From NCBI RefSeq assembly GCF_963664555.1, contig NZ_OY761461.1:992001-1056000 (forward strand): a DNA stretch of 64,000 bases. The letters are read 5' to 3'. Shown piece by piece: positions 1 to 64,000 of the stretch (position 1 is its first letter; each line of letters starts with the position of its first letter). Under the pieces are notes generated by a model, which was not told the origin of the DNA, ran no database searches, and saw nothing but the letters and a program-made list of their open reading frames with translations. Origin of the DNA: Labilibaculum sp. (GTDB lineage: Bacteria > Bacteroidota > Bacteroidia > Bacteroidales > Marinifilaceae). The position numbers and the translations under genes were made by a program.

Positions 1-351
1 GGCAGTTTGTTTACCTCCTTAGGTTATATTGGTTTGATTCTTTTGGTTTATCAAATGAAAATTTTGCGTTTTTTCACAAAAGCGTTAGAAGCAGTTGGTC
101 GAATGGCTTTTACGAACTACCTTTGTCAATCCATAATTTGTTCCATTATTTTTTATAGTTATGGCTTTGGAATGTTTGCACGTTACTCAAGAACAGAATT
201 ACTGGTTTGGGTTTTGTTGATTTGGATATTTCAATTGATTTCTTCCTCTATCTGGCTGAAATATTATAAAATGGGACCATTTGAATGGTTGTGGCGATAT
301 TTAACTTACAAGGAAAAGCCACAGTTATCACTGAATGTAAAATACCAATAA
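1..351 (+). CDS. DUF418 family membrane protein (C-terminal part, cut by window start)
   Basis: The reading frame is open from the first base and ends at a TAA at 349-351, so only the last ~116 residues are present. The visible part has hydrophobic segments separated by a G-R-M-A-F-T-N-Y-L-C-Q-S stretch and a G-P-F-E-W-L-W-R stretch near the end, the hallmark of the DUF418 (YeiB-like) family of multi-pass inner-membrane proteins. The family's function is unknown; it is often linked to small-molecule transport or envelope acyl transfer. The gene lies 12 bp upstream of rlmB on the same strand and could be cotranscribed with it. Family assignment is fairly sure, function is not. Confidence 0.8.
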   Translation, partial: GSLFTSLGYIGLILLVYQMKILRFFTKALEAVGRMAFTNYLCQSIICSIIFYSYGFGMFARYSRTELLVWVLLIWIFQLISSSIWLKYYKMGPFEWLWRYLTYKEKPQLSLNVKYQ

Positions 352-363
352 GCAAATTAATCG

Positions 364-1104
364 ATGGCTAAACAGAAACAGGAGATGTTGTTCGGAATCA
401 GAGCAACAATGGAAGCAATTAAAAGTGAAAAGGAAATTGAAAAAGTATTGATCAAAACAGGATTAGCAGGTCCTTTGTTTCAAGAATTATTCGATTTAAT
501 TCGCGAAAAGGGAGTTGAATATCAATTTGTTCCTGTTGAGAAGTTGAATTCTTTGGATCAGCATAATAACCAAGGAGTTGTTGCTTTAATTGTTCCAATT
601 CCTTATCAGGAAATAGAAGAAATTGTACCTGAACTATTTGCTCAAGGTAAAATACCTCTACTATTGCTTTTAGATGAAATTACAGATGTGCGTAACTTTG
701 GGGCTATTGCTCGTTCTGCAGAATGTGCTGGTGTACACGCCATTGTAATTCCTTTTAAGAATTCAGCGAAGATTACTCCTGATTCTATTAAAACATCTGC
801 CGGAGCTTTGTATAACATACCGGTTTGCAGAGTTCAAAATTTAAAGACTCTTGCCCGTTATTTGAAGAAAGAAGGAATTCGAATAATAGCAGCAACCGAA
901 AAGGCTGAAAAAGTTTATACTGAAGGTGATTTTACATTAGCAACAGCTATTGTAATGGGATCGGAAGATGTTGGTATTGAAGATGCTTTGCTTCGCCTGG
1001 CTGATGAGCAGGTTAAAATTCCAATTGTCGGTTCAATTCAATCATTGAATGTATCTGTTGCAGCATCCTTAATGGTATACGAGGCAGTGAGACAACGAAG
1101 TTAG
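364..1104 (+). CDS. rlmB: 23S rRNA (guanosine-2'-O)-methyltransferase, RlmB/TrmH family
   Basis: A 246-residue SPOUT-class methyltransferase, normal length for RlmB, which methylates G2251 of 23S rRNA using SAM. The N-terminal ~75 residues form the substrate-binding domain (starts L-F-G-I-R-A-T-M-E-A-I). The knotted catalytic domain follows with L-D-E-I-T-D-V-R-N-F-G-A-I-A-R-S-A-E (motif 1), I-V-M-G-S-E-D-V-G-I (motif 2) and I-P-I-V-G-S-I-Q-S-L-N-V-S-V-A-A-S (motif 3), the last two forming the SAM pocket. The start is the ATG at 364, 12 bp after the preceding gene. An intrinsic terminator follows. Assignment to RlmB rather than another TrmH paralogue rests on length and motif spacing. Confidence 0.93.
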   Translation: MAKQKQEMLFGIRATMEAIKSEKEIEKVLIKTGLAGPLFQELFDLIREKGVEYQFVPVEKLNSLDQHNNQGVVALIVPIPYQEIEEIVPELFAQGKIPLLLLLDEITDVRNFGAIARSAECAGVHAIVIPFKNSAKITPDSIKTSAGALYNIPVCRVQNLKTLARYLKKEGIRIIAATEKAEKVYTEGDFTLATAIVMGSEDVGIEDALLRLADEQVKIPIVGSIQSLNVSVAASLMVYEAVRQRS

Positions 1105-1128
1105 TCTTCTAAAAAAAATATAGATTTG

Positions 1129-1158
1129 AACGCAGGAATTTAGTTTCTGCGTTTTTTT
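1129..1158 (+). terminator. Intrinsic terminator after rlmB
   Basis: A 7-bp stem AACGCAG (1129-1135) / CTGCGTT (1147-1153) is followed directly by a run of T on the + strand. It lies 25 bp after the rlmB stop. Confidence 0.85.
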
Positions 1159-1259
1159 ATTAACAATAATAATCAATAGAAGATTTAAATCGTTTTTTAA
1201 TAAAGGTCTATTGAGGAAAATAAATTCTGACCTCGAATAGTCAGTCTGTCTTAAAAAAG

Positions 1260-1294
1260 AATTACCCGAATCAAACGAATTTGGTCGGGTAATT
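1260..1294 (-). terminator. Terminator-like hairpin for the FabH-like gene
   Basis: A perfect 10-bp inverted repeat (AATTACCCGA at 1260-1269, TCGGGTAATT at 1285-1294) has a 15-base loop. On the minus strand it is followed by TCTTTTTTAAG, so it most likely ends transcription of the FabH-like gene, although it is about 190 bp past that stop codon. The rest of the 1105-1481 intergenic stretch shows no further gene. Confidence 0.65.
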
Positions 1295-1481
1295 ATCTAT
1301 AGTAATCTTAGGGTTAGAATGCTGTTTGATTCTGACTTCTGAATTTGTCTATCTCCTCTATCTCCTAATTCCCTTGCGTGTTTCAGATTCAGCTCCGCTA
1401 ATTTGCTAAAATTAATTTTGGATTACAAACCTTTTTTAAAAAAAAATAAAAAAAGATATTTCATTGCTTTGGCAGTAAGCT

Positions 1482-2567
1482 TTAAACCTTATAAACAAAA
1501 GCATTAATGTTCATTCCGGCACCAACCGAAGCAAAAACAACGTAATCACCTTCATTTAATTTATGATCGTCTAATTTATCTTTGGCAATTTGATCGTAAA
1601 GAATTGGTACAGTTGCGACTGAATTATTTCCCATTTCTTTAATAATCATAGGCATTATGTTTTCAGGAATGTTTTTTTCCTGATACAATCGGAAGAGTCT
1701 TTTAGCAATGGCCTCATCCATTTTTTCATTCGCCTGATGAATAAGGATTTTTTTGATGTCCTTAATATCCAAGCCTGCTTTATCAATACTTTCTTTTACA
1801 ACGCCTGGAACATTTGTAATTGCATATTCGTAAATTTTACGGCCATACATTTTAATGAAAAGACTATTGCTGTTTCCCTCAAAATCGGCATTGTCCGAAA
1901 TGTCAGCGCGCAAAAAGAAAGCTTCATTAATCGTGTCGGTTCTCATGGCATGAGATAATATTCCCGATGCTTCTTCTGCTTCACATGCTTCCAATATTGC
2001 AGCACCTGCACCATCAGAATAAATCATACTGTCTCTGTCGTGCGGATCACAAACTCTTGATAAAGTTTCTGATCCAATTACCATTACCCGTTGTGCATCG
2101 CCTGATTTGATGTAGTAGTCAGCCTGAATCATACATTGAATCCAACCCGGACATCCGAATAAAACATCGTAAGCTATCGTTTTAGGGTTTTCAATCTGAA
2201 GAAGATTTTTCACTTTTGCGGCTAAACAAGGCAATTGATTTGTTAGCGTAGAGTTCGGTTTAACATCTCCAAAATTGTGCGCAACGATTATATAGTCTAA
2301 ACTTTCTTTATCTATTTTAGATGATTCTATGGCATCTTTTGCGGCCAAATAGGCAAGATCTGAGTTTTGCTGATCGGCAGAGGCATATTTTCGTTCAACA
2401 ATCCCAGTAATGTCTTTAAATTTCTCTATAATTTCAGTAGTGGGAGTTTCAATTTTCTGGCCATTTGGTTCGAAAAATTCATGATTCAAAAAATGCTCAT
2501 TTTTAACTCGAATGGTTGGGGTATAACTACCTGACCCAACTATTTTCGAAAATCTTTTGGTACTCAT
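1482..2567 (-). CDS. 3-oxoacyl-ACP synthase III (FabH)-like ketosynthase
   Basis: A 361-residue thiolase-fold condensing enzyme. The Cys-His-Asn triad of KAS III enzymes is visible: Cys139 in F-G-C-P-G-W, His277 in I-L-I-H-Q-A-N, and Asn314 in M-G-N-N-S-V-A-T. FabH condenses an acyl-CoA with malonyl-ACP to start fatty-acid synthesis. This protein is longer than classical FabH (about 320-330 residues), with an N-terminal insertion around residues 24-45, and may serve a specialised lipid or aryl-polyene-type pathway. The frame is open up to 2687, but the extra 40 codons are Lys/His-rich and unlike the family, so the start is placed at the ATG at 2567 just before S-T-K-R-F-S-K-I-V-G-S-G-S-Y. It stands alone. 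Confidence 0.85.
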   Translation of the reverse strand: MSTKRFSKIVGSGSYTPTIRVKNEHFLNHEFFEPNGQKIETPTTEIIEKFKDITGIVERKYASADQQNSDLAYLAAKDAIESSKIDKESLDYIIVAHNFGDVKPNSTLTNQLPCLAAKVKNLLQIENPKTIAYDVLFGCPGWIQCMIQADYYIKSGDAQRVMVIGSETLSRVCDPHDRDSMIYSDGAGAAILEACEAEEASGILSHAMRTDTINEAFFLRADISDNADFEGNSNSLFIKMYGRKIYEYAITNVPGVVKESIDKAGLDIKDIKKILIHQANEKMDEAIAKRLFRLYQEKNIPENIMPMIIKEMGNNSVATVPILYDQIAKDKLDDHKLNEGDYVVFASVGAGMNINAFVYKV

Positions 2568-2845
2568 TGTTATTGTTTTTGTTTCGACTAATAAATGTGC
2601 CCTTATTTTAGGTGCACAAAATTTTCTTAAGAGACAATTTTTTTTGTGTCCGAAAGATTTGTGTTTATTGATAAGCTGAAAGATCAACTTACTGTTAGGT
2701 GTGCGAAGCTAAGGTAAATATTTATTTTAAAAGTGGTGTTTTTTTAACGGATTTTAGATGGTTAATTTAAAGTTTAGTAAGCATAAAGAACATAGTAACT
2801 ACTTCAAGTAAAACAGTTGTAATGTATGTAATGTGAAGTGGTTGA

Positions 2846-3400
2846 TTAATTTAATAAATTCTCTTTTAGGTTTTTATCTGCAGGTTTGCTGCAAAGCCAT
2901 ATGCCGAATAAGGCTTGCTTGAATGGCAATCCTTGAATAGATTGTTTTAATTCACCATTTTTATATATCAAAGTCCCAATAGCAGGAGAGTATATAAATT
3001 CAAACACGTCTTTTTTCTCAATACCACCCAGAAAAACAGAAATAAAGTCATCAATTTCCTGTTTGATATTTTCCATTTCACCATTGGTGGCATTCTTAAA
3101 GCCATCTCTGGTAGCTTTTTCCATTTTTTCCGATGTAATTAATCCGGATATAATTTCTAAGCGGATTCCCATACTCTCATCTGTGGAGATAATTTTTTCA
3201 GCGTCATTCATATCCTCTGACAGATACAAACCCATTGCATACATGTCCATCCAAAATTTAACACGAGTTCCTGCACCTTTTAATTGCAACTGATGCTCCT
3301 TAACAATCAATTCGTTTGGTAGTTCAATTCCACCAATTCTTGTTTGAGGAATACTGTAAAAGCCTGATAATAAAAGAAAAAGAGTAAGTAGTTTTTTCAT
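2846..3400 (-). CDS. Chalcone isomerase-like exported protein
   Basis: A 184-residue protein with an N-terminal signal peptide (M-K-K-L-L-T-L-F-L-L-L-S-G-F-Y-S) and a bacterial chalcone isomerase-like domain. Typical features are the I-G-G-I-E-L-P start, a V-K-F-W-M-D-M-Y-A-M-G-L-Y-L stretch and the C-terminal F-K-Q-A-L-F-G-I-W-L-C-S-K-P-A-D-K-N-L-K. Bacterial relatives are thought to bind fatty acids or other lipids rather than to be flavonoid enzymes. It is the last gene of a minus-strand set (MscS-like channel, PQ-loop protein, this gene), 38 bp after the PQ-loop gene. Family call is good; role is unknown. Confidence 0.8.
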   Translation of the reverse strand: MKKLLTLFLLLSGFYSIPQTRIGGIELPNELIVKEHQLQLKGAGTRVKFWMDMYAMGLYLSEDMNDAEKIISTDESMGIRLEIISGLITSEKMEKATRDGFKNATNGEMENIKQEIDDFISVFLGGIEKKDVFEFIYSPAIGTLIYKNGELKQSIQGLPFKQALFGIWLCSKPADKNLKENLLN

Positions 3401-3438
3401 CGTTTATGTAATTAGGTTGATGTATGATGCATTTATTT

Positions 3439-3732
3439 TTAACTGAATATCAGCTTAGCGTAACAAAGGTAAAAGGTAGCAAATATATTTACTAAATAAT
3501 TAAGCCACAGCGGATATTGGCGTTTATTGGATTTTAAATCTCCATTTACAATATAAATAAAAGTAAAGAGCACCCCAAAGGCCCACATGAGTAAAAATGG
3601 CCAATTAAAACTTGCAACATCATGTGTTTTGTAGGTTTGTACTACCTGAGGTATTACTCCAATGCTTAAAATAATATTGCCGAACCAACCTAGAGATTCA
3701 AAAAAATTTAATTTTAGTAATGCTGTTCTCAT
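3439..3732 (-). CDS. SemiSWEET/PQ-loop family small membrane protein
   Basis: A 97-residue protein with three hydrophobic segments and a central G-V-I-P-Q-V-V-Q-T-Y-K-T-H-D-V-A-S-F-N-W stretch, the PQ-loop signature. A three-helix, ~90-residue unit is what bacterial SemiSWEET sugar uniporters use as a dimer, so passive sugar transport is possible. The substrate cannot be read from the sequence. The start lies 2 bp after the stop of the upstream mechanosensitive channel gene, so the two are almost certainly cotranscribed. Confidence 0.75.
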   Translation of the reverse strand: MRTALLKLNFFESLGWFGNIILSIGVIPQVVQTYKTHDVASFNWPFLLMWAFGVLFTFIYIVNGDLKSNKRQYPLWLNYLVNIFATFYLCYAKLIFS

Positions 3733-3734
3733 TC

Positions 3735-4973
3735 TTATTTTGCTAGTTTTTGAAAATCGTCTCCAGTTGGATTCTGGAATACTCTTAAATTAAATTCCGG
3801 AACTATTGCTAATATATGATCGAAGATATCAGCTTGAATGGCCTCGTAATTTGCCCATTCCTGATCTTTTGAGAATACGTATATTTCCAAGGGCAATCCT
3901 TTTTCGGATACTTGTAATTGACGAACAAGGAAGGTCATTTCATTGTGAATTTTCGGGTGTTCCTGAAGATAAGCTTCAACATATTTTCGAAAGGTACCAA
4001 CATTGGTTAATCTTCTTTGATTCACAGGAATTTCGCCTTCTGGATTGTTTGCCCGGATTTCATTCTTTTTTTCAATCATATAATCCTTTAACAAACGGAT
4101 TTTCTCAAATTTTTCTATTTCTTCTTCACTTAAAAAATGAATCGATTTTACATCAAGGTTTAGATGGCGTTTTATTCTTCGTCCACCAGATTCCTCCATC
4201 CCTTTCCAATTGTTGAACGATTCAGAAACCAAAGCGTAAGTAGGAATCGTACTAATGGTTTTGTCCCAGTTTTGAACTTTAACGGTGTTTAGGCTGATAT
4301 CAATAACGGTTCCGTCGGCTCCTTTTGATGGCATTGAAATCCAATCGCCGATATTTACCATCTTGTTGGCAGATAGTTGAATAGAAGCAACAAATCCGAG
4401 TATTGTATCTTTAAAAATCAACAGGATTACAGCAGCAAAGGCTCCCATTCCTGCAATTATTGTTAATGGATCTTTCTGAATAAATAGAGCAATAATGGAA
4501 ATAATTCCCATTGAGTAAAAGAAGATTTTCACAATTTGCAAGAAACCTTTGATTGGCCTTGTTTTACTTACTGGCATTGTGTTGTAAATATCATTTCCGG
4601 CGTTAAGAAACGTTTCAATCAGCATAATTGCCAAAATAATCATATACACGTATGCTCCATTTTGAATGAAGTTGTTCAAGCCTTCATGGTCAATCATACC
4701 TGCGCTGAAATAAATGATTGCAGCAGGTGCAAAATGGGCTATTTTGTTAAATACTTTTCGTTCCAATAGAATATCATCCCAATTGGTTTTAGTTTTTCTA
4801 ACTAATTTGGTGATGATGGAAATCATAACTTTTTTTGCAAGGATGTCACATATCCATGCAATTATAATTACAATAATGATTGCGATAAGCGATTGCAATA
4901 TTATTGCCCAATATTCGGCTATTCCTCCGCTCATCAACCAATTTTTTAATTCAACGCCCAAGAGTTCTTTCAT
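3735..4973 (-). CDS. MscS-family mechanosensitive ion channel (YbdG-like)
   Basis: A 412-residue channel with several N-terminal hydrophobic segments (about residues 15-45, 75-110 and 135-195), the pore helix and beta domain of MscS (D-T-I-L-G-F-V-A-S-I-Q-L-S-A-N-K-M-V-N-I-G-D-W-I), and a long charged cytosolic C-terminus. The G-D-W-I-S-M and V-Q-N-W-D-K-T-I-S-T-I-P-T-Y stretches and total length match the YbdG/MscM subgroup rather than short MscS. Such channels release solutes on hypo-osmotic shock. It is the first gene of a minus-strand operon with the PQ-loop and chalcone isomerase-like genes. Confidence 0.88.
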   Translation of the reverse strand: MKELLGVELKNWLMSGGIAEYWAIILQSLIAIIIVIIIAWICDILAKKVMISIITKLVRKTKTNWDDILLERKVFNKIAHFAPAAIIYFSAGMIDHEGLNNFIQNGAYVYMIILAIMLIETFLNAGNDIYNTMPVSKTRPIKGFLQIVKIFFYSMGIISIIALFIQKDPLTIIAGMGAFAAVILLIFKDTILGFVASIQLSANKMVNIGDWISMPSKGADGTVIDISLNTVKVQNWDKTISTIPTYALVSESFNNWKGMEESGGRRIKRHLNLDVKSIHFLSEEEIEKFEKIRLLKDYMIEKKNEIRANNPEGEIPVNQRRLTNVGTFRKYVEAYLQEHPKIHNEMTFLVRQLQVSEKGLPLEIYVFSKDQEWANYEAIQADIFDHILAIVPEFNLRVFQNPTGDDFQKLAK

Positions 4974-5087
4974 ATGAGGATAAATTTATTTTAAATTAAA
5001 AATCTAAGATATCTATTCCTGACAGGAAAAGAAAAGTGTATTCATAATAATTTGTAAATTTAGAGTCTAAATCCAAAATCTATTAAC

Positions 5088-6371
5088 ATGAATAAAAAAT
5101 CTTTACTGGTAGTTGTGCTAATTGCATTTTATTCTGCTTGCTACGGACAAAGTGATTTCGATAAATATTTTGAGAGCAAAACGCTGCGGATTGATTATAT
5201 GATGGGTGGTGATGCAAATTCTCAAACTATTTTTCTAAAAGAATTGAAAGAAGAGCCTAAATGGGGAGGAAGTAAAACCAATTTAACTGATCTGTTTGGG
5301 TACGGAACATACCGGTTTAAACTTTTTGATGTGGAATCTGGTGAATTAATTTATTCAAAAGGTTTTAACTCTTTGTTTCAGGAATGGCAGTCAACAGCCG
5401 AAGCAAAAGAATTAAAAAGAGCATTTTATCAGGTGAATGTAATGCCTTATCCGAAACAAACAGCACGATTTGTATTGGAATCCAGAAAAAGAGATGGAAC
5501 CATGGAGGTGATTTGGGAATATACGATTGACCCGACTAATTATTTTATTGGTAAGGAAAAACCCAAGAGTGTTTCATTTACAAAGATAATGGGAGAAGGT
5601 GATCCTGCAGAAAGTGTTGATATTGCTTTTATAGCAGAGGGGTATACTGCCGGCGAAATGGAGAAATTTAGGGCGGATGCAAAACGTGTGGCCGGTTATT
5701 TGCTTGATGTACCTCCATTTGATAAGTATGCAGATCGATTTAATATTTATGCTTTAGAATCGGTCTCCGAAGATTCAGGAACTGATATTCCAGGTGAAAA
5801 TATTTATAAAAATACTGTAGTGAATACTACTTTTTATACTTTCGATGTTGATCGTTACCTAACAACTTTTGATATCAAATCATTGCATGACATTTCTGCA
5901 AATGTTCCGTACGATCAGATATTTGTTCTTATTAATACCGACAAGTACGGTGGTGGTGGATTCTACAATTATTATTCGAGTTGTTCGGCCGATAATGCAT
6001 TGTCATATGAAGTTTCAAGTCATGAGTTTGGTCACGGGTTTGCCGGATTGGGAGATGAGTATTATTCATCAGAAGTGGCATATGAAGATTTTTATAATCT
6101 GGAAATTGAACCTTGGGAGCCAAATATTACCACTCTTGTTGATTTTGATCGTAAATGGAAGAGTATGTTGGATGATGCGATTCCTATTCCTACGCCAAGA
6201 ACTCCCGGGTTCGTTGATAGTTTAGGTGTATTTGAAGGCGGTGGTTATATGGCTAAGGGAATTTATTCACCGATGCAGGATTGCAAAATGAAATCGAATC
6301 AAATGAAACATTTTTGCCCGGTTTGTGAGAAAGCTGTGGAGCAGGTGATACTGTTTCATATTGGAAAATAA
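5088..6371 (+). CDS. Peptidase M64 family secreted zinc metalloprotease
   Basis: A 427-residue protein with an N-terminal signal peptide ending near A-C-Y-G-Q-S (residue ~21). The first ~150 residues look like the M64 N-terminal domain. The catalytic zinc motif is H-E-F-G-H-G-F-A-G-L-G-D-E-Y-Y, with His312, Glu313 and His316. M64 includes the IgA peptidase of Clostridium ramosum, but the family is broad in Bacteroidota and IgA cleavage should not be assumed. Two C-terminal cysteine-containing stretches (Q-D-C-K-M-K and F-C-P-V-C) are typical of the family. It is monocistronic and followed by a bidirectional terminator. Confidence 0.88.
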   Translation: MNKKSLLVVVLIAFYSACYGQSDFDKYFESKTLRIDYMMGGDANSQTIFLKELKEEPKWGGSKTNLTDLFGYGTYRFKLFDVESGELIYSKGFNSLFQEWQSTAEAKELKRAFYQVNVMPYPKQTARFVLESRKRDGTMEVIWEYTIDPTNYFIGKEKPKSVSFTKIMGEGDPAESVDIAFIAEGYTAGEMEKFRADAKRVAGYLLDVPPFDKYADRFNIYALESVSEDSGTDIPGENIYKNTVVNTTFYTFDVDRYLTTFDIKSLHDISANVPYDQIFVLINTDKYGGGGFYNYYSSCSADNALSYEVSSHEFGHGFAGLGDEYYSSEVAYEDFYNLEIEPWEPNITTLVDFDRKWKSMLDDAIPIPTPRTPGFVDSLGVFEGGGYMAKGIYSPMQDCKMKSNQMKHFCPVCEKAVEQVILFHIGK

Positions 6372-6399
6372 GTGATATCAAGACTTCTATCAGAAAATA

Positions 6400-6432
6400 A
6401 AAAAATGCGCTCCAAACCGGGGCGCATTTTTT
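6400..6432. terminator. Bidirectional intrinsic terminator
   Basis: A perfect 11-bp stem AAAAAATGCGC (6400-6410) / GCGCATTTTTT (6422-6432) with A and T tails on both sides. It separates the convergent M64 peptidase and DUF6249 genes and can serve both. Confidence 0.9.
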
Positions 6433-6450
6433 GCAGATGATCTGGTTTAC

Positions 6451-6786
6451 TTATTTTTCTTCTTCTTGTTTTTTAGCAATTCCGTAGAAAACCAGTAAGG
6501 CAAGTCCACCGAATAAAAAGATCATTGAAAAGTAAGATACTTCTTCATTTAAACTTGTGTAAGCATCTAAGATATTTCCAATTAGAATTCCAATTGCAAG
6601 ACCAATTAGAAGAACTCCATATTTTAAACTTTCCAAAGTGCTGCACTTTTTTTCTCCAACTAAAAGGTTGATATCCATGCCTTTTTCAATTAAAGCTTGT
6701 CTTTCTTTGTGACGGTGCACTAAGAAAACGATCAAAGGAATGATTCCAAATACGGAAATGATTGCTACTACTCCTGTTATATCCAT
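6451..6786 (-). CDS. DUF6249 small membrane protein
   Basis: A 111-residue protein with an N-terminal transmembrane helix (~6-24), a short basic cytosolic segment (H-R-H-K-E-R-Q-A-L-I-E-K-G), two more hydrophobic helices (~55-72 and ~85-104) and a charged K-K-Q-E-E-E-K tail. This pattern and the R-Q-A-L-I-E-K-G stretch match DUF6249 proteins. In Bacteroidota these often lie next to ECF sigma factors, as here (the divergent sigma gene starts 365 bp away). Function is unknown. Confidence 0.72.
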   Translation of the reverse strand: MDITGVVAIISVFGIIPLIVFLVHRHKERQALIEKGMDINLLVGEKKCSTLESLKYGVLLIGLAIGILIGNILDAYTSLNEEVSYFSMIFLFGGLALLVFYGIAKKQEEEK

Positions 6787-7151
6787 GATTTAAGTTTTAA
6801 GATTAAACTGTTATTATTTTATTGATTGTGAACGAAAACCAAAGCTTGATTTTTGCATTCAACTTTATGACGCAACCTCTTTCAAACAGGTTACAAATAT
6901 TTTATGATTTTTTTGAGGCTTAGAATTATTTCAATAAAAATCATTGTCTTAACTTACCAGTAATGAATTGCAAAAAAAGATATTGAAATTATGGAATAAT
7001 TGATGTAACCGATTCCAGATCCTATGCGTCTAAGTTGTAGATGATTTAATTAAAAGAAAAGAAAGAAGTAAATCAACGCAACATTATGAAACGAAACGAT
7101 GTCTTTTTAGTTGTTGACTTTGTTTTTCAAAATTGAAAGCACAATTTGTAT
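6787..7151. other. Divergent intergenic region, no gene seen
   Basis: This 365-bp AT-rich gap lies between the divergent DUF6249 and ECF sigma genes and must hold both promoters. No convincing promoter box, hairpin or short coding frame could be picked by eye. Confidence 0.5.
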
Positions 7152-7727
7152 ATGAAGTTTCAAAAGGATAGTTATTACATAGCTAGGATTAAAGAAGGAG
7201 ATCCCGGGGCATACGCTTTTCTTGTAGATAAATACAAGAAGATGACGTTTAATGTAGCCTTGCAACTAATGGGAAATCGTGAAGATGCTGAAGAAATTGC
7301 CCAAGATGCATTTTTGAAAGCATATCAAGCCTTGGATAGCTATAAAGGAGAATCAAAATTTTCAACTTGGATTTATCGGATTATTTATAATACAGCCATA
7401 TCAAGATTGAGGAAAAAAAAATTAGATGTAAGTTCTATTGATGATGATTTTAAAAGTTCAGTAAATGTGAAATCAACACAGTCGGCCTTACAGGAACTAA
7501 GAAATATTGAAAGGAAAAAGTACCTTTTTGAAGCATTGAAAAGGTTGTCGGGTGATGAAAGGAGCCTTATTACTCTGTTTTATTTGGAAGAAAATTCGGT
7601 AGATGAGGTTTGCTCTATTACTGGTTTAAGCGCTTCCAATGTTAAGGTGAAATTGCATCGTGCAAGAAAAAAGCTTTATACTCAGTTGGAGTTGGCTCTG
7701 CATGGTGAATTAAAAACGATATTATAG
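7152..7727 (+). CDS. ECF-type RNA polymerase sigma factor
   Basis: A 191-residue sigma-70 family factor. Region 2 is clear (A-Y-A-F-L-V-D-K-Y-K-K-M, then N-R-E-D-A-E-E-I-A-Q-D-A-F-L-K-A-Y and F-S-T-W-I-Y-R-I-I-Y-N-T-A). Region 4 with its helix-turn-helix follows (L-S-G-D-E-R-S-L-I-T-L-F-Y-L-E-E-N-S-V-D-E-V, ending N-V-K-V-K-L-H-R-A-R-K-K-L). An in-frame TTG exists two codons earlier, but the ATG at 7152 is preferred. The next gene, a small membrane protein, begins 30 bp downstream and probably acts as its anti-sigma or regulator. The stimulus is not evident. Confidence 0.9.
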   Translation: MKFQKDSYYIARIKEGDPGAYAFLVDKYKKMTFNVALQLMGNREDAEEIAQDAFLKAYQALDSYKGESKFSTWIYRIIYNTAISRLRKKKLDVSSIDDDFKSSVNVKSTQSALQELRNIERKKYLFEALKRLSGDERSLITLFYLEENSVDEVCSITGLSASNVKVKLHRARKKLYTQLELALHGELKTIL

Positions 7728-7757
7728 GTATTCGAAAGAATATAAAATTAGACTGCA

Positions 7758-8180
7758 ATGAGCAAAAAAGAAGATATCTATAAAGATGATTTTATCAAAG
7801 AATTGATGAAGGACGTTGAGTTGGAGGAGACCTCAGATCAATTTACGAATAAGGTTATGGATATGGTAATGCAGGATTGGCTTGCAAAACCTATTGAAAT
7901 GAAGAAGCCGATTTCAAGGAATCAATGGATTTGGATAAGCGGACTCATTTTACTTGTAGTACTTATTCTTTTGGGGACAGATGTGAGAACTATCGTTAGT
8001 TCGACCAATAACCCTTTCCTGAATCAACTTGATGCAGTGTTTTTACAACCAATTAATCAGATTTTAACGAAAGTATTTGAGAGTTTAATAAAACTTCCGG
8101 TAATGGTTTACATTGTTGCTGTTTCTTTTGGAGGATTAGTGGCTTTTGATAGAATTGTTAATAAATTATTGCATCATTAA
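7758..8180 (+). CDS. Small membrane protein, possible anti-sigma partner
   Basis: A 140-residue protein with an acidic/charged N-terminal cytosolic segment (~1-55), a transmembrane helix (W-I-W-I-S-G-L-I-L-L-V-V-L-I-L-L), a ~35-residue extracytoplasmic stretch and a second helix (~112-133). I do not recognise a named family and see no zinc-binding H-x3-C-x2-C motif. The position 30 bp after an ECF sigma gene, the cytosolic N-terminus and the membrane anchoring are those of an anti-sigma factor. This role is inferred from context only. A strong terminator follows. Confidence 0.6.
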   Translation: MSKKEDIYKDDFIKELMKDVELEETSDQFTNKVMDMVMQDWLAKPIEMKKPISRNQWIWISGLILLVVLILLGTDVRTIVSSTNNPFLNQLDAVFLQPINQILTKVFESLIKLPVMVYIVAVSFGGLVAFDRIVNKLLHH

Positions 8181-8244
8181 TAGAAGAGCAAACACTGTCG
8201 GTATTGTATCGGCATTTCAGTAATATTTGATTTTTTTAATTGAA

Positions 8245-8280
8245 AAAACCGCACTGTTAAAGTGCGGTTTTGTATTTTTT
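8245..8280. terminator. Bidirectional intrinsic terminator
   Basis: An 11-bp perfect stem AAAACCGCACT (8245-8255) / AGTGCGGTTTT (8261-8271) with a 5-base loop is flanked by A-rich and T-rich tails. It closes the sigma operon on the + strand and overlaps the end of the DUF3127 gene on the minus strand. Confidence 0.9.
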
Positions 8281-8653
8281 AAAAAGGAAGATCATCTTCT
8301 TCTGGTGCAGGAGGAACATCCTCTGCTCTAAATTCCGGCATTTCAGGAACAGGAGAACCACCAGCTTGTACTTTTTCAATTCTCCATGCTTCAAGATTCG
8401 AAAAGTAGTTTACTTTTCCATCTTTTTCCCACTTGCGGCCACGAACATTAAAAGAAACTTTAATTTCTTCGTACAAAGAAACTGTTTCTAATAAATCGCA
8501 GCGATCTTGTGTTAGTTGAAATTTGATAAAATCATTCCATTCAGAATTTCTTTCATTTTCAACTTCAATAACAAATTCTCTTTTTTTGAAACGATCGCTG
8601 ATTGATTGAGTTTCCTCTTTCACGATCATCTTACCATTAATTTCAAAATTCAT
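8279..8653 (-). CDS. DUF3127 protein with SSB-like C-terminal tip
   Basis: A 124-residue protein of the DUF3127 family, common in Bacteroidota. The core (~1-95) looks like a small OB-type beta domain (K-R-E-F-V-I-E-V, W-N-D-F-I-K-F-Q-L-T-Q-D, E-I-K-V-S-F-N-V-R-G-R). It is followed by a Pro/Glu-rich linker and the tip E-E-D-D-L-P-F. That tip closely matches the C-terminal peptide of single-stranded DNA-binding proteins (D-D-x-P-F), which docks onto DNA-repair enzymes. A DNA- or repair-related role is therefore inferred. It lies 20 bp after ppiB on the same strand and is probably cotranscribed. Confidence 0.82.
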   Translation of the reverse strand: MNFEINGKMIVKEETQSISDRFKKREFVIEVENERNSEWNDFIKFQLTQDRCDLLETVSLYEEIKVSFNVRGRKWEKDGKVNYFSNLEAWRIEKVQAGGSPVPEMPEFRAEDVPPAPEEDDLPF

Positions 8654-8673
8654 AATGTTCTGTATATTTTGTA

Positions 8674-9111
8674 TTATTCTTTTACGATCACAATTTTATC
8701 AATGCTATCACCTGCACGAATTGCATCAATAACCTCTAATCCTTCAACCACTTTGCCAAAACATGTATGTTGGCGATCTAAATGGGAAGTATTTTCGCGA
8801 CCGTGGCAAATAAAAAATTGCGATCCGCCAGTATTTCTTCCGGCATGAGCCATTGATAATACGCCCCTGTCGTGATATTGATTTTCGCCATTCAATTCAC
8901 AATTGATTGAGTAACCTGGTCCGCCGGCACCAGTACCGTCAGGACAACCACCTTGAATTACAAAACTAGGAATAACTCTGTGAAAAGTCAGGCCGTCATA
9001 AAATCCAGATTCTGATAGATTAACAAAATTTTCAACAGTTTTTGGAGCATCATTCTCAAAGAATTCTACTTTCATAACTCCTTTTTCGGTATGAATTTCT
9101 GCGTGCATCAT
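8674..9111 (-). CDS. ppiB: Cyclophilin-type peptidyl-prolyl isomerase, cytosolic
   Basis: A 145-residue single-domain cyclophilin without a signal peptide. It has the family motifs F-H-R-V-I-P-S-F-V-I-Q-G-G, G-T-G-A-G-G-P-G-Y and L-S-M-A-H-A-G-R-N-T-G-G-S-Q-F-F-I, which contain the active-site Arg, Phe and Gln. The enzyme catalyses cis-trans isomerisation of proline peptide bonds during folding. Two adjacent ATGs (9111 and 9108) are both possible starts. The DUF3127 gene follows after 20 bp. Confidence 0.92.
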   Translation of the reverse strand: MMHAEIHTEKGVMKVEFFENDAPKTVENFVNLSESGFYDGLTFHRVIPSFVIQGGCPDGTGAGGPGYSINCELNGENQYHDRGVLSMAHAGRNTGGSQFFICHGRENTSHLDRQHTCFGKVVEGLEVIDAIRAGDSIDKIVIVKE

Positions 9112-9461
9112 TTTTATTTGTTTTAAATTATTTCAATTTTAGTGTCAAAAGGAGAATTCCGACTCATTAATTCGCTTACACAAGAATATTGAGAAGTAAT
9201 TGGTTCCATTTGTAAAAGTCTGGTTTTTATAAAGCAGAAGGATGTGTTTTGTTAAAGCACTAGTTGTAAGTGCATTTAAATAAAAAGAATCCATTCTTCT
9301 AAAAACAAGATTTTAAATTTACAACAATGCAATCGCAGTTGCAAAAGAATGCAAATCTAAAAAAAGATTCTTTGCCAAAAAAGAAAAAAGAACCCCTTTT
9401 GGAAAACTCCAAAAGGGGCAATTGCTTTTAATAAGTTGTACTAATTAATTGGATTTATTAA
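9112..9461. other. Intergenic region with promoter of ppiB and FKBP terminator
   Basis: This 350-bp stretch must hold the ppiB promoter (minus strand) and carries the terminator of the FKBP operon near 9393-9418. I see no additional gene. Confidence 0.5.
9393..9418 (-). terminator. Intrinsic terminator of the FKBP operon
   Basis: An 11-bp stem CCCCTTTTGGA (9393-9403) / TCCAAAAGGGG (9408-9418) with a 4-base loop. On the minus strand it runs into TTCTTTTTTCTT, about 45 bp after the last FKBP gene. Confidence 0.88.
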
Positions 9462-10163
9462 TTAGTTTTTTGTTTCGTCTTTTATGATATCCAACAATTC
9501 AACTTCGAAAATTAAAGTTTCGTTTGCTTTAATATCAGCACCCATTGCACGTGGACCGTAAGCAAGATTCGAAGGAATAAATAATTCCCATTTAGAACCT
9601 ACAGGCATTAATTGTAATGCTTCAGTCCATCCTTTAATTACACGGTTAGCCGCAAATGTAGCTGGTTCGTTTCTTTTGTAAGAAGAGTCAAATTCTTTCC
9701 CGTCAATAGTTGTTCCCTTGTAGTGAACTGAAACTTTATCCGTAGCAAGAGGTTTAGCACCTTCTCCTTCGTTGATGATTCGGTATTGTAAGCCACTTTC
9801 AGTTACTACGATACCTTCTTTTGATTTGTTTTCTTCTAAGAATTTTTGACCTTTAGCTAAGTTTTCAGCTCCAATTTTTTCCTGAAGACCTTTGATGTAA
9901 TTGTTGATAACTGCATTTCCTTTTTGAGGATCAATTACCAATGAATCTTTGTCAAGAGAAGCATACAATGCAGCCAAAAGAACTTCTTCGTTCAAATTAG
10001 TAAGCCCGTTACGCTCAAGGTTAGTACCAAAACTAGCACCTAAACTATAACTTACAGAGTCAAGTTCGTTGTTTAGAGCAACACTTTTATTTCTTTTTTG
10101 ATTACAAGAAGCCAATGTTATTAGTCCAAGACCTAGTACAATAGATAATACTTTTAGTTTCAT
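9462..10163 (-). CDS. FKBP-type peptidyl-prolyl isomerase lipoprotein
   Basis: A 233-residue protein with a lipoprotein signal (L-I-T-L-A-S-C, lipid-anchored Cys20). An N-terminal dimerisation domain of the FkpA/Mip type (~25-115) precedes a C-terminal FKBP domain: V-S-V-H-Y-K-G-T-T-I-D-G-K-E-F-D-S-S-Y, V-I-K-G-W-T-E-A-L-Q-L-M-P-V-G-S-K-W and L-I-F-E-V-E-L-L-D-I. It should act as a periplasmic folding helper. It is the second gene of a pair with a cytosolic paralogue 29 bp upstream, so the operon covers both compartments. Confidence 0.92.
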   Translation of the reverse strand: MKLKVLSIVLGLGLITLASCNQKRNKSVALNNELDSVSYSLGASFGTNLERNGLTNLNEEVLLAALYASLDKDSLVIDPQKGNAVINNYIKGLQEKIGAENLAKGQKFLEENKSKEGIVVTESGLQYRIINEGEGAKPLATDKVSVHYKGTTIDGKEFDSSYKRNEPATFAANRVIKGWTEALQLMPVGSKWELFIPSNLAYGPRAMGADIKANETLIFEVELLDIIKDETKN

Positions 10164-10192
10164 TTTTTGGATTGTTATGGTTATAAATATAA

Positions 10193-10795
10193 TTATACGA
10201 TTTCAAGCAATTCAACTTCGAAAATTAAAGTTGTGTGTGGGCCGATAAGGTTTCCTGCACCCTGTGCACCATAAGCTAAGTCCGAAGGAACATATAGTTT
10301 CCATTTCGAACCTAAAGGCATTAACTGAAGGGCTTCAACCCAACCTCTGATAACTCCATTTACTGGAAATACGGCAGGTTCTCCTCTTTTAACAGAACTA
10401 TCGAAAACTGTTCCATCAATTAAAGTTCCATGGTAGTGGCATTTAACACTATCAGTTCCTTTTGGAGTGTCTCCATTTCCTTCTGTGATAATTTCGTATT
10501 GCAGTCCACTTTCAAGACTTACAACGCCTTCTTTTTTAGAGTTTTCTTCTAAAAATTTTGTTCCTGCTTCCACTGCTTTTCCAGCTTGTTCTTCTTGCAA
10601 TTTTCCAAAAAACTCCTGAAGAATACCATTCGCCTCTTCCGGAGATAGTTCCGGCATTTTTCCATTAAACGCAGCATCTAAAGCTTCCATAAATGGCTCG
10701 ACACTAATTGTTTTAACTCCTGAAGTTATTAAATTACTTGCGATGCTTAATCCAAGGCAATAGCTTACCTTATCTTGTTCTTCTGTGTACTTCAT
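10193..10795 (-). CDS. FKBP-type peptidyl-prolyl isomerase, no signal peptide
   Basis: A 200-residue FklB-like protein, paralogous to the next gene but starting directly with M-K-Y-T-E-E-Q-D-K-V-S-Y and lacking a signal peptide or lipobox, so probably cytosolic. An N-terminal FKBP-N dimerisation helix region (~1-90) is followed by the FKBP domain with C-H-Y-H-G-T-L-I-D-G-T-V-F-D-S-S, V-I-R-G-W-V-E-A-L-Q-L-M-P-L-G-S-K-W and L-I-F-E-V-E-L-L-E-I-V. It is the first gene of a two-gene operon. The pair probably arose by tandem duplication followed by loss or gain of the export signal. Confidence 0.9.
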   Translation of the reverse strand: MKYTEEQDKVSYCLGLSIASNLITSGVKTISVEPFMEALDAAFNGKMPELSPEEANGILQEFFGKLQEEQAGKAVEAGTKFLEENSKKEGVVSLESGLQYEIITEGNGDTPKGTDSVKCHYHGTLIDGTVFDSSVKRGEPAVFPVNGVIRGWVEALQLMPLGSKWKLYVPSDLAYGAQGAGNLIGPHTTLIFEVELLEIV

Positions 10796-10946
10796 TCGGG
10801 TATTGTAAATTTAATTATAATAATTCAATTGTATTTATGATCAGCAAAATCATAAGAATCGTCTAAGGTAAAACTTTTCTCTCAGAATATCGAAAATCAA
10901 CTTGTAATTAACCTTTTTTTGCATTTGCCTTTCAACAAAAAGATCT

Positions 10947-11642
10947 TTATTCAATCATCTGTTTTGTATTGAAACATGTCTTTTTTGCGCGCAGCATTTG
11001 TCTTTTGCCAGGTGGGCCAGGCATGCGTTTTACATCAAATCCAGCACCTCTCAGAGCTTGTTTTATGATGCCTTTTGTAGAGTAGGTTGTTAAAATTCCA
11101 TCTTCATTTAGGTGATTGTACAGTTTTTCAAAAATATCCTGAGTCCATAAATCGGGCTGAATATCAGGAGCAAAGGCATCAAAATAGATGAGATCATACG
11201 TGGCTGGGAAAATATATTTCCGGAGATCGCCCTGCAGTTTATTAAGAGTAAAGAATTTTGTGATTTCAACGTTCTGATTCCATTCCGACTGGTGCAATTT
11301 GAAAAAAACATCTTTGTCTGATCCTTCTATTTGATCGGTGTAATTCAAACATTGAATGTGTTCTTCTTTTATCGGATACAATTCTATTGAATGGTAGATT
11401 ACGGTTCTTTTTTGTTTTTCGGCTTCAATAAGAGTGAGGAAGCAGTTTAGTCCTGTTCCAAAACCAATTTCTAAAATATGAATTGGATTTTGTCCGCAAA
11501 AATTGAAGCCGGCATTTAAATACACATGCATAGCCTCTTGAATGGCACCATGAGTAGAATGGTAATGCTCATTTAATTCTGGAACAAAGAGGGTATGAGA
11601 ACCATCTTCAGTTATTTTAAGTTCTCTTTTAAAATTCTTCAT
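10947..11642 (-). CDS. mnmD: tRNA 5-methylaminomethyl-2-thiouridine methyltransferase MnmD
   Basis: A 231-residue stand-alone version of the methyltransferase half of MnmC. It has the SAM-binding glycine motif I-L-E-I-G-F-G-T-G-L-N-C-F and the I-Y-F-D-A-F-A-P-D-I-Q-P-D-L-W stretch that identifies the family. It carries out the last methylation in mnm5s2U34 synthesis in tRNA anticodons. No FAD-oxidoreductase (MnmC1) half is attached, as is normal in Bacteroidota. Its start lies 14 bp inside the upstream MATE gene, so translation of the two is probably coupled. Confidence 0.87.
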   Translation of the reverse strand: MKNFKRELKITEDGSHTLFVPELNEHYHSTHGAIQEAMHVYLNAGFNFCGQNPIHILEIGFGTGLNCFLTLIEAEKQKRTVIYHSIELYPIKEEHIQCLNYTDQIEGSDKDVFFKLHQSEWNQNVEITKFFTLNKLQGDLRKYIFPATYDLIYFDAFAPDIQPDLWTQDIFEKLYNHLNEDGILTTYSTKGIIKQALRGAGFDVKRMPGPPGKRQMLRAKKTCFNTKQMIE

Positions 11643-13134
11643 TCTCGAGTGGATTAATGATTGTAGAGGATTGGCGTAATCGGCTTGGAATTATTCTAAT
11701 CCATAAACGTTTTAAAGGTATGGGAGACAAGTTTTCGGGATGGTTGTTTAGCAAAATCAAGAACCATAAAAATAAAATACTTCCTTTCAATACGCTGCTA
11801 ATGGTTAATCCCCACCAAACACCTGTTGCCGAAACGGACTCAGAATTTATCCAGTTCTGAAATTCAGGCAAGTAATCAACTAAAGTGTAACTTAATAAAT
11901 AGGCAAAAGGAATTCGTAACAGGTTTCCTAGAATTCCAACTATTGCAGGAGGAACTGCTCTTCCTATTCCGTTAAAGGCTCCAGTTGCTGTAATTTCAAC
12001 ACACATAAATACCTGCGAGAAACCTAGGATGATTAGATAGACAATTCCCATTTTTGCTACATCATTTTCACTGTTGTTTATAAACAATCCGAAAATGTGG
12101 TCTCCGGCAAAAAAGAAGAGAAGGGTACTGATCAATCCAATAAAACCTGCAATTCCTATAGTGATAAAAAATCCTTTTTGTATTCGTTCCCATTTATTGG
12201 CACCGTAATTTTGCCCTGTAAATGTTCCCAATGCGGTTGAGAAGCCCGATGCAGTCATCCATGATAGTGCTTCTATTTGTGATCCTATCGATTGAACAGA
12301 AAAAGGAATTGAATTTCCGTGAGCAATATTGTTAATTATTCGTGCCAAAACCATAGCAATAATGGCAAAGCAAGCGGATTGAAGTGCAACAGGACCACCT
12401 ACTTTTAGAATTGGCAGAAAGAATTCTTTTTGAATTTTCCCTAAATAGTTTTTGATTTGTAATGGGTTTTCCTTGATATACAAGTAGTATATAAATAGTA
12501 GAAAAACACTTAGCTGAGAAATTACAGTCGCGATTCCTGCACCTTCGGCACCCATGCCTGGAATACTTCCCCAACCAAAAATAAGAATTGGATCGAGTAT
12601 CATATTTATAATCAAGCCGGAGGCATTGATCCAAAATGAGGTTTTGGTATTGCCAACTCCATTATAAATACCAGCCATAGTGATGTTGGAATAGGTAAAT
12701 GGCATTCCAACGGCAATTATCCGAAGGTATTTGAAGGCAGTCTCGTTTACAAATTCACTTTTAATATTAAAAAGACCTACAATAGGGTCGGCAAATATCC
12801 ATACTGATAAAGCAAATCCAATGGAGATAATAAAAGATAAACTGAACGCGTTTTTTGCAAATGATTGTGCCCGTTCAAGATTTTTACTTCCTATTGATTG
12901 TGAAATTCCTACTTCAGCACCAATTTTGGTAATAAAGAGGAGTGATGAACCAAACCAAACCAGATAAAGAGCAATTCCAACAGCACTTACAGTTTCGCTT
13001 CCAACTTGTCCCAACCACGCCATATCCGTCATGTTGTATGCCATTTGCACAAATGAGGTGGCAATTATTGGAATAGCCAGTTTTATAATTTGAGGAAAAA
13101 TTTTTCCTCTGGTAAGATCTTTAATTTGGTTCAC
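11629..13134 (-). CDS. MATE family multidrug/sodium antiporter
   Basis: A 501-residue membrane protein with about twelve hydrophobic helices in two related halves, each opening with the MATE pattern (I-I-K-L-A-I-P-I-I-A-T-S-F-V-Q-M-A-Y-N-M-T-D near the N-terminus and V-G-G-P-V-A-L-Q-S-A-C-F-A at ~245). MATE proteins export cationic drugs or metabolites in exchange for Na+ or H+. The substrate cannot be inferred. It overlaps mnmD by 14 bp downstream and is divergent from dinB. Confidence 0.9.
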   Translation of the reverse strand: MNQIKDLTRGKIFPQIIKLAIPIIATSFVQMAYNMTDMAWLGQVGSETVSAVGIALYLVWFGSSLLFITKIGAEVGISQSIGSKNLERAQSFAKNAFSLSFIISIGFALSVWIFADPIVGLFNIKSEFVNETAFKYLRIIAVGMPFTYSNITMAGIYNGVGNTKTSFWINASGLIINMILDPILIFGWGSIPGMGAEGAGIATVISQLSVFLLFIYYLYIKENPLQIKNYLGKIQKEFFLPILKVGGPVALQSACFAIIAMVLARIINNIAHGNSIPFSVQSIGSQIEALSWMTASGFSTALGTFTGQNYGANKWERIQKGFFITIGIAGFIGLISTLLFFFAGDHIFGLFINNSENDVAKMGIVYLIILGFSQVFMCVEITATGAFNGIGRAVPPAIVGILGNLLRIPFAYLLSYTLVDYLPEFQNWINSESVSATGVWWGLTISSVLKGSILFLWFLILLNNHPENLSPIPLKRLWIRIIPSRLRQSSTIINPLENEEF

Positions 13135-13299
13135 TTTACTTATTTTGGTTCTTACAGGAACGGGTTTGGTTGTATTTATTCCCTATTTTCGCAAAGTGTT
13201 GAATAGGAAATATGAATTGATTAGCTTTTTTAAGGCGTGTAAAATTACAAAAATTGAAACGATTATTTTTTAAATTGTTTCTGGATATTTGAATTGAAA

Positions 13300-14367
13300 A
13301 TGGAAGAGGAATATCGCAAAATAATTCACGTTGATATGGATGCTTTTTTTGCCTCGGTAGAGCAGAAGGATAATCCCGAACTTCGAAACAAACCAATTGC
13401 GGTTGGGGGATCCGGAGACAGGGGAGTTGTTGCTGCTGCCAGTTACGAAGCGAGAAAATTCGGTGTGTGTTCTGCAATGCCTTCTTCTATCGCGAAAAGG
13501 AGATGCCCAAATTTGATTTTTGTAAAGGGCAGGCATGACCGATACAAAGAAGTTTCGAAGCAAATTATGAGTATTTTTCATGAATTCACCGATTTGGTAG
13601 AGCCTATTTCTATTGATGAAGCTTTTTTAGATGTTACTCACAACAAGAAAAATCTGCCTTCTGCGAGTTTGATTGCCAAAGAGATTAAGGAAAGAATTAA
13701 GGAGGTGACTGGTTTAACGGCTTCGGCAGGAATATCAGTAAATAAGTTTTTGGCTAAAATTGCTTCCGATTATCAAAAGCCTGATGGTTTATTTGTTATT
13801 CCTCCTAAAGATGTTGAGCAGTTTATTGAGCAGTTATCAATTGATAAGTTTTTTGGAGTTGGAAAGGTTACTGCTGATAAAATGCATCAGTTGGGTATAT
13901 TCAGAGGGAAAGATTTGAAGGAGAGAAGCCTTGCCGAATTGACTCGTGTGTTTGGAAAAGCCGGAGTTTACTACTTTCAAATAGCACAAGGGATTGATAA
14001 CCGTCCGGTGAATCCCAACCGGGTTCGTAAATCGGTGAGTACTGAGCATACATTTCATGCCGATTTATCGAATAAAGATTTGATCAGAAAAGACATGATT
14101 GCAACTGCAGAAGATTTGCTGCGCCGATTAAAGAAGAGTGGTTTTAGAGGAAGGACTTTAAGTTTAAAAGTGAAATACAGTAGTTTTGAACAGGTAACAA
14201 GAAGTAAAACCATTCTGCAGGAATTGAATCGGTTGGATCAAATTCTTAATCTGGCAAACGAATTGTTAAACCAAATTGAACTGAAAGAAAGCATTCGACT
14301 GCTGGGTTTAACTGTTTCCAATCAAATCAATTTTTCTGAACCTCAGCAATTAACCTTAGATTTTTGA
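13300..14367 (+). CDS. dinB: DNA polymerase IV (Y-family translesion polymerase)
   Basis: A 355-residue DinB polymerase. The catalytic carboxylates are visible in V-D-M-D-A-F-F-A-S-V-E-Q and in I-S-I-D-E-A-F-L-D-V-T. The little-finger domain (~235-350) is present, and a C-terminal Q-Q-L-T-L-D-F resembles the clamp-binding motif (Q-L-x-L-F type). It replicates past damaged bases at low fidelity. A TTG two codons upstream is in frame, but the ATG at 13300 is preferred. No LexA-type box was recognised in the divergent promoter region shared with the MATE gene. Confidence 0.93.
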   Translation: MEEEYRKIIHVDMDAFFASVEQKDNPELRNKPIAVGGSGDRGVVAAASYEARKFGVCSAMPSSIAKRRCPNLIFVKGRHDRYKEVSKQIMSIFHEFTDLVEPISIDEAFLDVTHNKKNLPSASLIAKEIKERIKEVTGLTASAGISVNKFLAKIASDYQKPDGLFVIPPKDVEQFIEQLSIDKFFGVGKVTADKMHQLGIFRGKDLKERSLAELTRVFGKAGVYYFQIAQGIDNRPVNPNRVRKSVSTEHTFHADLSNKDLIRKDMIATAEDLLRRLKKSGFRGRTLSLKVKYSSFEQVTRSKTILQELNRLDQILNLANELLNQIELKESIRLLGLTVSNQINFSEPQQLTLDF

Positions 14368-14470
14368 TTAATTCAGATTTATATAATATAGAAATCAAGC
14401 TATTTTTATAATTTTACATTCCCTTAAAAAGGACAAGGGTGTGTTTAATCACTCTTTCATCTGTTTTCAC

Positions 14471-15253
14471 ATGAAATTATATTTTAATAACTCAATTAGG
14501 ATACTATTCTTACTGCTGATCTTTTCAGGTTGTTCTGTAAGCAGTAAGATTAATATGCCTGATCATCAACAGAATTACACGATTGATTCGGTAATGGATT
14601 CTTATTCGCAAAAGGATACTGCTTTCGTGCACGTAATTGAGGGCTTTAAATCTCAGCTCGACGGCGAAATGAATGCGGTTATTTCTATTTCTGAAGAAGA
14701 AATGATTGTTGGCAAGCCGGAGAGTAAATTGTCTAATTATATTGCCGATGCCATGCTTGCTATCGGGAAAGAATACTGTGCGGAAAATCAATTGTCTCAC
14801 TCTGTTGATTTGTCAATAATGAATCAGGGGGGAATTCGAACAGGTATGCCTAAAGGGGAAATAACAACCGGACGGATTTTTGAAATGCTGCCTTTTAAAA
14901 ATAAATTGGTGATTGTTGGAATGAAAGGGCACGACTTAATGAAACTTTTAAATCAGGTTGCCGGATTTGGTGGTGAAGGCATTAGCGGTGTGAAAATGGG
15001 AATCAAGGATAAACAAGCGGTTGATGTTCTTGTTAATGGAATATCAGTTGATTTGGAAAAGACATATCACATTTTATCAATAGATTATTTGGTGAATGGC
15101 GGAGGCGGTTTGTCTGCTTTTGAAAACAGAGAAACCTTCAGGCATATGCATAAAAAATTACGTGCAGAGGTAATCAGATACATTAGTGAAAAAGATAAAA
15201 AAGGAGAACATATTTCCGCGAAATTAGATGGGAGGATTTACCATGTGGAATAG
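14471..15253 (+). CDS. 5'-nucleotidase C-terminal domain lipoprotein (split UshA-like, part 1)
   Basis: A 260-residue lipoprotein (signal with lipobox L-I-F-S-G-C) that contains only the 5'-nucleotidase C-terminal substrate-binding domain: S-K-L-S-N-Y-I-A-D-A-M-L, D-L-S-I-M-N-Q-G-G-I-R-T-G-M-P-K-G-E-I-T-T-G and V-N-G-G-G-G-L-S-A-F. In UshA-type enzymes this domain follows the phosphoesterase domain in one chain. Here it is a separate gene placed before its partner. The start is taken at the ATG at 14471, which gives a normal signal peptide, rather than the in-frame ATG at 14441. It overlaps the next gene by 11 bp. Confidence 0.86.
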   Translation: MKLYFNNSIRILFLLLIFSGCSVSSKINMPDHQQNYTIDSVMDSYSQKDTAFVHVIEGFKSQLDGEMNAVISISEEEMIVGKPESKLSNYIADAMLAIGKEYCAENQLSHSVDLSIMNQGGIRTGMPKGEITTGRIFEMLPFKNKLVIVGMKGHDLMKLLNQVAGFGGEGISGVKMGIKDKQAVDVLVNGISVDLEKTYHILSIDYLVNGGGGLSAFENRETFRHMHKKLRAEVIRYISEKDKKGEHISAKLDGRIYHVE

Positions 15254-16175
15254 ACGGGATTTTTTGAAAAACATCAGTGTGGCAGGTTTGTTTTTAGGAA
15301 CAGGAATTGTTCCCAAGCTAGTTGCTGCCAAGAAGAACGGATTGCAGAAAATAACGGTTCTTCATACCAACGATCTGCACAGCCGTATTGAACCTTTTCC
15401 AAAGGGCGATCCTGAATTTGGTGGCTTGGGAGGTTTTGCAAGAATTCATGCATTGGTTCAAAAAATCAGAAAAGAAGAAGAATTGGTTTTGTTATTTGAT
15501 GCGGGAGATGTATTTCAGGGGACACCATACTTTAACTTTTTTAAAGGCGAGGCTGAATTTAAATTGATGTCGAAAATTGGTTACGACGCCGGAACTTTAG
15601 GTAACCATGAGTTTGATAATGGTATTGATGGACTTTCAAGTCGGTTGAAGCACCTTAATTTTCCATTGCTAAATGCGAACTATGATTTTTCTGAAACCGA
15701 ATTGGATGGTCAAATCCCAGCTTATAAAATAATTGATAAAGGAGATTTTAGGATTGGTGTTTTTGGTCTGGGAGTAAATTTAGACGGTTATGTGGAGCCA
15801 AAAAACAGAGGCTCTATCTCTTATGTTGATCCTGTTGATGTTACCGAGAAAATGGTTCGTATTTTAAAGGATGAAAATGCATGCGATTTGGTTATTTGTC
15901 TTTCTCATTTAGGATTAAAGAATGATTTGGGTTTTGATTGTGATGTTAATTTAGCCAGAAAAACCCGAGGTGTTGATTTGATTGTAGGAGGACATACGCA
16001 TACCCTATTGGAAACACCGGAACGGATTCTGAATTTGGATGGTGAAGAGGTTCTGGTTAATCAAGTTGGATGGGCCGGTATTGCATTGGGAAGAATTGAT
16101 TTTTACATTGACAAGAGAAACAGAACCAAATTGGCATCTTCAAAACTTCTTTCTGTTAATGATGAATTGGTTTAA
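15243..16175 (+). CDS. Tat-exported metallophosphatase, 5'-nucleotidase N-terminal domain (split UshA-like, part 2)
   Basis: A 310-residue calcineurin-like phosphoesterase with a twin-arginine signal (N-R-R-D-F-L-K-N, then a hydrophobic stretch). Metal-binding motifs are V-L-H-T-N-D-L-H-S-R, F-D-A-G-D-V-F-Q-G, T-L-G-N-H-E-F-D-N-G and V-G-G-H-T-H-T-L. This is the catalytic half of a periplasmic nucleotidase; the substrate-binding half is the overlapping upstream gene. The ATG at 15243 is chosen because it puts the Arg pair in the right place. The two products probably assemble after export by different routes (Sec lipoprotein and Tat). Confidence 0.88.
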   Translation: MWNRRDFLKNISVAGLFLGTGIVPKLVAAKKNGLQKITVLHTNDLHSRIEPFPKGDPEFGGLGGFARIHALVQKIRKEEELVLLFDAGDVFQGTPYFNFFKGEAEFKLMSKIGYDAGTLGNHEFDNGIDGLSSRLKHLNFPLLNANYDFSETELDGQIPAYKIIDKGDFRIGVFGLGVNLDGYVEPKNRGSISYVDPVDVTEKMVRILKDENACDLVICLSHLGLKNDLGFDCDVNLARKTRGVDLIVGGHTHTLLETPERILNLDGEEVLVNQVGWAGIALGRIDFYIDKRNRTKLASSKLLSVNDELV

Positions 16176-16212
16176 TTAAATATAATAATTGCAGCAAAAT
16201 TAGGTTAATAGT

Positions 16213-17115
16213 TTGTTGCTAAAATTCGTTACATTGAAAAATTCCAAGTTTAAATTAGATAAATCGAATTGGGCTTCGGTAGAAGGCTGGCTTTCAATAA
16301 TCGGGAATATATTGCTTTTTGGATTAAAGTACTGGGCTGGATTGGCCACGGGTTCCATTGCAATTATTGCTGATGCATGGCATACTTTGTCCGATAGCTT
16401 AAGTTCCGTAATTGTAATTGTTGGCGCTAAGATCTCGAAGAAGCCGGCGGATGAGGATCATCCCTTTGGTCATGGACGCGCCGATTTAATTAGTGCCTTT
16501 ATTATAGGAATCTTATTGCTCTTGGTGGCGTTCGATTTTATTATTGAATCCTATAACACCCTGCAAAGTCAGGAATCGTCGGAATTTGGAAGCATTGCTA
16601 TTGTTGTTATGATCGTGTCGGTGGTGACAAAGGAATTGTTGGCTCAATTTGCCTATTACGGAGCTAAAAAAACAAATTCCAAAGTGTTAAAAGCTGATGC
16701 ATGGCACCATAGAAGCGATGCAATATCTTCTTTGGTTATTTTGGTTGGAATATTTTTAGGTCCTTATTTTTGGTGGATTGACGGAGCTTTGGGAATGATA
16801 GTTGCTTTATTAATTGGACACGCAGCGTACGAAATTATTAGTGATTCTATTCATTCTTTATTGGGAGAAAGCCCTTCCGATACAATTATCAAGGAACTAA
16901 AACAGACCATTGAGAAAGTGTCTTTGTACAAATTAGAACCCCATCATTTTCATCTTCATGTATATGGGGATCATACAGAACTAACCTTTCACATATTGCT
17001 TCCACAGGATATGCCTATAAAAAAGGCTCACGATATTGCAACGGTGCTGGAAGCAGCTATTCTTGAAAAGTATGGTTATGTATCGACAATTCATATCGAA
17101 CCGCATTTGGATTAA
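16213..17115 (+). CDS. Cation diffusion facilitator (CDF) metal transporter
   Basis: A protein of about 300 residues with six predicted helices and a cytosolic C-terminal dimerisation domain. The two metal-binding H/D-x3-D sites are visible as A-D-A-W-H-T-L-S-D-S (helix II) and A-D-A-W-H-H-R-S-D-A (helix V), with D-H-P-F-G-H-G-R between. Family members export Zn2+, Fe2+ or related divalent cations by proton exchange. There is no ATG at a sensible place: the gene must start at a TTG, at 16213 or more likely 16234, which precedes K-N-S-K-F-K-L-D-K-S-N-W. Substrate metal is not determined. Confidence 0.86.
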   Translation: MLLKFVTLKNSKFKLDKSNWASVEGWLSIIGNILLFGLKYWAGLATGSIAIIADAWHTLSDSLSSVIVIVGAKISKKPADEDHPFGHGRADLISAFIIGILLLLVAFDFIIESYNTLQSQESSEFGSIAIVVMIVSVVTKELLAQFAYYGAKKTNSKVLKADAWHHRSDAISSLVILVGIFLGPYFWWIDGALGMIVALLIGHAAYEIISDSIHSLLGESPSDTIIKELKQTIEKVSLYKLEPHHFHLHVYGDHTELTFHILLPQDMPIKKAHDIATVLEAAILEKYGYVSTIHIEPHLD

Positions 17116-17165
17116 TCTGGTCCGGGTATTTGCGTTACACGTCGGAAGGCAGGTTTAAATTACAA

Positions 17166-17519
17166 TCACCTGCCCCTCAGTCCAATTACTTCTTTCAGTA
17201 AATCACGTTCTTTTTTTAAATCCTCAATTTCTTTTTTTAGTTTCTGAATTTCAATATCACGCTCAATAACAGTTGAATCTTCCGGGTCATTAATTCCAAT
17301 TTCGTTGGCTAAATAACGAAATACGTTTAAATCAACAGCTTCACAGATGGTCCATAGGCGTCGAATTTGCATGCCTGGGTTTTTAAGCATAAAGAGCACC
17401 GACGAATGATGCATTTGCAACAGGCGGGCCAACTCTGTATTGCTAATGTATTTCTCTTTCATTCGATTAACGATTATGTCGTTAAGGTTCACGGGCATTT
17501 CATATTTCTTTTTAGTCAT
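17166..17519 (-). CDS. Small helix-turn-helix protein with C-terminal coiled coil
   Basis: A 117-residue protein. Residues ~12-75 resemble a Cro/C1-type DNA-binding domain (N-T-E-L-A-R-L-L-Q-M-H-H-S-S-V-L-F-M-L as recognition region). Residues ~88-115 form a Lys/Glu/Leu-rich coiled coil (E-I-Q-K-L-K-K-E-I-E-D-L-K-K-E-R-D-L-L-K), probably for dimerisation. It stands alone; the target is unknown. It is convergent with the CDF gene. Confidence 0.7.
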   Translation of the reverse strand: MTKKKYEMPVNLNDIIVNRMKEKYISNTELARLLQMHHSSVLFMLKNPGMQIRRLWTICEAVDLNVFRYLANEIGINDPEDSTVIERDIEIQKLKKEIEDLKKERDLLKEVIGLRGR

Positions 17520-18084
17520 CTTGTTTTATGCAGTTTTTGGTAGTAATACTAAGAGGTATTGGTGCAATTCTTATTACAAAGTAAGAAAGTTACAATAAGA
17601 AATATAGAATGTCAATATGTTAATGGAATTAAACACTTCAATTTTGTTGGTAAATTAAATGATCTTATAGTTATTTTAAGTGTATCTGATGTTAATTTAT
17701 TTGTTTAGGTAGAGATATTATTAATGGGTAGAGATAAAATCATAAAGTACTAATCGAAATTTAGTATGTATGGAGCTAAATAGTGTAAGTATTGTGAAAA
17801 ATTCAGAACAAATAGTGTTTAAATCAGAACATACTAAATAAACAACAAGACAATCCTAGTAAAAATCAAAGATGAAAGAGAAAAACTGTGTGTTGAGTTA
17901 ACTTAGAGCTAAGTTAGGTTCCTGTACTAAATTAACATCAAAACCAATCTTATAAAATGGTTCTTTTTAGCTATCTCTTTTTTTTAAAGAGGCAAGGGAA
18001 CCCGGCTATGTTTTACTTTTTTGCCTTGATTCAACTAAAAATAATTCCAGTTTATTTAAAGCTGCTTTTGAAATTAAATGGATG
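17520..18084. other. Long AT-rich intergenic stretch, no gene recognised
   Basis: These 565 bp have stop codons in all frames and no recognisable RNA gene. One small inverted repeat, TAACTTA (17899-17905) / TAAGTTA (17910-17916), is present with a 4-base spacer. The left side should hold the promoter of the small HTH gene and the right side the end of the EamA transcript. Confidence 0.45.
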
Positions 18085-19047
18085 TTATTTCTGATTATCA
18101 ATTGCAAGATCGCTTTCAATCAGTGCTTTTTTGTTTTTTCTCGAAAAGAAAACTGCCGTAATTGCGCCGCCAATCACTAATACTGCACCAAGCATTGAGT
18201 AGATGCTTAAACTATCTGTTTTTATCCATGCTACATTCATAGAGGATAAAACAGCCATGCTTGTTAATGTGATGATTGGGTTAACGGTCACAATTATACT
18301 TACTTTATAGGCTTCGGTATATTTAAAAGCCAATGCCAGACAACCGTAGGCTACAAGAGTATTCATCCCGAGGAAAATCACGATCATCCAAGAGGAAAAA
18401 TCAAGATTTGAGAAGGCTGTAAAATTAACAAAAGGAGCGTAGAGAATAGCAGGTATTCCGTAAAGAACCATATTCAGCAATTGAGCAGGGTGTTTTTGCA
18501 CCAGTTTTTTTTGCAAAGAAGCATACAAAACCCACATCATGGCTCCTAATTCTATCCAAAAAAATCCAGTATTAAATGCTTCGGTATCTTGAATAAAGGC
18601 TTGCAGCTGATTTCTGTAAAAGAGAAATAAACCCAATCCTGCAATTCCAAATCCAAGTAATTGTTTGCTGTTTAATTTCTCTTTGAAAAGGAAAACACCA
18701 ACTAAAGCCAGTAAGATTGGAGCTGTTTGCATTGTAATCTGTGCATTGCTCGGACTGGTGTAGTTAATTCCCTGCATAAATCCCAGGTAATTTACACCCA
18801 ATGCAAGTGCTGCAACGATCAAGATGAAAGGAGGTCGTTTAATAATGTTTAATTGCTTTTTGTCGATTATTAAATAGTAAATAAACAGAATGGAAAAGGC
18901 AAAAGTAAAACGAAACCATACTATTGAAATAGAATCCAGATCTTTTAAGCTAACTTTTAGGAAGATTGGGAGGAATCCCCATAAAAGGGCTGTGACCATG
19001 GCGTATAAAACACCTTTGTAATTGCTTGAAATCCCCGTTAGATCCAT
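18085..19047 (-). CDS. EamA/DMT family transporter
   Basis: A 320-residue membrane protein with ten hydrophobic helices in two EamA repeats (first ~10-140, second ~160-305), including A-L-L-W-G-F-L-P-I-F-L-K and S-P-S-N-A-Q-I-T-M-Q-T-A-P-I-L-L-A-L. The drug/metabolite transporter superfamily exports amino acids and other metabolites. The substrate is not evident. A hydrophilic lysine-rich tail follows the last helix. Confidence 0.85.
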   Translation of the reverse strand: MDLTGISSNYKGVLYAMVTALLWGFLPIFLKVSLKDLDSISIVWFRFTFAFSILFIYYLIIDKKQLNIIKRPPFILIVAALALGVNYLGFMQGINYTSPSNAQITMQTAPILLALVGVFLFKEKLNSKQLLGFGIAGLGLFLFYRNQLQAFIQDTEAFNTGFFWIELGAMMWVLYASLQKKLVQKHPAQLLNMVLYGIPAILYAPFVNFTAFSNLDFSSWMIVIFLGMNTLVAYGCLALAFKYTEAYKVSIIVTVNPIITLTSMAVLSSMNVAWIKTDSLSIYSMLGAVLVIGGAITAVFFSRKNKKALIESDLAIDNQK

Positions 19048-19159
19048 TGTGCTTGTTGAATTAAACTTATTTAGAATGATTTTACGGAGCTAAAAGTAGA
19101 AAAAAAATAGATGAAGCAATTCACTATCAGGATTTAAATTTGAAGATTTTACTTGTTTG

Positions 19160-19879
19160 TTACTTTCGATTGATTTTTGGTGATTCAGGTAATCTAAAAC
19201 TTACAAATCCTAAGGACTTCCATACCTCTAATATTTGATTTAGGCTTACCTCAAAAGATAAATATTCCGGGTTATCCGAATTGAGTAACAATTGATTGTT
19301 TTTAAAATCCTTCTTTACTCTTTTGTATACAATTCCGTCGTCGGAAGTCAATACAATGCAGCAGCTGTCATCTTTTATTAGTTCCCAGTCCTGAATGTAT
19401 TCACAAATGATATAAGCACCGGAAGGAATTGGAAGCATGCTGTCTCCTTCAATCTGAAAAGCCCGGTAGGTTTTGTTTTCCGAAAGCTCGGCAAATGGCA
19501 TTCTGAAATTTGGAAGTTCACGAATAAATTCAGCATCAGAATATCCGTTAAGGTAACCCGCGGCAGCCTTTACGGGAACCAGACTGATCATTTCCTCATT
19601 TTGGGCATCCACTAAAATGGGTAATATTCTTAGTTTGTCTCCCTTGGTAATTTGCGTTTTTTCCTGATCCAATTTGCAGATGTCCCCGTTCACCAGTTCG
19701 TCTAAATTACGTTTGAAGAATTTCGAATATTTCATCAATGTAGTAATTTTAGGCGTGCTTCGTTTTTTTTCGTATGCACTGATTGATGAGGCTCCTATGC
19801 CAATTCTGTTCGATAATCTGCCTTGCGATAATCTTTTGCGCAGGCGTAAATGTTTAAGATTTTTATTTAAGTTTTCCAT
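19160..19879 (-). CDS. XRE-type repressor with S24 (LexA-like) self-cleaving domain
   Basis: A 239-residue protein. The N-terminal helix-turn-helix (~5-65: L-R-L-R-K-R-L-S-Q-G-R-L-S-N-R-I-G-I-G-A-S-S-I-S-A-Y-E in pieces) is joined to a C-terminal S24 peptidase fold with catalytic Ser in E-G-D-S-M-L-P and the Lys in V-Y-K-R-V-K. The K-A-A-A-G-Y stretch fits an Ala-Gly autocleavage site. Such proteins are phage-type or stress-responsive repressors that self-cleave when RecA is active. The open frame extends upstream to 19960, but the ATG at 19879 (M-E-N-L-N-K-N-L-K) gives the normal start. No prophage genes lie nearby. Confidence 0.82.
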   Translation of the reverse strand: MENLNKNLKHLRLRKRLSQGRLSNRIGIGASSISAYEKKRSTPKITTLMKYSKFFKRNLDELVNGDICKLDQEKTQITKGDKLRILPILVDAQNEEMISLVPVKAAAGYLNGYSDAEFIRELPNFRMPFAELSENKTYRAFQIEGDSMLPIPSGAYIICEYIQDWELIKDDSCCIVLTSDDGIVYKRVKKDFKNNQLLLNSDNPEYLSFEVSLNQILEVWKSLGFVSFRLPESPKINRK

Positions 19880-20139
19880 GATGAGGCTTTGTACAGGTGA
19901 AATTTTTCGAGTTGCAAATGTACATGTTTGGAGCTTCTTTCGGAGAATAGGAAAGAACAATTTACCGGATTTTCTGTCTGTTTCGATATAGTTTATTGAA
20001 AGTTAAGGAATTATAATGTGCAGATATCAACTCTTTGAATTTAGTCCGTTCAATTATTGATTAAAATCAGAAGGGTTTGAATGAAGATCTTTACGCGAAA
20101 ACCTGTATTTTGTAATATCAAAATAAATAAGCTTACACA

Positions 20140-21531
20140 ATGAACACAATAAAAGTAAATTCTCCGTTTGATGGCAGTTTAATACAGGAAATTCCTATGC
20201 TCAATGAGCATCAGGTGGAAGAAAAGTTAGCCAAAGCACATGCCTTGTTTCAGGACCGGTCCCGCTGGCTGAAACCCTACGAGCGCATTGCCATACTTGA
20301 AAAAACAAAAGCCATTATGCAGACGCGGGTCGAAGAACTCACAAAAATTGCAGCTTCCGAAGGAGGAAAGCCTTATCAGGACAGTAAAGTAGAAGTGCTT
20401 CGTGCAATTAATGGTGTGCAATTGGCCATTGAACACATTGGTCAGTTAAAAGGAGAGCAAATTCCTATGGGAACTACAGCGGCTTCAATAAACAGATGGG
20501 CATTTACCTTGCGCGAACCAATTGGTGTCGTTCTCAGCATAAGCGCTTTTAATCATCCGTTAAATCTGGCAGTGCATCAAATAATTCCGGCTTTTGCCGT
20601 TGGCACACCCGTTATCATCAAGCCGGCAACATCAACGCCGTTGTCGGCAATCGAGTTGGTGAAAATTATGAAGGAAGCCGGATTGCCAGAGGATTGGGCA
20701 CAGGTGGTTATTTGCAATCGCCAAAATGCCGAAAACATGGTGAAAGATTCACGGATTAACTACCTTTCATTCATAGGTTCTGCCGAGGTGGGATGGAATC
20801 TGCGGTCCAAGCTGTCGCCGGGAACCCGATGTGCATTGGAGCACGGAGGTTCTGCACCGGTAATTGTCGAGGCAGATGCTGATCTTTTGCAAACCGTTCC
20901 CGCATTGGCAAAAGGAGGATTCTATCATGCCGGTCAGGTCTGTGTATCCGTTCAGCGGGTATATGTTCACGAAAATATTATCGAAGAATTTACTGCTCAA
21001 CTGGTCGCAAAAGCCAATGCTTTACATGTTGGAGATCCTATGGATCCTAAAACAGAAGTGGGACCGCTGATTCAGACTTACGAAGTCGATCGGGTAGAGC
21101 AATGGGTAAACGAAGCCGTTGCCGAAGGCGCGAAAATAATGTGCGGGGGCAAACGGATTTCTGATACCTGTTATCAGCCAACAGTTCTTCTGAATCCTGA
21201 TTCGGAATCGAAAGTTTCTCAGTACGAGGTGTTTGGTCCGGTGGTTTGTGTTTATGCTTATTCCAAATTGCAGGATGCCGTTAATCGCGCAAATTCATTG
21301 CCTTTGGCCTTTCAGTCAGCCATTTTCACTTCTAATTTAGATGTGGCTATGGATGCAGTCAATCAACTGAATGCATCGGCAGTAATGGTAAACGATCATA
21401 CCGCTTTTCGTGTCGATTGGATGCCTTTTGGCGGACGCGATACATCAGGAATCGGCATGGGAGGCATTCCGTATTCCATGCACGAAATGACCCGCGAAAA
21501 ACTCATGGTGATTAAATCGAAAGTATTGTAA
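20140..21531 (+). CDS. NAD(P)-dependent aldehyde dehydrogenase
   Basis: A 463-residue ALDH. Catalytic Cys268 lies in H-A-G-Q-V-C-V-S-V and the general-base Glu234 in A-L-E-H-G-G-S-A-P; the 34-residue spacing is standard. The cofactor-binding S-F-I-G-S-A-E-V-G-W and F-G-P-V-V-C-V stretches are present. It oxidises an aldehyde to the acid; lactaldehyde- or semialdehyde-type substrates are possible. The gene is visibly richer in G+C (for example 20230-20420 and 20820-21130) than its neighbours, which may mean a different ancestry. It is monocistronic with its own terminator. Confidence 0.88.
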   Translation: MNTIKVNSPFDGSLIQEIPMLNEHQVEEKLAKAHALFQDRSRWLKPYERIAILEKTKAIMQTRVEELTKIAASEGGKPYQDSKVEVLRAINGVQLAIEHIGQLKGEQIPMGTTAASINRWAFTLREPIGVVLSISAFNHPLNLAVHQIIPAFAVGTPVIIKPATSTPLSAIELVKIMKEAGLPEDWAQVVICNRQNAENMVKDSRINYLSFIGSAEVGWNLRSKLSPGTRCALEHGGSAPVIVEADADLLQTVPALAKGGFYHAGQVCVSVQRVYVHENIIEEFTAQLVAKANALHVGDPMDPKTEVGPLIQTYEVDRVEQWVNEAVAEGAKIMCGGKRISDTCYQPTVLLNPDSESKVSQYEVFGPVVCVYAYSKLQDAVNRANSLPLAFQSAIFTSNLDVAMDAVNQLNASAVMVNDHTAFRVDWMPFGGRDTSGIGMGGIPYSMHEMTREKLMVIKSKVL

Positions 21532-21541
21532 TAAAAATCAG

Positions 21542-21567
21542 GGCGGAATTCATTTTCCGCCTTTTTT
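21542..21567 (+). terminator. Intrinsic terminator after the aldehyde dehydrogenase
   Basis: A 7-bp stem GGCGGAA (21542-21548) / TTCCGCC (21555-21561) is followed by six T. Confidence 0.88.
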
Positions 21568-21570
21568 CAC

Positions 21571-21665
21571 GTTTTGGGCGTGTCCCTCCGGGTCAGGCTT
21601 TCCGTTACTACTCCTCGCTCATTCTTCGCTGTGGGGTAAACACTTCAATCCTTCACGCAGGCCGA
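21571..21665. repeat. GC-rich intergenic element, probable dispersed repeat
   Basis: About 95 bp that are much more GC-rich than the surrounding intergenic DNA. It begins GGGCGTGTCCCTCCGGGTCA, continues AGGCTTTCCG, and ends with CTTCAATCCTTCACGCAGG. I recall similar GGGCGT...GGGTCRGGCTTTCCG...CAATCCYTMACGC elements scattered between genes in other Bacteroidota. Only one copy is in this window, so its status as a repeat rests on memory, not on comparison here. Confidence 0.45.
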
Positions 21666-21738
21666 TATTAGCTTTCGCTTCAATAAATAGTACAAACCAA
21701 ACGCAATTCTGTCCATTTACCAACAAGCACCTCTGTAT

Positions 21739-21746
21739 TAACTTTG
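21739..21746 (+). promoter_or_regulatory. Candidate -7 box of the pirin gene
   Basis: TAACTTTG matches the Bacteroidota TAnnTTTG consensus 29 bp before the ATG. A clear -33 element was not found. Confidence 0.45.
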
Positions 21747-21763
21747 TAGTAAAGATTTATAAC

Positions 21764-21770
21764 AGGAGGT
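21764..21770 (+). promoter_or_regulatory. Strong Shine-Dalgarno of the pirin gene
   Basis: AGGAGGT lies 4 bp before the ATG at 21775. Such a complete site is unusual in this window, where most genes lack one, and it fixes the start. Confidence 0.75.
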
Positions 21771-21774
21771 AAAT

Positions 21775-22488
21775 ATGGATAAGGTATTTCACGAAGCAGG
21801 AACAAGAGGAAGTAGTCAATTGGATTGGTTGGATAGCAAGCACAGTTTTAGTTTTGCTGATTATTACTGTCCGGAGCGAATCCATTTTGGAGCGTTAAGA
21901 GTGCTTAATGATGATGTTGTTAAAGCAGGAATGGGTTTTGGAACTCACTCGCATCAAAATATGGAAATCATTTCAATTCCATTAAAAGGAGCATTAAAGC
22001 ATAAAGATAGTGCAGGACATTCCGAATTAATTAAAGTGAATGATGTTCAGGTAATGACAGCAGGAAAAGGGATTATGCATTCTGAATACAATGCATCTGA
22101 AACCGAAGAAGTACATTTTCTTCAGGTTTGGATCATTCCTGAAAAAGAAGGACTGGAACCAAGTTACGATCAACGATCATTTCCGGAAGTAAATGAGAAT
22201 GGTGAATTGCAACTGCTTGTTGCTCCAAAATCATCACAACATAATGCTTTAAAAATTAATCAGAATGCATATGTGTTCCGGGCAAAAGTAGCTAGTGGAA
22301 ATACACTCGAATATACAATAAGCGGTAACGCAAACGGAGTTTATGTTTTTGTTCTTAACGGAGAGCTGACAGTTGATGGAGAAGTTCTTCGGCCGCGGGA
22401 TGGTGTAGGCGTGAACGGAGTTCATTCACTGGAGATTATAGGAATTGTTAATTCAGATTTTTTGATTTTTGAAGTGCCAATGCATTAA
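21775..22488 (+). CDS. Pirin family protein
   Basis: A 237-residue bicupin. The N-terminal cupin carries the metal-binding pattern G-F-G-T-H-S-H-Q-N-M-E-I-I-S and later G-I-M-H-S-E-Y-N, giving the usual His/His/His/Glu iron site. The V-H-F-L-Q-V-W-I-I-P and S-Y-D-Q-R-S-F-P stretches are diagnostic of pirins. Bacterial relatives include quercetin dioxygenases (YhaK-like) and redox-linked regulators, so the true substrate is open. It is monocistronic. Confidence 0.88.
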   Translation: MDKVFHEAGTRGSSQLDWLDSKHSFSFADYYCPERIHFGALRVLNDDVVKAGMGFGTHSHQNMEIISIPLKGALKHKDSAGHSELIKVNDVQVMTAGKGIMHSEYNASETEEVHFLQVWIIPEKEGLEPSYDQRSFPEVNENGELQLLVAPKSSQHNALKINQNAYVFRAKVASGNTLEYTISGNANGVYVFVLNGELTVDGEVLRPRDGVGVNGVHSLEIIGIVNSDFLIFEVPMH

Positions 22489-22590
22489 TTAAATGTTAAG
22501 AATGGCTTAAGCTGGCATGTGATGTTGAAAATGGGTGTAATCAACCACTAAAAAGTAGATTTCACAGGATGGAAGCTGTCTAAATTATAT

Positions 22591-22598
22591 TATCTTTG
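22591..22598 (+). promoter_or_regulatory. Candidate -7 box upstream of the LacI-type regulator
   Basis: TATCTTTG fits TAnnTTTG, 83 bp before the ATG. No -33 element is obvious. Confidence 0.35.
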
Positions 22599-22680
22599 TT
22601 TTTTGTCAGGAAAAGTGATATAAATCAGTATTTTTATTACAATTTCAGACAATCGAATGTAAGATTCTAAAATTATTACT

Positions 22681-23700
22681 ATGGCAAACAGACCTGTAAC
22701 CATTAAAGACATAGCTGAAAAACTAAGTATTTCAGTTTCCACTGTCTCACGTGCTCTTAAAAACAATCCCGAAATTAGCTTAACAACCAGAGAAGCAGTT
22801 CAGAAATTGGCAAAGGAATTAAAGTACCAGCCAAATCCATTAGCTGTTGCTTTAAAAACACAAAAGTCGAATACTATTGGTGTTGTTGTTCCGCAAATTG
22901 TTAGTTCGTTTTATGCTACTGTTGTAAAAGGAATTGAGCAGATTGCTGATGAGCACAACTATCAGGTTTTTGTTAGTTCTTCAAATGAAAGAATCGAAAA
23001 GGAAGAGAAAAATGTAAATGGGTTCCTGAACATGAGAATGGATGGAATTATTCTATCACTTACCCGTGCAACAACTACATACGATCATATTCATAAAATA
23101 CAGGATATGGGAGTGCCAATGGTTCTTTTCGATAGAACATCTAAAGAATTAGAGGTTTCTAAAGTTGTTGCTGATGATGCTGCGGCAGCTCATACTGCAG
23201 TAACTCATTTGATTAATGGTGGAGCTAAAAGAGTTGCATTCATGACCGGACCTGAGTTCATGTTGTTTGGAACAAACAGACTAAGAGGTTATAAAAAAGC
23301 CTTGGAAGACAAAAATATCCCTCTTGATGAAACATTAATTTCCCGATGTGATTTTACTGTGGAAGATGCGAAAAGCCTGGCATTGGATTTATTGTCCAGA
23401 GCCAATCGTCCGGATGCTATTTTTGCTATAAATGATGATATGGCAATTGGAGCAATTGCAGCCGCAAAAGAGTTAGGCCTTAAAATTCCTAATGATCTTG
23501 CAGTAGTAGGATTTTCAAATAGTCGCAGATCGCGTTATATGGAACCTTCAGTTTCTACAATGGATCAGAATCCAAAAGAGGTTGGTCGGGAAGCCGCAAG
23601 ATTACTGTTTGAACAAATGGAAAAAACACCTGATGCCAAAGCAATAAAAGAAGTTGTTGTTCATGCTGATTTGATTGTTAGAACATCAAGTGACAGATAA
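22681..23700 (+). CDS. LacI family transcriptional regulator
   Basis: A 339-residue regulator. The N-terminal helix-turn-helix and hinge are canonical (V-T-I-K-D-I-A-E-K-L-S-I-S-V-S-T-V-S-R-A-L in pieces, then L-K-Y-Q-P-N-P-L-A). A periplasmic-binding-protein-like effector domain follows (I-G-V-V-V-P-Q-I, then D-A-I-F-A-I-N-D-D-M-A-I-G-A and V-V-G-F-S-N). It probably senses a sugar or sugar phosphate. No catabolic gene is adjacent, so the regulon must lie elsewhere. Confidence 0.92.
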   Translation: MANRPVTIKDIAEKLSISVSTVSRALKNNPEISLTTREAVQKLAKELKYQPNPLAVALKTQKSNTIGVVVPQIVSSFYATVVKGIEQIADEHNYQVFVSSSNERIEKEEKNVNGFLNMRMDGIILSLTRATTTYDHIHKIQDMGVPMVLFDRTSKELEVSKVVADDAAAAHTAVTHLINGGAKRVAFMTGPEFMLFGTNRLRGYKKALEDKNIPLDETLISRCDFTVEDAKSLALDLLSRANRPDAIFAINDDMAIGAIAAAKELGLKIPNDLAVVGFSNSRRSRYMEPSVSTMDQNPKEVGREAARLLFEQMEKTPDAKAIKEVVVHADLIVRTSSDR

Positions 23701-23715
23701 AATATAAATGACAAA

Positions 23716-23749
23716 AAAATCCTGCTTGGTTAAGCAGGATTTTTTTTTA
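23716..23749. terminator. Bidirectional intrinsic terminator
   Basis: A 12-bp perfect stem AAAATCCTGCTT (23716-23727) / AAGCAGGATTTT (23732-23743) with a GGTT loop and a long T run. It separates the convergent LacI-type gene and rlmN. Confidence 0.92.
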
Positions 23750-24790
23750 GAAATCTTCTTCTTGTCTTTTTATCAGTTCTTTTGTAGAAAGCAAACCGCA
23801 GGCCGCAAAAATATCAAGTCCTCTCGATTTTCTGATCGTTGTGGTAATTCCTTTTTTCGTTAACTGCTCCTTAAAATCTTCCATTGTTGCATCATCAGAT
23901 CCGTCAAGCGGAGTATCTGGAATTGGATGAAAACGAATCAAATTGATTCTGCATTTAATCCCATCCAAAATCCGGCAAAGCTCTTTTACATGACGTGGCG
24001 TATCGTTAATTCCTTTAAACATGATGTATTCAAAAGAAATTCTGCGCTGAAGGCCAAAATCAAAATCACGAATTATTTTCAATACATCTTTTATTGGATA
24101 TACATTTTGAACCGGCATCAATCTTTTTCTTTCATCTTCGAAAGGAGTATGCAGACTAACAGCCAAATGACATTCGCTATGGTTAAGAAATTCAATCATC
24201 CCTGGAATTATCCCAATTGTAGATACGGTGATTCTTCTTGGACTCATCGCCATTCCATAATCCGAGGTTAGGATCTCTAAGGATTTCATGAGTTCAGGAA
24301 CATTATCCAAAGGTTCTCCCATTCCCATATAAACAATATTGCTTAGATTTTCTCTTTCGGGCAAACTTCTTATTTGATTGATGATTTCGCCACTCGTTAA
24401 TTGTCCCTGAAAACCTTGTTTGCCTGTCATGCAGAACAAACAACCCATTTTGCAGCCAACTTGAGAAGAAACACAAAGTGTATTTCGTTTCTGATCTGGA
24501 ATGTAAGCAGTTTCTATAAATTTGTGGGCATGAGCAGTTGGATAAAGGTATTTTTTTGTACCATCAACCGAAACCTGTACTTTGGTTGATGCAGTAATAC
24601 CGAGATCGTAATTTTCCTGTAAAGCAGTTCTTGTCTTCAACGAAAGGTTCGACATTTCTTCAATACTGGTAATGTCTTTTTTGTACAACCAGTCGGCAAT
24701 TTGCTTAGCTGTAAATTTTGGAAGTTTTAATTCAGTAACAATTTGAATCAGTTCTTCAAGTGTTTTTCCTAAAAGGGTATCTTTAGCCAT
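23747..24790 (-). CDS. rlmN: 23S rRNA (adenine-2503-C2)-methyltransferase RlmN
   Basis: A 347-residue radical SAM enzyme. The iron-sulfur Cys triad is C113-x3-C117-x2-C120 in V-G-C-K-M-G-C-L-F-C-M-T-G-K, and the second mechanistic Cys is near residue 331 in I-F-A-A-C-G-L-L. The Y-M-G-M-G-E-P-L-D-N motif is also typical. It methylates A2503 of 23S rRNA (and A37 of some tRNAs). It lies 68 bp downstream of the flavoprotein gene on the same strand and may share its transcript. Confidence 0.95.
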   Translation of the reverse strand: MAKDTLLGKTLEELIQIVTELKLPKFTAKQIADWLYKKDITSIEEMSNLSLKTRTALQENYDLGITASTKVQVSVDGTKKYLYPTAHAHKFIETAYIPDQKRNTLCVSSQVGCKMGCLFCMTGKQGFQGQLTSGEIINQIRSLPERENLSNIVYMGMGEPLDNVPELMKSLEILTSDYGMAMSPRRITVSTIGIIPGMIEFLNHSECHLAVSLHTPFEDERKRLMPVQNVYPIKDVLKIIRDFDFGLQRRISFEYIMFKGINDTPRHVKELCRILDGIKCRINLIRFHPIPDTPLDGSDDATMEDFKEQLTKKGITTTIRKSRGLDIFAACGLLSTKELIKRQEEDF

Positions 24791-24858
24791 TATTCTATTT
24801 TATAATTACAGATAAACAGCGATTTTTATCCAGTCTGTTTTCATGTAAATTAATTGCA

Positions 24859-25530
24859 TTAAAAGTAAATTTCAGCTACAATTCTTTCGTATTCAACTCC
24901 ACGTTTAATCAAAAGGTCGCGAACTTCAACTACCATTTCAGGACTGCCGCATAAAAAGAAACGGCAATTTTCCGGTAGTTTCTTTACATCCTGCAAATAT
25001 CGTGTTAATCTTCCATGATACAAACCCTCAGCTTTATCTTGTGAGCAGCAACGAATGTAATTATCTTTTAAAACAGGAATAAATTCTTTTTCAAAATAGA
25101 AAGAATGATCATATCTGCCTCCATGAATAAGGGTTTTATTTTTAAGCAAACCTGAGCGAAACATTGCCGCATAAGGTGCAATTCCTGTTCCCGATGCAAT
25201 CCACCATGCCGGTGATTCATCATCAATAAAATCTCCGTCAGGATTTGTCACATAAAGTTCTGATCCAGGCTTAATTTCACTAAGTCTTGGTGTTAACCAG
25301 CCATCATCCTTCAAATTGTATAACACCTGAACTTCAGTGTCGTTTTCACCACTGGCTATGGTGTACAATCGTGGTGTTACGCTTAAATCGGTGGTTAATC
25401 CAATGTACTGTCCGGCAGTAAAACTCTTTACTTTTTTATATTTTAAAACAAACACTCCGGGAGCGATTGCCTTATTTTCTATTACTATGGTGGTTGAAAG
25501 TTTGTTTTTCTGATCTATTTGCGATTCCAT
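24859..25530 (-). CDS. Ferredoxin/flavodoxin-NADP reductase-like flavoprotein
   Basis: A 223-residue FNR-fold oxidoreductase. The FAD-binding R-L-Y-T-I-A-S pattern is at ~55-61, the nucleotide-binding I-A-S-G-T-G-I-A-P motif near 115, F-L-C-G-S-P-E-M-V near 190, and the protein ends in an aromatic E-I-Y-F. It has no fused ferredoxin domain. It should transfer electrons between NADPH and a ferredoxin or flavodoxin partner that is not encoded here. Confidence 0.85.
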   Translation of the reverse strand: MESQIDQKNKLSTTIVIENKAIAPGVFVLKYKKVKSFTAGQYIGLTTDLSVTPRLYTIASGENDTEVQVLYNLKDDGWLTPRLSEIKPGSELYVTNPDGDFIDDESPAWWIASGTGIAPYAAMFRSGLLKNKTLIHGGRYDHSFYFEKEFIPVLKDNYIRCCSQDKAEGLYHGRLTRYLQDVKKLPENCRFFLCGSPEMVVEVRDLLIKRGVEYERIVAEIYF

Positions 25531-25804
25531 ATATTCTTATTGATTTATTAGTTGCCCGATGGAATTTCCCTTGCTGAGATAATCATCTTCTTATGTGCCA
25601 AAATCATTTTGTCATTGATGTTTTATTGTAATGAGCGCAAAGATAATAAATTATTTAAAAAGATTCTAAATTGTAATAGAATCAAATTTCTTTCCTTTTT
25701 GTGACTTTTATCTCGGGTTAAGCATCCTGCAATACGGGATGGATAGATTGAGAATCTGTTCTTGCTTATTAATTTACTAATTCAATTTTAAAAACTCGAA
25801 TAAA

Positions 25805-26306
25805 ATGAAAACTCAAAATATAATTAAAGGGAATTTATTGCTTGCAACTAAATTCGGGAAATCATGAATACAACAAAGTGATAGGAAACGTAAAATGTAC
25901 TGCAACCTCAGGTGATATAGAGATGGTAAATGTGATTGGAGATATTTCTTCCCGAACTTCTTCCGCACATCAGGAGTTTGATAATGAGTAAGGGCAAATT
26001 AAAAGTATTTCTTCTTCGGGAAATGTTGGGATTCTTAATTAAAAAATCATTTTAAATCTAAGTAGTGGTTCTGGTAATTTGAGAGGACAAGGATTGGTTT
26101 TGTTGGGTGAATCCTATTTTAAAGCCACCTCGGGAGATGTTAGCATGAACTTGTTAAATGATTTTGAGCAGTTGAGTTTTGATCTTTCAGCATCTTCAGG
26201 ATCGCTTAGGGCGGGTAACCGTAAAGGAGATGATAATCCGTATTTTAAGGGTGGGAAAATATGGATTTACGGAAAAATAAGTTCTGGAAATCAAACATTT
26301 AAATAA
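25805..26306 (+). pseudogene. Decayed DUF4097-like (beta-repeat adhesin-type) gene
   Basis: An ATG at 25805 opens a short frame ending at a TGA at 25865. From 25863 a second frame reads H-E-Y-N-K-V-I-G-N-V-K-C-T-A-T-S-G-D-I-E and continues to 26306, but is broken by two in-frame TAA codons (after F-D-N-E near 25989 and after V-G-I-L-N near 26040). The repeated S-S-G-x-V / S-G-D-V beta-strand pattern is that of DUF4097 (putative head-GIN/adhesin-type) proteins. The reading is therefore a remnant with at least one frameshift and two nonsense changes. The stretch 26079-26306 alone could pass for a small gene but is the tail of this remnant. Confidence 0.7.
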
Positions 26307-26673
26307 GTAGTTGGAGCTGTTCGAAAACGAACATTGTGTGTGATGTTTACGAACACTTTTGAAGATGTAAATATTACGTTTTCTGGTGTAATTGTATGAA
26401 AAAGAGTATTATATGTATTTTGGCCTATGGATTGTAATTATACATTCGAAATCATTTATTGGATGGTTTCCCAAATATTGGGAGTGGTGTCCCGGGATTT
26501 TGGTTTTAATAGCATAATTAATTGGTTTTCTTGAATTGAGGGTCTGCGTTGTAGGCTCTCATTCTTTTTGCATCTTTTTTTTCTTCTAAAATACAGAAGC
26601 AGATAGCAATAGCAGGCCTAAATAAAAACAGCTATTCCAAAGGACAGCTGTTTTGTGAGTAGAATACTTTATG
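26307..26673. other. Intergenic stretch after the pseudogene
   Basis: These 367 bp contain no recognisable gene apart from the hairpin at 26625-26654. They may be decayed sequence related to the pseudogene. Confidence 0.4.
26625..26654 (-). terminator. Terminator of the first MFS gene
   Basis: A 9-bp stem AAAACAGCT (26625-26633) / AGCTGTTTT (26646-26654), 19 bp past the MFS stop on the minus strand. It resembles the hairpins after the two paralogous MFS genes. Confidence 0.75.
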
Positions 26674-28038
26674 TTATTTGTGGTTTGATGGCAATTCTAA
26701 GCCGTAACCTGAGACTTTATCTTCTCTTTTAAGAAGTAATGCGAAAATTAATCCTAAAATTCCCAAACAGGCAAACATGATCATGGTGTAGGTGTAATCA
26801 AGATTTTCTGATCCTGCAGGATTTGTTTTGTCAAGAACAAGCCCTGCTAGAATTGGGAATGCCCATAAACCAAGATTCTGAACTGAGAACATCAAACCGT
26901 AGGCAGAACCAATTCGTTTTTCGTCAACCATTTTTGCTACCGATGGCCACATAGATGCCGGAACTAATGAAAATGCAAGACCAAGTATCACCATTAAAAC
27001 ATAAGGAGACAAACTTGTGAAGGCGAAGGTTAGATGAACAACTACAAGAATTACAGATCCATAAATCATTAAGGAGGATGCTTTACCAAATCGATCAACA
27101 AAAAAACCAAATAGAGGAGTGAATATCATTGTTCCAATAGGGAGCATGGATGAAATAAAGCCACTTTCTTTTATGGATAGGTTGAATTTATTTAGAAAAA
27201 AATCGGATGAAAAAGAAAGGAAAGGAAATACTGCGGAGTAAAAAGTCAAACACAAGAGTGTTACATATATGAATGAATGGTTTGTGAGTAATTTGGTGAT
27301 GTCTGAAATGTGAAATTCATCCGTGGTTGAAAGCAAACTTTCCTGTTTTACCTGCCTGTCGAGTTTCAAGTCAAACATCATGTAAATCATGAATACGAGT
27401 AAAGCGGAAAGTACTAAAAATGCTGCAAACCAAATGGCCAGGGTCCATCCCGATTGAGATTTAATTAATACAGGAGAAAGATTAAATGCCAGAAATGATC
27501 CTGTTCGTGCTAATCCTAGTTTTACACCAAATGCCAAGGCTAATTCTTTTCCTTTAAACCATTTTACTATGATTTTACTGATGACTACAATACTTGTTTC
27601 AGCACCCAAACCAAATAGAAATCGTCCCAGCAACATCATTTTAAGTTCAGGAGAATATCCAGGAAAAATGGAAGACATAAATGAATATCCAAAACCATCG
27701 TTGCGGTACAAATTACTGGCGCCATAAGCTGTTACCAAAGCTCCAAAAGCCATAAAAGCAACAAATAGAAAACCAGTACGTCGAATTCCTAACTTATCCA
27801 GAATAATTCCTCCCAATACAGCCATCAGGAAAAAAACATTGGGAATCGAATAAACGGATACAAACAACCCAAAATCGGTACTTGTGAAACCAAACTCTTT
27901 CGTTAACGTTGATTTTAAGGGTGACAGAGCATCGTAAAAATAGTAGTTTGCTGCCAGCACAAAACCTACAAGCAACAGCATAATCCAACGGGTTACGACA
28001 GAATCTCTTAGTGAGTTTTTTATTGTATTTGTGTTCAT
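26674..28038 (-). CDS. MFS transporter, first of three paralogues
   Basis: A 454-residue major facilitator protein with about twelve helices. It shares with its two neighbours the opening (L-R-D-S-V-V-T-R-W), the loop W-F-K-G-K-E-L-A-L-A-F-G, the S-A-V-F-P-F-L-S-F-S stretch, L-V-P-A-S-M-W-P-S-V-A-K, and the G-Y-G-L-E-L-P tail. The layout resembles the MFSD1/oxalate-formate-antiporter-like branch of MFS; related proteins carry dipeptides or organic acids, but no substrate is shown here. It is the shortest and most diverged of the three. Confidence 0.85.
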   Translation of the reverse strand: MNTNTIKNSLRDSVVTRWIMLLLVGFVLAANYYFYDALSPLKSTLTKEFGFTSTDFGLFVSVYSIPNVFFLMAVLGGIILDKLGIRRTGFLFVAFMAFGALVTAYGASNLYRNDGFGYSFMSSIFPGYSPELKMMLLGRFLFGLGAETSIVVISKIIVKWFKGKELALAFGVKLGLARTGSFLAFNLSPVLIKSQSGWTLAIWFAAFLVLSALLVFMIYMMFDLKLDRQVKQESLLSTTDEFHISDITKLLTNHSFIYVTLLCLTFYSAVFPFLSFSSDFFLNKFNLSIKESGFISSMLPIGTMIFTPLFGFFVDRFGKASSLMIYGSVILVVVHLTFAFTSLSPYVLMVILGLAFSLVPASMWPSVAKMVDEKRIGSAYGLMFSVQNLGLWAFPILAGLVLDKTNPAGSENLDYTYTMIMFACLGILGLIFALLLKREDKVSGYGLELPSNHK

Positions 28039-28097
28039 TTGTATAGTGTTTGTTTAAACAAGTTTCGAAAATACAAAAGCTTTACGAAACCGCATAA

Positions 28098-28173
28098 AAA
28101 AGCCGTCGCTTGAACTGCACCCCAAAAGTTGGACACAACATTTGGGGTGCAGTTCAGCTTTAGGACGGCTTTT
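28098..28173 (-). terminator. Terminator of the second MFS gene, loop occupied by an IS remnant
   Basis: The outer 10-bp stem AAAAGCCGTC (28098-28107) / GACGGCTTTT (28164-28173) is a standard terminator. Its loop contains a 46-bp element (28111-28156) flanked by GCT on both sides. With the element and one GCT removed, the loop would be seven bases. Confidence 0.8.
28111..28156. mobile_element. 46-bp IS3-like end-to-end remnant (MITE-like) with 3-bp target duplication
   Basis: Perfect 16-bp terminal inverted repeats (TGAACTGCACCCCAAA at 28111-28126 and its complement at 28141-28156) enclose 14 bp (AGTTGGACACAACA). The left 26 bp look like the end of IS3-family (IS150-type) elements as I recall them. 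GCT directly flanks both sides (28108-28110 and 28157-28159), matching the 3-bp target duplications of IS3. No transposase is left. The family name is from memory; the repeat structure and duplication are seen directly. Confidence 0.65.
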
Positions 28174-28192
28174 AAAAATAATGTTCGATTTA

Positions 28193-29632
28193 TTAATTCT
28201 GAATGTTTGGAAGTTCAAGGCCATATCCTTTTTTACGATCTTCTGCTTTCAGTAAGAAGGCAAATACGCAAGCAAGAATTGTCAATCCAACAAAAACCAT
28301 CCAGGTTGATGAATAGTTAAACATTGGAATTTCACCAGTTTCTCTAAGAGTTTGAATTTTTGCGGAGATATCGCCGGCAGGAACACCTTCTGCTCTAAAG
28401 TTAGCAATTGCCTTTTCGGTTATCTCATTAACACCTGGATTCGTTTTATCCAAAACAACACCTAATAAAATCGGAACCAGCATTAAACCAATATTCTGAA
28501 CATAGAAAATAAGTGCATAAGCTGATCCTAATTGTTTTTCAGGAATAATTTTTGGAACCGATGGCCACATAGCTGAAGGAACTAATGAGAATGCAATTCC
28601 CAAAAGAACTACGGCAAAAATAGCGATCCATGTTGCTGTTAAAGAAGGAATGTAGAAAATTGTATGAACGATTACAAGTAACACTGCTCCAAGAATCATT
28701 ATAGAAGCACCTTTACCATATTTATCGTATATATATCCAAATAAGGGTGTTAAAATAATTGTACCAAATGGTAAGATTGACGGAATATCGCCGGCTGTAG
28801 CAGGATCAATTCCAAACTTGTTCACCATTAATCCTGATGAGAACTTGTAGAATGGGAAAACAGCAGAATAAAATAGCAAACAAAGAATGGCAATGTACCA
28901 GAATCCTTTATTTGAAATAATTACCCCAATATCCGAAATTTTGAAAGGTTCTTCGGCTTCGGCTTCATCTTCCACTTGCTTATCCAATTTCGTATCCATT
29001 ACACAGTAAACAATAAATAGAATTAGAGCAATACTCAAGGCAATGGTTCCTACCAACACAGATGTAGGAATATCAAAAGCTTTAGCTATGCGTGGAGATC
29101 CAAATAAGGCAAGGAATGAACCTAAACGGGCTAAGGCCATTTCGGTACCCATAGCAAGGGCCATTTCTTTTCCTTTAAACCATTTTACGATTATTCGAGA
29201 TACAGTAATACCAGCACCTTCGGCGCCTACACAAAATATTGCAAAGCCAGCAGCTGATATAAACACTCTTGAATCGATTCCAATGATTGTAGTACCCATT
29301 TCGAAATTACCGGCAAATGCATAATATTTAATAATAGCACCTAATATCATGACTATACCAGATCCAATTGCAGTAAACTTGATACCCATTTTGTCGAGTA
29401 TAATTCCGGAAAATATCAGCATAAATGCAAATACATTTAAGTATCCTTGTGCACCAGTAACAAGCCCCCAATCGGTTCCACTCCATCCGTAAGTACTTTG
29501 AATTAGGGTTTGAAGCGGAGAAAGCACCTCCATAAAGGTATATGCAATAAGCATGGAAACCGATACGAGAATTAGCACAAACCAACGAGCGCCTGCGCTA
29601 TCTCTTAATGTCTTTTTAATAGCATCTGTCAT
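28193..29632 (-). CDS. MFS transporter, second of three paralogues
   Basis: A 479-residue major facilitator protein with about twelve helices and the features shared by the trio: L-R-D-S-A-G-A-R-W-F start, I-V-K-W-F-K-G-K-E-M-A-L-A-M-G, A-V-F-P-F-Y-K-F-S and S-L-V-P-S-A-M-W-P-S-V-P-K-I-I-P-E. A ~35-residue hydrophilic insert precedes the last helix pair and is absent from the first paralogue. It has its own promoter region and terminator rather than being cotranscribed. Substrate unknown. Confidence 0.85.
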   Translation of the reverse strand: MTDAIKKTLRDSAGARWFVLILVSVSMLIAYTFMEVLSPLQTLIQSTYGWSGTDWGLVTGAQGYLNVFAFMLIFSGIILDKMGIKFTAIGSGIVMILGAIIKYYAFAGNFEMGTTIIGIDSRVFISAAGFAIFCVGAEGAGITVSRIIVKWFKGKEMALAMGTEMALARLGSFLALFGSPRIAKAFDIPTSVLVGTIALSIALILFIVYCVMDTKLDKQVEDEAEAEEPFKISDIGVIISNKGFWYIAILCLLFYSAVFPFYKFSSGLMVNKFGIDPATAGDIPSILPFGTIILTPLFGYIYDKYGKGASIMILGAVLLVIVHTIFYIPSLTATWIAIFAVVLLGIAFSLVPSAMWPSVPKIIPEKQLGSAYALIFYVQNIGLMLVPILLGVVLDKTNPGVNEITEKAIANFRAEGVPAGDISAKIQTLRETGEIPMFNYSSTWMVFVGLTILACVFAFLLKAEDRKKGYGLELPNIQN

Positions 29633-29734
29633 TACAATAATTTTAGGGTTAAAATTAATTTTAGGTTTAAGAGGTTACTAAATTAAGATAAATGAATAAA
29701 AAAACAAATCAGAAACTATATTGGGACTTATATG

Positions 29735-29764
29735 AAAAAAGCTGTCCCGAAGGACAGCTTTTTT
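29735..29764 (-). terminator. Terminator of the third MFS gene
   Basis: A 13-bp perfect stem AAAAAAGCTGTCC (29735-29747) / GGACAGCTTTTTT (29752-29764) with a CGAA tetraloop. Confidence 0.92.
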
Positions 29765-29785
29765 ATATGATATTTGCTATTTAGG

Positions 29786-31213
29786 CTATTTTTGAATATT
29801 CGGTAATTCTAAGCCGTAACCTTTTTTCTTATCTTCCATTTTTAATAACATACCAACTATGATTGCCAGTAAGCCTAGTCCTGCAAAAATAAGCATTGGG
29901 TTTGTGTAATCGTATAATGGTACTGCTGTGCCGTTAGCTTTTGCTAATGCAACTTCTGGATTCGATTGATCCAATACATATCCAATTAACAATGGAATTC
30001 CCATTAATCCCCAGTTTTGAATCCAAAAGATCAATGAAAAAGCGGTTCCCAATTGATTTTCAGGAATGATTTTTGGAACTGAAGGCCACATAGCAGAAGG
30101 TACTAAAGACAATGCGATTCCTAAAATAATTACCAAAACAACTGCTACAAACCAGTAATTTAATATTGGTAATGAGAATACAGAATGTACTAATAATATT
30201 AAGACGGCTCCAATGATCATCATGGTAGCTCCTTTGCCTTTTTTATCGTAAACACCGCCAAACAGAGGTGTTAGGAATAGTGTTCCTAATGGCAGTAAAC
30301 TTGGTATAATACCTGCAAGATTTTGGTCTAAACCATACTTGTTCACCATTAAATCGGATGCATATTTAATGAATGGAAAAACTGAAGAGTAGAACAATAC
30401 ACACAAAACAGCAATTAACCAAAAGCCTTTGTTGGTCACAATACGACCTATGTCGCTGAATTTGAATGGCTCTTCGCTATCAGTTCCATTCGATTCAGCA
30501 AGTGATGCATCCAGTTTTTTATCCATCGACACATAGATAAAGAAAGTGATGAATCCAATAACCAGCAATATAAATGCAAAAGCAATAGGTGCAGAAACGC
30601 TTGGTCCCATTTTTTCAACTAGTTCACCGTTTACAACTTGGGTGTGTACACTTGAAAAATACGTAGCTAATGGAACCGGAGCTGCAATTGCCAGCATAGT
30701 TCCCAATCGGGCAACAGCCATTTGCATTCCCATAGCCAGAGCCATTTCGTTTCCTTTGAACCACTTTACAATGATTTTAGAAACAGTAATTCCTGCAATT
30801 TCTACACCAACACCGAAAATGGCAAATCCTACAGCAGCCATAAACACATGAGTATGGATACCAAAAGTTGTGTCAGTAACTAAGGTTGGATTAGTGATAG
30901 CCCAATACTTAATGCCGGCTCCTAAAACCATAATTCCGGATGACATAATTCCGGTAAAGCGAACCCCCATTTTATCAAGGATAATACCCCCGAAAATAAG
31001 CATTCCAAAAAATACATTTAACCAGCCATATGCACTGGTGAATATTCCGTAGTTTGTACTTGACCATGCAAACTCGGATTCCAGCATTGGTTTTAAAGGA
31101 GACATTACATCGGTTAAAAAATAACCTGCAAACATCGTGATAGAAATTATCCCCAATGCTCCCCATCGTGCTGCTTTCGAATCTCGAAGAGTCAGTCTTA
31201 GTGCTTCAGTCAT
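29786..31213 (-). CDS. MFS transporter, third of three paralogues
   Basis: A 475-residue major facilitator protein with about twelve helices. It is closest to the second paralogue (I-V-K-W-F-K-G-N-E-M-A-L-A-M-G, S-L-V-P-S-A-M-W-P-S-V-P-K-I-I-P-E-N-Q-L-G, tail K-K-K-G-Y-G-L-E-L-P-N-I-Q-K). A central cytosolic loop holds an acidic stretch before the seventh helix. Divergent from nicotinate phosphoribosyltransferase across 178 bp. Substrate unknown; three copies side by side suggest related but distinct substrates or expression conditions. Confidence 0.85.
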   Translation of the reverse strand: MTEALRLTLRDSKAARWGALGIISITMFAGYFLTDVMSPLKPMLESEFAWSSTNYGIFTSAYGWLNVFFGMLIFGGIILDKMGVRFTGIMSSGIMVLGAGIKYWAITNPTLVTDTTFGIHTHVFMAAVGFAIFGVGVEIAGITVSKIIVKWFKGNEMALAMGMQMAVARLGTMLAIAAPVPLATYFSSVHTQVVNGELVEKMGPSVSAPIAFAFILLVIGFITFFIYVSMDKKLDASLAESNGTDSEEPFKFSDIGRIVTNKGFWLIAVLCVLFYSSVFPFIKYASDLMVNKYGLDQNLAGIIPSLLPLGTLFLTPLFGGVYDKKGKGATMMIIGAVLILLVHSVFSLPILNYWFVAVVLVIILGIALSLVPSAMWPSVPKIIPENQLGTAFSLIFWIQNWGLMGIPLLIGYVLDQSNPEVALAKANGTAVPLYDYTNPMLIFAGLGLLAIIVGMLLKMEDKKKGYGLELPNIQK

Positions 31214-31357
31214 ATTCTTTTATTTTATCTGTTAATGTTGAGTAATTGTTTAAGGGGTGCTAAAGTAAGATTAATCCTTAAAGAAACAAAAAGCAGATAT
31301 CATGTTTTATTTAAACATATCGATTCCATATTTCTGGGCATAGTAGCAGATAATCCC

Positions 31358-31365
31358 TATATTTG
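31358..31365 (+). promoter_or_regulatory. Candidate -7 box of the nicotinate phosphoribosyltransferase gene
   Basis: TATATTTG matches TAnnTTTG and lies 26 bp before the ATG. Confidence 0.5.
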
Positions 31366-31391
31366 GTTTGATTTTCATTTAATTTAATCGA

Positions 31392-32813
31392 ATGAACACT
31401 TTAACAGAAAACACCGGGTTATATACCGATTATTATGAGCTGACCATGGCTCAGGGATATTTTTTAAGTAGTAAGGAAAATGAACAAACCGTTTTCGACT
31501 ACTATTACAGAACCAATCCGTACGAAGGTGGCTACCTTATTTTTGCAGGATTACAAGACCTTCTTAAAATATTAAAAACTTTTAGTTACAGTAAAGAAAA
31601 TATCGAATTTCTGAAGAAAACAGGATTGAAAGATGAGTTTTTGGAGTATTTGAAGGATTTTAGATTCACGGCTACTGTTTATAGTATGAAAGAAGGTGAA
31701 ATTGTATTTCCAAATGAACCATTGGTAAGGATTGAAGGAAATATTATTGAAGCACAATTAATTGAGACATTGCTTCTGAATTATTTAAATTTTCAGTCGC
31801 TAATCGCCACAAAAGCTTGTCGGATAAGAAATGTGATCGGGGATAAAGACTTTGCGGATTTTGGTTTACGCAGGGCGCAAGGCTTGGGCGGAATACATGC
31901 CAGTCGTGCCGCTGTAATTGGTGGAGCAAATACAACATCGAATGTTTACAGTGCATTTAATTACGACATTCCGGTAACGGGAACTCAGGCTCATTCATGG
32001 ATTCAGAGTTTTGACTATGAACTGGAAGCATTTCGTCGTTATGCTACTATTAATCCTGATTCGACAGTATTGCTGGTTGATACTTACAACACACTTAAAT
32101 CTGGTATTCCTAATGCAATAATTGTGGCAAAGGAATTGGAAGCCCAAGGTCATAGAATGATTGGCATTCGTTTGGATAGCGGCGATTTGGCATATTTAAG
32201 TAGAAAGGCAAGAAAAATGCTCGATGATGCTGGTTTGGATTATGTGAAAATTATTGCATCAAACCAGTTGAATGAGTACGTAATTAAAAGTTTGAACGAT
32301 CAGGGAGCGGAGATTGATGGTTATGGGATTGGTACGGAATTAGTAACGGGAAAAGATGCCGGAGCTTTGGATGGTGTTTATAAATTAGTTCAGAACAATG
32401 GGATTCCAAGATTAAAAATATCAGAGAACATTGAAAAAATAACCATGCCGGGAAAGAAAAAGGTCGTGCGTTATTTCGATGAGGACGGAATGTTTTTTAG
32501 GGATGGAATTCTTTTAGAGAATGAAGAATCGACGAATCGTCTGTTTCATCCTTTTCATAGTCATAAGCATACTTACGTTACGGATTATAAATGTGAAGAT
32601 CTGATGAGTAAGGTGATGGAAAATGGAGAGATATTAATTGAAAATCAATCTCCTGTTGAAATAAATGCCTATGTAAGGAAACGCTTTGCTCAGTTGCCGG
32701 ATGGACATAAACGATTTATTAGTCCACATATTTACAAGGTTGGATTCTCTGAAAATATTTTGAGTGTGAGAGATCATATTTTAATGGATATTCGATCAAA
32801 AATAGGACATTAA
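31392..32813 (+). CDS. pncB: Nicotinate phosphoribosyltransferase
   Basis: A 473-residue enzyme of the long PncB type that makes nicotinate mononucleotide from nicotinate and PRPP in NAD salvage. Family stretches include the N-terminal T-D-Y-Y-E-L-T-M-A-Q-G-Y-F, F-G-L-R-R-A-Q-G-L-G-G-I-H-A-S, T-Q-A-H-S-W-I-Q-S-F and I-R-L-D-S-G-D-L-A-Y-L. It is followed after 41 bp by the PLP enzyme gene, with no terminator seen between them. Confidence 0.93.
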   Translation: MNTLTENTGLYTDYYELTMAQGYFLSSKENEQTVFDYYYRTNPYEGGYLIFAGLQDLLKILKTFSYSKENIEFLKKTGLKDEFLEYLKDFRFTATVYSMKEGEIVFPNEPLVRIEGNIIEAQLIETLLLNYLNFQSLIATKACRIRNVIGDKDFADFGLRRAQGLGGIHASRAAVIGGANTTSNVYSAFNYDIPVTGTQAHSWIQSFDYELEAFRRYATINPDSTVLLVDTYNTLKSGIPNAIIVAKELEAQGHRMIGIRLDSGDLAYLSRKARKMLDDAGLDYVKIIASNQLNEYVIKSLNDQGAEIDGYGIGTELVTGKDAGALDGVYKLVQNNGIPRLKISENIEKITMPGKKKVVRYFDEDGMFFRDGILLENEESTNRLFHPFHSHKHTYVTDYKCEDLMSKVMENGEILIENQSPVEINAYVRKRFAQLPDGHKRFISPHIYKVGFSENILSVRDHILMDIRSKIGH

Positions 32814-32854
32814 CAAAGAGTGCCTATTGAACAATAAAATTCAAATCAATTTTG

Positions 32855-33973
32855 ATGCAAAATTTAGATTCCAAAATAATTCGTCCTACTTTTTTGCTTG
32901 ATAAAGCAAAATGCATTACCAATATCGAAACAATGCTGACCAAGGCAAAGCGTTCAAATACGCGTTTGAGGCCTCATTTTAAAACACATCAATCGGCTGA
33001 GATTGGGGAGTGGTTTAGGGAACGAGGAGTAGATGCTATTGCTGTTTCGTCTGTAAAAATGGCGGAATATTTTGCAAATTATGGATGGGCAGATATTACA
33101 GTTGCTATTCCAATAAATGTACGTGAAATTGATTTGATTAACGAATTGGCTTCGAAAATTCAACTGAATTTGGTTGTTGAATCGCAGGAAGCTATATTGT
33201 TTTTGCAATCAGAATTAAAACACAGGGTAGAGGTATTTATTAAGGTAGATACAGGTTATCAACGCTCTGGTATTCCTGCTGAAGCAACCGGGTCTATTCG
33301 TTTGTTGGTGGATTTGATGAAGGAATCCGATAAGCTAAATTGCAAGGGTTTTTTGGCTCATACAGGACAAAATTATCAAGCAAAAAACCAAGAGGAAATA
33401 CACAAGAATCATAGCAGAACATTATTGGCTTTAAACGAATTGAAGGATGTTTTCCGAAAAGAAATTCCAGGCATTGAAGTATCCTTGGGTGATACCCCAG
33501 CTTGCAGTATCAGCGAAGAATTTTACGGGATTGATGAAATAAGGCCGGGGAATTTTGTTTTTTATGATATTATGCAATACGTATTGGGCTCGTGCGATGA
33601 GGATCAGATAGCAGTGGCTGTGGCCTGCCCGGTAATTGCAAGAAATATTGATCGTAATGAATTGGTGATTCATGGTGGTGGCGTGCACTTTTCAAAAGAG
33701 TATTTGGAAGCAGATGATGAAGGAACTAAGCTATTTGGCAGTATTGTTCGCATAACAGAAAATGGATGGAGTAGGATTTTAGGTGGAGGATATTTAGCAA
33801 GCTTGTCACAAGAACATGGAATTATCCGTTGCAGTGATGAATTATTTGATGAGTTTGTGATTGGTGATTTGATTGGAATATTACCGGTTCATTCGTGTAT
33901 GACTGCTAACTTAATGGGGCGATTTATGACTACAGAGGGGGAATGGATTGAAACAATGAACAGTAAGGAGTAA
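32855..33973 (+). CDS. D-serine dehydratase/D-threonine aldolase-like PLP enzyme
   Basis: A 372-residue fold-type III PLP enzyme (alanine-racemase-like barrel). The PLP Lys lies in R-P-H-F-K-T-H-Q-S, and a metal-binding H-S-C-M-T-A-N-L motif is near residue 349, as in zinc-dependent eukaryotic-type D-serine dehydratase (DSD1 family). It may degrade D-serine or D-threonine. A TTG one codon upstream is in frame, but the ATG at 32855 is preferred. Exact substrate is open. Confidence 0.84.
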   Translation: MQNLDSKIIRPTFLLDKAKCITNIETMLTKAKRSNTRLRPHFKTHQSAEIGEWFRERGVDAIAVSSVKMAEYFANYGWADITVAIPINVREIDLINELASKIQLNLVVESQEAILFLQSELKHRVEVFIKVDTGYQRSGIPAEATGSIRLLVDLMKESDKLNCKGFLAHTGQNYQAKNQEEIHKNHSRTLLALNELKDVFRKEIPGIEVSLGDTPACSISEEFYGIDEIRPGNFVFYDIMQYVLGSCDEDQIAVAVACPVIARNIDRNELVIHGGGVHFSKEYLEADDEGTKLFGSIVRITENGWSRILGGGYLASLSQEHGIIRCSDELFDEFVIGDLIGILPVHSCMTANLMGRFMTTEGEWIETMNSKE

Positions 33974-34021
33974 AAAAGTAATGGTGAACAATTACCAGCA
34001 TGATTTGTTTGCTGATGAAAG

Positions 34022-34486
34022 ATGAAGAAGATGAATTATCAGAAGGTATTGCGGCGATTCAATTTAGACAAAATAAAAAAATCCATTCTTGCAGAGATTG
34101 CTTGTACCAATACTTCCAATGCGACAATAGCATTATCATTGACGTTGGGAATATTTTTTGCCTTTTCTCCGGCTTGGGGATTTCAAACGGTACTTGCAAT
34201 ATCATTCGCTTTATTATTAAGATTAAACAAGGTTCTTGCTTTAATTACAGTGAATGTTAGTAGTATACCACCATTAATTCCTCTTATTTTTATTGCAGGA
34301 TATCAGACCGGAGCATTGATTTTGCATGGAGAATTTCAGAAGGATCTTCCTGATTTAATGAATTTAAAGACTTTGGGTGAAAATTACCTGCAATTTGTTT
34401 TGGGTTCGCTGGTGTTTGCGGTATTGATTGGTTTCATTTTCTATTTGGTGATTTCTCTGATTTTAGGAAGGTATCGGAAAGTTTAA
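34022..34486 (+). CDS. DUF2062 membrane protein
   Basis: A 154-residue protein with a basic N-terminus, three to four hydrophobic segments and the DUF2062 pattern (A-L-S-L-T-L-G-I-F-F-A-F-S-P-A-W-G-F-Q-T, then V-S-S-I-P-P-L-I-P-L). The family is sometimes fused to glycosyltransferases; function unknown. A second ATG three codons on (34031) is also possible. It lies 48 bp after the PLP enzyme gene and may end that transcript. Confidence 0.8.
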   Translation: MKKMNYQKVLRRFNLDKIKKSILAEIACTNTSNATIALSLTLGIFFAFSPAWGFQTVLAISFALLLRLNKVLALITVNVSSIPPLIPLIFIAGYQTGALILHGEFQKDLPDLMNLKTLGENYLQFVLGSLVFAVLIGFIFYLVISLILGRYRKV

Positions 34487-34687
34487 AAGAAAGAGAAGTT
34501 TTTTTTTTTTGTGATACACCCTTTCGCCTGTCGGTACTTTGTTCACAATATGATTTCAAATTGCGTTCACAATCTTAACTGCTTTACGGTACCCTGTAAA
34601 GGATAAGAATCAGTTCTTTTTTCTTTGTGTGACTTAGTGGTAATCCTTCGAGTTTATTTTGTGGTTAAATTATTATGCCATAAAAAA

Positions 34688-34713
34688 AAGGAACGCACAA
34701 TTGTACGTTCCTT
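34688..34713 (-). terminator. Intrinsic terminator of the dipeptidase gene
   Basis: An 8-bp stem AAGGAACG (34688-34695) / CGTTCCTT (34706-34713). On the minus strand it runs into a T8 tract (34682-34689 complement). Confidence 0.82.
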
Positions 34714-34734
34714 ATAAATCATTATTTGATTGTA

Positions 34735-36195
34735 TTATTTTACTGGAATATTTTTCAATGTTTCAACTAAGAAATCCCAGAATTTAACAACGGTATCAAT
34801 TTTTACTTTTTCATCCGGAGAGTGAGGGAAACGGATCGTTGGTCCGAAAGAAATCATATCCCAATGAGGATAAACAGCTCCTAATAAACCACACTCTAAA
34901 CCTGCGTGAATAGCTTTGATTTCAGGAATTTTTCCGTATTTTTTATTGTACACTTCCTGCATGGTTTTCAAGATTGGAGAATCCATGTTCGGTTTCCATC
35001 CCGGATATTCACCTTCTAATTTTACTTTACCACCAGCCAATACAAAAGTTGAAACAATTGCTTGTCCCAAATCTTCTTTTGCAGAGTTTACAGATGAACG
35101 CAATAAAGCTTGAATGGTAACAACACCATTTTCACTTACCACACGTGCAAGGTTAGTTGATGTTTCAACCAAGCCAGGCATAGCATCGCTCATGCGGATT
35201 ACACCGTTTGGACAAGCGTAAATAGCGTTGATTAAGTTTTTCTGGCTCTTGTTTTTGAATACATGTTTTGGAGCATCCGTTGGCTCGGCAAAAAATGCTA
35301 AATCAGGCTCTACTGCTGATAATTCTGCTTTGTAAATAGCTTCGTATTCAGCAACTCCGGCAAGGAATTTTTCGGTGTATCTTTCTGGAACAGCAACAAT
35401 TGCAAATGATTCACGGGGAATCGCATTGCGCAATGATCCACCGTCAACAGAAGACATTCTTAATTTGTATTTTTTAGTTGCCACTTTTAAGAAGCGGAAC
35501 AACAATTTGTTTGAGTTTCCACGTCCTAAAATAATCTCCATTCCTGAGTGCCCCCCTTTTAAGCCTTTCATGTATAGCTTGTAGCCAACATATCCTTTTT
35601 CAAGCTTATCTTCCTTGTATTTGAAAGTAACATTGGCATCGATACCACCGGCACAACCAACATACAATTCACCTTCATCTTCCGAATCCATGTTTAGAAG
35701 GATATCTCCATCTAAAACGTCGTTTTTAAGACCAAAAGCACCAGTCATGCCAGTTTCTTCATCGGCAGTAAATAAAGCCTCAATAGGGCCATGCTCAATA
35801 TCTGAAGCCTGAAGAACAGCCATTGCAGCGGCAACCCCCATTCCGTTATCAGCACCTAGAGTTGTTCCTTTTGCAGTTACCCAATCTCCATCAATAAGTG
35901 TTTCGATAGGATCTTTTTCAAAATCGTGAACGGTGTCAGCATTTTTTTGAGGTACCATATCCAAGTGGCCTTGCAATACAACTCCTTTACGATTTTCAAA
36001 ACCTGCTGTAGCGGGTTTTTTAATGATGATGTTTCCAACAGCATCTTTGATAGTTTCCAATCCTAAATCCTGTCCGAATTTCATCATGAAATCCTGGATT
36101 GCATCTTCGTGCTTCGATGGGCGTGGTATTTGAGTTAATGAATAAAAGTTTTCCCAAATAGCCTTAGGTTCGAGGCTTAAAATTTCTTTGCTCAT
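34735..36195 (-). CDS. pepD: Aminoacyl-histidine dipeptidase / cytosol non-specific dipeptidase (M20)
   Basis: A 486-residue M20C metallopeptidase. Metal and catalytic motifs are L-Q-G-H-L-D-M-V-P-Q, T-L-G-A-D-N-G-M-G-V-A, F-T-A-D-E-E-T-G-M-T-G and I-H-A-G-L-E-C-G-L, with a final F-G-P-T-I-R-F-P-H-S-P-D-E. PepD hydrolyses X-His and other dipeptides in the cytosol; there is no signal peptide. A good Shine-Dalgarno (GGAGG, complement of 36205-36209 area) precedes the ATG. Monocistronic. Confidence 0.92.
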   Translation of the reverse strand: MSKEILSLEPKAIWENFYSLTQIPRPSKHEDAIQDFMMKFGQDLGLETIKDAVGNIIIKKPATAGFENRKGVVLQGHLDMVPQKNADTVHDFEKDPIETLIDGDWVTAKGTTLGADNGMGVAAAMAVLQASDIEHGPIEALFTADEETGMTGAFGLKNDVLDGDILLNMDSEDEGELYVGCAGGIDANVTFKYKEDKLEKGYVGYKLYMKGLKGGHSGMEIILGRGNSNKLLFRFLKVATKKYKLRMSSVDGGSLRNAIPRESFAIVAVPERYTEKFLAGVAEYEAIYKAELSAVEPDLAFFAEPTDAPKHVFKNKSQKNLINAIYACPNGVIRMSDAMPGLVETSTNLARVVSENGVVTIQALLRSSVNSAKEDLGQAIVSTFVLAGGKVKLEGEYPGWKPNMDSPILKTMQEVYNKKYGKIPEIKAIHAGLECGLLGAVYPHWDMISFGPTIRFPHSPDEKVKIDTVVKFWDFLVETLKNIPVK

Positions 36196-36440
36196 TAGTA
36201 TATTCCTCCGTTAAATTTTAGTGTTAATTATTCAAGAGCACTAAAGGTAGTATTTTTTAATAAAGCCGAAAAGAGAATCAGTAAAAGTGATTGTGAATTA
36301 AGGATTTTTAAGGGTGCAGAAAAATTAATGCCGGGATATAACGGTTCTTTACTAAGGGGATAAGTAATTTTTTGTTTGCTTGGGGAGTTAATTGGATCTA
36401 GTAATTGTAGGTGTTTTATTGATAATTATATTTTAAACCG

Positions 36441-36476
36441 TCAACATCTTTTAAAATATTTTTTAAAAGATGTTGA
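36441..36476. promoter_or_regulatory. Perfect 16-bp palindrome, probable operator of the ROK repressor gene
   Basis: TCAACATCTTTTAAAA (36441-36456) and its exact complement (36461-36476) flank a TATT spacer. It lies 60 bp before the ROK gene start. A TTTG at 36480-36483 and TATCCTTTG near 36502-36510 just downstream could be the promoter. There is no T tract suited to a terminator for a + strand gene. The position suggests autoregulation or effector-controlled regulation of the amino-sugar cluster. Confidence 0.6.
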
Positions 36477-36536
36477 TTCTTTGTAAAAACTATATATATT
36501 TATCCTTTGAAAAAAATGATTTAAAGCGAGATTAAA

Positions 36537-37763
36537 TTGGAATTAGAATTTCTATACGAAAAGACACTGGAAGGCACTGTTAATGCTAAAAAAAGGAAGC
36601 AGGATCAGTATCGTAAAATACTATCCCATTTGTATTATAATGGAGTGGCTTCCATTGCGGAGATAGTGAAAACGGCAAAAATGAGTCAACCTCTGATTGC
36701 TTCGCTTGTTGAAGATCTTCTTGGTTTTGGAGTAATTCTTGAAAATGGAATTGGAGAATCAATTGGAGGAAGACGTCCGAATTTGTATTGTGTGAATCCT
36801 GAATATCAATATGTAGTTGGTGTTGATATTAATTTGCACACACTCAATTTAGCGGTTTTCGATATGAATAATCAGTTGGTATATCGCGAGGAGTTTAAGG
36901 ATTTTGAGTTGGAAAACAGCAGAGAGTACTGTTACGCATTGGTTGAAAAAGTCAATATCGCACTTGATGCTATAAATATTAGAAAGGAAAAGGTGTTGGC
37001 TGTAGGAATTTCAATTCCTGGTTTGGTTGATGCTGAAAATGGGTTGACACATACACATTTATCGTTTGCCGAAGAAGGATTAAGGGCATACTTAAATCGG
37101 GAATTGGGATTTCCAATTTTGCTCGACAATGATGCACGCACCATGGCATTAGGCGAGAAAGCTTTTGGAAAAGCCAAAGACAAAAAGAATGTGTTGTGCT
37201 TGAATTTAAGTAATGGTATTGGTTTAGGAATGATTTTGAATGGTGAATTGCATAGTGGTAAAAATGGATTTGCCGGTGAGTTTGGTCATATCTTAATCGA
37301 TCCGGAGGGAACACTTTGTAATTGTGGAAAAATTGGTTGTTTGGAAACTTTAACATCAGGGAAGATTTTGGTGCGGCAAATAAAGGAAGGAATTGAGAGA
37401 GGGCAGGAAAGTTTTTTAGCTAAGTATCAGATTGAGGGGAAAAAGATTGATTTGAGAGCTGTTGTTGATGCAATTTTAGCCGGTGATCAGTTTGCTATTG
37501 ATCAATTAAACAAGATGTGTGAATATCTGGGGAAAGGTTTGGTGACTTTGATTCACTTACTGAATCCTGAAATGATAATTATTGGAGGAAGATTAGCTCA
37601 TGCAGGGAAGTATATAATTAGTCCGGTAAGTATGTGGATGAATAAGTATGCTATGGATAAAATTAGTTCGGAGACAGAGCTTGTAAATTCTGATTTGCTG
37701 GATGATGCCGCTCTTATGGGAACCATGGCAAATGTTATGAAGAAAATAGTAAGTAATAGTTAG
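36537..37763 (+). CDS. ROK family transcriptional repressor (NagC-like)
   Basis: A 408-residue protein: N-terminal winged helix (~22-75, K-I-L-S-H-L-Y-Y-N-G-V-A-S-I-A-E-I) followed by a ROK sugar-kinase-like domain with V-G-V-D-I-N, L-L-D-N-D-A-R-T-M-A-L-G-E and the zinc motif C-N-C-G-K-I-G-C-L-E. The first glycine motif lacks the usual ATP-binding D-I-G-G-T, so it is likely a sensor and not a kinase. It starts at a TTG (36537); no ATG is available because the upstream ATG meets a stop. It heads the amino-sugar cluster and probably represses it until an amino-sugar ligand binds. Confidence 0.87.
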   Translation: MELEFLYEKTLEGTVNAKKRKQDQYRKILSHLYYNGVASIAEIVKTAKMSQPLIASLVEDLLGFGVILENGIGESIGGRRPNLYCVNPEYQYVVGVDINLHTLNLAVFDMNNQLVYREEFKDFELENSREYCYALVEKVNIALDAINIRKEKVLAVGISIPGLVDAENGLTHTHLSFAEEGLRAYLNRELGFPILLDNDARTMALGEKAFGKAKDKKNVLCLNLSNGIGLGMILNGELHSGKNGFAGEFGHILIDPEGTLCNCGKIGCLETLTSGKILVRQIKEGIERGQESFLAKYQIEGKKIDLRAVVDAILAGDQFAIDQLNKMCEYLGKGLVTLIHLLNPEMIIIGGRLAHAGKYIISPVSMWMNKYAMDKISSETELVNSDLLDDAALMGTMANVMKKIVSNS

Positions 37764-37780
37764 TGATTAGTGAAGAAGAA

Positions 37781-37855
37781 AATTGTCTCCCTGTTATTTT
37801 CAACCTGTGTTGAAGATTTTTGTAGAAGTAGTGTTCTTACAGGGAGCAATTTTTA
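37781..37855 (+). terminator. Long-range hairpin after the ROK repressor
   Basis: AATTGTCTCCCTGT (37781-37794) pairs with ACAGGGAGCAATT (37839-37851) with one bulge, followed by TTTAT. The 44-base loop includes a smaller hairpin TTCAA/TTGAA. It may terminate the repressor transcript or separate its expression from the structural genes. The rest of the 259-bp gap shows no gene. Confidence 0.5.
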
Positions 37856-38022
37856 TAAAGAATTGTGACCATCTGCCTTTTCTAAAAACCATTGGAACAT
37901 TGTAGTAGTAGTGATGCATGGCAGGTGGTTGCTTTTTTTTGAAGAAATCTTTACAGGAATGTATCAGTAAAAAGAAAATTGAAGAGTTAAAATTAATTTG
38001 AACATTGATATTTAAATAAGAT

Positions 38023-38922
38023 ATGCAACCTACGTTATTGGTATTAGCCGCAGGAATGGGAAGTCGGTATGGGGGATTAAAGCAGATCGATCCGATCGGA
38101 CCAACGAATGAAACCATTATTGATTATTCGATACATGATGCAATTGAGGCCGGTTTTGGTAAAATTGTTTTTGTGATTAGAGAGAGTTTTGAGAAAGAGT
38201 TTAAGGAACTTTTTAATGCAAAATTAGCTGGGAAGATTGAAGTTGATTACGTAAATCAGGAAATAGGAAAGGTTCCTGAGGGAACAGTATATAATTTGGA
38301 ACGCGAAAAACCTTGGGGAACGGGGCATGCAATTTTAATGGCGAAAGATTGTATTCATGAGCCTTTTGCGGTGATTAATGCAGACGATTACTATGGTGTT
38401 GAGGCTTTTACGACTATTTCAGATTTTTTAAGCAAGTCAATTACTGATGAAGAAAACTGCATGGTTGGTTACCAGTTAAGCAATACCATTTCAGAAAACG
38501 GTTCAGTATCAAGAGGAGTTTGCGGAACAAATGAGAACGATCATCTGACCACAGTTATTGAGCGTACGCATATTGAGAAGTTGGAAAATGGAATTGCATA
38601 CAAAGAGAATGAAGAGTGGATTCCGCTGGCTCCGGAAACAATTGTTTCGATGAATTTTTGGGGATTTACTCCCAAACTGTTTGATCATTTGGAGTCACAG
38701 TTTATTGTTTTTCTGAAAGAAGAAGGAGATCAGTTGAAATCTGAATTTTTTATTCCTTCTGTAGTTGCCAATATTATTAAAGAAGGAAAAACCCAGGTTA
38801 AAGTGTTGAAATCTGATGCTCAGTGGTTTGGAGTGACTTATCGGGAAGATAAAGAAAAAGCGGTTAAAGCAATTGGTAAATTGATAGAGAAGGGAACATA
38901 TCCTTCAAAGTTGTGGGCATAA
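38023..38922 (+). CDS. Sugar-phosphate nucleotidyltransferase
   Basis: A 299-residue protein with the nucleotidyltransferase signature L-V-L-A-A-G-M-G-S-R-Y-G-G-L-K-Q near the N-terminus and the metal-binding V-I-N-A-D-D-Y-Y-G at ~115. It should join a sugar-1-phosphate to a nucleotide (UDP or similar). No hexapeptide acetyltransferase domain is attached, so it is not GlmU. It is 17 bp upstream of the phosphoglucosamine mutase gene and in the same operon. The exact sugar is not known; context favours an N-acetylhexosamine-1-phosphate. Confidence 0.85.
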   Translation: MQPTLLVLAAGMGSRYGGLKQIDPIGPTNETIIDYSIHDAIEAGFGKIVFVIRESFEKEFKELFNAKLAGKIEVDYVNQEIGKVPEGTVYNLEREKPWGTGHAILMAKDCIHEPFAVINADDYYGVEAFTTISDFLSKSITDEENCMVGYQLSNTISENGSVSRGVCGTNENDHLTTVIERTHIEKLENGIAYKENEEWIPLAPETIVSMNFWGFTPKLFDHLESQFIVFLKEEGDQLKSEFFIPSVVANIIKEGKTQVKVLKSDAQWFGVTYREDKEKAVKAIGKLIEKGTYPSKLWA

Positions 38923-38939
38923 TTTTATAGGAGAGTAAA

Positions 38940-40319
38940 ATGACTTTAATAAAATCAATATCAGGGATTAGAGGTACTATTGGTGGAAGACCGGGACAAT
39001 CCCTGACACCAATGGACATCGTCAGCATATCAGGAGCTTTTGGCATGTGGCTGCAAAATAGCGGTGCTAATAAAAAAGTAATAATTGGCCGTGATGCCAG
39101 AATCAGCGGTGAGATGGTAAACCAATTAGTGGTTGGGGCATTGCTTTCAGTTGGTATCGAAGTGATAGATCTTGGATTGGCAACGACTCCATCAGTGGAA
39201 ATGGCTGTTACCGATTTAAAAGCCGGTGGAGGTATTATAATTACTGCAAGTCACAATCCTAAAAATTGGAATGCGCTAAAATTATTAAATGCAGAAGGCG
39301 AATTTATTTCCGATCAGGATGGAAAGGATTTGCTGTGTCTTGTTGAAGCACAGGACTTCAATTACAATGATGTTGATGATTTAGGAAAGTACTCTAAGAA
39401 AGATGATTATTTAGAGACTCATATTCAGCATATTCTTAATTTGCCTTTGGTGGATAAAAAGCTGATTGAAGAAGCTGATTTTTCCGTTGCAGTTGATGCT
39501 GTAAATTCGGTGGGAGGAATTGCAATTCCTCAATTACTGAAAGCTTTAGGAGTGAAAAAGGTGAAGAAAATTAACTGCAGTCCTGATGGTAATTTTGCTC
39601 ACAATCCGGAACCTCTTCCTGAAAATATTGTGGAGATATCGGAGTGTGTTAAGAACGAAAAATTAGACCTTGGGATTGTTGTAGATCCGGATGTTGATCG
39701 TTTGGCTTTGGTTTGTGAAAACGGGCAGGCATTTGGTGAAGAATACACTTTGGTGTCGGTGGCTGATTATGTACTTCAGAATACAAAAGGCAGTTTAGTT
39801 GCCAATTTATCATCAACAATGGCACTTCGCGAAATTGCCAAAAAGCATGGTGTTGAGTTTTATGAATCTGCAGTAGGCGAGGTAAATGTGGTGCGCGAAA
39901 TGAAAAATCATTCGGCAATAATAGGCGGAGAGGGCAATGGAGGTGTGATTTACCCTGAATTGCACAATGGAAGAGATGCACTTGTAGGAGTGGCATTGTT
40001 TCTTACCTATCTGGCTAAATCAAAATTAACTTGCTCAGAACTTCGGGCGGGATATCCTGATTATAAAATTGTAAAACAAAAAATAGAATTAGAGGGTGTT
40101 TCCAATTTGGATGGCATAATGGATCAGGTTCGTAGAAAATTTATCGATTATCCTTGCAATACGATTGACGGATTGAAGATTAGTTTTCCTGAAGGATGGG
40201 TACATCTGAGAAAATCAAATACGGAGCCCATTATTCGAATTTACTCCGAAGCAACTACTGAAGAGTATGCTTGTAATTTAGTGGACTGTGTAAAGCAATT
40301 GATAAAAAACACAATTTAA
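38940..40319 (+). CDS. glmM: Phosphoglucosamine mutase (phosphohexomutase family)
   Basis: A 459-residue alpha-D-phosphohexomutase. The phospho-Ser loop is I-T-A-S-H-N-P-K-N-W-N-A-L-K (Ser ~103), the metal loop D-P-D-V-D-R-L-A, the sugar-binding G-E-G-N-G-G-V-I and the phosphate-binding R-K-S-N-T-E-P-I-I-R. GlmM converts GlcN-6-P and GlcN-1-P; relatives act on GlcNAc or glucose phosphates. It sits between the nucleotidyltransferase and a sugar importer, suggesting a link between salvaged amino sugar and nucleotide-sugar synthesis. Confidence 0.88.
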   Translation: MTLIKSISGIRGTIGGRPGQSLTPMDIVSISGAFGMWLQNSGANKKVIIGRDARISGEMVNQLVVGALLSVGIEVIDLGLATTPSVEMAVTDLKAGGGIIITASHNPKNWNALKLLNAEGEFISDQDGKDLLCLVEAQDFNYNDVDDLGKYSKKDDYLETHIQHILNLPLVDKKLIEEADFSVAVDAVNSVGGIAIPQLLKALGVKKVKKINCSPDGNFAHNPEPLPENIVEISECVKNEKLDLGIVVDPDVDRLALVCENGQAFGEEYTLVSVADYVLQNTKGSLVANLSSTMALREIAKKHGVEFYESAVGEVNVVREMKNHSAIIGGEGNGGVIYPELHNGRDALVGVALFLTYLAKSKLTCSELRAGYPDYKIVKQKIELEGVSNLDGIMDQVRRKFIDYPCNTIDGLKISFPEGWVHLRKSNTEPIIRIYSEATTEEYACNLVDCVKQLIKNTI

Positions 40320-40382
40320 AGGAGTGATTATTTTAGACTTTAGAATATAATATAGAAATAGTAATCTTATAAATTTTAAATT

Positions 40383-41606
40383 ATGGTAAGTGCACAAGTA
40401 GTGGATACTAAAGTAAATAGGTACGTAGTTCCTCTTATTATAGTTGGAGTAATGTTTTTTGCAATTGGATTTGCACTGGGGATAAACAGTTATATTATTC
40501 CGCTTTTAAATAAAGCTTTGGATATTTCTTCTGCCGAATCATACTTAGTGATTGCAGCTACTTTTTCAGCCTTTTTAATTTTTGGATATCCAGCTTCGTT
40601 GGTGATCGGTAAAATTGGCTATAAAAAAACAATGGCATTATCTTTTATCATGTTTGCAGTTGGTTTTTATTTATTTATTCCTTCTGCAAGAATGGAAAGT
40701 CTGCCTCTGTTTTTGCTGGCTTCCTTCATTAGTGGTATGGGGAATACTTTTCTGCAGGCTTCTGTGAATCCTTACATTACCATATTAGGACCGATTGAAA
40801 GCGCTGCAAAGCGGATGAGTTATATGGGTATTGCCAATAAATTGGCATGGCCGATTGCACCTTTATTTTTGGCTTTAATTATTGGAAAAGAAGTAGACAG
40901 CGTATCGCTGACTGACATAAATATCCCATTTTACATTATTATTGGTGTTTTTGTACTTCTTGGAGTATTGGCTTTATTGGCTAAACTGCCCGAAGTAAAA
41001 GCAGTGGGAGAGGATGAAGATTCAGCAGATGCTTGTCCTTACGCAGCAACAAAAACATCTGTTTGGCAATTCCCACACCTTCTGTTAGGCGTACTTGCTC
41101 TTTTCTTGTACGTTGGTGTTGAAACCGTCTCTTTAGGAACCTTGGTTGATTATGCAACTACTTTGGGCTTAGCCAATGCGGAATATTATGCATGGATTGC
41201 TCCGATAGGTATGGTTATTGGATACATCTGTGGTGCAGCTTTCATTCCTAAATATCTTAGCCAGGCTACAGCCTTACGAATTTGTGCGGTAACAGCTTTG
41301 TTTGGATCTTTAATGGTTGTGTTTTCACCTGAAGATTTATCGATTTACTTTATTGCTTTTATGGCTTTAGGATGTTCCTTAATGTGGCCTGCTTTATGGC
41401 CGCTTGCAATGACTGATTTAGGTAAATTTACTAAAGCTGGTTCATCCTTAATGGTTATCGCTATTGTTGGCGGTGCTTTAATTCCAACAGTTTACGGTTT
41501 AATGAAGGATTCTGTTGGTGCACAAAATGCCTACTGGATTTGTGTTCCTTGTTTTCTCTATATTCTTTATTACGGTTTAAAAGGGCATAAAATAAGAACA
41601 AAATAA
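40383..41606 (+). CDS. FHS-type MFS sugar importer
   Basis: A 407-residue transporter with twelve helices of the fucose/glucose/galactose-H+ symporter family (F-A-L-G-I-N-S-Y-I-I-P-L-L, G-N-T-F-L-Q-A-S-V-N-P-Y-I, G-V-E-T-V-S-L-G-T-L). In Bacteroidota related proteins (NagP-like, GluP-like) import GlcNAc or hexoses. Its cluster position suggests amino-sugar uptake across the inner membrane. Confidence 0.88.
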   Translation: MVSAQVVDTKVNRYVVPLIIVGVMFFAIGFALGINSYIIPLLNKALDISSAESYLVIAATFSAFLIFGYPASLVIGKIGYKKTMALSFIMFAVGFYLFIPSARMESLPLFLLASFISGMGNTFLQASVNPYITILGPIESAAKRMSYMGIANKLAWPIAPLFLALIIGKEVDSVSLTDINIPFYIIIGVFVLLGVLALLAKLPEVKAVGEDEDSADACPYAATKTSVWQFPHLLLGVLALFLYVGVETVSLGTLVDYATTLGLANAEYYAWIAPIGMVIGYICGAAFIPKYLSQATALRICAVTALFGSLMVVFSPEDLSIYFIAFMALGCSLMWPALWPLAMTDLGKFTKAGSSLMVIAIVGGALIPTVYGLMKDSVGAQNAYWICVPCFLYILYYGLKGHKIRTK

Positions 41607-41662
41607 TTGGTCTAATTTGGGCATCAGCAATCACTTTCCTGTGCCTCATTTAAAGATGAAAT

Positions 41663-42766
41663 ATGACAGATAATTTAAAAGAAATAGCTTCAAAATTCTC
41701 TATTGAAGGGGAAATAGCAGAAATAAAACCTCTTGGAGAAGGCTTTATTAACGATACATTTATTGTAACAACTCTTGCAGAAGAAACCCCAAACTATTTA
41801 TTTCAGCGCAAGAACAAGAACATCTTTAAGGATGTTCCTGGAATGATGGGGAATATTTTAAAAGTGACAACTCACCTTAAGAATAAAATTGCTGCTGCAG
41901 GTGGAGACATCATGCGCGAAGCAATGACAATTACACCAACAGAAAATGGTGATCTTTATTATAAAGATGAAGAGGGTGATTTTTGGGCAATGTGTCTTTT
42001 TATTAAAGATAATCTGACATACGAAGCCGCAGACAGTCCGGAATTGGCTTATGCAGGAGGAAAGGGAATCGGTAAGTTTCAATCTATGTTATCGGATATG
42101 AAAGAGCCGTTGGTAGATATTCTTCCTGGCTTTCATAACATCAGATTCCGTTTTAAGCAGTGGGATGAAGTGTTGAGAAAAGATCCTGCAGGCCGTAAGG
42201 CAGCATTAACAGAAGAGATTGCCTGGGTTGAGAACCGTCGGAAGGAAATGCTAGAATTCTGGACTTTGGTTGAGAATGGAACCATCCCTACACGGGTAAC
42301 TCATAATGACACTAAAATCAATAACATTCTTTTTGATAAGGAGGGAAATGATTTGTGTGTGATCGATTTGGATACCGTATTGAACAGCACCGTGTTGAAT
42401 GATTATGGTGATGCTATGAGATCATACACCAATACTGGTTTAGAGGATGATAAGAATTTGGATCAGGTGAGCATGGATATGGAAATATTCAAGGCTTATA
42501 CCAAAGGATATCTGGAAGAAACAGTTTCGTTTTTAACAGCTCCGGAATTGGAATATCTTGCTTTTTCCGCCAAATACATCACTTTCGAACAAGTTCTTCG
42601 GTTTTTAATGGACTACATCGACGGAGATCAGTATTATAAAATAAAATCACCGCAGCACAATTTGATCAGAACTCATGCTCAATACAAATTATTAACAAGC
42701 ATGGAGGAACAATATGAGCAAATGAAGCAAGTGGTATCAAAATACAGCAAAGAATTATCAGTGTAA
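41663..42766 (+). CDS. NahK-like N-acetylhexosamine kinase (APH fold)
   Basis: A 367-residue small-molecule kinase of the aminoglycoside phosphotransferase fold. The catalytic loop is T-H-N-D-T-K-I-N-N-I-L-F-D, followed by the metal-binding V-I-D-L-D-T-V and N-D-Y-G-D-A-M-R-S. These stretches are like those of N-acetylhexosamine 1-kinase (NahK). It probably makes HexNAc-1-phosphate, which the adjoining nucleotidyltransferase could use. Regiochemistry (C1 or C6) cannot be decided from sequence. Confidence 0.8.
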   Translation: MTDNLKEIASKFSIEGEIAEIKPLGEGFINDTFIVTTLAEETPNYLFQRKNKNIFKDVPGMMGNILKVTTHLKNKIAAAGGDIMREAMTITPTENGDLYYKDEEGDFWAMCLFIKDNLTYEAADSPELAYAGGKGIGKFQSMLSDMKEPLVDILPGFHNIRFRFKQWDEVLRKDPAGRKAALTEEIAWVENRRKEMLEFWTLVENGTIPTRVTHNDTKINNILFDKEGNDLCVIDLDTVLNSTVLNDYGDAMRSYTNTGLEDDKNLDQVSMDMEIFKAYTKGYLEETVSFLTAPELEYLAFSAKYITFEQVLRFLMDYIDGDQYYKIKSPQHNLIRTHAQYKLLTSMEEQYEQMKQVVSKYSKELSV

Positions 42767-42906
42767 TAAAAAAAGGAGTTTTATTTCTGATACCAAACCC
42801 GGTATTTAATCGTGTGGTAGCGTAATTTAAAACAAACAGTCATTTTCTCACGAAAGTGAAGTGTTTTAAACGAGTAAGGTTAAGAGATTATAGAAATAAA
42901 AAGAAA

Positions 42907-45234
42907 ATGAAAACATTATTTACATCAAAAGTAGAGCATGCATTCTATGAATTATCAGGAGTGCAGGAAATTACAGCCAAAATACCTTATGTAACGGTTG
43001 ATAATTTTCCAAAATTGGGTTTGATGACTTCACTTCGTTTTTTGGAGTGGGCAGAACAAAATCCTCAGGGAGTAATTAGTTTGCCAACCGGTAAAACTCC
43101 GGAGTATTTTATCAAGTATACCCAGTTTCTTCTTGAGAATTGGAACAAGCCTAAAGGAATCGAAATCCGCAGTCAGTATGGACTTGGAAACATGGCTAAA
43201 CCAGATTTGAGTGGTTTGCAGTTTGTTCAGATTGATGAGTTTTATCCGATTGATCCGCGTCAGCACAATAGTTTTTACAACTATGTGATGAAATACTATA
43301 TTGATGGTTTTGGTTTGGAGAAATCCAATTCATTACTAATTAATTCGGAGGAAATACCTTTGGTAGATAATAAACATTTTCTGGAAGTTTTTCCCGATTA
43401 CAATATTGATTTGTCGCTTCGTTACCGCGAGGCAACAAGTGTTGTGGAAGAGATGCAGCAGAAATCAATTTTCATGATTGATAACTGGTGTACTTCTTAC
43501 GAGCAAAAAATCCGCGATAAAGGCGGCATCGGGTTTTTCCTTGGCGGAATTGGCCCTGATGGTCATATTGCCTTTAACACCCGTGGATCGGATCATTTTT
43601 CGACTACACGGTTAACCAAGACAAACTTTGAGACACAGGCGGTTGCGGCAGGTGATTTGGGTGGAATAGAAGTATCAAGAAACCGTTTGGTAATCACAAT
43701 TGGCTTGGATACAATCACTCACGATCCAAATGCTGTTTCCATTATTTTTGCGGCGGGCGAAGCCAAGGCTGATATCGTAAAAGGATCATTGGAAAGCGAA
43801 CCTGACGCGATTTATCCGGCTTCAGTGCTTCAGCGTCAGAAAAACAGCCGTTTTTATTTAACAACTGGTGCGGCCTGTAAATTGACCGATAGTGTAAACC
43901 AATTCTACAAAACAGGAGATTGGACACATGCGAAAAGCGAAAGAGCGGTTATCGATCTGTGTCAGAAAATCAATAAATATGGTCACCATTTAACTTTGGA
44001 AGATTTAAAGGCTGATCCTTACACCAGTCAAATTCCTAATTTGAATGAAGGAACTGTTCAGACTGTTATTGATTCCATCAAAAGGAAGTTGGAAAAAGGG
44101 ATGAAACCTGATACCAACGAGGTAATTTATCATACCGGCCCTCATCATGATGATATCATGCTGGGAATTATGCCATACACCAACCGACAGATGCGTTCGG
44201 CAAGCAATGAGGTTCATTTTTCTGTTCTTACCTCTGGTTTTACTGCAGTAACGAATGGTTTTGTGATTGGTGTATTAAAGGAGTGTCAGGAATTTATCGG
44301 CAAAGGTGAAATTCAAATGCTGGAATATCCTGATTTCTTTGAAGTAGGATTTAGCAAAAAGTGGGATAAAGATGTGTATCATTTCCTGAATTCTGTTGCA
44401 GCCCGAAATCAAAACGGAAAGCGAAGAGGTTTGTGTCATCGTGTAATCCGTGCCATTGTTGAAACCTGGAAAGTAAAAAGCAAAAAACATCTGAATGAGA
44501 CAATTGCTTTTATTATTTCAGATTTGGAAAGCAGTTACGATGGAGGTAAAAATTCTCCTGAAGTTCAGAAAATGAAAGGGATGATTCGTGAGTTTGAAGA
44601 AGAGTTGGTTTGGGCTCATTTCGGTACTCCTGTTAAAAATGTTCATCACCTGCGTTTGGGTTTTTATAAAGGGGATGTGTTTACCGAAACACCTGAAAAA
44701 AATAGGGATATGCTTCCTGTATTGGAGGAATTCAGAAAATACAAACCCACAATTATTAGTTTGGCTATGGATCCGGAAGGAAGTGGACCGGATACCCATT
44801 ATAAAGTATTGCAAGCCATTGCCGGGGCAGTTAAAGAGTGGAAAGAAGAGGAAGATTTATCGAAACTTCGAATTATTGGTTACCGAAATGTTTGGTTTAA
44901 ATACCATCCTTCCGAAGCCGATTCTATTGTTCCGGTTTCTTTGAATGCTCTTGATGTTATGGAAAACTCATTTACCGAAAGTTATTTAAGTCAGGTGAAT
45001 GCATCTTTTCCAAGTTACGAGTACGATGGCAAATTTAACGAGCTGACACAAAAGGTTTGGGTGCAGCAGTTGAAACAAATTCAATTGCTTTTGGGCAAGA
45101 ATTTCTTTTACGAAAATAATCATCCGTTGGTAAGAGCTACTCATGGTTTGGTTTATATGAAAGAGATGAATGCTGAAGAGTTTGTAGCTATGGCACAGGA
45201 TCTTGAGAAAGCAGTTGAAGAAAATCCGTTTTAA
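42907..45234 (+). CDS. Glucosamine-6-phosphate deaminase (NagB) fused to PIG-L deacetylase
   Basis: A 775-residue two-domain enzyme. Residues ~20-365 are a NagB/6-phosphogluconolactonase-type domain with S-L-P-T-G-K-T-P, Q-I-D-E-F-Y-P-I and G-G-I-G-P-D-G-H-I-A-F-N, which turns GlcN-6-P into fructose-6-P and ammonia. Residues ~405-700 are a PIG-L/LmbE zinc deacetylase domain with Y-H-T-G-P-H-H-D-D-I-M-L-G and D-P-E-G-S-G-P-D-T-H-Y. The start is placed at the ATG at 42907; an upstream in-frame ATG at 42856 would add 17 very basic residues. With no nagA here, the PIG-L half may remove the acetyl group first (inference). Confidence 0.88.
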   Translation: MKTLFTSKVEHAFYELSGVQEITAKIPYVTVDNFPKLGLMTSLRFLEWAEQNPQGVISLPTGKTPEYFIKYTQFLLENWNKPKGIEIRSQYGLGNMAKPDLSGLQFVQIDEFYPIDPRQHNSFYNYVMKYYIDGFGLEKSNSLLINSEEIPLVDNKHFLEVFPDYNIDLSLRYREATSVVEEMQQKSIFMIDNWCTSYEQKIRDKGGIGFFLGGIGPDGHIAFNTRGSDHFSTTRLTKTNFETQAVAAGDLGGIEVSRNRLVITIGLDTITHDPNAVSIIFAAGEAKADIVKGSLESEPDAIYPASVLQRQKNSRFYLTTGAACKLTDSVNQFYKTGDWTHAKSERAVIDLCQKINKYGHHLTLEDLKADPYTSQIPNLNEGTVQTVIDSIKRKLEKGMKPDTNEVIYHTGPHHDDIMLGIMPYTNRQMRSASNEVHFSVLTSGFTAVTNGFVIGVLKECQEFIGKGEIQMLEYPDFFEVGFSKKWDKDVYHFLNSVAARNQNGKRRGLCHRVIRAIVETWKVKSKKHLNETIAFIISDLESSYDGGKNSPEVQKMKGMIREFEEELVWAHFGTPVKNVHHLRLGFYKGDVFTETPEKNRDMLPVLEEFRKYKPTIISLAMDPEGSGPDTHYKVLQAIAGAVKEWKEEEDLSKLRIIGYRNVWFKYHPSEADSIVPVSLNALDVMENSFTESYLSQVNASFPSYEYDGKFNELTQKVWVQQLKQIQLLLGKNFFYENNHPLVRATHGLVYMKEMNAEEFVAMAQDLEKAVEENPF

Positions 45235-45254
45235 GTACCACACATAAATACCCC

Positions 45255-45290
45255 GGATCGGGAGACAATTGTCTCTCGGTCCACTTTTTT
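45255..45290 (+). terminator. Terminator-like hairpin just before the CBM9-like gene
   Basis: GGATCGGGAGACAA (45255-45268) folds onto TTGTCTCTCGGTCC (45269-45282) with two G-U pairs, followed by ACTTTTTT (45283-45290). It sits 8 bp before the next start codon, so it may terminate most transcripts after the NagB fusion or regulate the downstream genes. Confidence 0.7.
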
Positions 45291-45297
45291 AAAGTAT

Positions 45298-45945
45298 ATG
45301 ACCGAATATATCGTAAAACGAATAAAACAAGGCCTTTTAACAATTACAGGACAAGAAATGCATCCCGTATGGGAAATGGCTGATGTAAACTCTGACTTTA
45401 CTTTCCCATGGGAAAATCAGAAAGCTCCCAAAACCAACTTCAGAGCTTTGCATGATAATGAGTATTTTTATTTCCGTTTCGACGCAGAAGATGATGATGT
45501 ATTGACTTACGTTGATGAAGATCACAAAATGGAAGTGGTGCATAGTGATCGGGTTGAAATCTTTTTCAGACAAGACGAAAAATTGAATCCGTATTATTGC
45601 CTGGAGATGGATGCCCGTGGTCGGGTTTTGGATTACACAACCCGCTATTACCGCGATTTTGATTATGAATGGTCGTGGCCCGAACCTAAAGATCTGGATG
45701 TAAAAGCTTCGGTAAATACAAACGGTTATGTAGTGGAAGGAACTATAAAACTATCTTCGCTTGAAGGTTTGGGCTTATTAAAAAATCGGGTATTGGAAGC
45801 AGGCTTGTATCGTGGATACTGTATGAAATTACCTGAAGGAAACAAAGAGGCTGACTTGAGATGGATCTCCTGGGTGAAACCGGATTCTAAAGAACCGGAT
45901 TTTCATATTCCGTCATCATTTGGCAGGTTGAAGTTAGAGGTCTAG
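45298..45945 (+). CDS. CBM9-like domain protein without signal peptide
   Basis: A 215-residue protein made of one family 9 carbohydrate-binding-module-like beta-sandwich: H-P-V-W-E-M-A-D-V-N-S-D-F, F-R-A-L-H-D-N-E-Y-F-Y-F-R-F, D-R-V-E-I-F-F-R and the aromatic W-I-S-W-V-K-P. It has no signal peptide or lipobox, so it should be cytosolic, which is unusual for a CBM. It may sense or bind a sugar for the cluster. Family call moderate, role unknown. Confidence 0.68.
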   Translation: MTEYIVKRIKQGLLTITGQEMHPVWEMADVNSDFTFPWENQKAPKTNFRALHDNEYFYFRFDAEDDDVLTYVDEDHKMEVVHSDRVEIFFRQDEKLNPYYCLEMDARGRVLDYTTRYYRDFDYEWSWPEPKDLDVKASVNTNGYVVEGTIKLSSLEGLGLLKNRVLEAGLYRGYCMKLPEGNKEADLRWISWVKPDSKEPDFHIPSSFGRLKLEV

Positions 45946-46061
45946 TAAAAAGAAAGAATTAGCTTTGCTAAGTAGTTTGTGTGTAAGTCTTACTTTACAC
46001 AAGCAGAACAGGAGTAGTATCAGGACTATTTTTATTGGAAAGCAAATTAGAATAAATTGGA

Positions 46062-47015
46062 ATGACAGATATAGCAATAGGTATAGACATAGGAGGAACC
46101 AATACAGTTTTTTCATGTATTGATGCAAACGGAAAATCATGGGGAAATGGTACCATTCCTACTCAGGAGCAGGAACGATTTGAGGATTTTCTGAATGACT
46201 TATGTAATTTAATTGATAAGACGATTGAAGATTCAAGCGAAGATCTTAAATTAATTGGCATAGGTATTGGAGCCCCCAATGGAAATTTCCATACCGGGAC
46301 GATTGAAAATGCTGCCAATTTACGGTGGAAAGGATTGCTGGAAATTTCCCGTTTGGTGAAGGAACGCATGAATGTACCTGTAAAATTGACCAATGATGCC
46401 AATGCTGCCGCTTTGGGTGAACGTATATTTGGAGGTGCCAAAAACATGGATGATTACATGGTGATTACCCTTGGTACCGGTTTGGGAAGTGGCATTGTTG
46501 TAAACGGCGATTTGCTTTACGGACATGATGGATATGCCGGAGAAGTCGGACACATTATTATGCGCCCGGAAGGACGTGAGTGCGGATGCGGACGAAGAGG
46601 TTGTTTGGAGACTTATGTATCGGCTACCGGAGTAAAACGGACTGCTTATAAAATGTTGGCAAAACATTTGGTTGATAGTTCTTTGCGGGCAATTCCATTT
46701 AATGAATTGAATGCGAAAATGGTTGCTGATGCAGCTAATGACGGAGATCTGCTTGCAATGGAAGTGTTTGCCTATACCGGGAAAATGTTAGGGGAAGCTT
46801 TGGCGAATGTGGCATCGGTAACGAGTCCTAAAGCCATTTTCTTTTTTGGAGGATTGGCAAAAGCAGGTGAGCTTCTTTTTGAACCTGTTCGTGAGGCGAT
46901 GGAGAAGAATTTACTGTTTCTGTATAAGAACAAAATTAGTTTGTTGCCTTCAGAATTAGGCGATGATGCTGCGGTTCTTGGGGCAGCCGCTTTAATCTGG
47001 AACGATCGGGCATAA
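46062..47015 (+). CDS. ROK family sugar kinase (glucokinase-like)
   Basis: A 317-residue ROK kinase with an intact ATP motif G-I-D-I-G-G-T-N-T-V, catalytic L-T-N-D-A-N-A-A-A-L-G-E and zinc motif C-G-C-G-R-R-G-C-L-E. It lacks a DNA-binding domain, unlike the ROK repressor at the head of the cluster. It likely phosphorylates glucose or N-acetylglucosamine at C6, feeding the NagB fusion. Last gene of the cluster, followed by a strong terminator. Confidence 0.9.
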   Translation: MTDIAIGIDIGGTNTVFSCIDANGKSWGNGTIPTQEQERFEDFLNDLCNLIDKTIEDSSEDLKLIGIGIGAPNGNFHTGTIENAANLRWKGLLEISRLVKERMNVPVKLTNDANAAALGERIFGGAKNMDDYMVITLGTGLGSGIVVNGDLLYGHDGYAGEVGHIIMRPEGRECGCGRRGCLETYVSATGVKRTAYKMLAKHLVDSSLRAIPFNELNAKMVADAANDGDLLAMEVFAYTGKMLGEALANVASVTSPKAIFFFGGLAKAGELLFEPVREAMEKNLLFLYKNKISLLPSELGDDAAVLGAAALIWNDRA

Positions 47016-47047
47016 TGAAATTACAATAAATACAATATTTGCTAAGG

Positions 47048-47077
47048 CCGTTTCACAATGTGGTGAAACGGTTTTTT
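47048..47077 (+). terminator. Intrinsic terminator of the amino-sugar cluster
   Basis: A 9-bp stem CCGTTTCAC (47048-47056) / GTGAAACGG (47063-47071) followed by T6. The T tract overlaps the stop of the convergent oxidoreductase gene. Confidence 0.93.
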
Positions 47078-48422
47078 ACTTCGGACTACTTCCTGGTTTG
47101 GGTATTTCTTTTGAAACAGCAACAGGCCCAATCACATAAGTTTTTGGCCCCAAATACAAATCAGAATTCATCATTTCTTCCCACGTAACTTCTTTCCCTG
47201 TGTAGGCTGATATTCTTCCCATGATACCGGTAAGGGTTGATTCTGCAATTTGGAAAGCCTCATTTACCGGCTTCCCGGTTCGAATGGCGGTAAGCAAATC
47301 GATATGTTCCTGATCGTAAGGGTTTGTAGCCAGACGACTTAGAGTAGAGCTATTCCCTTTTCGGGGATAATCAAAAGTCCATTTAACCGATCCATCAGGA
47401 TTATAAATCGTATTTTCACAATTTGTACTTCCTTTACTGCCTTGAATACGATCAGAAATTGAATTGCTGCAATCATTAATTTGACGGCACATGCTATGGT
47501 AGTGAATGTCTTTATCATACACAAAGTCTACGCTAAACATGTCGTACTGATCGCCGGTAATTCTCTGATGCCGGGCACCAAAACCAAGAGCTTTTTCAGG
47601 GTGTTTGCCTACAAACCAATTCATGGTATCTAAATTGTGAACATTTTGTTCTACAATATGATCGCCCGAAAGCCAGCACCAGTTCACCCAGTTTCGAATC
47701 ATGTTTTCCAGTTCAGACCAGACGGCACGGGGATTTCTATGCCAGAGCTTCCCTACATTGTAATAACTGTTGGCTGATACAATATCACCAATTTGTCCAT
47801 TGTTCACTCTGCGGAAAGTTTCCAGGTAATCTGCCTGATGGCGTTTTATTGTTCCGGTAACTACTGATAATCCCAGCATTTTTGCCTTTTCGGCCGATAC
47901 CATTACGGAACGGACACCCACCGGATCGACAGCCACAGGTTTTTCCATAAAGACATGCTTTTTGGCTTTCACACAGGCTTCGAAATGTTGTGGTCTGAAG
48001 TGTGGCGGAGTTGCAAGAATCACAATATCAATATCGCAGTTCATCAGTTTTTCGAACGAATCGATGCCTGAAAAACACTTGTCGGGAGAAATTTCAATAC
48101 CCTTTTGGTTTTTTATTTCAAGGCGGCATGCATCAATACGGTCTTGAAAAACATCAGCCAAAGCAACAATTTCAACATTGGGGCCGGCGTTTAAAAAGTT
48201 TAATGCAGCACCTGTTCCCCGGTAACCGCAACCAACAATTCCAGCTTTTAGCAGAGGACCATCTGGTGCTGTGTTCAACATGGGTGGAAAAGAATATTCT
48301 CTTTTTTGACCCGATTGGCAAGAAGTAAGAAAGGGATTTATCCCAATGGCACCTATAATTCCTGCCGTGGCAGCATTGCGCAGAAAATTTCTCCGGCTGT
48401 TGTTGTAATCATTGCTATTCAT
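47076..48422 (-). CDS. Tat-exported Gfo/Idh/MocA oxidoreductase lipoprotein
   Basis: A 448-residue protein with a twin-arginine signal (N-N-S-R-R-N-F-L-R-N) that ends in a lipobox-like F-L-T-S-C, so it is probably a folded, cofactor-loaded lipoprotein outside the cytoplasm. The Rossmann motif G-I-V-G-C-G-Y-R-G-T-G-A-A and the family E-K-P (F-M-E-K-P-V-A) are present. A central G-D-H-I-V-E-Q-N-V-H-N-L-D stretch probably holds catalytic residues. Family members oxidise or reduce sugars with tightly bound NAD(P), some initiating 3-keto-sugar glycoside cleavage. It follows the cytochrome/FGE gene by 24 bp in one operon. The substrate is not known. Confidence 0.88.
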   Translation of the reverse strand: MNSNDYNNSRRNFLRNAATAGIIGAIGINPFLTSCQSGQKREYSFPPMLNTAPDGPLLKAGIVGCGYRGTGAALNFLNAGPNVEIVALADVFQDRIDACRLEIKNQKGIEISPDKCFSGIDSFEKLMNCDIDIVILATPPHFRPQHFEACVKAKKHVFMEKPVAVDPVGVRSVMVSAEKAKMLGLSVVTGTIKRHQADYLETFRRVNNGQIGDIVSANSYYNVGKLWHRNPRAVWSELENMIRNWVNWCWLSGDHIVEQNVHNLDTMNWFVGKHPEKALGFGARHQRITGDQYDMFSVDFVYDKDIHYHSMCRQINDCSNSISDRIQGSKGSTNCENTIYNPDGSVKWTFDYPRKGNSSTLSRLATNPYDQEHIDLLTAIRTGKPVNEAFQIAESTLTGIMGRISAYTGKEVTWEEMMNSDLYLGPKTYVIGPVAVSKEIPKPGSSPK

Positions 48423-48446
48423 ATTATCGGAACGTAAAAATGAAAA

Positions 48447-49847
48447 TTATTTGATTCTGTTAATCTGATTTTCCTGCGGCCATTCGCAAACTACACGGAA
48501 ACCAACATCATTGCAATCGGAATACCACCAAATGCTTTTCGGAATCTGAGGATCGCTTATCATCCATTTATCATGTTTGGTATAATCTTTAAAGTTCCAA
48601 AGTAGTTCATGAACTGAGCTTTTAAATGATCCTCCTTTGACTATATGTTCAGTTTTTGTGCTTGCTTTTATCGTATCAAGGCAAAATTCACGAACATTGC
48701 CAAGCAGATTTAAAATTCCATATTTGTTTGTTAAAACCTCTTCCGGCAAGCCTGTTTTTCCATTGCTGTTTTCTTTCCAAATCACGTAATTATTGATTTC
48801 ACCGCTCGGTTTTTGAAATAGATTCAGAACAATATTTTTTGCAGTGTAATCTGAAGTTTTACCCCCAAAAAAGAATTCTTCATTTTCATTGGTTCCGGTA
48901 GCATATTCCCATTCTGTGGCAGTTGGCAGACGATATGTTTTTCCTGTTTTTCGAGAGAGCCATCTGCAATAGGTATTTGCAGCATGCCAAGTCATGGTAA
49001 CTGCGGGTCGGTTTCCCATTCCCCATCCCTGCGAAGGATCCCCGAAGGGTGGGGTTGCTCCTGAAATTGCATCAATATCAGTATTGGTTTCGGTACGACC
49101 TTCTGATTCTGTCTCGCTAAGAAAGCTTTGGTATTCATTCCAAGATACTTCTGTTTTAGCCATGAAAAAAGACTTGCTCATTTTGGCCGCGGCAGGTATT
49201 GCTATCATTTCGAAAGCAATTGATGTTCCCGGTATTTTTTCGGTGAAATTGATAAAATACTTCACCTCTGCAGCTTGGTGGTATTTTATTTCCGTTTGTG
49301 AAGATTTTAAAAAGTTGAGATTTTCATGAAGTAATTCCTTTTCACCATGTCCAACACCTATATGACAATTGATACAATCCAAATCAGCTTTATTGTTTTT
49401 ATAATATAGATGTGCTTCATCTCCTTTCTTTGATAAGTTTAGGGGAAATAAATTTTGGTGACATTTGATGCAGGATTCATTAAAGGTATGATGCTTTGCA
49501 TTTTCCAGAGTAGATTTTTCATCCCAGTTGATTTGATCGGTATCCTTACACCAATAGGAGTAAAGATCTCTTGAGCCTGCTGTTATTTTTTCGGGCCAAT
49601 ATGCGATATGTTCTTTTGGGGGCAGATGGCAATCAACACAGTGAATAACAACTCCACTTTTATTGTTGTGGTGAGATGATATTTTCCACTCATTATCTGA
49701 ATGAGAATGCACATGACAAGACATGCAATATTCATCAGAGGAGCTCAGGTTATCAATTCCTTTACTACCTGTGACAAGTGCCAGAGCAAAAAGGAAAGAC
49801 CAAAGGATGAATAGAAGGAATTTATTTTTGTACAGGAATTTATTCAT
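48447..49847 (-). CDS. Tetraheme NapC/NrfH-like cytochrome fused to a formylglycine-generating-enzyme-like (SUMF1) domain
   Basis: A 466-residue protein. An N-terminal membrane anchor (~11-27) is followed by four CxxCH heme sites (C-M-S-C-H 41-45, C-V-D-C-H 70-74, C-I-K-C-H 126-130, C-I-N-C-H 158-162), as in NapC/NrfH quinol-oxidising cytochromes. Residues ~205-460 are an FGE/SUMF1-type domain ([58 protein letters not shown]). The ATG overlaps the stop of the regulator gene by one base (TGATG), showing translational coupling. No sulfatase is in the window. I know of no established function for this domain pair. Confidence 0.88.
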
Positions 49848-52800
49848 CAGGAAATTATATCTGGGCTTAAATTATTTGAACAGCTCATCGTTTTATGTTC
49901 CAGTTTGTATTGTTTTGGTGTTTTTTTATACTCTTTCTTGAAGCATTTGGAAAAATATTTAGGATCATTAAAACCTACCTTAAAAGCAATTTCCTGAATG
50001 GTTAAATTGTAATTAATTAGTATAACAACTGCTTTTCGCAATCTGAATGTGCGAACAAAATCGACTAGTGTTTTGCCTGTTAAAGAAAGGAATCTTCTGT
50101 AAATATTGGAATAACTCATGTTTAAACTCGTGGCAAGTTCTTCCAATCTAAACTCTGGATCTTCAAAATTATTTTCTATTTCCAGAAGAACTGATTCAAT
50201 AAACTTTTCATCTGGTGATTCAATTTCCAGTTCTTTGCAATCTGTTAGTATTTCAGCGCGATATTGTTCGATTACTCTTTTTTGAGCATCTAAAATGTTG
50301 TTTACTTTTAATAAGAGCTCTTTTACATTAAATGGTTTGTTAATATATTCAATCGCACCAAATTTCAGCCCTTCCAGTTTCGAATTTGTTGTGTTTTTTG
50401 TTGTTAGTAATATAATTGGAATGTGACGGGTGCACTTTTTCTCTTTTAAATTTTTGCAGAGTGTGATTCCATCCATAATTGGCATCATCACATCACTTAA
50501 AATGATATCTGCCTTGTAATCAGAGAGGCAATTCAGGGCCTCCTGTCCATTCTGAGCAACTCTTACATTGTAAAAAATCTTAAAGCTATCCTGCAAAAAC
50601 AAAAGCATTTCATAATTGTCTTCAACAATCAAGATGTTTTTTTTGTTTTCATCAGGAATCAATTCACTTAGTTCTTCATTTAGATTTAATGGCAAAATTG
50701 GGGTTTCATTTATTTCTTCCTTGTTGGATTCATGATACGCAAATTCGTCCTGTCTGAAATGTTGGTTGCCAAACGGGATTGATATGGTAAATGTTGTTCC
50801 TTTATGGAGTTCGGATTCAACAGTGATCTCCCCTTTGTGAAGTAGAATTAATTCTTGACTTAAAGCCAGACCAATTCCAGTTCCGCCAATTGCTTTTCCA
50901 TCTTTCGACTGATAAAACAGATTAAAGATATTTGTGAGTTCATTGTTTGGAATGCCTATGCCGGTATCGGTTATTTTAATTTCTACTTTTTTTTCTTCAA
51001 TATTCTTGTTTAGGTGTATTACTATTTTTCCTTCCCGGGGAGTAAATTTAAAGGCATTGGCCAAAAGATTGTAAATTACATGCTCCAGTTTTTGCTGATC
51101 GTACCAAAGTAGAATTTCTTCTTTTTCAATTCCTTCCACACTAAAATCAATTTGCTTGAATCGGGCTTGCTCCGTAAAAGAAAGCGCCGTTTTATTAATG
51201 TCTTTAATAATGTTATTCTCACTAACGCTGATTTTTAATTTCCCCAATTCCTTATTTCGTATAGTCATTAATTCCATTGCAATCCGCGATAATCGGTTGG
51301 CATTGTTCTTAATAACCTGCAGGCGTTGTCGAAGCAAGAGATTCCCCTCTGCACGTTCAATCATATTTTCAATAGGTGATAAAATTAAGGTTAGCGGCGT
51401 TTGAATTTCATGTGACATTTTTGCGAAGAAATTCATCTTCAATTCATACAATTCTTTGTTCTTTTCATTTTGAAGTTCTTTTAAATACAGTTTTTTCTTT
51501 AATCGTGCCCACATAATGGAGTAACGAATTATAAAGAAACTGATGATTGCAAACAGAATTGTATAAATCAAATAAGCCCACCATCTTAGCCAGAATGGAG
51601 GAAGAATTTTAAGCTCTATTGTTTGAGTCTGAATATCCCAAATGTTTCTTTTTGTTCCTGCTTTTACTTCAAACGTATAATTGCCGTAAGGGATATTTGT
51701 ATAGGTAGCCACACGCATGTTTTCGGTTGTGATCCAATTGTTATCGAATCCTTTTAGTCGGTAGGCGTAAAAATAGTTTGGATCCAGATGGTCGTTTATA
51801 ACAGAGAATTGAAATGAAAAAGAGGTTTGTTTATGATTTAGCTTTAACGTTTTGATTTGCCCGATGCCTGCTTTCAGTTGTTTCGGAATTAATTCTTCTG
51901 CATCTCTGTTAACAATTTTAAGCTGATTAATGCGAAGGTGTAACTCCATATTTGTTTTTTTTATTCGGGAAGGATCAAAATGGTTTAATCCTCCCACACC
52001 ACCAAAATAGAGGACTCCGTCTTTATCTTTGGCAGCACTTCCTGAAAGAAAGCGATCTTTTAAAGTTCCGTTTTTCCACGAATAAAAATAACTGCGGCCT
52101 GAAGCAAGATCCAGATGAGAAATGCCGTTGATTCGTGAAACCCATAAATTAGAACTGTCTGCAGCAATCACAGCGATAACTCCGTGAATTTCTTCATTGT
52201 TAAACCCGCTAATTGGTGCTGTCTTTTTCTCCTTCGTGCTGAATTTGAGTAGTTTGGAATAAGAATTTACAAAATAGAGATTTCCGTGATCATCTGAAGC
52301 TCCATGGCTTATACTATTCTCAGTCTGATTTTTAGTGTTTACTAATTGAAATGGGATGAAAAAGGAATCTTCCAGTGTTTTTTCTTCTTTAAATAAGAAC
52401 AATCCACCGTCAACCATACCCATCCAGATCTGATTGTTTTCATCCTTTAAAAAGACTTCTGCGATACTCCCTTTAAGGCCGTTTTTATTGTGCGGATAAA
52501 AGGCCATTTGTTTGCCTGATAGCGAGTAAACTGAGATTCCGACATTGCTGCCAACCCAAATTCTATTTTTATTGTCGATGAATAAAGACCTGATATCAGT
52601 AGCCATCTGTCCGGCCTTATTTACTGCTTTTATCGATGAGAATTTATTTGTTTTTGTATCGTAATGGAGTAATCCGTTAAGGTAAGTTCCAATCCATTTG
52701 TTTTGGTTTTGATCCTCAACCATGGTTTGAATGTAATTCCCTGTCAGTCCATTGGCTGTGTTGGTTTTTGCAATGAATTGCTGAATTGCTTTTCCCGTTT

Positions 52801-53953
52801 TATCAATTATGGTGATTCCTTCCCCATCGGTACCAATCCAAAGATTTTCATTTTCGCATTTTAATATGGATAGAACTCTTGTTGGAGAACCGGAAAGGCT
52901 GCCACTATAGTATCCAAAAGTTGATGATTCACTGGGTAATATATTGATATTGCCATAATTTGTGAATATCCAGATATCATTATTGTTAGTTTCTCCTAAT
53001 CCTATAACTGTATTGCTTTGTAATGAAAATTTATTGGTTTTAGAATGAGTATAGCTTTTTATCTCTTTTGTTTTCGGATTCACCTGATAAAGTCCGCCAC
53101 CATCCGTACCTGCCCAAATGGTTCCTTTGCTGTCGCAAAAGATGCGAATGATCATATTGGTTGGGACGAAATGAGAAGTTTTGGCTTTGTTGTGAAAATG
53201 TTCGTAGGTTTCTGTTTCTAAATCATAGACAAATAATCCGTACAGTTCTGTACCAATCCAAAGATTTCCATTTTTATCGCTGGTTAATATGATTGTATTA
53301 AAGGGATTACTGAAAGGTCCTTTTAGTTCGGTAAGTTTCAGGGTCGATGTATTTCCCTTAAAGATTCGCCCTTTGTTGGTGCTGAACCATATCATATTCT
53401 CTTTTCCTTCAACAATGGATGTAATGGTTTCGCCGGATGAGTATATGTCAAATCTGATGATTGTTGAATCGGCAAGAGACTGACCGATCACTGTTCCGAA
53501 ATTGCTGCCTAACCAAATTCTCGACGAACTAATATTTACAGATTCCAGTGTTTGATGCTCCGCTAACATGCTGATGTTGGAATATTGCGGTGCATATTTT
53601 TCAGATGGCATCAGTTTGGATATTGAGCCTTTTTTTGATACGCACCAAATGTTTCCATGTGAATCTTTTAATAAGCTAAGAATTGAGGCTGCAGATGCTT
53701 CCTTACCAAATATTTCGCTGTGGGAATATTGACGGTAATCATAACCATCAAAGCGCAGAATACCAGAATGAGAGTTGAGCCACAGATAGCCAAGTGAATC
53801 TTCAACTACGCTTGTGGCAATGGTTTGCTGTCTACCAACTTCTGCTCTTACATGGATAAAGTTGGTAGATTCATCTGCGTATGAAAAGAGATAAGTAGTA
53901 CAAGCCAATAATAGTAGAATCAGTTTAGCTACAGGTGAATTTTTTCTCAACAT
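49847..53953 (-). CDS. Hybrid two-component system regulator (Reg_prop/Y_Y_Y sensor, kinase, receiver, AraC)
   Basis: A 1368-residue one-protein sensor-regulator. After a signal peptide (~1-28) come two seven-bladed Reg_prop propellers (repeated N-I-W-I-G-T-x-G-x-G-L type motifs), a Y_Y_Y domain (~660-770) and a transmembrane helix (~790-810). Then follow a HisKA domain with phospho-His848 in M-S-H-E-I-Q-T-P-L, an ATPase domain ([17 protein letters not shown] in pieces), a receiver with Asp1154 in I-I-L-S-D-V-M-M-P, and a C-terminal AraC helix-turn-helix. It senses a glycan fragment in the periplasm and should activate the divergent susCD block. The frame is open up to 54025, but the ATG at 53953 gives the normal signal peptide. 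Confidence 0.93.
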
Positions 53954-54362
53954 GATGAATCTATTTCTAAGTTCAGGTACAAACAAAAATAGACATCTGT
54001 TATAAGCCTTCCAAGTAGAATTCAAATAAAATTGGCTGATGGGTTATGTGTAAGTATCTTAAAATTAATACTATGGGAAAATATCTACCACTTAGCCTAA
54101 AATGTCCACCTCTCGATACTAAATAATCCCCAATATTATATTCTCGAATTTAATAGTTCTTACTATAAGTAAGAGATAATGCGTGTTAAACCATATAACT
54201 CATTCTAAATAATTTCGGTATGAGACGATATTTACACAATGCAGCAAATGAGTTTTAAAAAAAAACTATCACGTTAGGATTACTAACATTGTTTTCAGTG
54301 TGAGTAGTGGAACTATTTATTAACCCAATATCTAAATTTTTTTTTGTATAAAATCTAACCTT
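53954..54362. other. Divergent regulatory region of the polysaccharide locus
   Basis: This 409-bp AT-rich gap separates the regulator (minus) from the plus-strand PUL genes. It holds the AAAATGTCCAC motif at 54099-54109 and a CTTACTA at 54159-54165. No gene is seen in it. Confidence 0.6.
54099..54113 (+). promoter_or_regulatory. Candidate HTCS-binding motif, copy 1
   Basis: AAAATGTCCACCTCT lies in the divergent region. The first 11 bases recur exactly at 62561-62571 upstream of the GH2 gene, and in both places CTTACTA follows 59-60 bp downstream. This makes it the best candidate site for the hybrid regulator. Confidence 0.5.
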
Positions 54363-55289
54363 ATGAAGAATCAAACAATGAAAAAAAGTGACTATTTAAA
54401 AATTCCAAAAATGGGTTTTAAACGGAGCTCATTTTTGTTATTCGCAATCGTTGCCATGACTTTTGCCACCAGTTGCGACAAAGACGAATCAGTTAATTTA
54501 CCAGAGACAACCACAGGTGAAGTAACTGATATCACAGGTCAGAATGCTGTTGTGAGCGGCAGTGTAACATCCAACGGAGGATCAAAAATTCTTGCTATGG
54601 GAATTTGCTGGACGGCTAAAGATGTTGAGCCAACTGTAGAAGATAATTTTGCAGCAGTAGGTGAATTTACTCCGGATGGTATTTTGCAGGAGGATTGGAA
54701 TTATTCAGCGACCCTAAATGGATTAGCTGTTAAAACGGCTTATAAAGCCAGAGCTTATGCCGCGAATGAAGCAGGTACTTCTTACGGAGAAACTATTTCT
54801 TTTACTTCTAAAGCAGGGAAAACTTTCCATGTATTAACAGCGGATATGATTGATACCTATACGCAAGAAGTTGAGGAAGGACCTAAGGAATCTCTTATTG
54901 ATGACGATTTTGATACCTATTGGCATTCAGCCTGGTCTGATGAACCTGGTGCAGAAGTTATGCCATTGCCTCATCATATCCAAATTGCATTTGCCGAAGA
55001 TAAAAACATTGGAGGATTCCAATTCTGGACCAGAAGTACATCCAACAGATCAAACGATCCTGTCAAATTCGATGTGCAAACAAGTACAAATGGAACTGAT
55101 TATACAACAGTATGGACTTCAGAAACTATAGCAACTCAGCCACGTCCGGCTGATAACACTATTTCACTTGATAAGAATTATTCTTCTAAATATTTTAGGA
55201 TTAGAGTTCTTGACACACGTACAACAGGATTAACCCACACTACAATGAGTGAGATAAAAGTGTTCGATGATGGTATGCTGCCTTATTAA
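54363..55289 (+). CDS. Discoidin-domain (F5/8 type C) surface lipoprotein
   Basis: A 308-residue lipoprotein (lipobox M-T-F-A-T-S-C). Residues ~50-150 form a fibronectin-like domain of the Bacteroidota type (V-S-G-S-V-T-S-N-G-G-S-K-I-L-A-M-G-I-C-W, then Y-K-A-R-A-Y-A-A-N). Residues ~160-305 are a discoidin/CBM32-like domain with D-T-Y-W-H-S-A-W-S-D. It likely binds the target glycan at the cell surface, in the place of a SusE/F-type protein. The n-region is long, and a start at 54411 would also give a good signal peptide. It precedes susC by 77 bp. Confidence 0.82.
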   Translation: MKNQTMKKSDYLKIPKMGFKRSSFLLFAIVAMTFATSCDKDESVNLPETTTGEVTDITGQNAVVSGSVTSNGGSKILAMGICWTAKDVEPTVEDNFAAVGEFTPDGILQEDWNYSATLNGLAVKTAYKARAYAANEAGTSYGETISFTSKAGKTFHVLTADMIDTYTQEVEEGPKESLIDDDFDTYWHSAWSDEPGAEVMPLPHHIQIAFAEDKNIGGFQFWTRSTSNRSNDPVKFDVQTSTNGTDYTTVWTSETIATQPRPADNTISLDKNYSSKYFRIRVLDTRTTGLTHTTMSEIKVFDDGMLPY

Positions 55290-55366
55290 AAGGGGGTTAA
55301 TCTAAAATAATCAAGAACAACATGTATAATAGTTTATTTATCTAATTAAGATTCAAGATAATAATT

Positions 55367-58366
55367 ATGAGATATTTGCGACAAATAAAGTTTTTTCAAA
55401 AAAACTTTCAGAATAAAACGATGCACCATACTCTCCCAAGTATTCAAAAAGCGATAAGTTTGTTCGTTTTTATGCTGTTTTTTACAGCTATTGCAAGTGC
55501 ACAATCTGTTGAAATAAAAGGGAAAGTATTAGATAACGATACTCAGGAATCATTACCAGGTGTTAGTATTATAATAAAAGGAACTACCCAAGGTGCTATA
55601 ACTGATATAAATGGAGATTATACTCTAAAAGTAAGGCAAGCAGATGCGCTTTTAGTTTTTTCATTTATTGGTTATGAATCACAGGAAGTATCGGTTAACG
55701 GTCAGGCAACTATTAATGTTAATTTAAAAATTTCATCTAGTGATCTTGATGAGGTTATGGTAATTGCATATGGAACGACAAAAAAATCAAATTTAACAGG
55801 TTCTGCTGTAGCATTAGACAGCGAAGACCTTAAAGATGTTTTTGTATCGAATGTAGCATCCATGCTTCAAGGAAAAGTTGCCGGAGTGTACTCCTCTGCA
55901 GGAAGTGGACAACCTGGTTCAAGTTCAGAAATCACTATACGAGGTAAAGGTTCATTGTCAGGTACTACATCACCTCTTTGGGTGGTTGATGGTATTATAA
56001 TGGGTAATTCTGACCCAGGCTTTAGCCCTGCTGATATTGAAAGCATTACTGTATTAAAAGATGCTTCAGCTACTTCGTTGTATGGGTCTTTGGCTGCTAA
56101 TGGGGTTATTTTATTGCAAACTAAAAGAGCGAATAAAGGCGATTCCAAAATAAATGTTAATGCAACCTACGGATTCACCACATTTAATAACGGGAATTTC
56201 TCCTTGATGAATTCTCAGGAATTATATGATTATCAAAAAACATGGAACCCTGATGTAACCGAGGATGTGTTAAACACGGATACGGATTGGATGGACATTG
56301 GTACACAAACCGGAAAAGCACAAGAGTATAACGTAAACTATTCTGGTGGAAACGAAAAGATGACTACTTATTTATCCGGTACTTATTATAATGAGACAGG
56401 TGCATTAAAAGGATATGAATACGAACGTTATTCAGCGATTGCCAACTTTGACATTAATGCCACTGAACGCCTTAGGATTAAAGTAAATTTATCTGGCGAT
56501 TATCGTACGACAAAAGACCAGCAACATTCCACATATGCAATGTTTACTTACATGCCGTGGGACGAACCTTATTTGCCTGATGGTTCTGTTTTAGATCCAA
56601 GAGTTGATAGTGGTAAAGATTATTTACTCGAAAATAATAAGGTTTGGTATGGAAGAGACGAAAACAATTACCTATACGATTTGCAATACAATTATGGCAA
56701 ATCACGCAGTAACAATCTTCGTGCAAATATCGGGTTTGATTATAAAATTAACGACTGGTTGACTTTTTCGTCAATGAATAACATAGCTCTTAATTTTGGA
56801 CAATCTGAATGGTATACTGATCCTCGTTCTATAAGTGGGCAGGCAGACAGAGGAACATTATATGAAAGTTATAGTTTTAGCAAAACCCGTTTCACCAACC
56901 AAATGCTTCGAATCAGCAAGAGTTTTGGTCTTCATGCACTGAATGCATTTGTTGCCTGGGAATTTACTGACTACCATTCTGATGATGCTAATGCTACAGG
57001 GAAAGGTATTGCCGCAGGCCTTACTGTACTTAATACCACTGCTGAAGCTGTTTCGGTAGGCGGGTACAAGGGGGAAAGCGCTAAACAAAGTATGCTTGTC
57101 AATTTGCAATACGCCTATAATGATAAATATCTGGCTACTGCTTCCTTTAGCAGACAAGGTTCAAGCAGCTTTGGTCCAAATAAGCAATATGGTAGTTTCT
57201 GGTCAGCTAGTGTAGGCTGGAATGCCCATAGCGAAGATTTCCTAAAAGAGGTAGAATGGTTAAACACTTTAAAATGGTCTGCCAGCATGGGACAAGTAGG
57301 AAATGCTCCGGGAGGATTTCAATATCTTGGTTACTTCGCTTTTGTAGATCAATACAATGGAAATAGTGCTGCTACTCCATATCAAAAAGGAAATCCTGAC
57401 ATTAGTTGGGAAAAAGTAACCAGCTACAACACAGCTATCAACACAAGATTATTCAACCGTGTAAGTATTAATTTAGATCTGTACTATAAAAATAGCGATA
57501 ACCTGCTAACTTATGTTCCACTTCCTGCATTGACTGGTTATAGTGGGATATGGATGAATGTTGGGCGTGTTACCAACAAAGGGTACGAGCTTACTGTTTC
57601 TCCTGAAATAATCAAAACTTCCAGATTTAAGTGGGATATGACTTTGAATCTTGCTTACAACAAAAACAGGGTTAAAGAAATATACGAAGATAAAGCCTAT
57701 ACAAGTGGGAATACAAGAATCGAAGCCGGTTATGATATGGATGCACAATACCAACGTATATGGTACGGCGCAAATCCTGCCAACGGTGAACCACTTTGGG
57801 AAAAAGTTACTGTGAACGAAGATGGTACTGAAACGGTTACTTTAACTTCAGACTACGCTGATGCTACCCTGCAGTTTACCGGAACTAAAGGCACTCCTAC
57901 ATATACAGGAGGAATTCTCAATAAATTTGCTTTTGATAATTTCACTTTAACTGCAAACATCAGTTTTGTTGATGATATTTATAAATATAACAGTAACAGA
58001 GAATTATTTGATAGCGACGGATCATACGCTTCTTTTAATAATATGAATTTGGCTGATGGCTGGAGTCGTTGGGAAAAACCAGGAGATGTTGCTACTCATC
58101 CAAAACCATTTAAAGGTGGGGTTAATGCAAATAAAAACTCATCACGATATTTAGAAGATGCAAGTTATATCCGTTTACGCAATGTAACGTTGGCATACAA
58201 CCTTCCTAAAAACGTATTAAACTTACTTAAGATATCAAGTGCTTCTGTTTATGTAAGTGCGGATAACATGATTACACTGACAAACTGGTCAGGAATGGAT
58301 CCTGAAACCGGCGCATTATACCCACTGTCTAAAAAAATTATGGCAGGCGTAAAAATAAATTTTTAA
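55367..58366 (+). CDS. SusC-type TonB-dependent outer membrane receptor
   Basis: A 999-residue SusC homologue. After the signal peptide (ends near I-A-S-A-Q-S, ~46) come a carboxypeptidase-regulatory-like domain (V-E-I-K-G-K-V-L-D-N-D, P-G-V-S-I-I-I-K-G-T), the SusC plug (V-M-V-I-A-Y-G-T-T-K-K-S-N-L-T-G-S, then L-W-V-V-D-G-I-I-M) and a long beta-barrel ending in a terminal aromatic (G-V-K-I-N-F). It imports oligosaccharides across the outer membrane with SusD as lid. An internal ATG at 55421 is an alternative start that fits the signal peptide better. Confidence 0.93.
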   Translation: MRYLRQIKFFQKNFQNKTMHHTLPSIQKAISLFVFMLFFTAIASAQSVEIKGKVLDNDTQESLPGVSIIIKGTTQGAITDINGDYTLKVRQADALLVFSFIGYESQEVSVNGQATINVNLKISSSDLDEVMVIAYGTTKKSNLTGSAVALDSEDLKDVFVSNVASMLQGKVAGVYSSAGSGQPGSSSEITIRGKGSLSGTTSPLWVVDGIIMGNSDPGFSPADIESITVLKDASATSLYGSLAANGVILLQTKRANKGDSKINVNATYGFTTFNNGNFSLMNSQELYDYQKTWNPDVTEDVLNTDTDWMDIGTQTGKAQEYNVNYSGGNEKMTTYLSGTYYNETGALKGYEYERYSAIANFDINATERLRIKVNLSGDYRTTKDQQHSTYAMFTYMPWDEPYLPDGSVLDPRVDSGKDYLLENNKVWYGRDENNYLYDLQYNYGKSRSNNLRANIGFDYKINDWLTFSSMNNIALNFGQSEWYTDPRSISGQADRGTLYESYSFSKTRFTNQMLRISKSFGLHALNAFVAWEFTDYHSDDANATGKGIAAGLTVLNTTAEAVSVGGYKGESAKQSMLVNLQYAYNDKYLATASFSRQGSSSFGPNKQYGSFWSASVGWNAHSEDFLKEVEWLNTLKWSASMGQVGNAPGGFQYLGYFAFVDQYNGNSAATPYQKGNPDISWEKVTSYNTAINTRLFNRVSINLDLYYKNSDNLLTYVPLPALTGYSGIWMNVGRVTNKGYELTVSPEIIKTSRFKWDMTLNLAYNKNRVKEIYEDKAYTSGNTRIEAGYDMDAQYQRIWYGANPANGEPLWEKVTVNEDGTETVTLTSDYADATLQFTGTKGTPTYTGGILNKFAFDNFTLTANISFVDDIYKYNSNRELFDSDGSYASFNNMNLADGWSRWEKPGDVATHPKPFKGGVNANKNSSRYLEDASYIRLRNVTLAYNLPKNVLNLLKISSASVYVSADNMITLTNWSGMDPETGALYPLSKKIMAGVKINF

Positions 58367-58482
58367 TAAGTAAAAATTATTAATGTTTAAAAAGATGAAA
58401 CGTCCATGTATAATGCTTTTACATACAGAGGAGATGATTATCATGGAAAGTTCCATATGGCAAAACATAAAATAAAAAACAT

Positions 58483-60150
58483 ATGAAAATGAAAAATATA
58501 TATTCTTTTATTGCGATTCTATTAGCACTTTCTTTTAGTGCTTGTGAAATCGATAGGGAACCGTTTCAGGATTTATCGGATGATAAAGTATTTGCTGACG
58601 AATTAGGTATCGAAGCAGCCGCTTTAGGTACATATGCATTACTAAAAAAGAATGAGTTTATGCGTCCTTACCACTTCCATGGTGAATTTGGTGGTGACAA
58701 TATTGCATTAAGCGGTTCTACCACCGATGCCTTATTCTATATGTACAATTACCAGCACACACCGACAAATGGCCATTTAAATAGCTTATGGTCTTATTGT
58801 TACAAGGGGATTGTGAATGCGAATAAAGTTATTGACAAAGCACAGGCAGGTACGCCTCGTTTGAATCATGTTATTGGTGAAATGTATTATTTACGTGCCT
58901 TCTTTTATTTCAATCTGGTAAATATTTGGGGACGACCTTATGTTCAGAATCCAAGTTCAAACTTGGGTGTTCCAATTATTTTAGATGCTGAACCGGATGC
59001 AGATAATTTGCCTCCCCGTGCCACGGTTAAGGAGGTTTATGATCTGATTTTAAGTGACTTGTTAAAAGGGGCTGAATTAATGAGTGAATTTAAAAGAAAT
59101 GATTCAGAATACAATATATATGCATCTGAACAAGCGGCCAACGCTTTATTGTCCAGGGTGTATTTATATATGGAAGATAATGCAAAAGCAGAGGAGTATG
59201 CCTCCAAAGTAATTGATTCAAACAACTTCACACTATTGGAAGGTTCTGATTATGAGACTTTTCCAACAATGGTGCCCGAGGAAAATTCGGAAATTATATT
59301 TGCATGTAGAGCATTAAAAGATGAAGATGATTATGGTTGGTATGCTTTTGGAGGTATGTATGCAACAATTGATGGTGTAGGCTGGGGTGAAATGTATGCA
59401 TCTGAACCTTATAGGGATTTGCTTGATCAAAATCCTTCGGATAGAAGACATAAATTCATTGATCCTCAATATGTAGATGGTGATGATTATGAGATCACTT
59501 ATTCTTACGACAAATCATCTCCGGCGGGTTCAAAAATGTTCAAAATGTATGCTGTTACCAATAATGGGGGCAATTGGGAATATGATTACAACGGGACAAA
59601 AACTGTTTCAACCGAACTTGTAAATGGCAACACAGTGTATTTTATCACTGAAGGTGAGAATATCAGTGGAAAAACCTATGTGAAATTAACAAAGAAGATG
59701 CCGGTAAGACAGGGATATCCTAAATATTTTGTGATAAAATGTTCAAATCAGGAAGGACAACCGCAATTGTTCTCGCCGGTTATTTCACGTTTGGCAGAGA
59801 TGTATTTGAATCGTGCCGAAGCACGTGCTAAAACTAATAATACAACAGGTGCATTGGACGATATTAATCTGATAAGAGAACGTGCAAATATTGATGCATA
59901 CTCCGCAGTTCCTGCTGGTAGAACTCTTCTAGAAATAGTGCTTGAGGAACGACGCATAGAACTTGCTTTCGAAGCGCATCGACGTTATGACATTTTTAGA
60001 AATGGCTTAACCTTGGATCGCAGATATCCAGGAACACACGATAGAGGTGCTAATCCTTTATTAACTGTTCCTGCAACAAGTCCTCGTGTTGTTGACTTTA
60101 TTCCAGAAGCTCAGATTTTAGCTCAGCCTAATTTGGTACAAAATCCATAA
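58483..60150 (+). CDS. SusD-type glycan-binding lipoprotein (RagB/SusD family)
   Basis: A 555-residue surface lipoprotein with lipobox L-S-F-S-A-C, N-terminal R-E-P-F-Q-D-L-S-D-D pattern, TPR-like helices (Y-Y-L-R-A-F-F-Y-F-N-L-V-N-I-W-G-R-P-Y) and the C-terminal R-R-I-E-L-A-F-E-A-H-R-R-Y-D-I-F-R motif typical of the family. It captures glycan for the SusC partner encoded 116 bp upstream. The second Met (58489) could also be the start. Confidence 0.94.
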   Translation: MKMKNIYSFIAILLALSFSACEIDREPFQDLSDDKVFADELGIEAAALGTYALLKKNEFMRPYHFHGEFGGDNIALSGSTTDALFYMYNYQHTPTNGHLNSLWSYCYKGIVNANKVIDKAQAGTPRLNHVIGEMYYLRAFFYFNLVNIWGRPYVQNPSSNLGVPIILDAEPDADNLPPRATVKEVYDLILSDLLKGAELMSEFKRNDSEYNIYASEQAANALLSRVYLYMEDNAKAEEYASKVIDSNNFTLLEGSDYETFPTMVPEENSEIIFACRALKDEDDYGWYAFGGMYATIDGVGWGEMYASEPYRDLLDQNPSDRRHKFIDPQYVDGDDYEITYSYDKSSPAGSKMFKMYAVTNNGGNWEYDYNGTKTVSTELVNGNTVYFITEGENISGKTYVKLTKKMPVRQGYPKYFVIKCSNQEGQPQLFSPVISRLAEMYLNRAEARAKTNNTTGALDDINLIRERANIDAYSAVPAGRTLLEIVLEERRIELAFEAHRRYDIFRNGLTLDRRYPGTHDRGANPLLTVPATSPRVVDFIPEAQILAQPNLVQNP

Positions 60151-60165
60151 TTCAATAATAATCAC

Positions 60166-60204
60166 TTAATACAATAAGGCTTTACCAAAGTCTTATTGTA
60201 TTAA
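60166..60204. terminator. Hairpin downstream of susD
   Basis: A perfect 13-bp stem TTAATACAATAAG (60166-60178) / CTTATTGTATTAA (60192-60204) with a 13-base loop but no T tract. It may act as an mRNA 3'-end stabiliser or partial terminator, setting apart susCD from later genes. A second small hairpin ACCTCAG/CTGAGGT follows at 60271-60292. Confidence 0.55.
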
Positions 60205-60382
60205 AATGTGGTTACTACTCTAATCCCCGGGTCGTAAACTAATTTGTTTACGTAATAAACTCTTTTTGATACCTCAGGGCAAGCTCTGAGGTTATTTATT
60301 TAGGTTTTTGGAAAAAACATATGAAAACTACTTGTTAAAAACCCAAATGTAAAAAACAGTCAATTGTTAAAAATATATAGTC

Positions 60383-62194
60383 ATGAAAATTACCAAATTA
60401 GGCTTATTAACATTTCTGTCGGTTTTGTTATTTTTTTATTCTTGTGACAAGGAGGAAACACAACCTGAAGATGAAAATTTAAAAAAAGGCAATTCAGTAA
60501 CATATGATTTGTCAATATCAGTTCCTTGCGAAGGGAATAGCTGGGTTGTTGCGAATCCCCTTGCTACTTCAAATTTAGTTGTAACAGGAGGTATTAAAAA
60601 TTGGACGAATTCAAGTGATAAAATTCGCACCTATTTTTATGCAAAAACAACTGGAACAATTCAAGTAGGCATCCGTGCCAGATTAAGTGTGTCCAGCACA
60701 TTAAAAATAACGTTGGGAGATGAAACACAAGAGCTGACTTTTGATAAAGGAAATACCTATAAAGATTATAGTGCAGGCACCTTTAAAATTACTCAAACTG
60801 GCTATCAATTTATCGAATTAGAAGGCGTGAGTAATGGAGGAAGTTCTTTTGGCGATATCTCTGATATTTTATTAGGGGATTCATCCTGGAGCTCTAATAT
60901 AAGTTATGTTGATAATGAATGGTTCTATTGGGGACGAAGAGGTCCTTCGGTGCATTTAGGTTATCAGGCACCTGCCAATAAAAATATTACATGGTTTTAC
61001 AACGAATTAACGGTACCTGTGGGGAAAGATCCAATAGGCTCATATTTTATGGCTAATGGGTTTTCATCGGGCTATTTTGGAATGCAGGTTAATTCAGCGA
61101 CAGAAAGACGTGTGTTATTTTCGGTATGGAGCGCATTCGACACACAAGATCCTAATCAGATTCCTGCTGAGTATACTGTAGAACCTTTGGGATATGGAAC
61201 TGGCGTAACCGTAGGAGAGTTTGGTGGTGAAGGTTCGGGTGCTCAGAGTTATTGGGTTTATAACTGGAAACCGGGAACAACCTATAAATTTTTATTAAAG
61301 GGTGAATCTAATGCTGATAATTCTATCGATTATACAGCTTATTTCTATGCGCCTGAAGTTGGCGACTGGAAGTTGATAGCCAGTTTTAGAAGGCCATTTC
61401 CTACTGGCAGGCATTTATCACATTTGCATTCGTTTTTAGAAAATTTCAATACCACAATGGGTGATGAAACCCGACAAGTGGATTATAGCAATCAATGGGT
61501 TTATGATACTCAGGGAAGCTGGAGTGAAATGACTAGTGCTGCATTTACCACCGATGCTACAGGTAGTAACGGAGCTCGATTGGATTATGATGGTGGAAGA
61601 GAAGGGGATCACTTTTATTTAAGAAATTGTGGCTTTTTCAGTGACAACGAAACACCCAATAAATCATTTACAAGAACTGCTAATGGAACTGCACCTGCTA
61701 TTGACTTTTCGAAATTAGAAGTTCCTGCCATTACTGTACCACCAATACAAACTGTAATGGACAGAACCGGATGGACTGTATTAGATTACAGCACTCAGGA
61801 AGATAAAGGCGGAGAAGGAAGTACAGGATTGGCAACAGATATTCTCGATGGGGATGAAAGCACTTATTGGCATTCATGCTGGTCGGGCTGCACAGCAGCG
61901 GCTCCTCATTATATTACTGTAGATATGGGGCAAATCAATCCGGTCAATGGTTTTAGTTTTACTCAAAGACAAAATCTTTCCAGAACAGTTAAAGATTTGG
62001 AAATCCAAATAAGCGATGACAACGTAACTTGGGTAAGCCTGGGCGACTTTGTTCTGGAAAAAACTACAAACCAGCAAAATATCAAACTAGGCACAGCTAA
62101 AACGTTCCGATATTTTAAATTCATAGCTAAAACTGCTCATGATGGAACCAATAATGCTGCTATGGCAGAAATTGCGACCTATATTGTAGAGTAA
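60383..62194 (+). CDS. Surface lipoprotein with DUF5077/DUF3472-like and discoidin domains
   Basis: A 603-residue lipoprotein (lipobox L-F-F-Y-S-C). Residues ~40-165 look like DUF5077 and ~170-440 like DUF3472 (Y-Q-A-P-A-N-K-N-I-T-W-F-Y-N-E-L, Y-W-V-Y-N-W-K-P-G-T-T-Y-K-F-L, G-A-R-L-D-Y-D-G-G). Both families occur in glycan loci with unknown function. The C-terminal ~140 residues form a discoidin domain with S-T-Y-W-H-S-C-W-S-G, very like that of the first lipoprotein of the locus. It likely binds or cleaves the target glycan at the surface. Confidence 0.8.
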   Translation: MKITKLGLLTFLSVLLFFYSCDKEETQPEDENLKKGNSVTYDLSISVPCEGNSWVVANPLATSNLVVTGGIKNWTNSSDKIRTYFYAKTTGTIQVGIRARLSVSSTLKITLGDETQELTFDKGNTYKDYSAGTFKITQTGYQFIELEGVSNGGSSFGDISDILLGDSSWSSNISYVDNEWFYWGRRGPSVHLGYQAPANKNITWFYNELTVPVGKDPIGSYFMANGFSSGYFGMQVNSATERRVLFSVWSAFDTQDPNQIPAEYTVEPLGYGTGVTVGEFGGEGSGAQSYWVYNWKPGTTYKFLLKGESNADNSIDYTAYFYAPEVGDWKLIASFRRPFPTGRHLSHLHSFLENFNTTMGDETRQVDYSNQWVYDTQGSWSEMTSAAFTTDATGSNGARLDYDGGREGDHFYLRNCGFFSDNETPNKSFTRTANGTAPAIDFSKLEVPAITVPPIQTVMDRTGWTVLDYSTQEDKGGEGSTGLATDILDGDESTYWHSCWSGCTAAAPHYITVDMGQINPVNGFSFTQRQNLSRTVKDLEIQISDDNVTWVSLGDFVLEKTTNQQNIKLGTAKTFRYFKFIAKTAHDGTNNAAMAEIATYIVE

Positions 62195-62210
62195 GTGTGA
62201 AATTGTATTA

Positions 62211-62251
62211 AGAGGGTGTCCTAAATTTTTATTTGAGATGGCCTCTTTTTT
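62211..62251 (+). terminator. Probable intrinsic terminator after the DUF3472-like gene
   Basis: AAGAGG (62210-62215) pairs with CCTCTT (62242-62247) with extra imperfect pairing inside and T6 afterwards. The loop is long, so the call is moderate. Confidence 0.6.
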
Positions 62252-62560
62252 ATGTTTTATTTTACCGTATGCTTAAAAGATAAATAATTTTAGTTTTTCG
62301 GACAGATGATGGGTATAGTTGATTTTTTGTTTGTATTTCTTGTAACAAAGAAATAACTATTTGAGATTGGTTTGTGTCGTGTTCTCTCTTATGTTCAGGG
62401 ACGCCATTTTTTATGGGATTTAATCTCTTGGATAAATTATTACTTAAGTCCTTGCGTCAACGAACCATTTGAGTAATGTTTTATTTGATAAAAAATATCT
62501 GGGTTTATAATGAGGTATGCACTGTAAATTAGATGTTGCAGGGAATCGGCCTAATCGCTA

Positions 62561-62575
62561 AAAATGTCCACTCTT
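62561..62575 (+). promoter_or_regulatory. Candidate HTCS-binding motif, copy 2
   Basis: AAAATGTCCAC (62561-62571) followed by TCTT, 99 bp before the GH2 start. It repeats exactly the 11-base core at 54099-54109. Confidence 0.5.
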
Positions 62576-62639
62576 TTATAATAGAGATTTTTCATTTTTG
62601 AGATGTGAGATAAATTAAGCTTACTACCTTGTCTTATAA

Positions 62640-64000
<1,361 letters not shown>

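Follow-up and report, generated by a model that had tools for sequence, protein, structure and literature searches.

The window, a 64,000-nucleotide stretch of a Labilibaculum sp. genome, carries three neighbouring genes whose products all matched MFS_1 in a profile search, and the terminator of the middle gene is interrupted by a 46-bp palindrome. The features of this site are as follows.

26674..28038, minus strand: downstream MFS paralogue (MFS_1, 134.1 bits)
28098..28107, minus strand: terminator stem arm, AAAAGCCGTC on the plus strand; the 3' arm, with the U-tract, of the minus-strand transcript
28108..28110, plus strand: GCT, left copy of the target duplication
28111..28156, plus strand: 46-bp element, probably a collapsed IS150-like element; its first 39 bp are the IS left end TGAACTGCACCCCAAAAGTTGGACACAACATTTGGGGTG, followed by CAGTTCA
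28111..28126, plus strand: left arm, equal to the terminal inverted repeat of the IS left end
28127..28149, plus strand: core with second arm; corresponds to the hairpin that the full-length parent has within its left end, ahead of a T-run and orfA
28148..28156, plus strand: last bases, TGCAGTTCA; on deletion the known parents would yield TTCACTTCA here, with two differences
28157..28159, plus strand: GCT, right copy of the target duplication
28164..28173, minus strand: terminator stem arm, GACGGCTTTT on the plus strand
28193..29632, minus strand: MFS transporter gene, owner of the interrupted terminator (MFS_1, 108.8 bits)

An earlier, sequence-only reading had described a perfect 16-bp inverted repeat with a 14-bp core in the loop of the middle MFS gene's terminator, with GCT directly repeated on either side. 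Both descriptions were exact: the arms occupy 28111-28126 and 28141-28156, the core lies at 28127-28140, and the GCT copies are found at 28108-28110 and 28157-28159. Removal of the element and one GCT restored the predicted 10-bp stem with a 7-nt loop (GCTTTAG); however, the terminator of the nearest relative, genome G033 of the same species, reads GCCGTCGCTTAGGACGGC and has one T fewer than the window without its insert. Folding of the two strands gave -49.3 and -50.9 kcal/mol (z -9.3 and -9.7), and 0 of 200 shuffles folded as well. The palindrome and the host stem fold into one hairpin and, because the one stacks on the other, the gene is predicted to keep a single, longer terminator. At 46 bp the element encodes no transposase and is not an autonomous IS; it and its short relatives are referred to below as scars.

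Full-length elements were located by patterns of the first 25-30 bp of the scar. One of these (L070/L116) occupies positions 5725-7160 of L070, is 1436 bp long and carries orfA and orfB on one strand, with frames at 5756-6292 and 6343-7122 inside terminal inverted repeats that begin with TG. Another (L069/L118) lies in Marinifilum fragile, and the same left end was found at many contig ends in M. caeruleilacunae and L. filiforme; the 30-bp left end occurs in 24 named records, 18 of them from Labilibaculum or Marinifilum. The parent's OrfB has rve, rve_2 and HTH_21 domains and scored 299 bits on NCBIfam NF033516 (cut-off 160), which supports the earlier assignment of the left end to the IS3 family. 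The search for a full IS3-type element with the same ends was thus successful in other genomes, but not in the window genome, where none of 15 OrfB candidates reached 1e-30 (query P0001) and the 25-bp end, with up to three mismatches, occurred only at the genome's two scars. Other IS3-type copies of that genome (16 rve matches) were rejected as the parent, as none of the motifs scanned in L009-L019 formed such ends; the clear copies L009-L012 sit outside hairpins.

In the full-length element, the left end before orfA reads TGAACTGCACCCCAAAAGTTGGACACAACATTTGGGGTGTTTTTT, a hairpin with a T-run that points into the transposase gene. Among the 33 full-length copies described below, a simple pattern search assigned a T-run to this hairpin in 28 and a Shine-Dalgarno-like motif in 20. 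In many plasmid and viral-contig copies (L135, L144, L165 and others), GGAGGTG within the left-end hairpin precedes the orfA start; Labilibaculum-type left ends have only the T-run, without GGAGGTG. Such a hairpin probably blocks outside transcription from yielding transposase, and the two kinds of left end are perhaps two ways to silence read-through.

The sequence-only reading had taken the element to have shrunk to little more than its two ends. This proved incorrect: the hairpin within the left end supplies the core and second arm, and no more than the last 7-8 bp need another source. In L116 and L118, TTTGGGGT is found both in the left-end hairpin, where it lies in the second arm, and in the right end, and a deletion from one TTTGGGGT to the other produces a 46-mer that equals the genus scars L033 and L035 with 0 mismatches; this exact match indicates a left-end origin of the core and second arm. 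Relative to that product, the window scar differs at 2 of 46 positions; it is the exact product of no parent found, and the predicted products of the other 31 of 33 full-length copies equal no scar in the collection. Arm mismatches were absent from 13 of 25 distinct scars versus 3 of 25 distinct full-length end pairs (Mann-Whitney p 1.4e-5), a comparison in which scars and full-length copies from different lineages are pooled. Target duplications were present in 11 of 30 scars versus 29 of 33 full-length copies, and complementary triplets flank 5 of the 19 scars without a duplication (L027, L038, L053, L105 and L109, judged by eye), a weak count given AT-rich flanks. Quasi-palindromes are known to undergo hairpin-templated correction, and the perfect arms and complementary triplets fit such a process; in the window scar, the last bases (28148-28156) were presumably perfected in this way.

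The terminator was compared in relatives lacking the element, as had been proposed. The 46-bp scar was absent from all 15 relatives read, and the terminator was uninterrupted in 14 of these. Eight relatives aligned through the site, and all eight have an uninterrupted stem-loop, some with a stem mismatch; six additional, partly matching relatives (L084, L085 and L089-L092) have an uninterrupted hairpin after the same gene, the L090 site being judged by eye. The gene order of the window is shared by five of the eight aligned relatives, and another gene lies beyond the terminator in the remaining three. G033 matches the window at 99.6% identity over 26505-28111, a match that breaks off at the element. 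Insertion and collapse must both postdate the split from G033, unless the insert was lost there. In place of the window MFS genes at 28193-29632 and 29786-31213 (window 28174-31300), G033 has a different gene (514 aa).

In the fifteenth relative, G002 (L087 1-750), the terminator that follows the orthologous MFS gene is occupied by a different IS150-like element, of which the left part is present (TGCACTGCCCCCAAAAAGTTAGACACTATTTGGGGGTATTTTTATG). This element lies in the opposite orientation and is cut off by the contig start; its orfA-like frame matches HTH_Tnp_1 and, weakly, the IS3 model, and orfA is apparently interrupted. Past the end of the element the sequence reads TTCAGGTGGCTTTT, which is half of a terminator. 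Since both the element and its orientation differ, G002 represents an independent hit on the same terminator. The parental IS was found at the window site in none of the relatives read. Two of these relatives (L089 and L092) have loop-less, scar-like palindromes upstream of the MFS terminator, such as GCTATCCAGTACCCCAAATTTGGGGTACTGGATAGC.

The search for other genomic copies of the 46-bp element returned one, with one mismatch, at position 410440 of the same closed 4.97-Mb genome. This copy is shared, with the same flanks, by L062 and by the same-species genome G033 and is therefore the older of the two; the window copy is absent from G033. Among the loci collected, 38 sites with related 45-48-bp palindromes were listed, 8 of which are ends of full-length elements, which leaves 30 distinct scar sites. 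These copies elsewhere exclude a chance origin of the window palindrome. An identical 46-mer occurs at different loci in different organisms (L001, L053 and L067). Furthermore, three families have genomes with one and the same 48-bp palindrome (L103, L110 and L111), a distribution suggestive of transfer as part of a larger element. A search for the parent at three genus scar sites, of which the G027 site was aligned, revealed no relative with an IS there; G031 has an uninterrupted terminator at that site.

Full-length copies were sampled from 56 genomes of the family, 393 genomes of the order, viral contigs and plasmids, with 21 regions retrieved; loci whose match ended before residue 250 were left out. 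Ends were proposed for 44 sites, and 13 loci yielded no ends. Eleven of the 44 sites were dropped because they had no IS150-like ends (L130, L159, L154, L155, L125 and L127), belonged to other IS3 lineages at 30-39% identity (L121, L126 and L123), had a masked flank (L128) or lacked one flank (L152), and the resulting 33 full-length copies have both flanks and clear ends. Twelve later regions comprised six that entered the loop test, L181 and L182 as outside controls, L184 with wrong ends, and L174-L176, for which only the flanks were used.

A target duplication of 3-5 bp flanks 29 of the 33 full-length copies, and the junction rebuilt by removing one duplication lies in a hairpin loop in 27 of 33, compared to 159 of 495 mismatched joins and 143 of 1175 shifted host positions (12%). 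The Bacteroidales subset scored 8 of 8 and the six added relatives 5 of 6; the scars scored 17 of 30, compared to 84 of 450 mismatched joins and 129 of 1080 shifted positions. In a small outside control of six other IS3-family copies, the result was 0 of 6, with 37 of 204 shifted positions. When partner flanks were permuted, 0 of 20000 permutations reached the observed sum, both for the 30 scars and for the 33 full-length copies; individually, flank scores exceeded the 95% control in only 13 of 30 scars and 14 of 33 full-length copies. The centre of the target duplication is no more than 1 nt away from that of the loop at 22 of 35 sites and coincides with it in 10, whereas 8% would fall within 1 nt at random; this test covered 35 of 39 sites, as L129, L119, L151 and L157 have no duplication. 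In L138, for example, TTCG is duplicated within ACCGCC-TTCG-GGCGGT. T- or A-runs are found near the joint in 29 of 33 full-length copies versus 449 of 1298 shifted positions, and in 24 of 30 scars versus 435 of 1200. It should be noted that the sites are partly non-independent (L165 and L166 share a target in opposite orientation, and L135 and L142 are alike), and that the stricter loop test and the loop-centre test replaced a count of spanning pairs after the result of that count was known. At least eight base pairs across the joint were present in 33 of 33 full-length copies versus 303 of 396 mismatched joins, and in 27 of 30 scars versus 273 of 360, a poor separation in both cases owing to the many A and T runs in the flanks.

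Strict loop hits came from Bacteroidota, Bacillota and Pseudomonadota, and the single Treponema copy (L173) was missed. The strict test missed six of the 33 copies in all (L169, L141, L140, L147, L173 and L172) as well as L180; by eye, L140, L147, L169 and L180 lie in hairpins with larger loops, and no clear terminator is evident at the full-length copies L141, L172 and L173. Unjoined flanks of the annotated IS150 (L174), ISKpn8 (L175) and L176 scored 8.6, 13.7 and 13.2 against a 95% control of 11.7, so that IS150 falls within the control range. In the OrfB tree, IS150 and ISKpn8 are placed among hairpin-inserted rows, apart from L009, L121, L123 and L126, and hairpin-inserted rows are spread across the IS150-like part; the inner and deep forks of this tree are weakly supported and its hairpin labels were partly set by eye. 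A relative with 52% identity, L178 in an E. coli record, lies inside a palindrome, AGACGC-GTCA-GCGTCG, with a 4-bp duplication (GTCA) equal to the loop. The record is unannotated there; we take the element to be IS1397 and its palindrome to be a REP unit. Altogether, these data suggest that this group of IS elements aims at hairpin loops, and the window scar probably did not reach its terminator loop by chance, given that full-length relatives also occupy hairpin loops and that the G002 element lies in the same terminator.

The window scar is probably a collapsed IS3-family (IS150-like) insertion that landed in a hairpin loop and underwent near-precise deletion, leaving a palindrome and a terminator. 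In the proposed history, a full-length element of about 1.44 kb with orfA and orfB would enter a hairpin loop, usually that of a terminator, and duplicate 3-4 bases, often the loop itself; transposition into an extruded or single-stranded hairpin could give a duplication equal to the loop. A deletion, which we infer to have occurred in situ, between TTTGGGGT in the left-end hairpin and the right end would then remove about 1.39 kb and leave a 46-bp near-palindrome, whose arms hairpin-templated repair may have perfected. The full insert would split the host terminator, and the collapse to 46 bp would rebuild one long hairpin. Counting against this history are the failure to find the parental IS at the site in any relative, the two mismatches between the window scar and the deletion product, the small number of full-length copies (two of 33) that give an exact scar, the need for insertion and collapse both to follow the split from G033, the other gene and the missing T in G033, the lower frequency of target duplications in scars, and the recurrence of the 46-mer at other loci. 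Nearly precise excision of Tn10 likewise is a deletion between short repeats near the ends that leaves a short palindromic scar; here, in contrast to Tn10, one repeat lies inside the IS left-end hairpin and the excision is deduced from sequence. The window scar would be a fresh example of a kind of decay product already known. The scars illustrate a possible decay of such an insertion back to an enlarged terminator.

It is unlikely, although several observations would agree with it, that the 46-48-bp palindromes are mobile MITEs, inserted into terminator loops by an IS150-like transposase acting in trans. Like MITEs, they are short, with two IS-like ends and a target duplication; both ends are retained and the GCT duplication of the window site is clean, the scars too sit in hairpin loops, and mobility would explain the identical 46-mer at different loci and organisms as well as the 48-mer of three families. 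However, MITEs differ from the 46-bp scar, of which the window genome has two copies, one mismatch apart, and whose arms come mostly from one end. The lower frequency of target duplications in scars than in full-length copies also argues against mobility, as does the exact fit of the deletion product to L033 and L035. IS3-family elements move via a DNA circle, and a circle of about 49 bp would be hard to form.

Recombination between two copies in two terminators, removing the paralogue that in G033, G027 and G032 follows this terminator, is less probable still as the origin of the scar. The long G033 match (26505-28111) does stop at the element and the neighbouring gene differs, but the right terminator arm also matches G033, and five other genomes (L079-L083) have the gene order of the window without the element. 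That the palindrome is a native, conserved part of the terminator that was never inserted would account for the single hairpin formed by scar and stem; this reading was ruled out by the absence of the scar from all 15 relatives, by the copies at unrelated loci and by the IS left end. The collapsed IS150-like insertion is the preferred explanation.

A tentative extension, given slightly less than even credence, is that the whole IS150-like branch picks its targets by shape, with a transposase that recognises an extruded hairpin and joins across its loop, making the target duplication equal to the loop. The circle formed in IS3 transposition has joined ends, two inverted repeats around about 3 bp; if targeting were by shape, these would form a similar hairpin and the target may mimic the element's own junction. 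REP insertion by IS1397 would then be one case, and collapsed copies would leave IS-made terminators that hosts keep. A shared loop rule would also explain how such elements can build up between genes and do little damage, and target recognition could then be tested on designed hairpins.

Group IIC introns, which insert after terminators, likewise are mobile elements with terminators as targets, but they are retroelements that differ in chemistry and position. To our knowledge, most accounts of the IS3 family treat its target choice as loose and insertion into REP units as a special case. In the literature searched, to which subscription journals mostly do not belong, no loop rule covering the IS150-like group in general was found, and the novelty of such a rule is only a lead. 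In the available text of PMC1525189, PMC2817692, PMC9208149 and PMC4923244, IS150-like elements in terminators are not described. The nearest cases in that text are IS1397 and ISKpn1 (REP) and IS1272 (hairpins, with deletion). As described in PMC1525189, IS1397 and ISKpn1 belong to the IS3 family and insert into REP or palindromic units, and thus share a hairpin-forming palindrome as target; they differ in using one repeat family per host, whereas the targets here are diverse, mostly terminator-like hairpins in three phyla. IS1272/TnSha1, according to PMC4923244, also target hairpins, several of them shown to be terminators, with little sequence specificity; those elements enter the stem, delete part of the hairpin and produce no duplication, in contrast to the loop and 3-4-bp duplication found here.

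Several further observations were made among the collected loci. The two scars of L036, at 895-940 and 1132-1176, are 237 bp apart and resemble each other in their right flanks (GGTGTGGCTT); they perhaps mark a terminator that was duplicated. A sequence of about 120 bp that adjoins the scar of L051 (about 1323-1443) is a dispersed repeat that recurs in G032, where the whole L051 query had 26 matches. The orthologues of the G027 scar site in relatives (L188-L190 and L192) have short terminators, AAACGGCACCCCAAATTTTCATTTAGGGTGCCGTTT for instance, which resemble scars that have eroded and whose loop has become shorter. Finally, a terminator at 2312605-2312636 of the window genome (L005 1514-1545), CACCCCAAATGTTATACCTAACATTTGGGGTG with a T-run, resembles the IS left-end hairpin at 27 of 32 positions and is found at the same place in five genomes of the genus (G000, G033, G028, G034 and G030); it is possibly an old IS end kept as a terminator and, if targeting is by shape, perhaps an example of the IS-made terminators that hosts keep.
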